Positions 1 through 38,846 of a stretch of DNA of 38,846 bases are shown here, one piece after another; the first letter of the stretch is position 1, and every line of letters begins with the position of its first letter. The DNA comes from Azohydromonas caseinilytica (GTDB taxonomy: Bacteria > Pseudomonadota > Gammaproteobacteria > Burkholderiales > Burkholderiaceae_C). The notes under the pieces are model-generated. The model did not search any database. It was not told the DNA's origin and saw nothing but the letters and a program-made list of their open reading frames with translations. Where the stretch lies: contig NZ_JABBFW010000040.1 in NCBI RefSeq assembly GCF_012927045.1, positions 1 to 38,846 of the forward strand. The letters run 5' to 3'. A program made the position numbers and the translations under genes.

Positions 1-389
1 CGAACCCCATGAGGCCTGAGACCGATATTCCAAGAGCGCTTTGCTTCAAACTCCCTTTCCACTCTCCTTGCGTTTCCAGCAAAGCAGCGAAAGTTCGTTG
101 CGAGGGGCGTGACTGTACACAAGTCGGCGGTGATCCGCAAGAAGGGGGTTGAAAAAATTGCAGGAGCCGCAGGCCGCCCTGGTGCGCGGGCATGGCGCCG
201 GCCGAGGCTGGTCTGTCCCGGGCCAGCTCGCAGTGCCCAAACGCCACGCCGGCAGGCCACCGGCCCGCGCTGAGCCGGCGCCTACAATCCGCCCGCCGAC
301 CAAGCGGCTGCCTCCCGTAAAGCACCGACGTGCACTTGGCTGAAGACACAACGCGCCGGACGGGTCGAGCGCACCGCACGCATACCACC
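1..389. other. Gene-free left edge
   Basis: No reading frame here looks like a real gene: the short open frames on both strands have Arg/Pro/Ala-rich translations typical of GC-rich shadow frames. The stretch presumably holds the promoter of the gene starting at 390, but no clear -35/-10 pair was found. Nothing else is recognisable. Confidence 0.4.
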
Positions 390-830
390 ATGCCTGCCGA
401 CCCGTTGCGTCCCTTCCGCACCGAGGCCAAGCGCCTCATCAAGCAACTCCACTCCGACAACGCCGCCGAGTTCATGCCGGCGGTGCGCCGCCTGCACGCC
501 TGCGGTCTCGTGCGCCACGAGAGTCTGGTCGCCACCGTGGCACGGCGCCGCACGCTCAGCCTCAAGCACGCCTACGAGCTGCTGGCGCGCGAGGCCGGCG
601 CCCCCGGCTGGCCGGCACTGCTCGACCGCGACGCCCTGCCCGCCGTCGCGCGCCTGGCCCTGGACGGCGGACGGCACCTCAACCGCTGGTTCGCCACCTT
701 CGAAGAGGCCGAACGGGAACGCCTCAAGGATGGCGGTGTCATCGTCCAGGCCGGCCACACGTTCGGTCTGGTCGAGGAGGCTGCGGCCCGCCACCTGGGC
801 CTGAACGCCGACGCACCGGAGCGGCGCTGA
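390..830 (+). CDS. Conserved-type hypothetical protein, partner of P-loop ATPase
   Basis: A 146-residue soluble protein with no signal peptide or membrane segment. The ATG at 390 (start MPADPLRPF) is preferred over an upstream in-frame start at 330, which would add a poorly folded Arg/Thr-rich leader. Residues about 10-70 (from FRTEAKRLIKQL to AREAGAPGWPALLD) resemble the helical region found at the N-terminus of some ankyrin-repeat proteins, where a lysine/arginine-rich helix is followed by an 'AREYGFPSWPAL'-like motif. That resemblance is from memory. The stop codon overlaps the start of the next gene by one base (TGATG), so the two are probably translationally coupled. Function is unknown; a regulatory or antitoxin-like role for the neighbouring ATPase is possible but unsupported by any motif. 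Confidence 0.75.
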   Translation: MPADPLRPFRTEAKRLIKQLHSDNAAEFMPAVRRLHACGLVRHESLVATVARRRTLSLKHAYELLAREAGAPGWPALLDRDALPAVARLALDGGRHLNRWFATFEEAERERLKDGGVIVQAGHTFGLVEEAAARHLGLNADAPERR

Positions 831-1324
831 TGGGCACGCTGCATCTGATCGCCGGCCCACAAGGTGCCGGCAAGTCCACCTATGCGCTGGAGCTGGCCGC
901 GCGCGAGCGCGGCGTGCGCCTGAGCCTCGACGACTGGATGGCCGGCCTGTACGGCCCGGATCTCCCCGTGCCGTCGGACCTGGCCTGGGTGCTGGAGCGC
1001 GTGCGCCGCTGCGAGCAGCAGATCCTGGAGCTGGCCCTGGCCATCGGCGCCAGTGGCGGCAGCGCGGTGCTGGACCTGTCATTCGCCCGGCAGGCGCAGC
1101 GCCGCCTGGTGCGGGAGCTGGCAGCGGCGCAGGGCCTGCGCGCGCAACTGCACTTCATCGACGCGCCGCCCGCCCTGCGCCGCGAGCGCGTGCAGCGGCG
1201 CAACCTTGAAAAAGGCCCGACCTGGGCTTTCGAAGTCACGCCGGCGATGTTCGAGGCGATCGAGGGCCGCTTTGAGCCGCCCACGCCGCAAGAGCTGGCC
1301 GACGCCGTCGTGCGCCGCACCTGA
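830..1324 (+). CDS. P-loop kinase-like AAA family ATPase (AAA_33 type)
   Basis: A 164-residue protein that begins almost directly with a Walker A motif, GPQGAGKST at residues 9-17, after a short beta strand (TLHLIA). A conserved aspartate pair follows in LSLDDWM. The second half has the Arg-rich lid (RRERVQRRN) seen in small nucleotide or zeta-like kinases. This architecture matches the AAA_33/zeta-toxin-like P-loop kinase group: NTP binding is secure, but the phosphate acceptor cannot be read from the sequence. It overlaps the preceding gene by one base and converges on the endonuclease III gene 18 bp downstream. Alternatives are a gluconate-kinase-like metabolic enzyme, an RNA or nucleotide kinase, or a toxin-type kinase paired with the upstream protein. 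Confidence 0.8.
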   Translation: MGTLHLIAGPQGAGKSTYALELAARERGVRLSLDDWMAGLYGPDLPVPSDLAWVLERVRRCEQQILELALAIGASGGSAVLDLSFARQAQRRLVRELAAAQGLRAQLHFIDAPPALRRERVQRRNLEKGPTWAFEVTPAMFEAIEGRFEPPTPQELADAVVRRT

Positions 1325-1342
1325 GCCCGACCGCGCGGCCTC

Positions 1343-2023
1343 TCAACGGTGCGTGGTCACGCCCACGCGGCGGCACATGTCGCGCACCGGGCAGGTGGAG
1401 CAGCGCGGCAGCGTGCCGGTGCAGATGTGCTTGCCGAAGGGCACCAGCAGCCGGTTGATCTCGACCCAGTACGCACGCGGCAACACCCGCTCCAGCGCCG
1501 CAAGCGTGCCTTCGGGCGTGCGGCCGCGCACGTAGCCCCAGCGGTTGGTGACGCGGTGCACGTGGATGTCCACGCCGATGCGCGGCTGGCCGCAGGCGAT
1601 GCCCAGCACCAGGTTCGTGCACTTGGGCCCGATGCCGCGAAAGCTCAGCATCACGGCCTCGTCGCAGGGCAGCTCGCCGCCATGCTCGGCCAGCACCGTG
1701 CGGGCGATGGCCTGGATCTGCGCCGCCTTGAGCTCGTGGTAGGTCGCGTCGGCAATGGCGTTGTCGATGTCCGCCATGCTCAATGCCGCCATCCCGGCCG
1801 GCGTGCGCGCGATCTGGAACAGGCGCCGCGCGGCCACCAGCATGGTCTCGTCGCGGGTGCGGATCGAGATCATGCAGGCCACCAGCTGCTCGAAGGCGGT
1901 GTTGAAGCCCTCGTCGGCCAGTTCGAACAGCGCCGCCTTGGGATAGGGCTGCACCGCCTCGCGGATGCGCTCCATCGCCACGTCGATGGAAAACGGCACC
2001 AGGTCGGGAGAGGGATCGCTCAT
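1343..2023 (-). CDS. Endonuclease III-family DNA glycosylase/AP lyase
   Basis: A 226-residue HhH-GPD protein of base excision repair. The helix-hairpin-helix FRGIGPKCTNLVLG (about 128-141) carries the catalytic lysine K134, and VDIHVHRV (151-158) carries the catalytic aspartate D152, matching the Lys/Asp pair of bifunctional glycosylase/lyases. A C-terminal 4Fe-4S loop has cysteines 201, 208, 211 and 217, spaced C-x6-C-x2-C-x5-C as in Nth. Family enzymes remove oxidised pyrimidines and cut the abasic strand. It differs from typical Nth in the sequence around the hairpin (GPKCTN rather than GRKTAN) and in its N-terminus, so it may be a paralogue beside a canonical chromosomal nth. It is co-oriented with opgD, 49 bp upstream; no clear ribosome site precedes the ATG. 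Confidence 0.85.
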   Translation of the reverse strand: MSDPSPDLVPFSIDVAMERIREAVQPYPKAALFELADEGFNTAFEQLVACMISIRTRDETMLVAARRLFQIARTPAGMAALSMADIDNAIADATYHELKAAQIQAIARTVLAEHGGELPCDEAVMLSFRGIGPKCTNLVLGIACGQPRIGVDIHVHRVTNRWGYVRGRTPEGTLAALERVLPRAYWVEINRLLVPFGKHICTGTLPRCSTCPVRDMCRRVGVTTHR

Positions 2024-2072
2024 CAGCCCATTCTGCGGTGCCGGTTTCGTCCCTCGGGGCGCCGCGGGAACC

Positions 2073-3662
2073 TCAGAGCCCCTGCAGGGCCGCAGCCGGC
2101 GGCGTCCATTGGTAGCACCAGGTTTCGGTCATCGGCCGGCCCTGGTGGCGCAGGAACAGGCGCAGCTCCACCGGCTCGGGCCGGCTGTCGGCGGGCCGCA
2201 GGTCGAACATGGCGCGCCAGCCGCGCACCGAGGCCAGCGGTCGCGCGGAAGTGATCTCGACCGTGCCGCGCGAGGCGCTGATCACCGGCTCCAGCGCCGC
2301 CTTCTCGCTGAGCATGCCGAAATCGCCGCCGGCGAAGTCGATGGCGAAGCGCGTGGAGTAATGGCTGCGCGGGCGTCCGACCACGCCGCCGATGCCGGTG
2401 CGCGTGGCCACCACCTGCGCCAGCCGCGGCGCCACCGGCGGCTGCGTGCCCCAGTGCAGCTGGTAGCTGAACAGCCGCTCCTCGCCCGGCACCAGCGGCT
2501 GCGCCGGGTTCCAGAAGGCGACGATGTTGTCGTTGGTCTCGTCGTCGGTGGGAATCTCCACCAGGTTGACGGCCCCCTGGCCCCAGCCGGCTTTGGGTGT
2601 GACCCACAGGCTGGGCCGGCGCTCGTAGAACACGCCGTCGTCCTGGTAGTTGTTGAAGTCGCGGTCGCGCTGCAACAGCCCGAAGCCGCGCGGGTTCGCG
2701 TCACCGAAGGCTGAGAACTGCAGCGCGGCCGGGTTCGTCAGCGGGCGCCACAACCACTCGCCATGGCCGGTCCACAGCGCCAGGCCGTCCGAGTCGTGGA
2801 TCTCGGGCCGCCAGTCGTTGGCCATGCGGCGGTCGTTCTCGCCGTGCTGGTACATGCTGGTCAGCGGCGCGATGCCCAGCCGCTCCACCGCGCGGCGCGG
2901 GTACAGCGCGGCATCGACGTCCATCACCAGCATGTTCCCGGGCCGGATGTCGAAGCGGTAGGCGCCGCTGAGGCTGGGCGAATCTATCAGCGCGTACACC
3001 GTCAGGACGTCGTGCCCCGGCGCCGGGCGCTCGAACCAGAAGTCGGTGAACTGCGGGAACTCCTCGGGGCGTCCCAGGCCGGTGTCGATGGCCAGGCCCC
3101 GCGCCGAGAGCCCGTACTGGCGCTCGCCACCCACGGCGCGGAAGTAGCTCGCGCCCAGGAAGGCCGCCACGTCGTTGCGCCAGTCGGTCTGGAAGTTGAC
3201 ACGGAAGCCGGCGAAGCCGAGGTCGCTGGGCAAGCGCGCGCCGCGCAGCCCGCTCCTGGCGTAATCGAACATGCCGGGGTCGTACAGCAGCTCGCGCGCC
3301 TGGCCGTTGACCACCTCGTGCATGCGCACGGCGGACTTGAAGAACAGGCCCCGGTGGAAGAATTTCAGGCGAAAGCTGCTCTGCGCGTCCCCGGCCCACA
3401 GCGCGTGGTCGTCACGGAAGCTGAGGGACTGGTACTGGTCATAGTCCAGCGTCGCCACCTCGCGCGGCAACTCGGTGCTGGGCGCCTGGTACGTGGCGGC
3501 GGCACGGGCACGGGCCAAGCCCTTGAGCCAGGCATGGTCGAATGGTTGCGGGGGCAGCGTCTTGGACGGCGCGTCGGTGGCCGCGGCGGCCAGCAGCTTC
3601 GAGGCCGGCAGGCTGAAAGCGGCCAGGGCCGCGGCGGAACGGACGAGTTGGCGTCGGTGCAT
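2073..3662 (-). CDS. opgD: Periplasmic glucan biosynthesis protein (OpgD/MdoG family)
   Basis: A 529-residue exported protein of the MdoG/OpgG/OpgD family, which shapes osmoregulated periplasmic glucans. The N-terminus has a twin-arginine-like signal (HRRQLVRSAAALAAF) ending near an LLAAAA stretch. Tat export is characteristic of OpgD rather than OpgG, hence the symbol. Family features include the repeated aromatic/charged region (FHRGLFFKSAVRMHEV), the central YQHGENDRR segment and the C-terminal WCYQWTPP. The ATG at 3662 is preferred over an in-frame TTG at 3680 because it puts the signal peptide at the extreme N-terminus. It lies between the p-cresol operon and the glycosylase gene, 83 bp after the channel gene, and probably has its own promoter. 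OpgG is the main alternative assignment. Confidence 0.88.
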   Translation of the reverse strand: MHRRQLVRSAAALAAFSLPASKLLAAAATDAPSKTLPPQPFDHAWLKGLARARAAATYQAPSTELPREVATLDYDQYQSLSFRDDHALWAGDAQSSFRLKFFHRGLFFKSAVRMHEVVNGQARELLYDPGMFDYARSGLRGARLPSDLGFAGFRVNFQTDWRNDVAAFLGASYFRAVGGERQYGLSARGLAIDTGLGRPEEFPQFTDFWFERPAPGHDVLTVYALIDSPSLSGAYRFDIRPGNMLVMDVDAALYPRRAVERLGIAPLTSMYQHGENDRRMANDWRPEIHDSDGLALWTGHGEWLWRPLTNPAALQFSAFGDANPRGFGLLQRDRDFNNYQDDGVFYERRPSLWVTPKAGWGQGAVNLVEIPTDDETNDNIVAFWNPAQPLVPGEERLFSYQLHWGTQPPVAPRLAQVVATRTGIGGVVGRPRSHYSTRFAIDFAGGDFGMLSEKAALEPVISASRGTVEITSARPLASVRGWRAMFDLRPADSRPEPVELRLFLRHQGRPMTETWCYQWTPPAAALQGL

Positions 3663-3705
3663 CGGTCGTTGCAGGAACAAGTCAAGCCAGGACCGATGCA
3701 GGATA

Positions 3706-3724
3706 GCGGGCTACGCATGCCCGC
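3706..3724 (-). terminator. Possible weak terminator hairpin after the pch operon
   Basis: A perfect 6-bp inverted repeat (GCGGGC ... GCCCGC) with a 7-base loop lies 22 bp past the stop codon of the channel gene. There is no T-tract after it, so it is at best a weak or Rho-assisted terminator. It could equally act in the 5' region of the downstream opgD gene. Confidence 0.3.
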
Positions 3725-3745
3725 CGTTTCAGGACGTTTTTGTCC

Positions 3746-4639
3746 TCAGAACGCCGCCACCAGCGACACGCGCAGCAGCGAGCCCTTGGGCTCCGCGCCC
3801 GTGCCGGCCTCGACCTTGTATTCCTTGTAGGCCGCGCCCTTGAGCACCAACCCCGCGCGCAGCGGGTAGGCCAGCTCCGCACCGACGGCATGGCGGCGGG
3901 CCTTGCTGTTGCTCGCGCCGGGGCCGCTGTCCTCGCTGAGCTGCCACTGGTCGTAGCCGACCACGCCCGCCTGCCAGGCGCCGAACTGCTTGCCCACGCC
4001 CCATTCCAGCGTGAGCTGGTTGCCCGGGCGCAGCCCGGCGTCGTTGCGGCCGTTGCGCTCGAAACGGCTCAGCGCCGAGGCGGAAATGGTCTTGGCCTCG
4101 TCCAGGTACACGGTCACGCCGCCGGTGAGCATGGTGGAGCGGTAGCCCTTGCCCGGCGAGGCCGGCTGATCGTCGTCGCCGTTGTCCAGCCACACCCCGG
4201 CCGCCGCCACCGCGTCCCAGCGCGCGCCGTGCCAGCCCAGCACCAGCGGGCCGACATAGATGTCGCCCAGGCCGGAGTCGCGGTCCGAGACACCGGCCGC
4301 GCCGATGTCCAGCGAGGTGCGCAGCACCGGGATGATGGTCTCGAAGCCGTAGTCGGCGCCCAGCAGCTTGGTCGAGGTGATGTGCACCAGGCGGTTGGCC
4401 AGCGCCGTGACCTTGCCGGTGTTGCGGCCGGGCAACTTGGCGTCCGTGCCGGGGACGCGGAAGTCGTCGATGTCGTAGTGGACCAGGTAGCCCAGGTAGT
4501 AGTTGCCGGCAGGCGGCACGCTGGAGCCCTGCAGTCCTTCCACGCCGGCCACGTAATGGCCGCCGGCCTGCGCGCCCTGGCTGAGCAGCGCGCACAGCGC
4601 CGCCGCGGCCAGCGCCGCCTTGCGATGAGTCTTGGTCAT
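3746..4639 (-). CDS. Outer-membrane channel, SphA/phenol-MetA-pathway family
   Basis: A 297-residue protein with a classical signal peptide (about residues 1-25, ending SQGAQA) and alternating hydrophobic beta strands, ending in the terminal phenylalanine (SLVAAF) typical of outer-membrane beta-barrels. The N-terminal pattern YVAGVEGLQGSSVPPAGNYY is typical of the Phenol_MetA_deg/SphA transporter family, whose genes often sit in aromatic degradation operons and are thought to help uptake of aromatic substrates. It is the last gene of the p-cresol operon, 10 bp after the aldehyde dehydrogenase stop codon, so it is co-transcribed. The ATG at 4639 follows directly on that gene and starts the signal peptide. 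A role in uptake of p-cresol or a related phenol is inferred from context. Confidence 0.85.
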   Translation of the reverse strand: MTKTHRKAALAAAALCALLSQGAQAGGHYVAGVEGLQGSSVPPAGNYYLGYLVHYDIDDFRVPGTDAKLPGRNTGKVTALANRLVHITSTKLLGADYGFETIIPVLRTSLDIGAAGVSDRDSGLGDIYVGPLVLGWHGARWDAVAAAGVWLDNGDDDQPASPGKGYRSTMLTGGVTVYLDEAKTISASALSRFERNGRNDAGLRPGNQLTLEWGVGKQFGAWQAGVVGYDQWQLSEDSGPGASNSKARRHAVGAELAYPLRAGLVLKGAAYKEYKVEAGTGAEPKGSLLRVSLVAAF

Positions 4640-4649
4640 GTCGTTGTTG

Positions 4650-6101
4650 TCAGAACGGGTAGTGGCGGTCGGTGGTCTGCAGCGTGATCCAGCGCAGGTC
4701 CGTGAAGGAGTCGATGCCGGCATGGCCGCCGAAGTGGCCGTAGCCCGACTCCTTGACGCCGCCGAAGGGCATCTGCGCCTCGTCGTGCACGGTGGGCGCG
4801 TTGATGTGGCAGATGCCCGACTGGATGCGCCTGGCGACGTTCCAGGCCTTGGCGATGTCGCGGCTGAACACGGCGGCCGACAGGCCGAAGGGGTTGTCGT
4901 TGGCGCAGGCCACGGCCGCCTCGGTGTCGGCCACGCGCACGATGCCCTTGACCGGCCCGAAGCTCTCCTCGTGGTAGATCGCCATCTCGGGCGTGACATG
5001 GTCCAGCAGCGTCGCGGGCATGAGCGTGCTGTCGGCCTTGCCGCCGCACAGCAGCTTCGCGCCCTTGGCCAGGGCGTCGTCGATGAGCGCGTTGCAACGC
5101 TCGACGGTGCCCATGTCCACGACGGAGCCCAGCACCACGGGCCCCTTGCGCGGGTCGCCCAGCGGCAGGCCTTTCGCCTTGGCGGCCAGCTTCGCGACGA
5201 AGGCGTCGGCGATGGAGGCGTCCACGATGATGCGCTCGGTGGACATGCAGATCTGGCCCGAGTTGGCGAAGGCGCCGAAGGCGGCCCCGTTGACGGCGGC
5301 ATCGAGGTCGGCATCGGCCAACACCAGGAACGGCGCCTTGCCGCCGAGCTCCAGCACCGCGGGCTTCAGATGCTTAGCGCACAGGGTCGCGATGATCTTG
5401 CCCACGCGCGTGGAGCCGGTGAAGTTGACGCGGCGCACGGCCGGGTGCGCCACCATCGCCTCCACCACCGCGCCGGCGTCGGCCGGGGCGTTGGTGACGA
5501 AGTTCACCACGCCCGGCGGCAGCCCCGCCTCCTGCAGCGCCTCGATGATCAGCCCGTGCGTGGCCGGCGACAGCTCCGAGCCCTTGAGCACCACGGTGTT
5601 GCCGCAGGCCAGCGGCGTGGCCACGGCGCGCACGCCCAGGATCACCGGCGCGTTCCACGGCGCCAGCCCCAGCACCACGCCGGCGGGCTGGCGCACGGCC
5701 ATGGCCAGGCTGCCCGGCACGTTGGAGGGAATGATCTCGCCGTTGATCTGCGTGGTCAGCGACGCGGCCTCCTGCAGCATGCCGGCGGCCACGTGCACGT
5801 TGAAGCCCGACCACAGCGCCGAGCCACCGGTTTCGGCCGCAACCGCCTGGGCGAAGGCGTCGGCCTTGGCCTCCAGGGCCTCGGCGGCCTTGAGCAGCAG
5901 CCCGCGGCGCTCGCCCGGGCCCATTTCGGACCAGGCCGGGAAGGCCTTCTGCGCGGCCTCGACCGCGCGCACCGCGTCGGCGGGCGTCGCGGCCGGGGCG
6001 CGCGTGGCGACGCCGCCGTCCAGCGGGTTGCGGCGCTCGAAGGTGGCGCCGCCGGTGGCGCCCACGCGCTCACCGCCGATGAGCATGGAAATCTCGTTCA
6101 T
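4650..6101 (-). CDS. pchA: Aldehyde dehydrogenase (4-hydroxybenzaldehyde/vanillin dehydrogenase type)
   Basis: A 483-residue NAD(P)-dependent aldehyde dehydrogenase of normal family length. Diagnostic residues are visible: the oxyanion-hole asparagine N150 in APWNAP, the general base E251 in LELGGKAP and the nucleophile C285 in GQICMSTER. By position it should oxidise the aldehyde made by PchF (4-hydroxybenzaldehyde if the substrate is p-cresol) to the acid. The start at 6101 has a strong ribosome site (GAGGAGG) and lies 25 bp after the pchF stop codon. In Pseudomonas putida the equivalent pchA is, from memory, the first gene of pchACXF; here it follows pchF. Salicylaldehyde or vanillin dehydrogenases are close relatives, so the exact substrate is inferred. 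Confidence 0.88.
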   Translation of the reverse strand: MNEISMLIGGERVGATGGATFERRNPLDGGVATRAPAATPADAVRAVEAAQKAFPAWSEMGPGERRGLLLKAAEALEAKADAFAQAVAAETGGSALWSGFNVHVAAGMLQEAASLTTQINGEIIPSNVPGSLAMAVRQPAGVVLGLAPWNAPVILGVRAVATPLACGNTVVLKGSELSPATHGLIIEALQEAGLPPGVVNFVTNAPADAGAVVEAMVAHPAVRRVNFTGSTRVGKIIATLCAKHLKPAVLELGGKAPFLVLADADLDAAVNGAAFGAFANSGQICMSTERIIVDASIADAFVAKLAAKAKGLPLGDPRKGPVVLGSVVDMGTVERCNALIDDALAKGAKLLCGGKADSTLMPATLLDHVTPEMAIYHEESFGPVKGIVRVADTEAAVACANDNPFGLSAAVFSRDIAKAWNVARRIQSGICHINAPTVHDEAQMPFGGVKESGYGHFGGHAGIDSFTDLRWITLQTTDRHYPF

Positions 6102-6126
6102 GGATGTCCTCCTCGCGGTGGCCGCC

Positions 6127-7677
6127 TCAGATGCGGATGCCCGACTTGCCCGGGGCCAGGATGCCGTTGGGGTCGAGCGCGCGCTTGATGCGGCGCTCCA
6201 CGTCGCGCTTGACCGGGCCGTAGGTCTTGGCCACGCGCTCCTGGAAGGCGGTGTTGACGCGGTACACGCCGTAGCCCTGCTTCTCGAACTCGTCGAGCAG
6301 CTCGTGGAAGCAGGCGTTGGCGCGCTTGGTCTCCTCGGGGTTGGAGCGGTCGTAGAGCACGTCGATGACATGGTGCATGTCGCGCCAGCCGACGATGAAC
6401 TCGCCCACGTAGTCCAGGCCGTGCTTGTTGAGGATGCGCGTGGCCAGCTGCACCTGCTTGTCGCACTCGCTGCCGCGCGCCTGGCTGACCGGGGCGAACC
6501 ACATCGAGCCGCCGCCCCCGCGCCAGTTGTACAGGCCGAACTCCTGCAGGTTCGGCACGCCCGACATCAGCTCGGCGCGGTACTTGAAGGGCTGCGTGCC
6601 GCCCGCCTCCTCGGCGGTGATGAGCCGGCCCTTGCCGGAAGCCTGCACCACCTGGGAAATGATCTTCCAGTTGACGTCCACCTGCTCCTGCGTGCCGTAC
6701 AGCGCGGCATAGACGTTCCAGGCGCCCAGGCCCTTGTCCTTCTTGATCTGCTCGATCACTTCCTTGGGCGTGGCGCCGGGCGTCTTGATGTAGTCCGAGC
6801 GGCGCACGTTGGCGCCGCCCGCCTCCCACAGCGTGCCGGCGATGACCACGGCGTTGGGGATGACCTGCGCGATGCGCAGCGGGCGCAGCATGTCGACGAT
6901 GGCGCCGATGTCGGCCTCGTTGTCGAAGCTGATGGCGAAGGGCTTGAACACCGGCGGCTTGGGCATCAGCCAGAAGCCCATCTTGGTGCAGATGCCGTAG
7001 TTGGACTGCGTGAACATGCCGTCCAGCGTCGGCCCGTAGCCCCACTTGAACACCTGCCAGGCCTTGTCGCCGGGGATGCTGCCCATGCCGGTGCGCAGCA
7101 CCTGGCCGTCGGCCAGGACGACCTCCATGCCGCACTGCATCAGGAAGTGCTCGCCGTAGGGCGTGTAGCCCACGCCGCGGTCCATGGTGTTGCCCAGCGG
7201 GCCGGCGATGGCCGAGGGCGCCGGGAACGACAGCATCAGCGGCAGCTTGTGCTCCTGGATGTAGTCGTAGAGCTGCTGGTAGGTCACACCGGGCTCGACC
7301 AGCGCGGTGCACAGCTCCGGATCGATGTGCAGGATCTTGTTCATGCGGCGCAGGTCCAGCACCACCTGCCCGCGCTCGCCCGGCGCCGCGGAGCCGTAGC
7401 CGAAGTTGCGGCCGGTGGAGATGGTCCACACCGGGATGCGGTGCTCGTTGCACACGCGCACGATGGCCTGCACCTCCTCCACCGTGGAGGCCAGCAGCAC
7501 CGCCGAGGGCGCGTGCTGCTTCTCGTCCACGGCCATCATCACCTTCATGTAGGGCGCCAAGTGCTCGGCCTTGGTCAGCACGTGCTGCTCGCCCAGGATG
7601 GCGGTGAACTTCTTGATCGCGGCGTCCAGGTCGCGCTCGCTGCGGCCCTGCGGCAGGGCCACGTACTTGTCGGTCAT
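6127..7677 (-). CDS. pchF: p-Cresol methylhydroxylase flavoprotein subunit
   Basis: A 516-residue FAD-linked oxidase of the vanillyl-alcohol-oxidase/PCMH family that oxidises the para-alkyl group of a phenol through a quinone methide and passes electrons to the cytochrome subunit. The N-terminal FAD-binding region is seen in WTISTGRNFGYGS. Residues known from P. putida PchF are present with a constant offset of one: Y383 (FAD-linking Tyr384) in GLYNWRGGGG, E379 (Glu380), Y94 (Tyr95), E426 (Glu427) and Y472-R473 (Tyr473-Arg474). This supports an intact covalent-flavin enzyme. The ATG at 7677 has a GAGGAG ribosome site, 16 bp after the pchX stop codon. Related substrates such as 4-ethylphenol, eugenol or vanillyl alcohol cannot be excluded. 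Confidence 0.93.
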   Translation of the reverse strand: MTDKYVALPQGRSERDLDAAIKKFTAILGEQHVLTKAEHLAPYMKVMMAVDEKQHAPSAVLLASTVEEVQAIVRVCNEHRIPVWTISTGRNFGYGSAAPGERGQVVLDLRRMNKILHIDPELCTALVEPGVTYQQLYDYIQEHKLPLMLSFPAPSAIAGPLGNTMDRGVGYTPYGEHFLMQCGMEVVLADGQVLRTGMGSIPGDKAWQVFKWGYGPTLDGMFTQSNYGICTKMGFWLMPKPPVFKPFAISFDNEADIGAIVDMLRPLRIAQVIPNAVVIAGTLWEAGGANVRRSDYIKTPGATPKEVIEQIKKDKGLGAWNVYAALYGTQEQVDVNWKIISQVVQASGKGRLITAEEAGGTQPFKYRAELMSGVPNLQEFGLYNWRGGGGSMWFAPVSQARGSECDKQVQLATRILNKHGLDYVGEFIVGWRDMHHVIDVLYDRSNPEETKRANACFHELLDEFEKQGYGVYRVNTAFQERVAKTYGPVKRDVERRIKRALDPNGILAPGKSGIRI

Positions 7678-7693
7678 CGTTGTCTCCTCGGAT

Positions 7694-8221
7694 TCAGATC
7701 AGGCAGGCCAGGGCCACGCAGGGCACGCCGGCGGCGTCGGCCGCGTCGGGCAGCGCTGTGCCGCCGGCCAGCGCGCGGGCCACGGCGCGGGCCTGCTCGG
7801 CGCCGGCGGCACTGTGGGGCAGGCGCAGCGGCGCGAAGGTTTCCAGCCGGGCGCCTTGCGCGCGTAGCAGCTCCAGCGCCAGCGCGGCACCGGCGTCGTC
7901 GAGCAGCGCCACCACGCGGCGCGGGGCGGTGTCGCCGTCGAGCCGCCGGGACAGCTGCGCCAGCGACAGCGCGTCCAGCCCGATGCGCGCCAGCGGCTCG
8001 CGCGCGCAGCCCTGCTCGCGCACGGCCTGGGCCACGCCGTCGAGGAAAGCGGCGTCCAGCGCGCCGCCGCCCAGCAGCGGCAGCACGCGCGCCGGGGCGG
8101 CGCCGGCATCGGTGATCGGGGCGACGCGCGCGTCACCGGCGGGACGGGCCGCGGCGATGCGCAGGCCGCCCAGGGAGGTGGCGGCGGCCAGCGCCTGCAG
8201 CACGGAACGGCGGGGGGTCAT
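7694..8221 (-). CDS. pchX: PchX-like protein of unknown function
   Basis: A 175-residue Ala/Leu-rich protein with an N-terminal twin-arginine-like leader (MTPRRSVLQALAAATSLGG), so export or membrane association is likely. No catalytic motif was recognised. It has two cysteines near its C-terminus (VPCVALACLI) and one in the middle (EQGCARE). It overlaps the end of pchC by 4 bases (ATGA) and precedes pchF by 16 bp, so it is translated with both PCMH subunits. In Pseudomonas putida a gene of unknown function, pchX, lies in the same place between pchC and pchF; the symbol is given on position, not on a sequence comparison. It could help assembly or maturation of the flavocytochrome. Confidence 0.7.
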   Translation of the reverse strand: MTPRRSVLQALAAATSLGGLRIAAARPAGDARVAPITDAGAAPARVLPLLGGGALDAAFLDGVAQAVREQGCAREPLARIGLDALSLAQLSRRLDGDTAPRRVVALLDDAGAALALELLRAQGARLETFAPLRLPHSAAGAEQARAVARALAGGTALPDAADAAGVPCVALACLI

Positions 8222-8574
8222 CGCTGGGCTCCTTGCGCCGGGGCCGGCGTCTTCGACAGGTACTCGCCCAGCGCCTGTAGCGTGGGGTCGTCGATGTCCG
8301 AGAGGCGGAAGGCCGGCATGGCGTTGAGGCCGCTGCGGGCCATGGTCACGTAGAAAGCCGCCGGCAGGTTGCGGCCGGTGATGACCGGGCCGATGCCCGT
8401 CTCGTGGCAGCGCGCGCACACCTGGGCGTAGAAGCGCTGGGCGCGCTGCTGGACCTCGGGGCTGGCACTGGAAGCGGCGGGGCTGGTGGCGGGGCTCTGG
8501 GCCAGCGCGGCACCGCTGAGCAGCAGCGCCAACAGCGGGGACAGGCCTTGTCCGCGCGACAGGGGTCGTGTCAT
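8218..8574 (-). CDS. pchC: p-Cresol methylhydroxylase cytochrome c subunit
   Basis: A 118-residue periplasmic c-type cytochrome. It has a signal peptide (about residues 1-26, ending GAALAQ), one haem motif CARCH (C53, C56, H57) and a likely axial methionine M86 in NAMPAF. Size and motif match the small cytochrome subunit that accepts electrons from PchF and passes them to the respiratory chain. It is the first gene of the operon: the ATG at 8574 has an AGGAG ribosome site, and about 110 bp upstream is a consensus sigma-54 promoter. It overlaps the next gene by four bases. A eugenol or alkylphenol hydroxylase cytochrome would look the same. Confidence 0.9.
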   Translation of the reverse strand: MTRPLSRGQGLSPLLALLLSGAALAQSPATSPAASSASPEVQQRAQRFYAQVCARCHETGIGPVITGRNLPAAFYVTMARSGLNAMPAFRLSDIDDPTLQALGEYLSKTPAPAQGAQR

Positions 8575-8686
8575 GGAATGTCTCCTGGGTCTGCACGAAG
8601 GCCCACGGGCGCCCGGGGACTCGGGGGCGGGCTCCTTCGTGCCGTCACGGACCGGTCATCGCCGCCGGTCCTCGGAGCCTCATTTC

Positions 8687-8701
8687 GCAAGCACGGTGCC
8701 A
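8687..8701 (-). promoter_or_regulatory. Sigma-54 (-24/-12) promoter of the pch operon
   Basis: On the minus strand this reads TGGCACCGTGCTTGC, an exact match to the TGGCAC-N5-TTGC core of sigma-54 promoters. Transcription would start near 8675, about 100 bp before the pchC start codon. A sigma-54-dependent activator is encoded divergently next to it and enhancer-like sites lie 70-115 bp further upstream, so sequence and context agree. Confidence 0.88.
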
Positions 8702-8765
8702 GACCCGCCCCTGCTGCTCAAGCTCTTATGAATCAACCACTTGGCTGCAGATGAGAACAGGGTGT

Positions 8766-8806
8766 GATTGATCATCAGGGTTTCTTTGATCAAATTTTGA
8801 TCATCA
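8766..8806. promoter_or_regulatory. Upstream activator sites for the DmpR/XylR-type regulator
   Basis: Two related sites are visible: GATTGATCATCA at 8766-8777 and TTGATCAAATTTTGATCA at 8786-8803. They resemble the TTGATCAATTGATCAA-like inverted repeats bound by XylR and DmpR. They lie roughly 95-120 bp upstream of the predicted pch transcription start, the usual enhancer distance for sigma-54 promoters. They are also just upstream of the regulator's own start codon, so autoregulation is possible. Confidence 0.75.
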
Positions 8807-8824
8807 TTTCTTTAGCATTCGAGG

Positions 8825-10549
8825 ATGAACACGCCGCCCTCCCGCGTCTCCCTAAGCCAGCTTCAGCCGGGCTCCGTGCGCACCATCGCCGATCTCGATG
8901 CCGGCGCCAGCCCCACCGCGCGCGAGCTGGCGCAGAGCCTGCATTTCTCGCCCGGCGACGGCCGTATCTGGCTGGAGGACCAGCGCATGCTGCTGCTGCG
9001 CAGCGCCACCTACGGGATGCTGCGGCGCGAGCTGATTGAGAGCACCGGCCAGGCGCAGGCGCGCTCGCTGCTCACGCGCGTGGGCTACAACGCCGGCGCG
9101 CGCGACGCGGGGCTGGTGCGGCGCAACTGGCCCGACAGCAACCAGGCCAACGCCTTCGAGGCCGGCCCGCGCATGCACGCGCTCTCGGGCATGGTGCGGC
9201 CGCAGACGCTGCGCTTCGAGTTCGACATCGCGCGCGGCGACTTCTACTCCGAGCACCTCTGGTACGACTCGGTGGAGGACGATGAGCACATCGCCGCCTT
9301 CGGCTTCGGCGCGGAGCCCGCGTGCTGGATGCTGCTGGGCTACGCCAGCGGCTACGCCAGCGCCTTCATGGGCAAGCGCGTGCTGTTCCGCGAAGTGGAG
9401 TGCCGCTCCATGGGCGACGAGGTCTGCCGCATCGTGGGCAAGCCGGCGGACCAGTGGGACGACGCCGAGGAGGACTTGCGCTACTTCGACCCCGACGCCT
9501 CGGCGCAGGACATGCGCCGGCGCATCCAGGTGGCCGTGCCGCCGCCGCTGCCGCAGACGCCCGAAGGCGAGCCCATCGGCATCTCGGCGGCCTTCAGCGC
9601 GGCGCGCCACCTCATCGAGCGCGTGGCGCCCACGCAGGCCACCGTGCTGTTCACCGGCCCCTCGGGCGTGGGCAAGGAGCTGTTCGCGCGCACCCTGCAC
9701 CGCATCAGCCCGCGTCGCGACGGGCCCTTCATCGCGCTCAACTGCGCCGCCATCCCCGACGCGCTGATCGAGGCCGAGCTGTTCGGCGTGGAGCGCGGCG
9801 CCTACACCGGCGCCACGGCCTCGCGCCCGGGGCGCTTCGAGCGCGCGCAGCGCGGCACGCTGTTCCTGGACGAGGTGGCCTCATTGAGCCCGAGCGCGCA
9901 GGGGAAGCTGCTGCGCGCGCTGCAGGAACGCGTGATCGAGCGCGTGGGCGGCACGCGCGAGATCGCGGTGGACGTGCGCGTGGTGGCGGCCAGCAACGTG
10001 GACCTGCGCCAGGAAGTGGCGGCCGGGCGCTTCCGCGAAGACCTGTTCTTCCGCCTCAACGTCTTCCCCATCACGCTGCCCTCGCTGCAGGAGCGGCGCG
10101 ACGACATCCCGTTGCTGATGGAGGCCTTCCTGCGCCGCTACGCCGCGCAGCATGGGCGCCGGGTGCCGGGCTTCACGCCGCGCGCCGTGCGCGCGCTGGT
10201 GCAGTACGACTTCCCCGGCAACGTGCGCGAGCTGCAGAACCTGGTGGAGCGGGCGGTGATCCTGACCCACCCGGACGAGCCCATCGACCTGCACCACCTG
10301 TTCCGCAGCGGCGAGAAGCTGAGCCCCGGCGTGGGCCTGGACGACGCGGGCCGCCTGGCCGTGGCCGTGCCACCCGGCATGGCGCCGGCCCCGGCGCCTG
10401 CGCCTGCGCCTGCGCCGAAGGATGCGGATGCCGCCCGCTACGCGCAGGCGCTGCGCGAGGCCCGCTACAACGTGGCCGAGGCCGCGCGGGTGCTGGGCCT
10501 GACGCGGCCCCAGCTGGCGTATCGGCTCAAGAAGATGGGGTTGGACTGA
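8825..10549 (+). CDS. Sigma-54-dependent phenol-responsive activator (DmpR/XylR/MopR family)
   Basis: A 574-residue NtrC-type activator. Residues 1-130 match the XylR N-terminal sensor and about 135-205 the V4R domain. H118, C167, C193 and C201 have the same spacing as the MopR zinc ligands His106, Cys155, Cys181 and Cys189. The AAA+ domain (about 247-480) has Walker [10 protein letters not shown] near 276, the sigma-54 contact loop GAYTGA near 325 and FLDEVA. A Fis-type helix-turn-helix ends the protein ([19 protein letters not shown]). An Ala-Pro repeat linker joins the last two domains. Family members bind a phenolic effector directly, which relieves repression by the sensor domain. It is divergent to the pch operon, which has a matching sigma-54 promoter and enhancers, so it most likely activates that operon in response to p-cresol or a similar phenol. 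Confidence 0.93.
10394..10416 (+). repeat. Short in-frame hexanucleotide repeat in the activator linker
   Basis: About 3.8 copies of GCGCCT lie in the activator gene and encode an Ala-Pro run between the AAA+ and helix-turn-helix domains. The unit is six bases, so copy-number change would alter linker length without breaking the frame. Confidence 0.8.
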
Positions 10550-10678
10550 GGCTGCGCGAGATGCCCATTGTTTCCTGGGGCTTCACAAACACTACAGTCA
10601 GATGGCAATGAGCGAGAAGAGTGTTGCACCGGTGTTGACAATATCGGGAACCACGCGCCCTTGAACTGAGCTTGCCGC

Positions 10679-12340
10679 TCAGACAACGCCCAGCGCCGCC
10701 AAGGGCGACAACCCTTGGTGCGGCACGCGCTCGGTCGCCGGGCGACGCGCATTCACTACCGGCGCCACCGCTGTCCCGGCCTCGGCCGGCACCGCGGCCG
10801 CGCTGAAGGCCGCCACCGCCTGTTCCAGGCGCGCCGTCTGGCGGCTGAGGCTGTCCGAGGCGCCGGCACTTTGCTCCACCAGCGCGGCGTTCTGCTGCGT
10901 GACCTGGTCCAGGTGCGACACGGCCAGGTTGATGCCGCTGATGCCGCCGTGGAGCTGGGCCGTGGCCGCGCTCAGCTCACCGATGAGGCTGCTCACCTGC
11001 CGCACCTGCGCCTCGATGCCTGCCATGGCCTGGCCGGCTTCGGCCACCAGCGTGGTGCCCGCGTCCACCATCTGCGCGCTGTTGCCGATGAGGCCCTTGA
11101 TGTCGCGCGCCGCCGCCGCGCTGCGCTGGGCCAGGGCCCGCACCTCGCCGGCCACCACGGCGAAGCCGCGGCCCTGCTCGCCGGCCCGCGCCGCCTCCAC
11201 GGCGGCATTGAGCGCCAGGATGTTGGTCTGGAAGGCAATGCTGTCGATCAGCCCGACGATGTCGGCGATCTGGTGCGAGCTCGACGCGATATCGCCCATG
11301 GTCGCAACCACCTCGGCCATGGCCTGGCCGCCGCGCGCCGCGGCGTCGCGCGCCAGCCCCGACAGGCGCTCGGCCTGGGCCGCCGTGTCGGCGCCATGGC
11401 GCACCGTGACCGCCATCTGCTCCATGGACGAGGCCGTCTCCTGCACGCTGCCGGCGGCCTGCTCGGTGCGGTTGCTCAGGTCGGCATTGCCCTGGGCGAT
11501 CTCGGCCGCCGCCTGCCGCACCGCGCCGACCTGCTGGCTCACGTCGTCGATCAGCCAGCGGAACATCAGGCCGAGCTGGCCGATGCAGCGCAGCGTCATG
11601 CCGATCTCGTCCACGCGCTCCATGGGAGCCGCCATGCGGTTCTCGCCGGTGACCACCTTGATGGCCTGCTCGCGCAGCTGCTCCAGCGGGCGCGCGATCT
11701 GCGCCTCCAGCCCCCAGCCCGCCAGCAGCAGTCCCGCGGCCAGCACGGCGGCGAAGCCGGCCAGCGCGCCGCCGGCCAGCCCGGCGCCCCATGCGGCGAG
11801 CGTCACCACCGGCAGCAGCGCCCCCAGCGCGCCGCGGATGCGCCAGCGCACCGACAGGGTCTGCAACACCGAGCGCCAGCCGCGCAGACCCTTGCGCAGC
11901 ACCAGGCCCTTGTGCAGGCGGCAGTCCGCCCTGCCCTCGCGCAGCCCGGCGTACAGCGCCTCGGCCGCGGCCACCTCCTCGCGGCCAGGCTGGGTGCGCA
12001 CCGACATGTAGCCCTGCGCTTGGCCGTCGCGCACGACCGGAATGGCGTTGGCGCGCACCCAGTAGTGGTCGCCGTTCTTGCGCCGGTTCTTCACCAGCGC
12101 CGTCCACGGCTCGCCACCCTTGAGCGTGGCCCACATGTCGGCGAAGGCCTCGCGCGGCATGTCCGGATGCCGCACGAGGTTGTGCGGCCGGCCCTCGATC
12201 TCCTCGCGGCTGAAGCCGCTGACCGCGATGAAGGCCTCGTTGGCGTAGGTGATATGGCCCCGGGTGTCCGTGGTGGACATCAGCGTCGCGCCACTGGGAA
12301 ACAGGAATTCCGATTGCGTCACCGGCTCATTGACTCGCAT
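10679..12340 (-). CDS. Methyl-accepting chemotaxis protein with N-terminal PAS (Aer-like)
   Basis: A 553-residue chemoreceptor. Residues about 5-115 form a PAS domain of the Aer-like aerotaxis group ([35 protein letters not shown]), which in relatives binds FAD or another ligand in the cytoplasm. A membrane-associated segment follows ([21 protein letters not shown] and [19 protein letters not shown], about 170-215), then a linker and a long coiled-coil signalling domain. The highly conserved receptor tip is present ([25 protein letters not shown]). There is no large periplasmic sensor domain. It converges on the phenol activator gene 130 bp away. A role in energy taxis during growth on aromatic compounds is an inference from position only. 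Confidence 0.92.
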
Positions 12341-12849
12341 GAGCGACTACCTCTCAAGCAGATGGACCCGCCCCACGTGCGCCGGCGAATCGCAAGGTCA
12401 TCGAAATACGGTCGCTTCGTGCGTACGGGGCACGCGGTTACTGCAGAGAAATGAAGCCACCCACCGGGCCGACGGCCCGAATCATGGTTTTCAAGGAAAC
12501 CGGGCCTGCAGCCATAGCGCTGGAAACGGCGCGCGACAGAGCCCACGGCGCATTTTGTGCGGCGTGGGCCATACAGAACCAGGACACTGAAACCCGCGCG
12601 CATCAGCGCGACACAGGGCGACGACGCAAGAGAACAGCAATCAAGGCGATGCCGCGGATACCAGCACCGCCTCGTTCTTGAGAATCGCCATTAGGGTATA
12701 ACCTTACTAATCACCCGCAGTTGTGTCAACAGCTGGCAATATTGTCTGGACAGGAACAGTTGCGTAAGGGCGGCGTCATCATTTTGATGTAAACCCCAGC
12801 GTCGGGTTTTTAAAATTCCTGCGTCAGCCTGGATTTTAGCTGGGAAGCT
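12341..12849. other. Gene-free region upstream of the chemoreceptor gene
   Basis: About 510 bp without a convincing gene; short open frames on both strands have no recognisable composition. A GAGAGG ribosome site lies just before the chemoreceptor start. The right part (about 12690-12850) is clearly more AT-rich than its surroundings and may hold promoters, but no confident -35/-10 pair or sigma-28 site was found. Confidence 0.4.
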
Positions 12850-13392
12850 TTAGTTAATCGCTGGACCACCTATTCCCGTTCGCCCTGAGCCTGTCGAAGG
12901 GCAGGCGCTCGGAGGGCGCCGCAGGGGCTTCGACAAGGCTCTCCTGAGCTTGTCGAAGGGCTCAGCCCGAACGGGGTTTGGCGTCCACAAACTTCGTGGA
13001 ATCTGTATTACAACGGCTTGACCGGCAGGCAAGCACGCCGCTTTCCGGGCGGAAGGCGTCGGCTGCGTGCTGGGCGTCATGCCGAAGCGCTGCTTGAAAG
13101 CCCGGGCAAAAGCCTCGCTCGAGGCAAAACCGACTTCCAGCGCAATAGCCAGCACGGTGCGTCGGCGCTCATGCGCCAGCAGCAGCGCCCCCGCTTCCAG
13201 CCGCCGACGCCCCAGGTATTCGCCCACCGTTTCGCCCATCCAGGCCACGAAAAGGCGATGAAAATGAAAAGGCGAGAAATTCGCCACCCTGAACAATTCG
13301 GCCAGGACCAAGGGCTCGGCCAAGTGGAGGTCGATATGGTCGATCACCTGGTTCATGCGCCGGGCATATTCAAGGGTGGGAGTGCGATCCAT
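12850..13392 (-). pseudogene. Truncated AraC-family regulator running into a REP-like repeat
   Basis: Residues 1-110 are a good AraC-type DNA-binding domain with two helix-turn-helix units (VLAELFRVANFSPFHFHRLF and AIALEVGFASSEAFARAFKQRFG). Family members with this N-terminal placement usually continue into a GyrI-like effector-binding domain and reach about 270-300 residues. Here the frame instead runs about 70 residues through unrelated sequence; the last part (PVRAEPFDKLRRALSKP...) is simply a translation of the REP-like repeat at 12875-12976. The effector domain has been lost, so the gene is probably a remnant, although the DNA-binding part could still be made. The start at 13392 is an ATG just before the AraC domain. 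Confidence 0.7.
12875..12976. repeat. REP-like palindromic repeat cluster
   Basis: A cluster of inverted copies of one motif: CGTTCGCCCTGAGCCTGTCG from 12877 and CCTGAGCTTGTCGAAGGGC from 12943 in one direction, and GGGGCTTCGACAAGGCTC at 12924-12941 in the other, followed by AGCCCGAACGGGG. It matches the 'CCCTTCGACAAGCTCAGGGCGAACGG' type of extragenic palindrome that, from memory, is common in betaproteobacterial and some gammaproteobacterial genomes. It forms the 3' end of the truncated AraC frame. Confidence 0.8.
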
Positions 13393-13532
13393 TGAATTAC
13401 AAGGGCCATCGGAAAATTCGACCGGATTCCATACACCGCCCCATGTCGCAACGGCTCATCCAAATACGGATTTGGCGTCCGAATGCCAAGGCCCAGCCGC
13501 AATGTTCCGATGAGCCGCCGCAAATCTCCGGC

Positions 13533-14393
13533 TCAGCGCCAGGCGCAGGCCCACCGGAAGCCGCCGCTGCCGATCTGCAAACCATCTCGGCGGCGGTGGA
13601 AATAGAGCCGGTTCAGTTCCTGCGGACCCAGGTCGTCCACGCTGGTCCAGCCCTGGCGGTGCAGCGCGGCACGCAGGCCCTCGGGCTCGAAAGCGGAAAG
13701 CCAGGGCTCGCCCTGCGCCGCGAAGGCCTGGGCCGAGAACGCCTGCATCACCTGCTCCAGCGGACTGAGCAGCCGCGGCGCCACCCGGTAGTCGAAGGCG
13801 ATGCCGCTGCCCGCGGGCAACGCGGCCAGCTCGTCCAGCAGCGCCAGCACGGCGGTATCGGCAAGGTAGGGCGTCACGCCGAGGCAGGAGATGAAGGCCG
13901 GGCGCCGCGGGTCGAAGCCGGCCGCGCACAAGCTCTCCAGCAGTTGACCGGCACGCAGGTCCAGCGCGACGAAGCGCGGCGCGCCGGGCAGCGGCCGGCC
14001 CAGGTCGGCCAGCAGCGCGCGCTTGCGGCGCTGGGTGTCCGGGTGATCGACCTCGAACACGCGCAGGGCCGCGCCGTGCGGATTGCGCGCCGCGAAGGTG
14101 TCGAGCCCGGCGCCCAGCACCACGTACTGCGCCACGCCCTGGACCACGGCACGCGCCAGGGCGTCCTCGGCGTAACGGCTGCGCGCCACGATGCCGGCGC
14201 GCATCGAGCGCGCGAACGGGTCGTTGAGCTGGTAGGGATCGTCACGCAGCGCGCGTTGCGCCTCGGCACCCAGCAGCGGCAAGGCCAGCGGGTCGGGGAA
14301 GACGACGGGCTCGTCGAGCAGCTGGTGCACGGCGCGCATCTGCGCCACGCGCAGCGCGGAAGGACTGGGACGGGAGACATCGGCGCACGTCAT
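13533..14393 (-). CDS. Class I SAM-dependent methyltransferase, LCM/PPM family
   Basis: A 286-residue protein of the leucine carboxyl methyltransferase-like family found widely in bacteria. The start at the ATG 14393 is chosen over an in-frame TTG at 14456 because it has a GGAA ribosome site and does not overlap the upstream gene. The SAM-binding glycine motif is VVLGAGLDTFAAR, followed by FEVDHPDTQRRKR, both diagnostic of the family. Substrates of most bacterial members are unknown; some act on polyketides or small O-nucleophiles. It lies 43 bp downstream of a MerR-type regulator gene in the same direction and probably shares its transcript. Confidence 0.85.
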   Translation of the reverse strand: MTCADVSRPSPSALRVAQMRAVHQLLDEPVVFPDPLALPLLGAEAQRALRDDPYQLNDPFARSMRAGIVARSRYAEDALARAVVQGVAQYVVLGAGLDTFAARNPHGAALRVFEVDHPDTQRRKRALLADLGRPLPGAPRFVALDLRAGQLLESLCAAGFDPRRPAFISCLGVTPYLADTAVLALLDELAALPAGSGIAFDYRVAPRLLSPLEQVMQAFSAQAFAAQGEPWLSAFEPEGLRAALHRQGWTSVDDLGPQELNRLYFHRRRDGLQIGSGGFRWACAWR

Positions 14394-14436
14394 CGGCGGT
14401 TCCGGTAGAAGTGGTGAAGCGCGCCACTCTCCGGCC

Positions 14437-15480
14437 TCACGCCGCGTGAGGGTCAAGCGCCGCGCAGCCGTCGAAATGCCGCCGCAGCGACTCGACCCAG
14501 GCGCGCACCTCGGCCGTCACCACGTGGCCGCGCTGCAGCAGCGGCTCGCTGCGGTAGGCCTGCTGCAGCCGTGCCAGCAGCGCCGGGTCCTGTCGTGCCA
14601 TGCGGGCCGCCAGCGCGTCCCAATCCGCCAGCAGCGCGTGCTCGGCCGCGCCGGGCGTGCGTCGCGCCTGGGCCATCAGGGCCTGGGCCCGCTCCACCAG
14701 CGCCTGCCAGGCGCGGGACAGGCTCAGGTCCAGCCGCCGCAGCTCCTCGGCGCCGAGGTGGCGCCGCAGCGCCTGCAGCCGCAGCGCGATGGCATGGCCG
14801 ATGAAGTCCAGCACCGGTGCCTCGGTGCCTGGATGCAGCGTGGTCTCGGGCGCCTGCTCGTTCATGCGCGCCCAGCGCAGCGCCAGCGCCAGGTCGCCGT
14901 GGGTGAGCTCCATGGCCAGGTCCATCCAGCGCTGGGCCAGTGCCTGCACGCGCGCCGAGTCGGCCGCGCAGCCCTCGGCCATGGCCTCCCGCACGGCTTG
15001 CCGCAACGGCTGCCAGGCGGGGCGCATGCGCTGCCAGCGTCGGAACACCGGCTGCAGCTCCCTGGGCGAGAAGTGGCGCTGCCACACCGCCATCAGCGAC
15101 AGCGCCGACAGCCACTGCTGCGACTGCGGCACCACGCCGGCATCCAGCGCGTCCCGCAGCACCGCCAGCTGCCCGCGCAGGGCGCGGGCGCGTTCCATCT
15201 CCTCGTCCAGGGCGCGGATCTGCTCGGCGAGCACTGCGCGCGGCGCGGTCTGCCCGGCCTGCAGCAGCTCGCCGATGCGGGACAGGCTGAAGCCGAGCTG
15301 GCGCAGCGCCTGCACGGTGTGGAGCCGGGCCACGTCCGCCTCGGCGTAGAGCCGGTAGCCGGCCGCGCTGCGCGCCGAGGGGCGCACCAGGCCGATCGCG
15401 TCGTAGTGGTGCAGGGTGCGGACGGTGAGGCCGGTGCGGCGGGCAAGCTGACCGACCTGGAGGAAAAGGGGCTCGGACAT
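14437..15480 (-). CDS. MerR-family transcriptional regulator with large C-terminal domain
   Basis: A 347-residue regulator. Residues about 5-75 are the MerR winged helix (VGQLARRTGLTVRTLHHYDAIGL, then GYRLYAEADVARL). A dimerisation helix follows, and then about 220 residues of alpha-helical sequence similar in style to TipAS-like or antibiotic-binding domains, with no cysteine cluster for metal sensing. An organic effector is therefore more likely than a metal. The gene is divergent to a small protein gene at 15545. The 64-bp gap between them holds a palindrome, GAGCGCTC at 15514-15521, a possible operator. The methyltransferase gene follows 43 bp downstream. Confidence 0.85.
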   Translation of the reverse strand: MSEPLFLQVGQLARRTGLTVRTLHHYDAIGLVRPSARSAAGYRLYAEADVARLHTVQALRQLGFSLSRIGELLQAGQTAPRAVLAEQIRALDEEMERARALRGQLAVLRDALDAGVVPQSQQWLSALSLMAVWQRHFSPRELQPVFRRWQRMRPAWQPLRQAVREAMAEGCAADSARVQALAQRWMDLAMELTHGDLALALRWARMNEQAPETTLHPGTEAPVLDFIGHAIALRLQALRRHLGAEELRRLDLSLSRAWQALVERAQALMAQARRTPGAAEHALLADWDALAARMARQDPALLARLQQAYRSEPLLQRGHVVTAEVRAWVESLRRHFDGCAALDPHAA

Positions 15481-15544
15481 CGGAACATTGTCCGGCGGCC
15501 TCAGGCTATGGTTGAGCGCTCAGCTTTTCCCGCCCTTGCCCTGC

Positions 15545-15928
15545 ATGACCATGACACCCTCGCTCCTGGACCAGCTCCAGTCCCTCGAATCGGAACTCCA
15601 CCACCCCGGCCGCCCCTGCTCTCGCGCGCGCCTGGAACAGCTGCTACACCCCGGCTTCCACGAGGTCGGCCGCTCCGGCAACCCGTACGGCCGGGACACG
15701 GTGCTCGATTACCTGGCGGCCCAGACCGCGGCGCCACCGGTGGAGAACTGGGGCCACACCGTCCACCTGCTGGCGCCGGATTGCGCGCTGCTGACCTACC
15801 GCAGCGCCCGCCGCGGCGCCGACGGCTCGCTCAGCGAGGAGGCGCTGCGCTCCTCCATCTGGCTGCGCACGGCGGCGGGCTGGCAGCTCTTCCATCACCA
15901 GGGCACGCCGGCGCCGGGTTCGGCCTGA
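15545..15928 (+). CDS. DUF4440/SnoaL-like small protein
   Basis: A 127-residue protein with the pattern of DUF4440-type NTF2-fold proteins: an N-terminal helix (LLDQLQSLESELHHP), then LEQLLHPGFHEVGRSG, a mid-region HTVHLLAPDCALLTYRSAR and the terminal WQLFHHQGTPAP. Such proteins are small, often binding or enzymatic, and generally of unknown role. ATGs at 15545 and 15551 are both possible starts; neither has a good ribosome site. It is divergent to the MerR gene and may be a target of it. Confidence 0.75.
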   Translation: MTMTPSLLDQLQSLESELHHPGRPCSRARLEQLLHPGFHEVGRSGNPYGRDTVLDYLAAQTAAPPVENWGHTVHLLAPDCALLTYRSARRGADGSLSEEALRSSIWLRTAAGWQLFHHQGTPAPGSA

Positions 15929-15994
15929 CTCGGCCGGCAACCGAGCCTGGGTCTTCCGCCGCCACCCAGGTTCCATCAACGCCCTGGGCCACGC

Positions 15995-16165
15995 TCACAG
16001 CCAGGCCACGCCGGCGGCGCCCAGGCCGGTGATGCCGCCCAGCGTGGCGAGCAGCCTGACCTCTTCCAGGCCCCAGTGCCTGCGCCAGGCATGAACGGCC
16101 AGGCCCAGCACGAACAGCGTCAGCAAGCCCAGAAAGGCAACGGCAAACAGTTCCACGACATCCAT
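15995..16165 (-). CDS. Small membrane protein, hypothetical
   Basis: A 56-residue protein with two hydrophobic segments: VELFAVAFLGLLTLFVLGLAV near residues 3-23 and LLATLGGITGLGAAGVAWL at the C-terminus, joined by a basic loop (HAWRRHWG). The ATG at 16165 has a well-placed GGAG ribosome site nine bases upstream, which supports it over a longer frame starting at 16207. No function can be assigned. Confidence 0.65.
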   Translation of the reverse strand: MDVVELFAVAFLGLLTLFVLGLAVHAWRRHWGLEEVRLLATLGGITGLGAAGVAWL

Positions 16166-16301
16166 GGCCACACTCCTGCAAATGAGCCCTGGAAGTCTGT
16201 TCGGCACTGCGGCACCGAGCCAGCAGCCCGCGCCGCAGCGATGCTTCGGATTTACCGGAACTTGCCCGTCAGCGCACCGGCCGGGCCGGACGCCGAGTGG
16301 T

Positions 16302-17330
16302 TTAGAACAGGTCCACGTCGCCGCCGTGGGCGATTTCCACGTTCACGCCGGCCGCGGCCACCGCCGCCGGGCCGACCACGCGGTTGCGCCCGCCGGACTT
16401 GGCCAGCAGGAGCGCGCGGTCCGCACGCTCCATGGCCGTGGGCGGCAGGTCGGAGGAGCGCACGTCGGTGAAGCCGATGCTCACGGTGACCTGCCCCACC
16501 TGGGGAAAGTGATGCTCCTGCAGCCGCAGGCGCAGCCGCTCCAGCGCCGCCCAGGCCTCGGTCTCGCCCGGCGTCTCCAGCAGCACCACGAACTCCTCGC
16601 CGCCGAAGCGGAACAGGCCATCGTCCAGGCGCAGCACCGTGCGCATCACGCGCGCGGTCAGCAGCAGCACCTCGTCGCCGACGAGGTGGCCGAACTGGTC
16701 GTTGACCCCCTTGAAGTGGTCCAGGTCCACCGCGGCCAGGAAGAACTGGCGCGGCGGCTCGGCGGCCTCGCTTTCGAGCCCGCCGCGCTGCGCGGCACCG
16801 AGCTCCAGCACGACGCGCATGAAGCTGTCGTTGAAGGTCTTGCGGTTGAACAACCCGGTAAGGGCATCGCGCTCGCCATAGTCCAGCAGCGCGAGGAAGT
16901 TGCCGTACAGCCGCACCAGCGCCGCGGCCGAGCGCAGCATGTAGGCCGCCAGGGGCCGGGTGCTGTGCAGCTCCACCACGCCCACGCACTGCGCGCCCGC
17001 CACCAGGGGCAGCAGCGTGACCGCGGGCGACCCGGGCAGCTCCACGATGCGCGTGTGGCGCGCGCACTCCGCCCACTCCGGACGGCTCTCCAGCGTGGGC
17101 AACAGATCGAAGTCGTAGCGCCGCGCCGCCGCGTAAGGGCGCCGGCCGGCCTCGCCGCGCCACTGCGCACAGGTCAGCCAGCGCTGCTCGGGGGCCTCGC
17201 CCACGCAACGGTGCAGCGCCAGCGCCACGGGCTCCAGCAACTCGCGCAGCGTCTCGAGCAGAAACGCATCGGCCTGCCTGCGGTCGCGATGGCCCGTGAG
17301 CTCGGCCAACTGATCAATCAAAAGCGTCAT
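16302..17330 (-). CDS. Diguanylate cyclase (GGDEF) with N-terminal GAF-like domain
   Basis: A 342-residue cytoplasmic protein. Residues about 20-145 look like a GAF-type sensor (AVTLLPLVAGAQCVGVVELHS). Residues about 150-320 are a GGDEF domain starting at YGERDALTGLFNRKTF. The active-site motif GGEEF is at 243-247. An inhibitory-site RxxD (R234-L-D-D237) lies exactly five residues before it, so product feedback is expected. VDLDHFKGVNDQFGH carries the metal-binding aspartate. The protein should make cyclic di-GMP from two GTP. It stands alone; the signal sensed by the N-terminal domain is unknown. Confidence 0.92.
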   Translation of the reverse strand: MTLLIDQLAELTGHRDRRQADAFLLETLRELLEPVALALHRCVGEAPEQRWLTCAQWRGEAGRRPYAAARRYDFDLLPTLESRPEWAECARHTRIVELPGSPAVTLLPLVAGAQCVGVVELHSTRPLAAYMLRSAAALVRLYGNFLALLDYGERDALTGLFNRKTFNDSFMRVVLELGAAQRGGLESEAAEPPRQFFLAAVDLDHFKGVNDQFGHLVGDEVLLLTARVMRTVLRLDDGLFRFGGEEFVVLLETPGETEAWAALERLRLRLQEHHFPQVGQVTVSIGFTDVRSSDLPPTAMERADRALLLAKSGGRNRVVGPAAVAAAGVNVEIAHGGDVDLF

Positions 17331-17579
17331 CTGCTTGGTTCTAAGGGCTGCCGGGCAGCCAGATTAGGGACCGGCATGCCGGCCACAAGCCACGGCAGAC
17401 CCAACCCAGGGCCTCCGCCAGGGCTTCATCGGCCATTGAGGGCAAAACTCAAGGCCTTTGCAACGTAACGTAACGTGAAACCGGTCCAAACCTCGGCTAT
17501 GCCCCGCAATGGTGCGTAAAACAGCCTTCGCTGCCCTGATGGCAGGGGCGGATCGAGACGGTGCCGGCTCAGGCGCAGG

Positions 17580-18455
17580 TCAGCGGAGCTGGATCTCGCG
17601 CCGCTTCATGGCCAGGTATTCGTCCTGTTCAGTCTCGTGCAGTTGCGCGGGGTAGCGTTCGAGCGCGGCGTGGAAGCTGCGCAGCCGTTCCTCCACCGGA
17701 GCGGACGCGGTGCCGAGGAAGGACTCGATGGCGAGGAAGTAGCGCATGGTGTTGCGCTCGGCCACGCCCTGCATGCCGCGCACGTACTGCGGCCGGCCCT
17801 CGGCATCGCGGCCGGCGATGGTGAAGCCCACCTTGTCCTTGCCGGCGCTGGCAAGGTAGGCGCTGGTGGCCAGGCGGGCGGCCAGGCCGGTCTCGTAGGC
17901 GTAGGACAGGTGCATGAAGGTCTGGCGCGCACCGGCCGGCACGGCACTGAAGCGCAGCCGGTAGTTCTGCGTGCCCACCGGCCCCTGGTCGGCCGACAGT
18001 GACACCGACAGGTAGTCGGGCAGCCGCGCCGGCACGTCGAAGTTGAAGCTGAGGCTCTGGGCTTGGTCCGCCGCGTCCGTGTAGCGCCGCGCCACGGCCA
18101 CGTCCAACCGTCCCTGGCCGTTGGCGCCGGCGGGTGCGCAGCGCTTGACGTTGGTCTGCAGCAGCAGGATGTCGCACCAGTGCTGCGGCTGCCGCAGCAA
18201 AGCAGCCACGGCGTCGAAAGGCTGGTCCAGCACCGCCCACACCTCGCCCAGCGGCGCGCTCGTCGAGTCGTTGGACTGCAGCAGCAGCGGACGGCGGAAC
18301 GGGCTCCGGGCCAATTGCGGCCGCATCTCGGCGTAGCGGGCCTGCAGGGCGTCGGCGGCAGGCGGGGAGTCGGCCGCCAGGGAGGGCGCGGCGGACCACA
18401 GCAGGCCCGCCAGCAGGCCGGCGCAGCGCAGCGCGTTGCGGCCGGTTGGAAGCAT
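17580..18455 (-). CDS. Exported hypothetical protein, possibly START/SRPBCC-like
   Basis: A 291-residue protein with a signal peptide (LRCAGLLAGLLWSAAPSLAAD). The mature part has a helix, then VWAVLDQPFDAVAALLRQPQHWCDILLLQ, a pattern seen in START/SRPBCC-like ligand-binding folds, and later the helical segment EERLRSFHAALERYP. Two cysteines (QHWCDI and VKRCAPAG) could form a disulfide. No catalytic motif was recognised. The ATG at 18455 begins the signal peptide; its ribosome site is poor, so the start is provisional. The gene stands alone. Periplasmic lipid or hydrophobic-ligand handling is only a guess. Confidence 0.7.
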   Translation of the reverse strand: MLPTGRNALRCAGLLAGLLWSAAPSLAADSPPAADALQARYAEMRPQLARSPFRRPLLLQSNDSTSAPLGEVWAVLDQPFDAVAALLRQPQHWCDILLLQTNVKRCAPAGANGQGRLDVAVARRYTDAADQAQSLSFNFDVPARLPDYLSVSLSADQGPVGTQNYRLRFSAVPAGARQTFMHLSYAYETGLAARLATSAYLASAGKDKVGFTIAGRDAEGRPQYVRGMQGVAERNTMRYFLAIESFLGTASAPVEERLRSFHAALERYPAQLHETEQDEYLAMKRREIQLR

Positions 18456-18766
18456 GGAGGTCAAAGGTGTCACGGCAGATGAACCACGGCAGTTGAGAAG
18501 GCGGGAAGCCCGGGGCCGGTCGGCAGGTTGGCCCGGACCCGGCACGCAGGGCGGACAGCCAGGCCTGGGCCTACGTTCACGGCGCCTGGCAGCTCTCAAA
18601 AAGCAAACGGAAGTCCCGCCCCGCGCGCCGGCGTGTCCGCGCGGCCGGCGGGCTGTCGCCTGACACGCCATGTCGGAGATGGCCTACGCGCCATGGCGGC
18701 GCCGGACGGCAGAGCTGGCCACCCTGCCGCGCCGACACTGCAGCCCTGCATGAAAGGACCTGCACC
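18456..18766. other. Gene-free divergent region
   Basis: About 310 bp between two divergent hypothetical genes. It should contain both promoters, but no clear consensus was seen. Open frames here are Arg-rich shadows. Confidence 0.35.
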
Positions 18767-19054
18767 ATGACCATGTCGAGGACCGACGCTCCGGCTCCGT
18801 CCTATACGGAGATCGTCGATCGCCTCCTGCCCGCCGAGATCCAGTACGAGATCGACGATGAGGGGCTGCTGACCTTCACGCCGGCGGGCGAGTCCTACTG
18901 GCAGCCGCTGTTTGGCAAGTGGGGCTACGTCTTTGACCGCAGCTTGCCGGTGGAGGAGTTCGAGGACATCTCCACGGCCATCCTGCTCAACGAGATGCAG
19001 GGCCTGCGCGCCGTCGCCGTGCCGGCCATGGCCCGCCCCTGCATCGCGGCGTGA
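18767..19054 (+). CDS. Small acidic hypothetical protein
   Basis: A 95-residue acidic soluble protein with a good AAAGGA ribosome site nine bases before its ATG. Features are the segments IQYEIDDEGLLTF and WGYVFDRSLPVEEFEDISTAILLNEMQGLRA. The acidic helix near the end could be a protein-contact surface. No family was recognised. It converges on the gene at 19091-19423 with a 36-bp gap. Confidence 0.7.
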   Translation: MTMSRTDAPAPSYTEIVDRLLPAEIQYEIDDEGLLTFTPAGESYWQPLFGKWGYVFDRSLPVEEFEDISTAILLNEMQGLRAVAVPAMARPCIAA

Positions 19055-19090
19055 GCGCCGGCGCCGCGCCGGCACCCCGCGCCGTCCGGG

Positions 19091-19423
19091 TCAGCGGCGC
19101 TTGCCCGTCGAGGGCAGCGGTTGCGTGCCCTTCATGAAATCGGCGAAGGACACGTCGTCCGTGCCCTGCTGGCCGGCACGCTGGCCGCCGGTGGCCAGGT
19201 GCTTGTTCGAGATCTTCGGCGGCTCGGGCTTGGCGTCCGGGTCGAGCGCCGGCTTGGGCGAGAACGAGCGCGTCGGCAGCGGCTGCTCCTTGTCGAGCTG
19301 CTTCCAGTTGTCGAAGCCGCTCTTCTGGGCCACGCGGTCGAAGGCGGCGGCCAGCGAGGATTCGGGCGCGCGCGGCGTCTTGGGAGCCGGCTGCTCGGCG
19401 GCGGGCGGTTGGTTCTGTTTCAT
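19091..19423 (-). CDS. Small disordered hypothetical protein
   Basis: A 110-residue, Pro/Lys/Gln-rich protein without signal peptide or membrane segments, probably largely disordered. Its recognisable blocks are an amphipathic stretch SSLAAAFDRVAQKSGFDNWKQ near residues 22-42 and a C-terminal VSFADFMKGTQPLPSTGKRR-like block. The ATG at 19423 (MKQNQPPAAEQ) is preferred over a longer frame to 19519, whose extra residues look random. Function unknown. Confidence 0.6.
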   Translation of the reverse strand: MKQNQPPAAEQPAPKTPRAPESSLAAAFDRVAQKSGFDNWKQLDKEQPLPTRSFSPKPALDPDAKPEPPKISNKHLATGGQRAGQQGTDDVSFADFMKGTQPLPSTGKRR

Positions 19424-19592
19424 GAGTGAGTGGACTGTGGCGTCCCGGGGACAAAGGATGCATTTTCGCCGGACGGCGAAATCAATTCCCCGGCAGTGCC
19501 GCCTGTGCCCGCCGGGCATGGGCGCGGGCCGCCAAAAAGCGCCGTGAACCGATCACGGCCAGCGCGCTGCCAGCGGCTGCCCGGGCGCGGCT

Positions 19593-20528
19593 TCAGGGCG
19601 TGCCCACGTAGAGCACGATCTTGCCGCGCGCGCGGCCGGACTCGCTGAGCTCATGGGCGCGCGCGATGTCGCGCAGAGCGAACTCCGCGCCGATCACCGG
19701 CCGCAGCCGGCCGGCCTCCACCATGCGCGCCAGCTCGGCCAGCACCGTGGCGTTGGGGCCGATGAACAAGAACTCTCCGCGCACGCCATGCGCCTGTGCC
19801 CGCTTCTGCGGCGGCGGGTTGACCACCGACACCAGCACGCCGCCCGGCTTCAACAGCGCCCAGGAGGCCTCCTGCACGTCGCCACCCAGGGTGTCGAACA
19901 CCACATCGACCTCGCGCACGGCTGGCGCCAGCGCCTCGCGCCGGTAGTCCACGAACTGGTCCACGCCCAAGGACTCGACCAGCGCGCGATTCGCGCCCGA
20001 GGCCGTGCCGATGACCTGGGCGCCACGGGCCTTGGCGATCTGCACCGCCAGCGAGCCCACGCCACCCGCGGCGGCATGCACCAGCACGCGCTGTCCGGGC
20101 TGCACCTGGGCGATGTCCACCAGCGCCTGGTATGCGGTGATGCCGGCCAGCGGCAGCGAGGCGGCCTCGATGTGCGAGATGGTCCGCGGCTTGGCCGCCA
20201 GCTCCGTCTCGCGGATGACGACGAACTCGGCGTAGGTGCCGTCGCGCGCGATGTCCGGCCGCGAGTACACCGCGTCGCCCACCTTGAAACGCGTCGCCTG
20301 TTCGCCCACCGCGTCCACCACGCCGGATACGTCCCATCCCGGCACCAGCGGGAAGCGGTGCGGGATGTCCTGGCGCAGATAGCCGCGCCGGATCTTCCAG
20401 TCCACCGGGTTGACCGCCGCCCCCACCACGCGCACGCGCACCTCGCCGGCCGCGGGCTCAGGCACCGGCGCGTCCTCCACGCGCAACACGTCGATGCCGC
20501 CGTAGTCATGCATGCGAACCGCTCTCAT
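19593..20528 (-). CDS. Zinc-independent MDR-family NADP oxidoreductase
   Basis: A 311-residue medium-chain dehydrogenase/reductase of the quinone/alkene reductase type. The N-terminal domain contains VNPVDWKIRRGYL and the substrate-domain motif VPGWDVSGVVDAVG. The nucleotide-binding glycine motif is HAAAGGVGSLAVQIA. The cysteine cluster for structural zinc and the catalytic zinc ligands of alcohol dehydrogenases are absent. The family reduces quinones or activated double bonds with NADPH. The ATG at 20528 has a strong AAGGAG ribosome site. A -35-like TTGACA lies about 115 bp upstream. The exact substrate is unknown. Confidence 0.88.
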   Translation of the reverse strand: MRAVRMHDYGGIDVLRVEDAPVPEPAAGEVRVRVVGAAVNPVDWKIRRGYLRQDIPHRFPLVPGWDVSGVVDAVGEQATRFKVGDAVYSRPDIARDGTYAEFVVIRETELAAKPRTISHIEAASLPLAGITAYQALVDIAQVQPGQRVLVHAAAGGVGSLAVQIAKARGAQVIGTASGANRALVESLGVDQFVDYRREALAPAVREVDVVFDTLGGDVQEASWALLKPGGVLVSVVNPPPQKRAQAHGVRGEFLFIGPNATVLAELARMVEAGRLRPVIGAEFALRDIARAHELSESGRARGKIVLYVGTP

Positions 20529-21095
20529 GGCTTCTCCTTGGAGGTATTGGCACCCGGCACGGCCCCATGCTTTGCCGGCAAGCTGGCTTCTTGAGCAGCC
20601 CGTGTGCCGACAGCTAGTGCAGATAATCCTCCATAATCTTTGTCAACGAAAATCTTGGTTAACTCCACCGATTTTGCGTAACTCGTCCGGACGCTCAGTG
20701 CAACAGGGCGTTGCAGCGCCCTGTCGTGTATCGGCCTGAAGGCCATACCGAGAGATGGCCTTGGTGCGGAAAAGGCGGGCGGACGCCCTGGCTTGCAGCA
20801 AGAAGGCTTAGAGGAAACCGCGGTGCAAGGCCTTGCCCGCTTACCGCCACGCCATCGAGGCCAGGCACAGGCTTCGGAAGCCGCAGGCAGCCGACAGGGT
20901 TCGGGGCTCGACACGCCGGCCTCGAGTTCGATCGACTGACTTACCCCGAGCAGCGCTTGTTGGAGCCCGGGAGCTGGCCCAGCTTTGTCTGATTGCCTGG
21001 AGGTCGGGCTGCGCCGATTCGGCAAGCCCTCCCCTCTGCTGAGACTTCCGCCGGCGGTTCAGGACGTGGCAGCGCTTCCCGATTGGCAGCCGTGG
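20529..21095. other. Gene-free region between oxidoreductase and serA
   Basis: About 570 bp without a convincing gene. It contains a locally AT-rich patch at about 20620-20680 (likely promoter of the oxidoreductase) and a perfect hairpin, CAGGGCG-TTGCAG-CGCCCTG, near 20701-20722. A second small inverted repeat (GGCCTGAAGGCC) follows. Neither hairpin has a T-tract. Confidence 0.4.
20620..20646 (-). promoter_or_regulatory. Possible sigma-70 promoter of the oxidoreductase gene
   Basis: On the minus strand an exact TTGACA (-35) lies at 20641-20646. A weak -10 (TATCTG) follows after 15 bp. The spacing is short and the -10 matches only three of six positions, so the call rests mainly on the -35 and the local AT-richness. 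Confidence 0.35.
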
Positions 21096-22328
21096 TCAGT
21101 ACAGCGTGCGGCAGCGGATGGTGCCTTCCACGCTGCAGAGCTGCTCCAGCGCCACCTGGCTGGCATCGGCCTCCACGTCGATGACGACGTAGCCCACTTC
21201 CTCGTTGGTGCGCAGGTATTGGGCCGCGATGTTGATGCCGGCCTGGGAGAAGCGCTCGTTGACTGCGGCCATCACGCCCGGCACGTTGCGGTGGATGTGC
21301 AGCAGCCGGCAGCGCCCGGTGTGCTCGGGCAGCGCCACCTCCGGGAAATTGACGGCGCTGACCGTCGAGCCGTTGTTGCTGTAGCGCAGCAGCTTGGCGG
21401 CCACCTCCACGCCGATGTTGGCCTGGGCCTCGGCGGTGGAGCCGCCGATGTGAGGCGTCAGCAGCACGTTGTCGAAGCGCGTCAGCGGCGAGCGGAACGA
21501 GGTGTCGTTGCCCTTGGGCTCCTCGGGGAAGACGTCGATGGCGGCGCCGAGCAGGTGGCCGGCTTCCAGCGCCGCGCTCAGCGCCTCGATGTCCACCACC
21601 GTGCCGCGCGAGGCATTGATCAGGTGCGCGCCGCGTTTCATCTGCGCGATCTGCGCCGCGCCGATCATCCACTGCGTCTGGGCCGTTTCAGGCACATGCA
21701 GGGTGACGACGTCGCTGGCGGCCAGCACCTCCTCCAGCGAGGCCAGCTGGCGCGCGTTGCCCAGCGACAGCTTGCTGACGATGTCGTGGAACACCACGCG
21801 CATCCCCACGTGCTCGGCCAGCACGCCCACCTGCGTGCCGATGTGGCCGTAGCCGATGATGCCCAGCGTCTTGCCCCGCACCTCGAACGAGCCTTCGGCG
21901 CTCTTGAGCCATTCGTGGCGATGCAGCGCCGCGTTCTTGTGGGGAATACCGCGCATGAGCATCACGATCTCGGCCAGCACCAGTTCCGCGACGCTGCGGG
22001 TGTTGGAGAAGGGCGCGTTGAACACCGGGATGCCGCGGCGCATGGCCGCGCGCAGATCGATCTGGTTGGTGCCGATGCAGAAGGCGCCGATGGCGGCGAG
22101 CTTGGGCGCGCGAGCCAGCACGGCGTCAGTGAGCAGCGTGCGCGATCGGATGCCCAGGAAATGCGCGTCGGCAATGGCGTCGATCAGCTCGTCGCCGGTC
22201 AGCGCCTTGGGCAGCGTCTCGATCTGCGTGTAACCGTCGCGCCGCAGCAGCTCGACCGCCCCGGGATGGATGCCTTCGAGCAGGACGAATTTCAGCTTGT
22301 CCTTGGGCATGGACAGGCGAGCGGGCAT
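21096..22328 (-). CDS. serA: D-3-phosphoglycerate dehydrogenase
   Basis: A 410-residue enzyme that oxidises 3-phosphoglycerate to 3-phosphohydroxypyruvate, the first step of serine synthesis. The sequence follows E. coli SerA closely along its whole length: KDKLKFVLLEG at the start, the substrate-domain block CIGTNQIDL, NAPFSNTRSVAELV, the NAD motif GIIGYGHIGTQ, NASRGTVVD, the catalytic histidine in LLTPHIGGSTAEAQ, and a C-terminal ACT domain ending in GTIRCRTLY. The ACT domain suggests feedback by serine. The ATG at 22328 is chosen because it gives the E. coli length; in-frame ATGs at 22310, 22346 and 22376 are alternatives, none with a good ribosome site. It lies near the par locus of this replicon. 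Confidence 0.95.
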   Translation of the reverse strand: MPARLSMPKDKLKFVLLEGIHPGAVELLRRDGYTQIETLPKALTGDELIDAIADAHFLGIRSRTLLTDAVLARAPKLAAIGAFCIGTNQIDLRAAMRRGIPVFNAPFSNTRSVAELVLAEIVMLMRGIPHKNAALHRHEWLKSAEGSFEVRGKTLGIIGYGHIGTQVGVLAEHVGMRVVFHDIVSKLSLGNARQLASLEEVLAASDVVTLHVPETAQTQWMIGAAQIAQMKRGAHLINASRGTVVDIEALSAALEAGHLLGAAIDVFPEEPKGNDTSFRSPLTRFDNVLLTPHIGGSTAEAQANIGVEVAAKLLRYSNNGSTVSAVNFPEVALPEHTGRCRLLHIHRNVPGVMAAVNERFSQAGINIAAQYLRTNEEVGYVVIDVEADASQVALEQLCSVEGTIRCRTLY

Positions 22329-22432
22329 GGGTAGGGAGGCGGACATGGCGGCGTGGAGATGGTCGGGTACGGCCATGCGCGAGCAAGGCTCGTTCCGTGG
22401 CCCTGGCGGCAACGCCATCGCAGGTATGGGGC

Positions 22433-23278
22433 ATGCTGCGCCATCCCGCCTGCCCCGGCGCTTCCCCTGCCATCGCCATGCCCATCCCTCCTTCGCGAGA
22501 GCGCCATTCCAGTCCCGGGTCCCCCTCCCGACCCGGGCGGCTTGGCCGTGGTGTCGCCGGCCTGCGGCTCGGGGCAGCCGCGCTGGGGCAGAGCCTGGCC
22601 CGGCTGTGGGATGGTCCCGGGCGCATCACGGGCGCACTGGCGGGCGGTGCCCTGCTGGCCCTGGCAGGCCCGGCCTGGGCCCTGGCGGGGGTCCTGGGCG
22701 GTGCCTGCGCCGGTCGGATTGCCCTACGGCATCGGCGCATGACGGCGCGGGAATCTGCACTGGCGGCATCGGTGTTCGGCAACAGCCTGCCGGCCCCGCA
22801 CCGCATCGTGCTGACGGACCTGTGCGGCCTGGGCGGTACCTGCTTTGTCTGTCCCGGGCTGGGCGGGCAGATCCTGGTCAATCTGGGACGCCGCGGCTTC
22901 GACGATCCGATCGGCTGCTGCACGCCCACCTACGCTGCGCCGGGCAAGCTGTTCATTCATGAGCTGACCCATGCCTGGCAGCTGGCGCACGGCCATTACT
23001 TCCCGCGGCTGTTGCCGCGCCTCCTGGCAGGCCCTCGGGCCGGCGATGCCGTCTACCGGCCGCCGGCGGTATTGGTGCCGCCCTGGCCCAGGCTGACGCT
23101 GGAGCAGCAGGCCACGATCGTCGACGAGTGGTTCCATCCCGGGCGGCTCGGTCCGGCAGCCTGGTTGGGCTTACCGGGGATGTCCGAGGCTCATCCCTAC
23201 TGGTTGTATGTGCGGGACGTGATCCAGGCTGCTTCGCTACGCGGGCGATCGGGCGGTGGCACCGTCCAGTGCCTGTGA
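22433..23278 (+). CDS. Membrane protein with HELTH zinc-metallopeptidase-like motif
   Basis: About 281 residues. A glycine/alanine-rich hydrophobic region (GALAGGALLALAGPAWALAGVLGGACAG) spans residues about 60-100. The second half contains FIHELTHAWQLAHG, an HExxH motif with the tryptophan/glutamine seen in 'HELTHVWQ' proteins. A possible third zinc ligand could be a downstream glutamate or histidine, but none is certain. Several cysteines lie just before the motif (GGTCFVCPGLGG and GCCTPTY), which is unusual. The start is uncertain: ATG 22433, ATG 22478 and a GTG at 22397 are in frame. It is divergent to serA and its stop lies 55 bp before the first parS-like palindrome. Proteolytic function is not demonstrated; the HExxH may also be structural. 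Confidence 0.65.
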   Translation: MLRHPACPGASPAIAMPIPPSRERHSSPGSPSRPGRLGRGVAGLRLGAAALGQSLARLWDGPGRITGALAGGALLALAGPAWALAGVLGGACAGRIALRHRRMTARESALAASVFGNSLPAPHRIVLTDLCGLGGTCFVCPGLGGQILVNLGRRGFDDPIGCCTPTYAAPGKLFIHELTHAWQLAHGHYFPRLLPRLLAGPRAGDAVYRPPAVLVPPWPRLTLEQQATIVDEWFHPGRLGPAAWLGLPGMSEAHPYWLYVRDVIQAASLRGRSGGGTVQCL

Positions 23279-23332
23279 CGCGACTTGCGGGCATCAGGCT
23301 GCGGTCAGGTGGCTCGGTGGGTCGGAAGTCGT

Positions 23333-23349
23333 CGTCCCTAGTAGGGACG
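23333..23349. repeat. Candidate parS site 1
   Basis: The 17-bp palindrome CGTCCCTAGTAGGGACG, with 8-bp arms around a central G. It is one of three near-identical copies found only in the gap downstream of parB. Confidence 0.7.
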
Positions 23350-23467
23350 GCCTGACTCGTTGATTGCAACGCTGCGGCCCGCGGCCAAGGCCAGCTGCAA
23401 CCATACCGCTGCCGTCCGGTGGCAGGCGGCAGTGGGCCCGGTGCCGAGACATTGCGGGCGGGCTGAT

Positions 23468-23484
23468 CGTCCCTAGTAGGGACG
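23468..23484. repeat. Candidate parS site 2
   Basis: Identical to site 1 (CGTCCCTAGTAGGGACG) and extended by one more paired base on each side (T...A). It starts 135 bp after site 1. Confidence 0.72.
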
Positions 23485-23597
23485 ACTGCTGCCTCCGTCT
23501 TGCGGCAACGCCAACTCCGGCCAGGGAGAAACCGCGTTGCCGTTCGCCGGCTCGTGCCGGAGGCGCTCATGTCGAAACGCCGGTACGCCGACGGCCT

Positions 23598-23614
23598 CGT
23601 CCCTACCAGGGACG
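23598..23614. repeat. Candidate parS site 3
   Basis: CGTCCCTACCAGGGACG, the same palindrome with changes only in its centre; the outer 7 bp of each arm (plus a flanking T/A pair) are kept. It starts 130 bp after site 2 and lies 38 bp before the parAB terminator. Confidence 0.68.
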
Positions 23615-23651
23615 AAACCCCGGCCCTGGCACCGGTCGGTGGCGCAGCATG

Positions 23652-23683
23652 AAAAAAGCCCCGGGGCCGCGGCCACCGAGGCT
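23652..23683 (-). terminator. Rho-independent terminator of the parAB operon
   Basis: On the minus strand an 8-bp stem (AGCCTCGG ... CCGGGGCT, one G-T pair) closes an 11-base GC-rich loop and is followed directly by six T residues. It lies 21 bp past the parB stop codon and separates parAB from the parS-like sites. Confidence 0.85.
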
Positions 23684-23704
23684 GGGCGGGAAAAGCCCTT
23701 GCCG

Positions 23705-24682
23705 TCACTGCGATTCGGTACGCAGCCGCAGGTAATTCATGATGGCGTTGACCGCCCCCTCGGCTTCGGACTCGTCGCTCAGCTTGATGGCCACCCGCGA
23801 GCCCTTGACGGAAACCATGGCGAAGACGCGGTCCTGGTGCATGACGCGCAGCTTCTGGGTGCCGACCACGGCCGCCGGCGCCGCGGCACCGCGCCCGGCA
23901 ACCGGAGCCGCGGCCTCGGCTGCTGACGAGACCACCGTCTCCTGGGCCGCCTGGGCGACCTGCCTGACCGCCTCGTCCTGCGTCAGCCGCTCTTCCACCA
24001 TGGCGCGCACCGCCTCGGTCACCGTCTCGGGATGCTCCTTGGCGAAGGCCACCAGCTTCTCGGCGCAGTTGGCGCCGACGGCAGCCGGACGGGTCTTGAG
24101 CAGCTCGATCGCTTCCGCGGGCAGGCGCGAAAAGGAGAAGAAGCGGGCCACCTGCGACTTGCTCCAGCCCGACTCCTTGGCCAGGTCCGCGTAGGAGCAG
24201 TCCTTGGAGTTCTGCCGCTGCGCGAAACCCAGGTACTTCTCGTAGTCGCTGAGCGCCGGCGCCAGCAGGTTGTCGAAGAAGACCAGGCGCTCGGCCTCGT
24301 CGTCGGACAGGTTGACCACGGAAGCGGCAATCTCCTCGCGCTGCAGTTGCGCGAACGCCGCCTTGCGGTGCCGCCCGGCGACGAGCTCGTAGCGCCCGTC
24401 GCGCTTGCGCCGCACCACCACCGGCGAGCTCTGCGGGTTGTGGCGCAGGTTCTCCGCCAGCGCCGCTACCCGCACCGGGTCGAGCGCGCCGACGTGGTAA
24501 GGGCCCTCATCGATTTGGTCGAGCCGCAGTTGCAGCGGCGTACCGCGCTCGACGTGCTCTTCGACCTCGCGCAGCAGCGCAATCGGCGCCGACACGCTGC
24601 GGTTGCGCCGTGGCGCCGGATCGGCCGGCTTGGAAAGGATCTGCGAGGTCAGCTCGCTCAGCAGGGATTTGCCCGATGCCAT
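23705..24682 (-). CDS. parB: ParB/RepB-type partition protein
   Basis: A 325-residue centromere-binding partition protein. The ParB N-terminal domain contains the CTPase/arginine-rich signature GRHRKAAF at 103-110. A helix-turn-helix follows (SYADLAKESGWSKSQVARFFSF, about 162-184), which should recognise parS. The C-terminal third includes an Ala-rich linker and a final dimerisation-type segment (MHQDRVFAMVSVKGSRVAIKLSDESEAEGAVNAIMNYL). The N-terminus MASGKSLLSELTSQIL resembles ParA-stimulating segments in plasmid-type ParB proteins. It is 13 bp after parA with a GGGAG ribosome site, in one operon. The layout is that of secondary-replicon ParB proteins of Burkholderiales rather than of the chromosomal Spo0J type. 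Confidence 0.93.
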   Translation of the reverse strand: MASGKSLLSELTSQILSKPADPAPRRNRSVSAPIALLREVEEHVERGTPLQLRLDQIDEGPYHVGALDPVRVAALAENLRHNPQSSPVVVRRKRDGRYELVAGRHRKAAFAQLQREEIAASVVNLSDDEAERLVFFDNLLAPALSDYEKYLGFAQRQNSKDCSYADLAKESGWSKSQVARFFSFSRLPAEAIELLKTRPAAVGANCAEKLVAFAKEHPETVTEAVRAMVEERLTQDEAVRQVAQAAQETVVSSAAEAAAPVAGRGAAAPAAVVGTQKLRVMHQDRVFAMVSVKGSRVAIKLSDESEAEGAVNAIMNYLRLRTESQ

Positions 24683-24695
24683 GTTGTGCTCCCGT

Positions 24696-25976
24696 TCAGG
24701 CCTGGGCCGGCAGGCGCCACAGCGTGCTGCGCGTCATGTGCTCCACCAGGTCCACGGCCTTGTCGTAGGCGTCGCGGGCGCGCAGCAGCGTCTTCTGGCT
24801 GCCCACGTACTTGGAGATGTCGTACACGGTATTGAGGCTCATGCCGCCGACGCGTACCGCCGCGGTCTCCGGGATTTCCAGGTTCAGCAGGTGGCGGCCG
24901 AAGCCGTCCTGCATCCACTTCAGGATCTCCTTGGTGTGCAGCTTGGTGTTGTCCACCTTGCTCGGCACGACGCCAATCCACGAGTAGACCTTGCTGGCCA
25001 GCCCGCGGTCGGTGCCGGCCAGTTCGGCCATCATCGAGAAGAACTGGCCCGAGCTGGTGAAGTCCAGGCCTTCGGGCGGCAGCGGCACCAGCAGCGCATC
25101 GGCAGCCCAGTAGGTGGTCATGGTCAGGTACGACAGCGCCGGCGGGGTATCGATGATGATGAAGTCGTACTCGTCGCGCGGACCCAGGCGCAGCGCGTTC
25201 TCCAGCACCTCCAGGAACAGGAAGTTGGGCTCCGCCGAGTTCTTCATCATCGCGGCCTGCTGGCGGATGGGCAGGAAGAACTCGCCCGCGAACAGCGAGG
25301 AATTGCCCGGCACCAGGTCGATGCCGTCCCAGTAGCTGGGCTTGATCGACTCCTGCAGCGTGGAGCGCGCGCCCTCGCGGTCGCGCGGCAGCATCAGCGG
25401 CATCACGGTTTCCTCGGCGTCGAAGTCCGTGGGCGTCAGGCCGAACAGGGAAGTGAGCGAACCCTGCGGGTCGTAGTCGATGCACAGCACCTTGTAGCCG
25501 CGCAGCGACAGGCCCTGTGCCAGCGACATGCTCAGCACGGTCTTGCCCACGCCGCCCTTGAAGTTGCCCACCGTGATGACGGCGCCCATCTGCCCTTCGG
25601 CGCGGTGGTACATCGAACCCTCGGCCCGCACCCAGGCGCGGGCATCCTCCAACGAGAACATGCGGTTGCGCGAGGCCGCGCGCTCATCGCTCACCGGCTT
25701 CTTGCCCGCGCCTGTGGGCAGGCCTCGCTCCTCGGCACGCTGCAGCAGGCGCTTGAACTTCTCGTAGGACTGCCCGCACAGCGCCGCCACCTGGGCCGCA
25801 TTGAACACCGGCGGCGCCTTCATGCCCTCGGGCCGGAAGATCACCTGCTTGATGCGCTCGTTCAGGTCCGTGACCCGCTCGCCCAGCTGCTGCAGGTCTT
25901 CCATCGACACCGAGCTCGCCGTCGCCACCGCGTCCTTGGGCTGCCGCTGCACCGCCCGTTCGTTGGCCACTTCCAT
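24696..25976 (-). CDS. parA: ParA partition ATPase (type Ia, with N-terminal DNA-binding region)
   Basis: A 426-residue Walker-type ATPase. The deviant Walker A motif is KGGVGKT at about 140-146, followed by YKVLCIDYDPQGSLTSLF (Walker A') and FIIIDTPPALSYL. The 130-residue N-terminal extension contains a helical, MerR/AlpA-like region (FNAAQVAALCGQSYEKFKRLL and SLEDARAWV), as in large type Ia ParA proteins that autorepress their operon. The ATG at 25976 has an excellent GGAGGAAA ribosome site and is preferred to an in-frame start at 26021. It works with ParB to position the replicon at the candidate parS sites. It is divergent to the rep gene across the iteron region. Confidence 0.95.
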   Translation of the reverse strand: MEVANERAVQRQPKDAVATASSVSMEDLQQLGERVTDLNERIKQVIFRPEGMKAPPVFNAAQVAALCGQSYEKFKRLLQRAEERGLPTGAGKKPVSDERAASRNRMFSLEDARAWVRAEGSMYHRAEGQMGAVITVGNFKGGVGKTVLSMSLAQGLSLRGYKVLCIDYDPQGSLTSLFGLTPTDFDAEETVMPLMLPRDREGARSTLQESIKPSYWDGIDLVPGNSSLFAGEFFLPIRQQAAMMKNSAEPNFLFLEVLENALRLGPRDEYDFIIIDTPPALSYLTMTTYWAADALLVPLPPEGLDFTSSGQFFSMMAELAGTDRGLASKVYSWIGVVPSKVDNTKLHTKEILKWMQDGFGRHLLNLEIPETAAVRVGGMSLNTVYDISKYVGSQKTLLRARDAYDKAVDLVEHMTRSTLWRLPAQA

Positions 25977-26066
25977 GTCTTTCCTCCAGGGGTTCGATTG
26001 ACGGGCTGCACTGTAAAGCACACGCCTACCCCTCGAACCCGCACTGCACTACGAAGCAACAAATCA

Positions 26067-26100
26067 ACCGTGATTTTGGTGAAACCACCAAATCGTCGGT
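26067..26100. promoter_or_regulatory. Imperfect palindrome, likely parAB operator
   Basis: The core TTTGGTG-AAAC-CACCAAA (26075-26092) is a perfect 7-bp inverted repeat. It is flanked by further paired blocks (ACCG at 26067 and CGGT at 26097). It lies about 100 bp upstream of the parA start. Large ParA proteins with an N-terminal DNA-binding region usually bind such a site to repress their own operon. Confidence 0.55.
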
Positions 26101-26159
26101 TACTTCAACTTCAATGCGGGTGAAATTCGGCCGGAGGCGGTCCCAACGCGCCCGCCAGA

Positions 26160-26719
26160 CCCAAAAAAGCTCACCCGTGCGCTGGCCACGGCGCTGCAGA
26201 CGCCCGGGGGACCACCTCTCTGGCCGGGAGGCGGGGAGAAGGCGGTCGGCAAACCTTGCGGCGGCGCCCGCACGGTGTCCTGACCACCCCAAGAAAGCTC
26301 ACCTGACTGCCGGATGCCGGCCCCAGGAAAGCTCACTTCAAGCGTTCGAGGCGCGTTGCAACCCATCCCAAAAAAGCTCACCTGGGCGCGTCCGCGACAC
26401 GCGACCCGCCGCCCCAAAACAGCTCACCCGGGAATGTGCTAGCCGACAGCGCCGCGGAGCCCAAAAAGGCTCACCCGAAATGCACCCGGGTTGCCGTCGT
26501 GAACGGCAACGACGGCGCTATGAACCGAACCTGCTAAAAGCCGCCTGCCGCGGGCGCCACTGCCGAGCGGGACGGGGCAGCAGCGGCCTGGTTGCGCGCG
26601 CCAAGGACATATCCACTCACCCGACCGCCCAAAAGCGCTCACCTCCAGCAGGCCAGACGTCCATATCCACTCACCCACAGACCCAAAACGGCTCACCCAA
26701 GGCCCCAAAGCCGCTCACC
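26160..26719 (+). repeat. Iteron array (nine direct repeats, consensus CCCAAAAAAGCTCACC)
   Basis: Nine copies, all in the same direction, begin at 26160, 26288, 26322, 26367, 26413, 26460, 26628, 26682 and 26704. GCTCAC is invariant, the last base is C in all but the third copy, and the CCCA start is fixed; the A-rich middle varies (AAAAAA, AGAAA, AAACA, AAGCC). Start-to-start spacing is 128, 34, 45, 46, 47, 168, 54 and 22 bp. These are the expected binding sites of the Rep initiator encoded at 26865. Confidence 0.92.
26608..26697 (+). repeat. 54-bp composite repeat: variant iteron plus iteron, two copies
   Basis: CATATCCACTCACCC occurs at 26608-26622 and 26662-26676, exactly 54 bp apart. 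Each is followed 20 bp later (start to start) by a full iteron (26628 and 26682). The variant keeps the CTCACC end of the iteron. Its ATATCCACT block differs from the DnaA box TTATCCACA only at the first and last base. Confidence 0.7.
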
Positions 26720-26861
26720 TGAAATCGAAAAAAGCAAGGCTCATCAACTACTTGCGCGCGCATCAATCCTCAAGCACTCAACTCTGATTCTTCAAGCTCA
26801 TCAAGCGACCGATCGCGGTGACGAAACCAAGTGAACAACTTCCCGGCCCTCCACTTCGCCT

Positions 26862-26874
26862 CAGGTGAGCGCTG
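26862..26874 (-). promoter_or_regulatory. Inverted iteron at the rep start codon
   Basis: On the minus strand this reads CAGCGCTCACCTG, matching the right half of the iterons (closest to the copy at 26628). It is the only inverted copy and overlaps the GTG start of rep. In many iteron plasmids an inverted partial iteron near the rep promoter is the operator for Rep autorepression. Confidence 0.6.
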
Positions 26875-28478
26875 TTGACCCGAGCGCACTTATCGAGCAC
26901 AGTCCGGCTCCCCGTCGTGGAGCTGTCTTGAAAACGCCTGGACCATCGCAAGCCGAACTGCCCCTGAAGAGCCCGGGCCGCAGGCGCGCAGCCGGCGCCC
27001 AGGAGAGCCCGCCCAACTCACGCAAGGCGGCGGCACCGACGCTCTCCGTGCCACCGACGCCGCGCGGCGGCATGGTGGTCAAGCCGGTGGAAACCATCGC
27101 GCTGCGGGTGACGAAGGGCAAGGCCACGCTGCTGGGCCGTCGCTTCTGGAACTGCCTGGTCAAGCACGCGCAGCTGCACAGTCCCAACGCCGAGAACATG
27201 TACGAGATGCCGGTGGCGGTGCTGAAGAAGCTGGCCGGCTTCGACAGCAAGAACATGGAGGTGCTGGCCTCCACGCTCACCGAGCTGCAGACCATCGCGG
27301 TGAACTGGGGTGACAGCCCCAAGAACTTCTCCCGGGAGTCCTACCGCTGGGAGAGCGCGACACTGCTGAGCTACGCCTCCATCCGCAAGAAGGCGGGCGA
27401 GGGCCCCACGCTGGTGTTCGATTTCCACCCGGCGGTGCGGCCCTACATCCTCAAGCCCGAGGTCTACTCACTGATCTCGCTGGAGATCCAGCGGCGCTTC
27501 CGTACCGTGGGCGGGTTGGTGCTGTACGAGATCGGCGAACGCTATCTTTCCAGCCCGAACGGGCTCTCGGCCCGGCTGCACTGGACGGAGTGGCATCACA
27601 TCCTCACCAGCCGCAGCCGCGACGACAAGAGCGGCAAGGGCAAGTCGCCGGAGTGGAAGTACTTCAAGCGCGACGTGCTCGATCCGGCCGTGCGCGAGGT
27701 GAACAAGGAGCAGGACAAGTTCACCATCGATTACCACGTCGCCAAGGCCGGGCGCTTCACCACCGACTTGCAGTTCGTCGTCAAGGCCAACCGCAAGGCC
27801 CTGGCCGCGCCGGTGGACCTGGAGCAGTGGCAGCTCGATCGCCTGGCGCAGTGGGGCGTGCCGGGCACCGAGGCCGCCAGGCTGCTGGAGAAGCTTGGTC
27901 CCGGCGACCGCATCAAGGTCATCGAGACCGTGGAGCGGCGCCTGCAGAAGAGCGAGCAGCTCGGCGACGTCAAGAGCGTCCCGGCCTATCTGCACACGGT
28001 GGTGGCGCAGGGGCTGGAGAGCGGCGTCTTCAGCGGGGAGTTTCCCGATGTGCCGGACGCCGCGCCCAAGCCGGCCGCGGCACGCCGCGAGCGCGCCACG
28101 CCACCCGCTTCCGCACCCGCCGCGGTGACCGCACCGCCGGCTGCACCGGTGGTCCCGGCACCTGCGACAGGGCCTGCGCGCACGCCGGCCACAGCACCGC
28201 CCCATGCCCAGGAGCTGTGGATGGCGGCCAAGGACCTGTTCCTGACGCTGCCCGAGGCGCAGAAGCAGCACTGGTACGCCCGCTATGAGGCGCAGCGGGT
28301 CGGCCCCCAGTCGCCGCTGGCCGCGAGCCCGGACTACGGACGGCTGCCCGAGGTGCGCATCTGGCGCGACTTCATGAAGGCGCGCCAGCTCAATCCCAAC
28401 GCGAAGCTGGGCACCTCGGCGCTGGTGTACTTCTCCAAGTGGCTGGCGCCGGTGTGGGCCGAGGAAGGGCGCCTGTAG
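26865..28478 (+). CDS. Replication initiator protein (Rep_3-type), extended
   Basis: A 537-residue initiator, far longer than the usual 230-330 residues of Rep_3 plasmid initiators. Residues 1-68 are a low-complexity Pro/Ala/Arg leader. The winged-helix initiator region runs from about 70 to 330 (ALRVTKGKATLLGRRFWN, KKLAGFDSKNMEVLASTLTEL, YSLISLEIQRRFRTVGGLVLYEI, and SPEWKYFKRDVLDPAVREVN). A Pro/Ala-rich linker follows (about 395-450), and then a separate C-terminal domain of about 90 residues (ELWMAAKDLFLTLPEAQKQHWY to the end). It should bind the iterons upstream and open the origin. The start is a GTG at 26865, the first possible start after an in-frame stop; it lacks a clear ribosome site, and the ATG at 27072 is an alternative that would delete the leader. 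Confidence 0.88.
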   Translation: MSAVDPSALIEHSPAPRRGAVLKTPGPSQAELPLKSPGRRRAAGAQESPPNSRKAAAPTLSVPPTPRGGMVVKPVETIALRVTKGKATLLGRRFWNCLVKHAQLHSPNAENMYEMPVAVLKKLAGFDSKNMEVLASTLTELQTIAVNWGDSPKNFSRESYRWESATLLSYASIRKKAGEGPTLVFDFHPAVRPYILKPEVYSLISLEIQRRFRTVGGLVLYEIGERYLSSPNGLSARLHWTEWHHILTSRSRDDKSGKGKSPEWKYFKRDVLDPAVREVNKEQDKFTIDYHVAKAGRFTTDLQFVVKANRKALAAPVDLEQWQLDRLAQWGVPGTEAARLLEKLGPGDRIKVIETVERRLQKSEQLGDVKSVPAYLHTVVAQGLESGVFSGEFPDVPDAAPKPAAARRERATPPASAPAAVTAPPAAPVVPAPATGPARTPATAPPHAQELWMAAKDLFLTLPEAQKQHWYARYEAQRVGPQSPLAASPDYGRLPEVRIWRDFMKARQLNPNAKLGTSALVYFSKWLAPVWAEEGRL

Positions 28479-28541
28479 CGGACGCGGCAGGTGCCGGCCG
28501 CGCGCTGGCGGTACAACGGGCGCTCCTTCAGCACGAGGTAC

Positions 28542-29459
28542 ATGTCCGCCATGACCGATCCCAAAGCTCCGCGCCAGACCGCTGCCGACTTCCATCCCGA
28601 GGTCCTGCGCCTGTTCGACCAGTACGTGCACGGCGGCATCGACCGCCGCATGTTTCTCGACCGGGCCACGCGCTATGCGGTGGCTGGCGGCACCACCGCG
28701 GCCGGCCTGCTGGCGGCATTGAGCCCGGATTTCGCGCGCGCGCAGAAGGTCGTGCCGACGGACCCGCGCCTCAAGGCCGACTTCGTCGAGATCGATTCGC
28801 CGGCCGGCTACGGCAAGGCGCGGGCGTACGTGGTGCGCCCGGCGCGGGCGCGGGGCCCGCTGCCGGTGGTGCTGGTGGCGCATGAGAACCGCGGTCTCAA
28901 TCCGCATATCGAGGACATTGCCCGCCGCCTGGCGCTGGAGGGCTTCATGGCCGTGGCGCCGGACGCGCTGTTCCCGCTGGGCGGCTATCCGGGCGACGAG
29001 GACAAGGCGCGCGAGCGCTTCGCACAGCTCGATGCCGCCAAGACGCGCGAGGACTTCGTGGCCGCCGCCGGCTGGGCGCGCAATGCCGCCGGCGGCAACG
29101 GGCGTCTGGGCGCCGTGGGCTTCTGCTGGGGCGGCGGTACGGTCAACATGCTGGCCACGCGCATGCCGGATCTGGCTGCGGCCGTGCCCTTCTACGGTCC
29201 CGCGCCGGCGCTGGACCAAGCGGCCCGGATCAAGGCGCAGATGCTGCTGGTCTTCGCCGACAACGACGAGCGAGTCAATGCAACCTGGCCGCCGTACGAG
29301 GAGGCCCTGAAGCAAGCCGGCGTACGCTACGAGGCCTTCAAGTACGCCGGCACGCAGCACGGCTTCCACAACGACACCACGCCGCGCTACGACGAGGCGG
29401 CGGCGCGCCGAGCCTGGAGCCGCACCCTGGCGTTGTTCAACCGGACGCTGCGCACGTGA
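28542..29459 (+). CDS. Dienelactone hydrolase-family protein, exported
   Basis: A 305-residue alpha/beta hydrolase of the DLH family. After about 30 residues there is a twin-arginine-like leader (DRRMFLDRATRYAVAGGTTAAG, ending FARAQ). A similar 'FHPEVL...YVHG.ISRRxFL' start is typical of exported carboxymethylenebutenolidase-like proteins. The catalytic triad is visible: the cysteine nucleophile in GFCWGGG (about 195), the aspartate in FADNDERVN, and the histidine in TQHGFHND. The start at ATG 28542 has a GAGG ribosome site. True dienelactone hydrolase is cytosolic and acts in chlorocatechol degradation; the role of exported relatives is unclear. It stands between rep and the T6SS genes. Confidence 0.88.
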   Translation: MSAMTDPKAPRQTAADFHPEVLRLFDQYVHGGIDRRMFLDRATRYAVAGGTTAAGLLAALSPDFARAQKVVPTDPRLKADFVEIDSPAGYGKARAYVVRPARARGPLPVVLVAHENRGLNPHIEDIARRLALEGFMAVAPDALFPLGGYPGDEDKARERFAQLDAAKTREDFVAAAGWARNAAGGNGRLGAVGFCWGGGTVNMLATRMPDLAAAVPFYGPAPALDQAARIKAQMLLVFADNDERVNATWPPYEEALKQAGVRYEAFKYAGTQHGFHNDTTPRYDEAAARRAWSRTLALFNRTLRT

Positions 29460-29640
29460 AACCCACGGCGCGCCGCTGTCGGGTGAAGGTGTGTCGCGAA
29501 GCGTCCAGGAGCGCAGGGCTGCAGCTGCGCTCGGCGCTCGGCGCTCGGGAAACCGGCTATTGCGGACGCGGGGTCGATGCCGGTGTGATGCATGGGGCCG
29601 GCCATGGTCGGCTCACATCCCAACCCGCCTCTTCCCGCCG

Positions 29641-30720
29641 ATGGATCTCGAACCCTTCATCGCTTCCCTGTCGCCTGAGCAGCCTTGCGGCGCCGACCTG
29701 TCCTTTTCACCCGAAATCGACGCCATCCGCGAGATGCGCCGCGAGGACGACCCCTCGCTGGCCCAGGGCGAATGGGTCGCGCCGTTGAAGACCGCCGACT
29801 GGGCCGGCGTGGCGCGCGCCTGCGAGACGCTGCTGCGCACCACCTCTAAGGATCTGGCCGTCGCCGGTTGGCTCACCGACGCCTGGGCGCGCCTGCGCGG
29901 CTTCGCCGGGCTGGCGCAGGGGCTGGAGCTCACCGCCGCGCTGATCGAGCGCTACTGGCCCACGCTGCACCCGCTGGCCGACGGCGACGACCAGGAGCAG
30001 CGTATCGGCTGCCTGGCCTGGCTGGCCACGGGCGTGAAGAACCTGGCCGGCCAGATCACGCTGGTCGAGGGCGCAGGCCAGCGCCTGAGCCTGGTGGAGA
30101 TCGAGGCGGCACGGCAGCGCAAGAGCGGCTTGGAACCCGGCGTCGAGGAGGCCGCACCGCAGGGGTGCTCCGACACGCCGGTGCTGACCCTGGAGGCCGT
30201 GCTGCGCACTGTCGGGGCCGGCGGCCGTGCCGGCTTCGAGGCGCGGCGCGAGACGATCGCCGCGACCCGGAGCGCCCTGCTGCGCCTGCAAACCGCGGTC
30301 GATACCCAACTGCCGGACGACGGGCCTTCCTTCGCCGCGGCACGCGCGGCGCTGGAGCATGTGGCACAGACCTGGGAGCGGCTGGGACGCGATGCCGGTG
30401 TGGCGTCACCGGTGCAGGCCACGACAGTTGCGGAGGCCGAAGAAGCCACGGCCCCGGGCGCTGGCCCGGCGGCGGTGCCGGAAGTTTCGACCGGAGGCGC
30501 CATCCGATCCCGCGCACAGGCGCTGCAGCAACTGCGCCTGGTGGCCGACTACTTCCGCCAGGCCGAGCCGCACAGCCCCGTGGCCTACCTGGCCGACAAG
30601 GCGGCCCGCTGGGGCGAGATGCCGCTGCACGAGTGGCTGCGCGCCGTGGTGAAGGATGGCGCCGCGCTGGCGTCCTTCGAGGACCTGCTCGGCGTGGAAC
30701 CGCGCGAGCTGCGCGGCTGA
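29641..30720 (+). CDS. tssA: Type VI secretion protein TssA
   Basis: A 359-residue TssA. The N-terminal ImpA_N domain (residues about 1-120) has PCGADLSFSPEIDAIREMRREDDPS, a typical TssA start, followed by WAGVARACETLLRTTSKDLAVAGWLTDAW. The C-terminal block RSRAQALQQLRLVADYFRQAEPHSPVAYLADKAARWG is the family's conserved end. TssA caps the growing sheath and tail tube and primes baseplate assembly. It has its own upstream region (29460-29640) and converges with the tssM operon, its stop lying 10 bp from the OmpA-family gene end. Length fits the TssA1-like class with a shorter C-terminus. Confidence 0.92.
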   Translation: MDLEPFIASLSPEQPCGADLSFSPEIDAIREMRREDDPSLAQGEWVAPLKTADWAGVARACETLLRTTSKDLAVAGWLTDAWARLRGFAGLAQGLELTAALIERYWPTLHPLADGDDQEQRIGCLAWLATGVKNLAGQITLVEGAGQRLSLVEIEAARQRKSGLEPGVEEAAPQGCSDTPVLTLEAVLRTVGAGGRAGFEARRETIAATRSALLRLQTAVDTQLPDDGPSFAAARAALEHVAQTWERLGRDAGVASPVQATTVAEAEEATAPGAGPAAVPEVSTGGAIRSRAQALQQLRLVADYFRQAEPHSPVAYLADKAARWGEMPLHEWLRAVVKDGAALASFEDLLGVEPRELRG

Positions 30721-30730
30721 CACTGCGTCT

Positions 30731-31552
30731 TCAGGCCAGCACGCGGAACTCGATGCGCCGGTTGCGCGCCCGGCCTTCGGGGCTTTGGTTGTCCGCCACC
30801 GGCCGGTCCGGGCCGGCGCCGGAGGTCTGGATGTCGGTCGCTGCAATCCCGCGGGCCACCAAGTAGGCCTTGACCGCCTCGGCCCGCGCCGCCGAGAGCT
30901 GCAGGTTGGCCGCGCGCGCGCCGCGGTCGTCGGTGTGGCCCACCACTTCGAAGCGCCGGCCGGCGAACTGGCGCAGCAGCGGCAGCAGGTCGTCCAGCAC
31001 TTTCACGCCCACGGGCGTCAGCGTGGCATTGCCGGGCTCGAACTCGACGGTGCGCTGCGCCAGCGCTGCATCGAGCAATTGCTGCGCTGGCGCTTGCACG
31101 CGCAGCCCGTCGCGCACGGTGTAGGTCGGGTTGTCCAGGCGCATGACCATCTGGCGGATGAGCTGCTGGTGCGCCGTCTCGCTCTCGGTGTGGCCCATGA
31201 CTTCCACCACGTTGCCGTTGATGCGCAGCCGCCCCTGCGTCACCTGTTTCAACTCCGGGGTCAGCACCCGCTGCACGTGCTGGGCCCAGTTGGGTGGCGC
31301 CACCAGCTGGTCGATGCCGAGCTGGTCCACCACACGCTCGGCGCCGTAGAGCTCACGCACCCGGGCAAGGATGGCGGCGCGGGTGGCCTCGTCCGGCACC
31401 GCGCCCGACACCACGACCTTACCCGCTGTGGCCGAGAGAGAGGGCGTCTGAGACTGCGCACGGCAGGGCAGGCCGCCGGCGACGCAGAGCGTCGCCAACA
31501 CGGCGGCGCGCAGGACGCCGCGGCCAGAGGGCAGGGCAGGCAAGTGAGGCAT
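30731..31552 (-). CDS. BON-OmpA family protein of the T6SS cluster
   Basis: A 273-residue exported protein. After a signal peptide (GVLRAAVLATLCVAGGLPCRAQ) comes a BON-like domain (VVVSGAVPDEATRAAILARVREL, about 40-75), a middle region and a C-terminal OmpA domain (FEPGNATLTPVGVKVLDDLLPLL, VVGHTDDRGARAANLQLSAARAEAV, RARNRRIEF). The aspartate of TDDRG and the arginine of RARNRR are the peptidoglycan-binding residues of the family. The start at 31552 has a GGAG ribosome site inside the last codons of tagF. A cysteine near the signal end (PCRAQ) is not a clear lipobox. It probably anchors the T6SS membrane complex to the cell wall, comparable in role to TagL-type proteins. Confidence 0.88.
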   Translation of the reverse strand: MPHLPALPSGRGVLRAAVLATLCVAGGLPCRAQSQTPSLSATAGKVVVSGAVPDEATRAAILARVRELYGAERVVDQLGIDQLVAPPNWAQHVQRVLTPELKQVTQGRLRINGNVVEVMGHTESETAHQQLIRQMVMRLDNPTYTVRDGLRVQAPAQQLLDAALAQRTVEFEPGNATLTPVGVKVLDDLLPLLRQFAGRRFEVVGHTDDRGARAANLQLSAARAEAVKAYLVARGIAATDIQTSGAGPDRPVADNQSPEGRARNRRIEFRVLA

Positions 31553-31556
31553 GGCA

Positions 31557-32543
31557 CTACGCTCCATGAAAACAGGCCTTGAAAGACGCCACGGCCAGCT
31601 GCAGCGACAGCGCGTCCTGGTGCAGGTAGACGTTGAGCTTTCGCATGGCGCCGTCCATCTCGGGATGCGCATCGATCCACTGCGGCGCCTGCAGCTCGAT
31701 GAAGGCATCGGCCGAGCGGCCGGGATCGAACAGCGCTTGCAGCAGGGTTGGCGAGGGCCCGGCAAAGCCCACGACCAACGAGGCAGCTGCCGGCGGCTGC
31801 GCGCGCGGCACCAACAGCACCAGCTCGAAGTTGCCGCGCGCCAGAAAGGGGGTGATGAGCTCGAGCCACAACGCGCCCACGGCGTCCGCCAGCGGTCCAG
31901 GCTCGGGCAGCGGCAGCCGCAAGCCCTTGTCGAGGCGCGATACCCCGCTGGCCGGCACCGGCTGCAGCAGCAGCCCCAGCGCGAGCAGCGCACGGCGCAG
32001 ATCGAAGGCGGGATGCGACCGGCGCAGCAGCCCTTGCAAGCTTCCCAGGGTCTGCGTGGCCAGAAAGTCATGGCGCGCCGTGGCCCAGGTGTCGAGCGGG
32101 TCCTCGAACTCCACGGGTGTGCGGGCTGCGTCGTCGAGCACCTTGGCCACGTCTTCGGCTGCGCAGGCGCGGCTGGCGATCGTCCCCAACCGTTGCCACG
32201 GCCGGCTCAACGCCAAGGGGGCTTGTGCCACGAAGGCCGGGCCACCCGTGTCGAGGGACGCCAGGGTGACGAAGGGAAAGCGCCGGCCCGAGGCATCCAT
32301 GCTCGGCATCAGGTGGCCGGCCAGGGCCAGGCGGCCGCGCGTGCCCAGGACGGCGAAATGCGCGGATGGCATGCGGTCGTAGAGCTGTTTCCAGCGAGCG
32401 TCTTCCGCCAGCCGCTCCAGTCCCTGGCTCAACCATTGGTCCAGCAACTGGGTGAGCACGCCCTGGTGCGTGCTGCGCACGAAGTCGCCGCGCGAGCGCA
32501 CCTTGCCGAACCAGCACAGCGCGAGGGCCGCGGGGCGGCTCAC
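31557..32543 (-). CDS. tagF: Type VI secretion accessory protein TagF (ImpM)
   Basis: A 328-residue TagF. The family signature is at its start: CWFGKVRSRGDFVR, then FAVLGTRGRLALAGHLMPSMDASGRRFPF. Known TagF proteins act in post-translational control of T6SS, often as repressors of assembly that bind Fha. The start is a GTG at 32543 overlapping the tssM stop codon by four bases (GTGA), so translation is coupled. The length is greater than that of minimal TagF proteins (about 200-230 residues), with an extra C-terminal half (residues about 180-328, ELITPFLARGNFELVLL, AFIELQAPQWIDAHPE) that may be a second domain. Confidence 0.88.
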   Translation of the reverse strand: MSRPAALALCWFGKVRSRGDFVRSTHQGVLTQLLDQWLSQGLERLAEDARWKQLYDRMPSAHFAVLGTRGRLALAGHLMPSMDASGRRFPFVTLASLDTGGPAFVAQAPLALSRPWQRLGTIASRACAAEDVAKVLDDAARTPVEFEDPLDTWATARHDFLATQTLGSLQGLLRRSHPAFDLRRALLALGLLLQPVPASGVSRLDKGLRLPLPEPGPLADAVGALWLELITPFLARGNFELVLLVPRAQPPAAASLVVGFAGPSPTLLQALFDPGRSADAFIELQAPQWIDAHPEMDGAMRKLNVYLHQDALSLQLAVASFKACFHGA

Positions 32544-35500
32544 TGGGCTGCTCCCGGGGCGGGCAGCGTCGCCACGCCGGTTGCCGCCGGCCGTTCCTCA
32601 CCCGCCACCAGTGTGGGCAGCGACAGCCCGCGCAGGCCACCGCCGCTGCGGCTGGGCGTCACCGGGCCGGGGCTGGTGATGGCCCGGTACTGCAACGCGA
32701 TGGCTTGCGCTCCCTCGCCCCAGCTCAATTCGCGCACGCCGTCGGGCAGCTTCCTCACTTGTGCCGCGTCGATCAGGCGCTCGAAGCCATAGGCGCCCGG
32801 GGCGTTGAACAGCTCCACCGCGCGACCGTCGAGCGCGATGCCGCTGATGCGCACGCCCGGAGTGTGGGTGGTGTTGGGCCACACGAAGCCGGACCAGGTG
32901 GCTTCGCCGTTGCGGTAGCGCAGTGTCTGGCCGTCAATCTCCACCGTGTACTCGATGAAGCCCGGCGCGCCCATCGGTCGCAACTGGAAGCTGAGCTGGG
33001 CTGCGGCGGCCACCCCGGCGCCGGGCGGCGCTGCACTGGCCGCGCCGTCCAGCGCCGCCACCCACAGCGGCAGACCCTCTACGAATGCCGGGCGCAGCCG
33101 CAGACCCAGCTGAGCCCAGTGGCGAGGCGATATCTCGTCGCCGCGGCGTGTCACCAGGGGGCCCAGCACTTCGGTGGCGAAGCGCGCCACCGTCCCCGTC
33201 GGCCCGAACACGCGCGCGATCTCGGCCGGCGCGGCCTCCACTCTGGACGCCGCATCGAACGGGTATTTGCTCGCCAGCGTCTGCTGGAAGGGTTGCAGCA
33301 CCTGGGCCGTCCACAGCCGGTTGAGCTCGTCCTCCGCCGGCACGACGAGCACCGCGAACGCCTGGATCAGAGGTCGAACCAGCAGCGGCTTGAGCGTCGC
33401 CTTGGCGCTGTCGCTGGCGCCGGTGAGCATCTGCTCCTCGACGAAGCGCAGTGCCTCGGACAGCTCCGAAGCCTGGCCTTCGAAGGTGGCTGCCATCAAC
33501 TGGCGCGTGGGCGGGCCGGCATCGCCCTGGTTCTTCATCGTGTTGAAGCGGCTGCGCAGGCGGCCGAGCTGCTGGAAGTAGCTGTCCTGCAAGGAGCTGC
33601 CGCCCTCACGCGCGGCCAGCAGCCGTGCCACCGCGCTGAACTCGCGGCCCACCGCTCCCATGGTCCGGCCGCCCTCGCCCGGACCGGCGTCACCTGTGCC
33701 CACCTTCACATCCACCGGCGCGGATGACAGGCGTTGCAGCGAGTGCTTGACCCAGTCGAGGACGCCTTCACGCGCCTGCGCCGCCTGCTCGTCAAGCAGG
33801 CTGGGGTTGTCCCAGGAGGTCTGTTCGAAAAGGGTGGCCAGCAGCTTGCGGAGCGGCGACTCCGCCGGGTCGCCGAGCCGGTTCATGTGCTCCACGGCGG
33901 CTTCGAAGCTGGCGAAATCCGCCACCGCCACCCCTTGCATGAAACGCTGCCACTCGCGCACGTACTCGCTCTTGTAGCGCTCGGTCAGCGTCTTGTGGAT
34001 CTGCTCCGGGCTGCCCTGCAGCGACAGATCGTCGCGGGTCGAGGTCTTGAGCACCCAGTCGACGCTTTGCAGCTCGTTGTGGGCGGCCTCGGTGATGGCC
34101 GCCTTGATGTAGCCCTGCCAGGCCTCGCGCGTGAAGGCGCCCGACACGACCTGGCTGCCGGCCACCAGGGCCTTGTCCCGCTCGCCCACGATGCGCGCCA
34201 CCGTCATGGGCGCGTAGCGCGTGGACGCGCGTGCCTTCATGTCGGCATACACGCGCTCGATGGCCGGCGTGCCCTGCACGACGCGGCGCAGGTTCTCGCG
34301 CGTCTGGTCCACCAGGCCAAAGTTGTTGCCGATGACGGGAAAGAGCGGGTCCTGCAGGTGCGCCATCGAAAAGGTGATGAGGCGCTCGGCGCTGCGCATG
34401 AGCTGCTCGCGGGGCATGGTGCCGCGGTTGTCGTCCAGCCAGCCGCGCCAGAAGCGCGTGATCTGGTCGGTGAGATGGCCCGATTCCATGCGCTGGCGCT
34501 CGGCCAGCATCAGGTACGTCTTGAGTGCCTTGTAGGCGTCCTCGACCTCGGTGGCGGAGGCCTCGGCATAGCGCGAGGGCGTGGCCGCCACGGCTGCGGT
34601 GCCCGCCACCGCGGAAGCACTCGCCATGGCCGCCGGTGGCGCATCGGCAACCGCCCGGCCCAGCGGGCGCAGTTGATCCGCATGCCGGTTGACCTCGCCG
34701 AGGTAAGCCTCCAGCGCCTGCGCCACCGGCTCCAGCATCACGCGGCGCAGACCCTGGAACACCTCCTGGCGCAGCCGCAACTCGACCGCGTCGCCCTGGT
34801 CCAGGCCCAGCCCCAGAGACCAGGGCCGCTGCTCGCGCCACGCCGCCAGCTCCTCAAGCCGGTTCTGCAGCAGCTCCAGCGCCTCAAGGCGCGAGGCGAG
34901 GTCCACGCGATCCGCCTGCAACTGCCTGGCCTTTTCCAGGTCGGCCTGCACGCTGGCCACCAGCTGGCGGTTGCCCACGTACGACCAGCTCCATCCGGCC
35001 AGCAGCAGGGCCAGCGTCAATACCCCGCCAGCGTAGCTCAGGGTCCGCAGGCGCTGCTTGGCACGGCTGGTGTGCTGCCGCACCAGGTGACGGTCGGCAA
35101 AAATGACCTTGGAGAAGAGGCCTTTGAGAAAGTAGCCCTGCTCGGTGGCTGCCGGGGCCGGCGGCTGTTCGCCGGGACGCGTCAGCGCAAAGCGCTGGGC
35201 CACGCCGTTGCGGTCCGGGCTGTGTGTTTCGGCAGGCTGCACCGCGCTGGTGAAATAGAAGCCGCGGAACACCGGCCGGAACTGGTAAGGGTTCTCGTCG
35301 AACAGCGTCGCGATGAAGCTGCGCAGCGCCGGCTGCAGCACCGCGAATTCCAGCGGAAAAGCCAGCACCGCCGGCGGCAGCGCCTGGCCCCGATGCAGTC
35401 CCATGCGGACCAAGGCCGCTTCCTTGAGCCCATCCTGCAGCTCGCGGAAGTGGCGGTCGAACTGGGCCACCGCGTCGCTGCCGCCGGTGTGGTAGGGCAG

Positions 35501-36355
35501 GGTGGCGCCCCAGACCTGCTCCCGCTCATGCGCATCGCGATCGGCAAAGAAGTCGGCGAAGCCGGGGATGAGGTCCGCCTTGGTGAAAAGCAGGTACACG
35601 GGCGCAAACACTTCCAGTGCATCGGTGAGCTCCTGCACCCGCGCGCGCAACTCGCGCCCAAGCGAGATCACGGCGTCCGGCGTGGCGTCACGCAACATCG
35701 CCACGCTGGCCGCGACCACGATGCCGTTGATCGGCGCCCTGGGCCGGTGCTGCTTGAGCATCGCCAGGAAGCTCATCCACTCCGTGCGGTGTTCCTGCTC
35801 CATCGCATAGCGGCCGGCGGTGTCGAGCAGGATGCCTTCGCTGGTGAAGAACCAGTCGCAGTTGCGTGTTCCTCCGATGCCGCGAAGGATGTTGTCCTTG
35901 CCATGGGGAAAGGGAAACGTCAGCCCCGACTGCACCACCGCCGTGCTCTTGCCCGCAGAGGGGTGGCCGATGACCATGTACCAGGGCAGCTCGTACAACG
36001 CAGCCTGGCCGCTGCACTGGCCCAGCTTGGAGCTCTTGATCCTCTTGATGGCTCCCAGCAGTTGCTCGCGCAACTCCTTCGTTTGCGAGGCGCTGTCGGT
36101 GGTGTCGCTGCGCACCGCCCGCTCCAGGTCCTCGTCGAGGGCGTGCTCCAGGCGCTTCGCGGAGCGGCGTCCGCGCCAAAGCTGCATGAGCCACCGGCCC
36201 AGTACAACCAGGGCCGGCAGCCCGAGTACCGCCACGGCCACCAGCAGCTTGACCTGCGCTGCCAAGGGGCTGGCGAACACGAGGGCGAGCAACAGCGCCA
36301 CGCCCAGCACGCCCAGAGTGCGTGCGTCCAACAGCAACTGCAGGAACCGTTTCAT
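32540..36355 (-). CDS. tssM: Type VI secretion membrane protein TssM (IcmF)
   Basis: A 1271-residue inner-membrane core protein. Two membrane segments lie near the N-terminus (LGVLGVALLLALVFASPLAA and LLVAVAVLGLPALVVLG, about 14-55). The cytoplasmic NTPase domain has Walker A GHPSAGKST at 130-138. A third membrane segment lies at about 440-460 (GGVLTLALLLAGWSWSYVG), and the rest is periplasmic, including the conserved C-terminal region (FIEYTVEIDGQTLRYRNGEATWSGFVWPN) that contacts TssJ. It forms the membrane complex with TssL and TssJ, neither of which is in this window. The ATG at 36355 has a GGAG ribosome site; a GTG just before it is also possible. It follows an M15-type peptidase gene by 30 bp and overlaps tagF by four bases. 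Confidence 0.95.
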   Translation of the reverse strand: MKRFLQLLLDARTLGVLGVALLLALVFASPLAAQVKLLVAVAVLGLPALVVLGRWLMQLWRGRRSAKRLEHALDEDLERAVRSDTTDSASQTKELREQLLGAIKRIKSSKLGQCSGQAALYELPWYMVIGHPSAGKSTAVVQSGLTFPFPHGKDNILRGIGGTRNCDWFFTSEGILLDTAGRYAMEQEHRTEWMSFLAMLKQHRPRAPINGIVVAASVAMLRDATPDAVISLGRELRARVQELTDALEVFAPVYLLFTKADLIPGFADFFADRDAHEREQVWGATLPYHTGGSDAVAQFDRHFRELQDGLKEAALVRMGLHRGQALPPAVLAFPLEFAVLQPALRSFIATLFDENPYQFRPVFRGFYFTSAVQPAETHSPDRNGVAQRFALTRPGEQPPAPAATEQGYFLKGLFSKVIFADRHLVRQHTSRAKQRLRTLSYAGGVLTLALLLAGWSWSYVGNRQLVASVQADLEKARQLQADRVDLASRLEALELLQNRLEELAAWREQRPWSLGLGLDQGDAVELRLRQEVFQGLRRVMLEPVAQALEAYLGEVNRHADQLRPLGRAVADAPPAAMASASAVAGTAAVAATPSRYAEASATEVEDAYKALKTYLMLAERQRMESGHLTDQITRFWRGWLDDNRGTMPREQLMRSAERLITFSMAHLQDPLFPVIGNNFGLVDQTRENLRRVVQGTPAIERVYADMKARASTRYAPMTVARIVGERDKALVAGSQVVSGAFTREAWQGYIKAAITEAAHNELQSVDWVLKTSTRDDLSLQGSPEQIHKTLTERYKSEYVREWQRFMQGVAVADFASFEAAVEHMNRLGDPAESPLRKLLATLFEQTSWDNPSLLDEQAAQAREGVLDWVKHSLQRLSSAPVDVKVGTGDAGPGEGGRTMGAVGREFSAVARLLAAREGGSSLQDSYFQQLGRLRSRFNTMKNQGDAGPPTRQLMAATFEGQASELSEALRFVEEQMLTGASDSAKATLKPLLVRPLIQAFAVLVVPAEDELNRLWTAQVLQPFQQTLASKYPFDAASRVEAAPAEIARVFGPTGTVARFATEVLGPLVTRRGDEISPRHWAQLGLRLRPAFVEGLPLWVAALDGAASAAPPGAGVAAAAQLSFQLRPMGAPGFIEYTVEIDGQTLRYRNGEATWSGFVWPNTTHTPGVRISGIALDGRAVELFNAPGAYGFERLIDAAQVRKLPDGVRELSWGEGAQAIALQYRAITSPGPVTPSRSGGGLRGLSLPTLVAGEERPAATGVATLPAPGAAQ

Positions 36356-36385
36356 CACTTGGGCTCCATCGTGAGGATCAGGGAA

Positions 36386-37222
36386 TCAGCGGCCGTTGCC
36401 GCGGCGCCATTCGACATGGCCGTAGTCCTTCAGCGAGCGCCAGTCGCCGCCCCAGGTCAGGCCCAGGGAGCGGGCCACCTCGCCATACAGCGCGTAGCCT
36501 TTCATGGCCCAGGGATCGCGCTCGGAAATCACCACCTTGCCGGCACGCAGGAAGGCACAGTCCGCGGCCAGTCCATGCTGGTGGTAGCTCTCGTACGGGC
36601 CCGCGCGCGTCACCGACGGACCCAGGGCAGCCAGCGCCGCCTGCCGCTGCGGGCTGCGGTAGCCCTCCACGAGCACCATGTCGTAGCCATGGCGCTCGCG
36701 CATCAGCTTGAAGACCAGCAGCAGGCGTTGGGAAAAGGCCGGGTCCAGCAGTTCCCACTGCCGGCTCGCGTGGCGCGCCATGGGTCGCCACTGCTCGACT
36801 TCCGGTGTCATGAACACGGCGGGAGGCAGCGGCGGAGGCGGCACGAGCTGCTCACCGTGGAGCAGCGCCGCAACCCGCTCATCGACCGCGCGCGATACCG
36901 GGTCGCCGCGGCTGTCCACCGGCATCCAGCTGCGCAGAGTCCAGGCGCACAGCGGGAACAGGACCAGCGCGCACAGCGCCGCGCCCAGGGCCCAGGCATG
37001 CCGGTGCAGCGCGCGCCCGCCCCATCCAGCGCCCGCGCGCAGCGCCGATCTGGCCCACCGGGCGCGGTGCTTGCAGCGCTGTGCCCAACCGGCCCCGGTG
37101 GCGCGCCCCTGTGCCCACCATTGCCGCGTGCTGGCGAAGGCACGATCGCGCACCGGCGCCAGCAGCAGCAGTGCGGAAATCGGTACAGCCAGCAGCAGGT
37201 AGAGGAAAACACCTAGCAGCAT
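36386..37222 (-). CDS. M15-type peptidoglycan peptidase (TagX-like) of the T6SS operon
   Basis: A 278-residue membrane-anchored peptidase. Two hydrophobic segments (residues about 2-22 and 76-96) bracket an Arg-rich cytoplasmic loop. The C-terminal domain, presumably periplasmic, has the M15 pattern: VLVEGYRSPQRQ, then SYHQHGLAAD (zinc ligands H214 and D221) and GHVEW (third ligand H269). These enzymes cut peptide links in peptidoglycan. It is the first gene of the tssM-tagF-ompA operon, 30 bp before tssM. The Acinetobacter T6SS gene tagX encodes a peptidoglycan L,D-endopeptidase needed for T6SS assembly, and this protein fits that role. A secreted effector is less likely because of the two N-terminal membrane segments and the absence of an immunity-type neighbour. 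Confidence 0.85.
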   Translation of the reverse strand: MLLGVFLYLLLAVPISALLLLAPVRDRAFASTRQWWAQGRATGAGWAQRCKHRARWARSALRAGAGWGGRALHRHAWALGAALCALVLFPLCAWTLRSWMPVDSRGDPVSRAVDERVAALLHGEQLVPPPPLPPAVFMTPEVEQWRPMARHASRQWELLDPAFSQRLLLVFKLMRERHGYDMVLVEGYRSPQRQAALAALGPSVTRAGPYESYHQHGLAADCAFLRAGKVVISERDPWAMKGYALYGEVARSLGLTWGGDWRSLKDYGHVEWRRGNGR

Positions 37223-37274
37223 AAGGTCGGTGTCCGGTGCTGTACGCCCACGCAACTGCTGGCTATGGGCATCG

Positions 37275-37298
37275 TGTAAATGTTTTATTTGTAAATGT
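37275..37298. repeat. Short direct repeat in the T6SS divergent region
   Basis: TGTAAATGT occurs twice, at 37275-37283 and 37290-37298, 15 bp apart, in the only AT-rich patch of the gap between the peptidase operon and the divergent unknown gene. It may be a regulator-binding site. Confidence 0.5.
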
Positions 37299-37441
37299 CC
37301 CTTGAAATAGTTTCCGAGGGCCAGAGGAGCGGCCCGGATGTACCCCGGGATGTGGGGTGGCAGGTGAATGCCCGTTTGGCGTGCCGGATTCGGCTGGAAA
37401 GACTGGCCGCAGCGTTCAATCAGGCATCCCGAGGAGCCGGC

Positions 37442-38248
37442 ATGGAGCCCAGGCAGAAAACGGTCAAGCAAGCGCTTTCCGGACGTCCCAGCCTGTTGGG
37501 TGAAGCTGCAACCGGTTCACGTCGAACCGCTCCCCCCGCCGTGCGCTGGCTCGCCACCCTGGGCCAGGCGCCGGACTCAATGGCGCGTGCAGCGAAGCCA
37601 GGGAAGAGCAGACGGCCGGGCTGGCGACGACGCGGGGGTCTGGCGCTGTGCGTGGTGGTCGCTGTGACGGCCCTGGCTTGGAACTGGGTCAGGCCACGGG
37701 GCACGGAGGCCTTTGCTTCGACACCGGCCGCGTCGGTGCCGCAGGGGCCGGCTCCTGGACTGGGCTTGGTGCAGGACAGAGCCGCGCCCGCAGTTGCCGC
37801 AGATGCCGCCTACGGCAGCCGACCAGTCCAAGGGCCCGCCCGCATCGAAACACTGCCGACGGAGGACCGCGATCGGGCTGGCGCTGGAGGTAGGCCGCTT
37901 CCCTGGCCTGTCGGCCCGGTCGCCTCGACGTCAATGCAGGCCGCCCGCATGGACTCAGATGCTCCCGCTCGGGCCGTGCCGACACCGCCCGGGGCCATGG
38001 TCAGGCCGAGCCCTGTGGTGGCCATTGATGCAAGCGCTGCCACGCAGTTCCTTGCCGCGACACCACGCATGGATGTGCCAGCACGTCCGGCAGTGACGGC
38101 AGCGGCGATGCCACCACCGGACGCATCCCCGCCGGCTCCAACTGCAGCCTCGGTCAACGAGGCTGAGGCGGAACTGTTGGAAGCGATCATGGTCTGGCAT
38201 GAGCGGTATCCGCCTGCGGCATTGGTCTTGCCGACGTTGCGGCGCTGA
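37442..38248 (+). CDS. Bitopic unknown protein divergent to the T6SS operon
   Basis: A 268-residue protein with a basic cytoplasmic N-terminus of about 65 residues (RRPGWRRRGG before the membrane), a single transmembrane segment (LALCVVVAVTALAWNWV) and a long Pro/Ala-rich, probably disordered periplasmic part. The C-terminal 35 residues look folded (NEAEAELLEAIMVWHERYPPAALVLPTLRR). The ATG at 37442 has a GAGGAG ribosome site and is preferred over an ATG at 37295, which has none. Overall design resembles a membrane-tethered linker protein such as TonB-like or T6SS accessory proteins, but no family was recognised. Its place next to the T6SS operon suggests a link. Confidence 0.6.
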   Translation: MEPRQKTVKQALSGRPSLLGEAATGSRRTAPPAVRWLATLGQAPDSMARAAKPGKSRRPGWRRRGGLALCVVVAVTALAWNWVRPRGTEAFASTPAASVPQGPAPGLGLVQDRAAPAVAADAAYGSRPVQGPARIETLPTEDRDRAGAGGRPLPWPVGPVASTSMQAARMDSDAPARAVPTPPGAMVRPSPVVAIDASAATQFLAATPRMDVPARPAVTAAAMPPPDASPPAPTAASVNEAEAELLEAIMVWHERYPPAALVLPTLRR

Positions 38249-38719
38249 TTCCAGAAACGTGTTGGCTCCACCTGCCCGGTGTTGCTTTCTCAACCCAGCC
38301 GAGGCACACGGCGCCGCTCCACCGCACGCGAGTCGCAACGCTCAATCCTTTGGCGTGATGCGAGGGCAGGGAGCGCGGCATGGGCCTGTACCAGTTGGCT
38401 GCAACCCTGTTCCATTGTTGAGCAGCTTCAGTGCCAACAGGCTGGACTGAAGAACCGGTGGCGGAGCCGCCCACCGTGCCAACCCCAATCATCCCTTCAC
38501 GCATCAGTCGGAATACCGACTTGGCACAGGCATTGCGGAGGTGGGAGCAGTTGTCCATCCAACCAGGAGCTACCCATGTTCAATCGATGGCAAGCCGTCT
38601 CCAGGCCTCGATGGCGCGGCAGCTCGTGAACTGAAGCCGGCAAGGCCCATTGGTCATGGGCGCAACCATTCATTTTGCAAAGGCAAGGCCCGGGAGGGCG
38701 TGCCTGCCAGGAGTGACAT
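38249..38719. other. Gene-poor region upstream of pntA
   Basis: About 470 bp without a convincing gene. It contains a consensus sigma-54 promoter match at 38522-38536. Downstream of it is a 17-codon open frame (38576-38629, start MFNRWQAV) with an AGGAG ribosome site; whether this is a leader peptide is unknown. The pntA ribosome site is at 38709-38713. Confidence 0.4.
38522..38536 (+). promoter_or_regulatory. Sigma-54-type promoter match upstream of pntA
   Basis: TGGCACAGGCATTGC matches the TGGCAC-N5-TTGC sigma-54 core exactly and is preceded by T as preferred. Transcription would start near 38548 and run into pntA about 170 bp later. No enhancer site or activator gene was recognised nearby, so functional use is uncertain. 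Confidence 0.5.
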
Positions 38720-38846
38720 ATGTTGATCGGAGTCCCGCTGGAGACGGCGGCCGGAGAAACGCGGGTGGCGGTCACGCCCGAGACCGCGAAGAAGCTCAAG
38801 AGCCAGGGCCACCAGCTCTTCGTGCAGTCCGGCGCCGGCCTCAAGG
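38720..38846 (+). CDS. pntA: NAD(P) transhydrogenase subunit alpha, 5' part
   Basis: The first 42 codons of a gene cut by the window end. The N-terminus (MLIGVPLETAAGETRVAVTP, then ETAKKLKSQGH) is typical of PntA, the NAD(H)-binding subunit of proton-translocating transhydrogenase, which makes NADPH at the expense of the proton gradient. Alanine dehydrogenase shares this fold and start, but the AAGETRVAVTPE pattern fits PntA better. The ATG has an AGGAG ribosome site seven bases upstream. pntB would be expected beyond the window. Confidence 0.85.
   Translation, partial: MLIGVPLETAAGETRVAVTPETAKKLKSQGHQLFVQSGAGLK

Follow-up and report, generated by a model that had tools for sequence, protein, structure and literature searches.

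Genes and elements around the palindromes

The window, which is the whole stretch of 38,846 nucleotides that was analysed, corresponds to an entire contig (C35, 38.8 kb) of an Azohydromonas caseinilytica genome of 98 contigs and 6.65 Mb. Its minus strand encodes a partition pair, namely a 441 aa Walker ATPase with an N-terminal extension, assigned as ParA by profile matches (24696..26021; the best NCBIfam models are of the RepA-partition and SopA types, each below cut-off), and a ParB of 325 aa (23705..24682) with a ParB_N domain and a parB_part match above cut-off. A RepA-type initiator with Rep3_N and Rep3_C domains is transcribed divergently from parA (26865..28478, plus strand), and between the two genes an iteron-like array of 11 copies of [GA]CTCAC[CT] (26161..26720, plus strand) marks the probable replication origin. 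The heptamer GGTGAGC recurs upstream of parB 11 times in A. lata (6.0 kb fetched) and eight times in A. aeria (3.5 kb fetched). On the other side of parB, a convergent ORF without Pfam or NCBIfam match (22397..23278, plus strand) bounds the intergenic gap; it is kept in A. lata (68% over 171 aa) and is unrelated to its Variovorax counterpart beyond the sites.

The palindromes lie in this gap. A re-scan of the window found the exact 17-mer CGTCCCTAGTAGGGACG at 23333..23349 (candidate parS site 3) and at 23468..23484 (site 2, contained in a 19-bp palindrome at 23467-23485), and the variant CGTCCCTACCAGGGACG, in which one arm pair is broken, at 23598..23614 (site 1, closest to parB, ~90 bp beyond its stop), no strand being assigned to any of the three. 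These positions, the spacings of 135 and 130 bp and the absence of any further copy in the window are as given in the original prediction: only these three places were returned at up to three mismatches, a setting at which 100 shuffles of the window yielded a mean of 0.05 matches and at most one.

The sites had also been placed just past a parAB terminator. Between parB and the palindromes, a terminator-like hairpin followed by T6 was recognized by eye on the minus strand at 23652..23683, its arms at 23657-23664 and 23676-23683 enclosing a loop of 11, and a similar hairpin and T-run occupies the equivalent place in A. lata. The consensus terminator scanner, which considers loops of 3-8, did not list this hairpin with its loop of 11, and RNAfold preferred a different pairing in the region. 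The palindromes are found between this terminator-like hairpin and the end of the convergent ORF at 23278.

The chromosomal-type parS TGTTTCACGTGAAACA is present twice on contig C1, ~4 kb from a distant ParB relative. Since the window carries its own Rep, ParAB and sites while chromosomal parS resides on another contig, it looks like part of a secondary replicon. Other genes of the window (2073-36358) include mdoG, aromatic-degradation-type genes with a XylR-type activator, a SerA-like dehydrogenase and type VI secretion IcmF, and its GC content is 0.70 as compared to 0.67 in 14 kb of contig C1. Gene content and GC may point to a chromid-like replicon.

Distribution of the site in the genome and among relatives

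Searching all 98 contigs for the 17-mer with up to two mismatches identified three places only, all 90-372 bp from parB, and the looser pattern TCCCTANTAGGGA with up to one mismatch matched the same three places in this genome. Scattered copies across the organism's own replicons (6.65 Mb, 98 contigs) were looked for and not found.

The surroundings of related ParBs were scanned for perfect palindromes present more than once, without the window site as a seed, and the same core was recovered. This shared core is the 15-bp sequence GTCCCTASTAGGGAC (GTCCCTA-S-TAGGGAC), which occurs just beyond parB in three copies in A. lata, two in A. aeria and four on the 801-kb replicon of Variovorax sp. SRS16, with the first site 86, 93 and 106 bp beyond parB, respectively. 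This ParB (84-100% identity) is encoded in three of the four Azohydromonas genomes examined, all three of which have sites; the fourth genome has no site cluster, its best ParB is 41% identical and a single place with two mismatches was found. When the same gap was compared across these related replicons, the longest invariant block of the three-species Azohydromonas alignment proved to be one palindrome, the remaining copies being shifted by gaps. Four Variovorax records match the 401-bp site stretch at 97.5-100%. The spacing near 130 bp, initially regarded as unusual in itself, is not a feature of the system: it is 54 and 78 bp in A. lata, 60 bp in A. aeria and 90, 90 and 152 bp in Variovorax, and a regular 130-bp phasing was rejected because the spacings differ among relatives. 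On the 801-kb replicon of Variovorax SRS16, an additional ParA/ParB pair lies between recJ and the initiator gene, near the main parAB (L053:3163-5024).

The ParB proteins of Variovorax and the window are 47% identical over 71% of the query, with identity of only 15% in the C-terminal third versus 56% in the helix-turn-helix segment. The heptapeptide SKSQVAR (ParB residues 174-180) is present in four of 115 de-duplicated ParBs, those of the window, A. lata, A. aeria and Variovorax only, and the same four are the loci with GTCCCTASTAGGGAC within 475 bp beyond the stop among the 115 representatives; a second Variovorax strain in the set of 62 also has SKSQVAR. In five more loci, whose helices read SxSHVxR, the inner core CCCTANTAGGG is found beyond parB.

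Among 399 evenly drawn Burkholderiales genomes, a sample with no other Azohydromonas, GTCCCTASTAGGGAC was detected in the organism's own genome only. Eleven viral stretches each hold one matching place, and the best ParB match there spans 46 aa (E 0.26); these candidate decoy copies were judged to be chance matches.

Odd palindromes at the parB 3' end

For a family-wide view, the stretch from -25 to +135 relative to the parB stop was searched for perfect palindromes made up of two 7-bp arms and a single central base. The ParB loci were de-duplicated at 90% identity (62 to 56, 21 to 15 and 69 to 44; 115 in total), and control windows taken from these loci supplied the expected counts. Such odd 15-bp palindromes are enriched in set 1 (16 of 56 loci vs 1.5 expected) and in both held-out sets, with 7 of 15 loci vs 0.75 expected in held-out set 1 (36 of 719 control windows) and 11 of 44 vs 1.7 in held-out set 2. 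Even palindromes without a gap, the Bsr architecture, were rejected as a common form, being present in 3/56, 1/15 and 1/44 loci against ~1.2, 0.3 and 0.7 expected. Even palindromes with a gap of four are enriched in set 1 (11/56 vs 1.7) and held-out set 2 (2/44 vs 0.6); these look like terminators because of their GC-rich appearance.

Of the 34 family sites, 29 have G or C at the centre, and of 35 arms (the 34 sites plus the window), 31 carry A at position 7 and 27 carry T at position 2. In the remaining 80 of the 115 loci, the scanned 160 bp lack a perfect odd palindrome; the window is counted apart, as its perfect sites are further out. Among these 80 are both plasmid-type paralogues of the same genome (C4 and C9), which have no odd palindrome in that 160-bp stretch and in which none occurs repeatedly within 3 kb. 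A second conserved odd palindrome, CCGTCTGCCANNNTGGCAGACGG, whose centre changes symmetrically among loci, is located 0.70-0.81 kb beyond the parB stop in Caballeronia/Paraburkholderia loci (L025:7497-7519 and L029:7484-7506, as well as L023, L031, L033, L034, L038, L039 and L043).

Covariation of the arms with ParB residues

If the palindromes are ParB sites, their arms should track the residues that touch DNA, not the whole protein. The arm identity of each pair of loci was therefore compared with the similarity of their ParBs in every nine-residue segment (317 in all). A. lata and A. aeria were omitted because they nearly duplicate the window locus, and the arm of the latter was set by hand from its perfect sites since these lie beyond the scanned stretch. 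An AlphaFold model of its ParB (mean pLDDT 82, pTM 0.58) has helices at 164-171 and 175-186, the latter being the predicted recognition helix, and a Foldseek search with this model retrieved structures of Noc, ParB and KorB. For the first 15 loci, the five top-scoring nine-residue segments start at 172-176 (rho 0.51, family-wise p 0.0097) and whole-protein similarity gives rho -0.12; the family-wise p is 0.021 after removal of Variovorax and 0.148, with the peak unmoved, after removal of three near relatives. Held-out set 1 alone (7 loci) shows no helix covariation (rho -0.27). In held-out set 2 (11 loci), the peak falls at 176 (rho 0.63, family-wise p 0.018) and the prespecified helix gives p 0.0003. 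The two held-out sets together (18 loci) peak at 199, off the helix (rho 0.39, family-wise p 0.036; helix p 0.013), and over the full set of 33 loci the maximum is at 176 (rho 0.36, family-wise p 0.0053), followed by 197-199. Arm sequence appears to track the ParB recognition helix, with the exception of the one small held-out set of seven loci.

Scoring of single residues against single arm positions points to a second DNA-reading residue, putatively residue 205. The pair formed by residue 205 and arm position 6 has a mutual information of 1.51 bits, the highest among the twelve pairs listed, and ranks second of 1855 by z (9.4) across 33 loci, ninth of 1792 in the first 15 loci and fourth of 1855 in the held-out 18. 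Asparagine is found at 205 in all ten loci with T6 and in none of the 23 others (Fisher 1e-8), threonine in all six G6 loci plus two A6 loci and histidine in two of three C6 loci, a rule that was first noticed by eye on the same loci that were later scored. High scores were also obtained for residue 180 with arm position 5, residue 176 with position 4, and residues 175 and 184 with position 2; residues distant from the helix are also in the pair list, at lower ranks. Among the 80 loci that lack a perfect site, an imperfect palindrome centred on TA-n-TA is present in 9 of 33 N205 loci versus 1 of 47 others (Fisher 0.0012), three of the nine having been seen before that test, and this centre occurs in 14 of 1147 control windows of N205 loci and 1 of 1640 of the others. 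CA centres associate with H205 (p 0.002) in the same 80 loci, and the GA, AA and AC centre classes show no significant association with residue 205 there.

ParB residue 205 aligns with the Noc arginine preceding HARA, which we take to be residue 201. In ParB/Noc, the residue numbered 201 was found by mutagenesis to read site position 6, the remaining specificity residues being 173, 179 and 184 (PMC7383237). This contact was known to us after the covariation scans and before the 205 rule was noticed.

Overall, it is probable that the ParBs of a clade of Burkholderiales plasmids and chromids recognize an odd 15-bp parS (approximately NTYYCWASTWGRRAN) at the parB 3' end, with residue 205 setting arm position 6 (N for T, T for G, H for C and mostly A/S/K for A) and helix residues 175, 176 and 180 setting positions 2, 4 and 5. 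Given such a simple natural code, the cognate parS could be predicted from the ParB sequence for many replicons. This family-wide code is more interesting but less certain than the parS assignment in the window.

Interpretation of the palindromes

The original prediction of a new parS is supported by the confinement of the copies to a single locus, their presence in the three of four Azohydromonas genomes that encode this ParB, the helix in common with the distant Variovorax ParB and the residue-base covariation; copy location, conservation and covariation with the recognition residues were all obtained by computation. As in type I ParABS systems, a repeated palindrome adjoins the parAB of its own replicon, which encodes a Walker-type ParA and a ParB with a helix-turn-helix. 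On these sequence-derived grounds, the three palindromes are very probably the parS centromere of the replicon on this contig.

Palindromes of this kind are typical of operators, and a gene annotated as a DNA-binding protein adjoins the Variovorax sites, so that a local regulator or replication-control factor other than ParB might be considered as the binding protein. However, the sites are situated between the terminator-like hairpin and the convergent gene, upstream of neither; the gene flanking them in Azohydromonas is unrelated to the one in Variovorax, whereas parB is common to both; and the arms change together with the recognition helix and residue 205 of ParB, which makes binding by another protein very improbable. 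Still less probable is that the palindromes act as RNA or DNA hairpins, i.e. terminators, REP-like or mobile palindromes: a 6-7 bp stem can be drawn by eye for each of them, and the gap-4 palindromes near parB of the relatives resemble terminators, yet no T-run follows the palindromes, no dispersed copies exist among the 98 contigs of the genome, a separate terminator-like hairpin is available at the locus, and a hairpin does not need the single-base centre, which is S in 29/34 family sites.

A further alternative accepts ParB as the binding protein and assigns the sites chiefly to replication control or autoregulation instead of partition. Iterons and repA are close to the locus, and parS2-B of Vibrio cholerae acts on replication and on parAB2 expression (PMC3141006, PMC3688505). 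As the sites are positioned at the end of parAB away from the origin and promoter side and are clustered like plasmid centromeres, this is considered unlikely. With the palindromes taken as parS, a ParB dimer (23705-24682) would place one recognition helix on each arm of the core, and residue 205, just past the helix-turn-helix, would read arm position 6. In the manner known for ParB, Noc and KorB, it may then load as a CTP clamp and spread onto adjacent DNA, and a type-Ia-like ParA would move the ParB-DNA complex and so bring about partition.

Comparison with known sites and significance

A close precedent is parS2 of V. cholerae chromosome II, NTTTACANTGTAAAN (PMC7022226), which has been described as limited to vibrios and photobacteria and as comprising ten consensus sites, most of them near oriII (PMC3141006). 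Both it and the window site are 15-bp odd palindromes of a secondary replicon in which the single central base is free, position 2 is T and the base beside the centre is A. By site consensus, the arm in the window is GTCCCTA, not NTTTACA, and three sites are clustered beyond parB, in contrast to the ten, mostly near oriII, of V. cholerae. The operator bound by the ParB-family protein KorB of plasmid RK2, ATTTTAGCGGCTAAAAG (PMC11790492), is likewise an odd palindrome with a central G, although its sequence differs and it serves as a regulatory operator; KorB matches the A1 profile weakly (E 0.0017). With these two precedents, the odd length pointed out in the original prediction is not new. Within the window's own family, locus L088 (genome G715) holds ATTTACACTGTAAAT 128 bp beyond parB, an exact match to the V. 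cholerae parS2 consensus.

The Bsr parS sites of Burkholderiales secondary replicons, which are 16 bp long with a central CG (PMC5450999), are also palindromes of ParABS systems, belonging to secondary chromosomes and plasmids within this order; the core GTCCCTASTAGGGAC is odd and without central CG, in agreement with the dissimilarity originally noted. The proposed difference from chromosomal parS was equally borne out: TGTTYCACGTGRAACA-type sites (up to one mismatch) are on contig C1 only, and chromosomal parS and Noc NBS are of even length and other sequence, with parS on the main chromosome. What is shared with ParB/Noc is the fold and the correspondence of the residue facing position 201, in the numbering that we presume, to arm position 6. 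The exact 15-mer was not found among the open-access PMC papers searched, and none of the matches listed from the wider literature reports this site in title or abstract; an earlier description may exist in Dubarry 2006 or Passot 2012 (J. Bacteriol.).

The newest part of these results is an apparent ParB-parS specificity code. They provide a candidate centromere for the Azohydromonas secondary replicon and four ~800-kb Variovorax replicons, and the relatives suggest how docking sites and their protein change together. With 115 de-duplicated ParB loci, 34 of them with a perfect palindrome plus the window, the evolution of ParB-parS specificity, which bears on replicon compatibility in multi-replicon bacteria, becomes directly testable. 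The residue-to-base rules were derived from naturally occurring variants, and one is consistent with the contact between residue 201 and position 6 established by mutagenesis in ParB/Noc. The A. aeria genome (G001, L076-L080) encodes five more plasmid-type ParBs, three of which have distinct odd palindromes (ATCTCTAATAGAGAT, TGACCTAGTAGGTCA and GTCTCAASTTGAGAC), and this set offers natural material for compatibility tests inside one cell. For plasmid pMOL28 of C. metallidurans (L091), the parS predicted from the N205 rule is CTTCGTACTACGAAT, an imperfect palindrome located 18 bp beyond parB.
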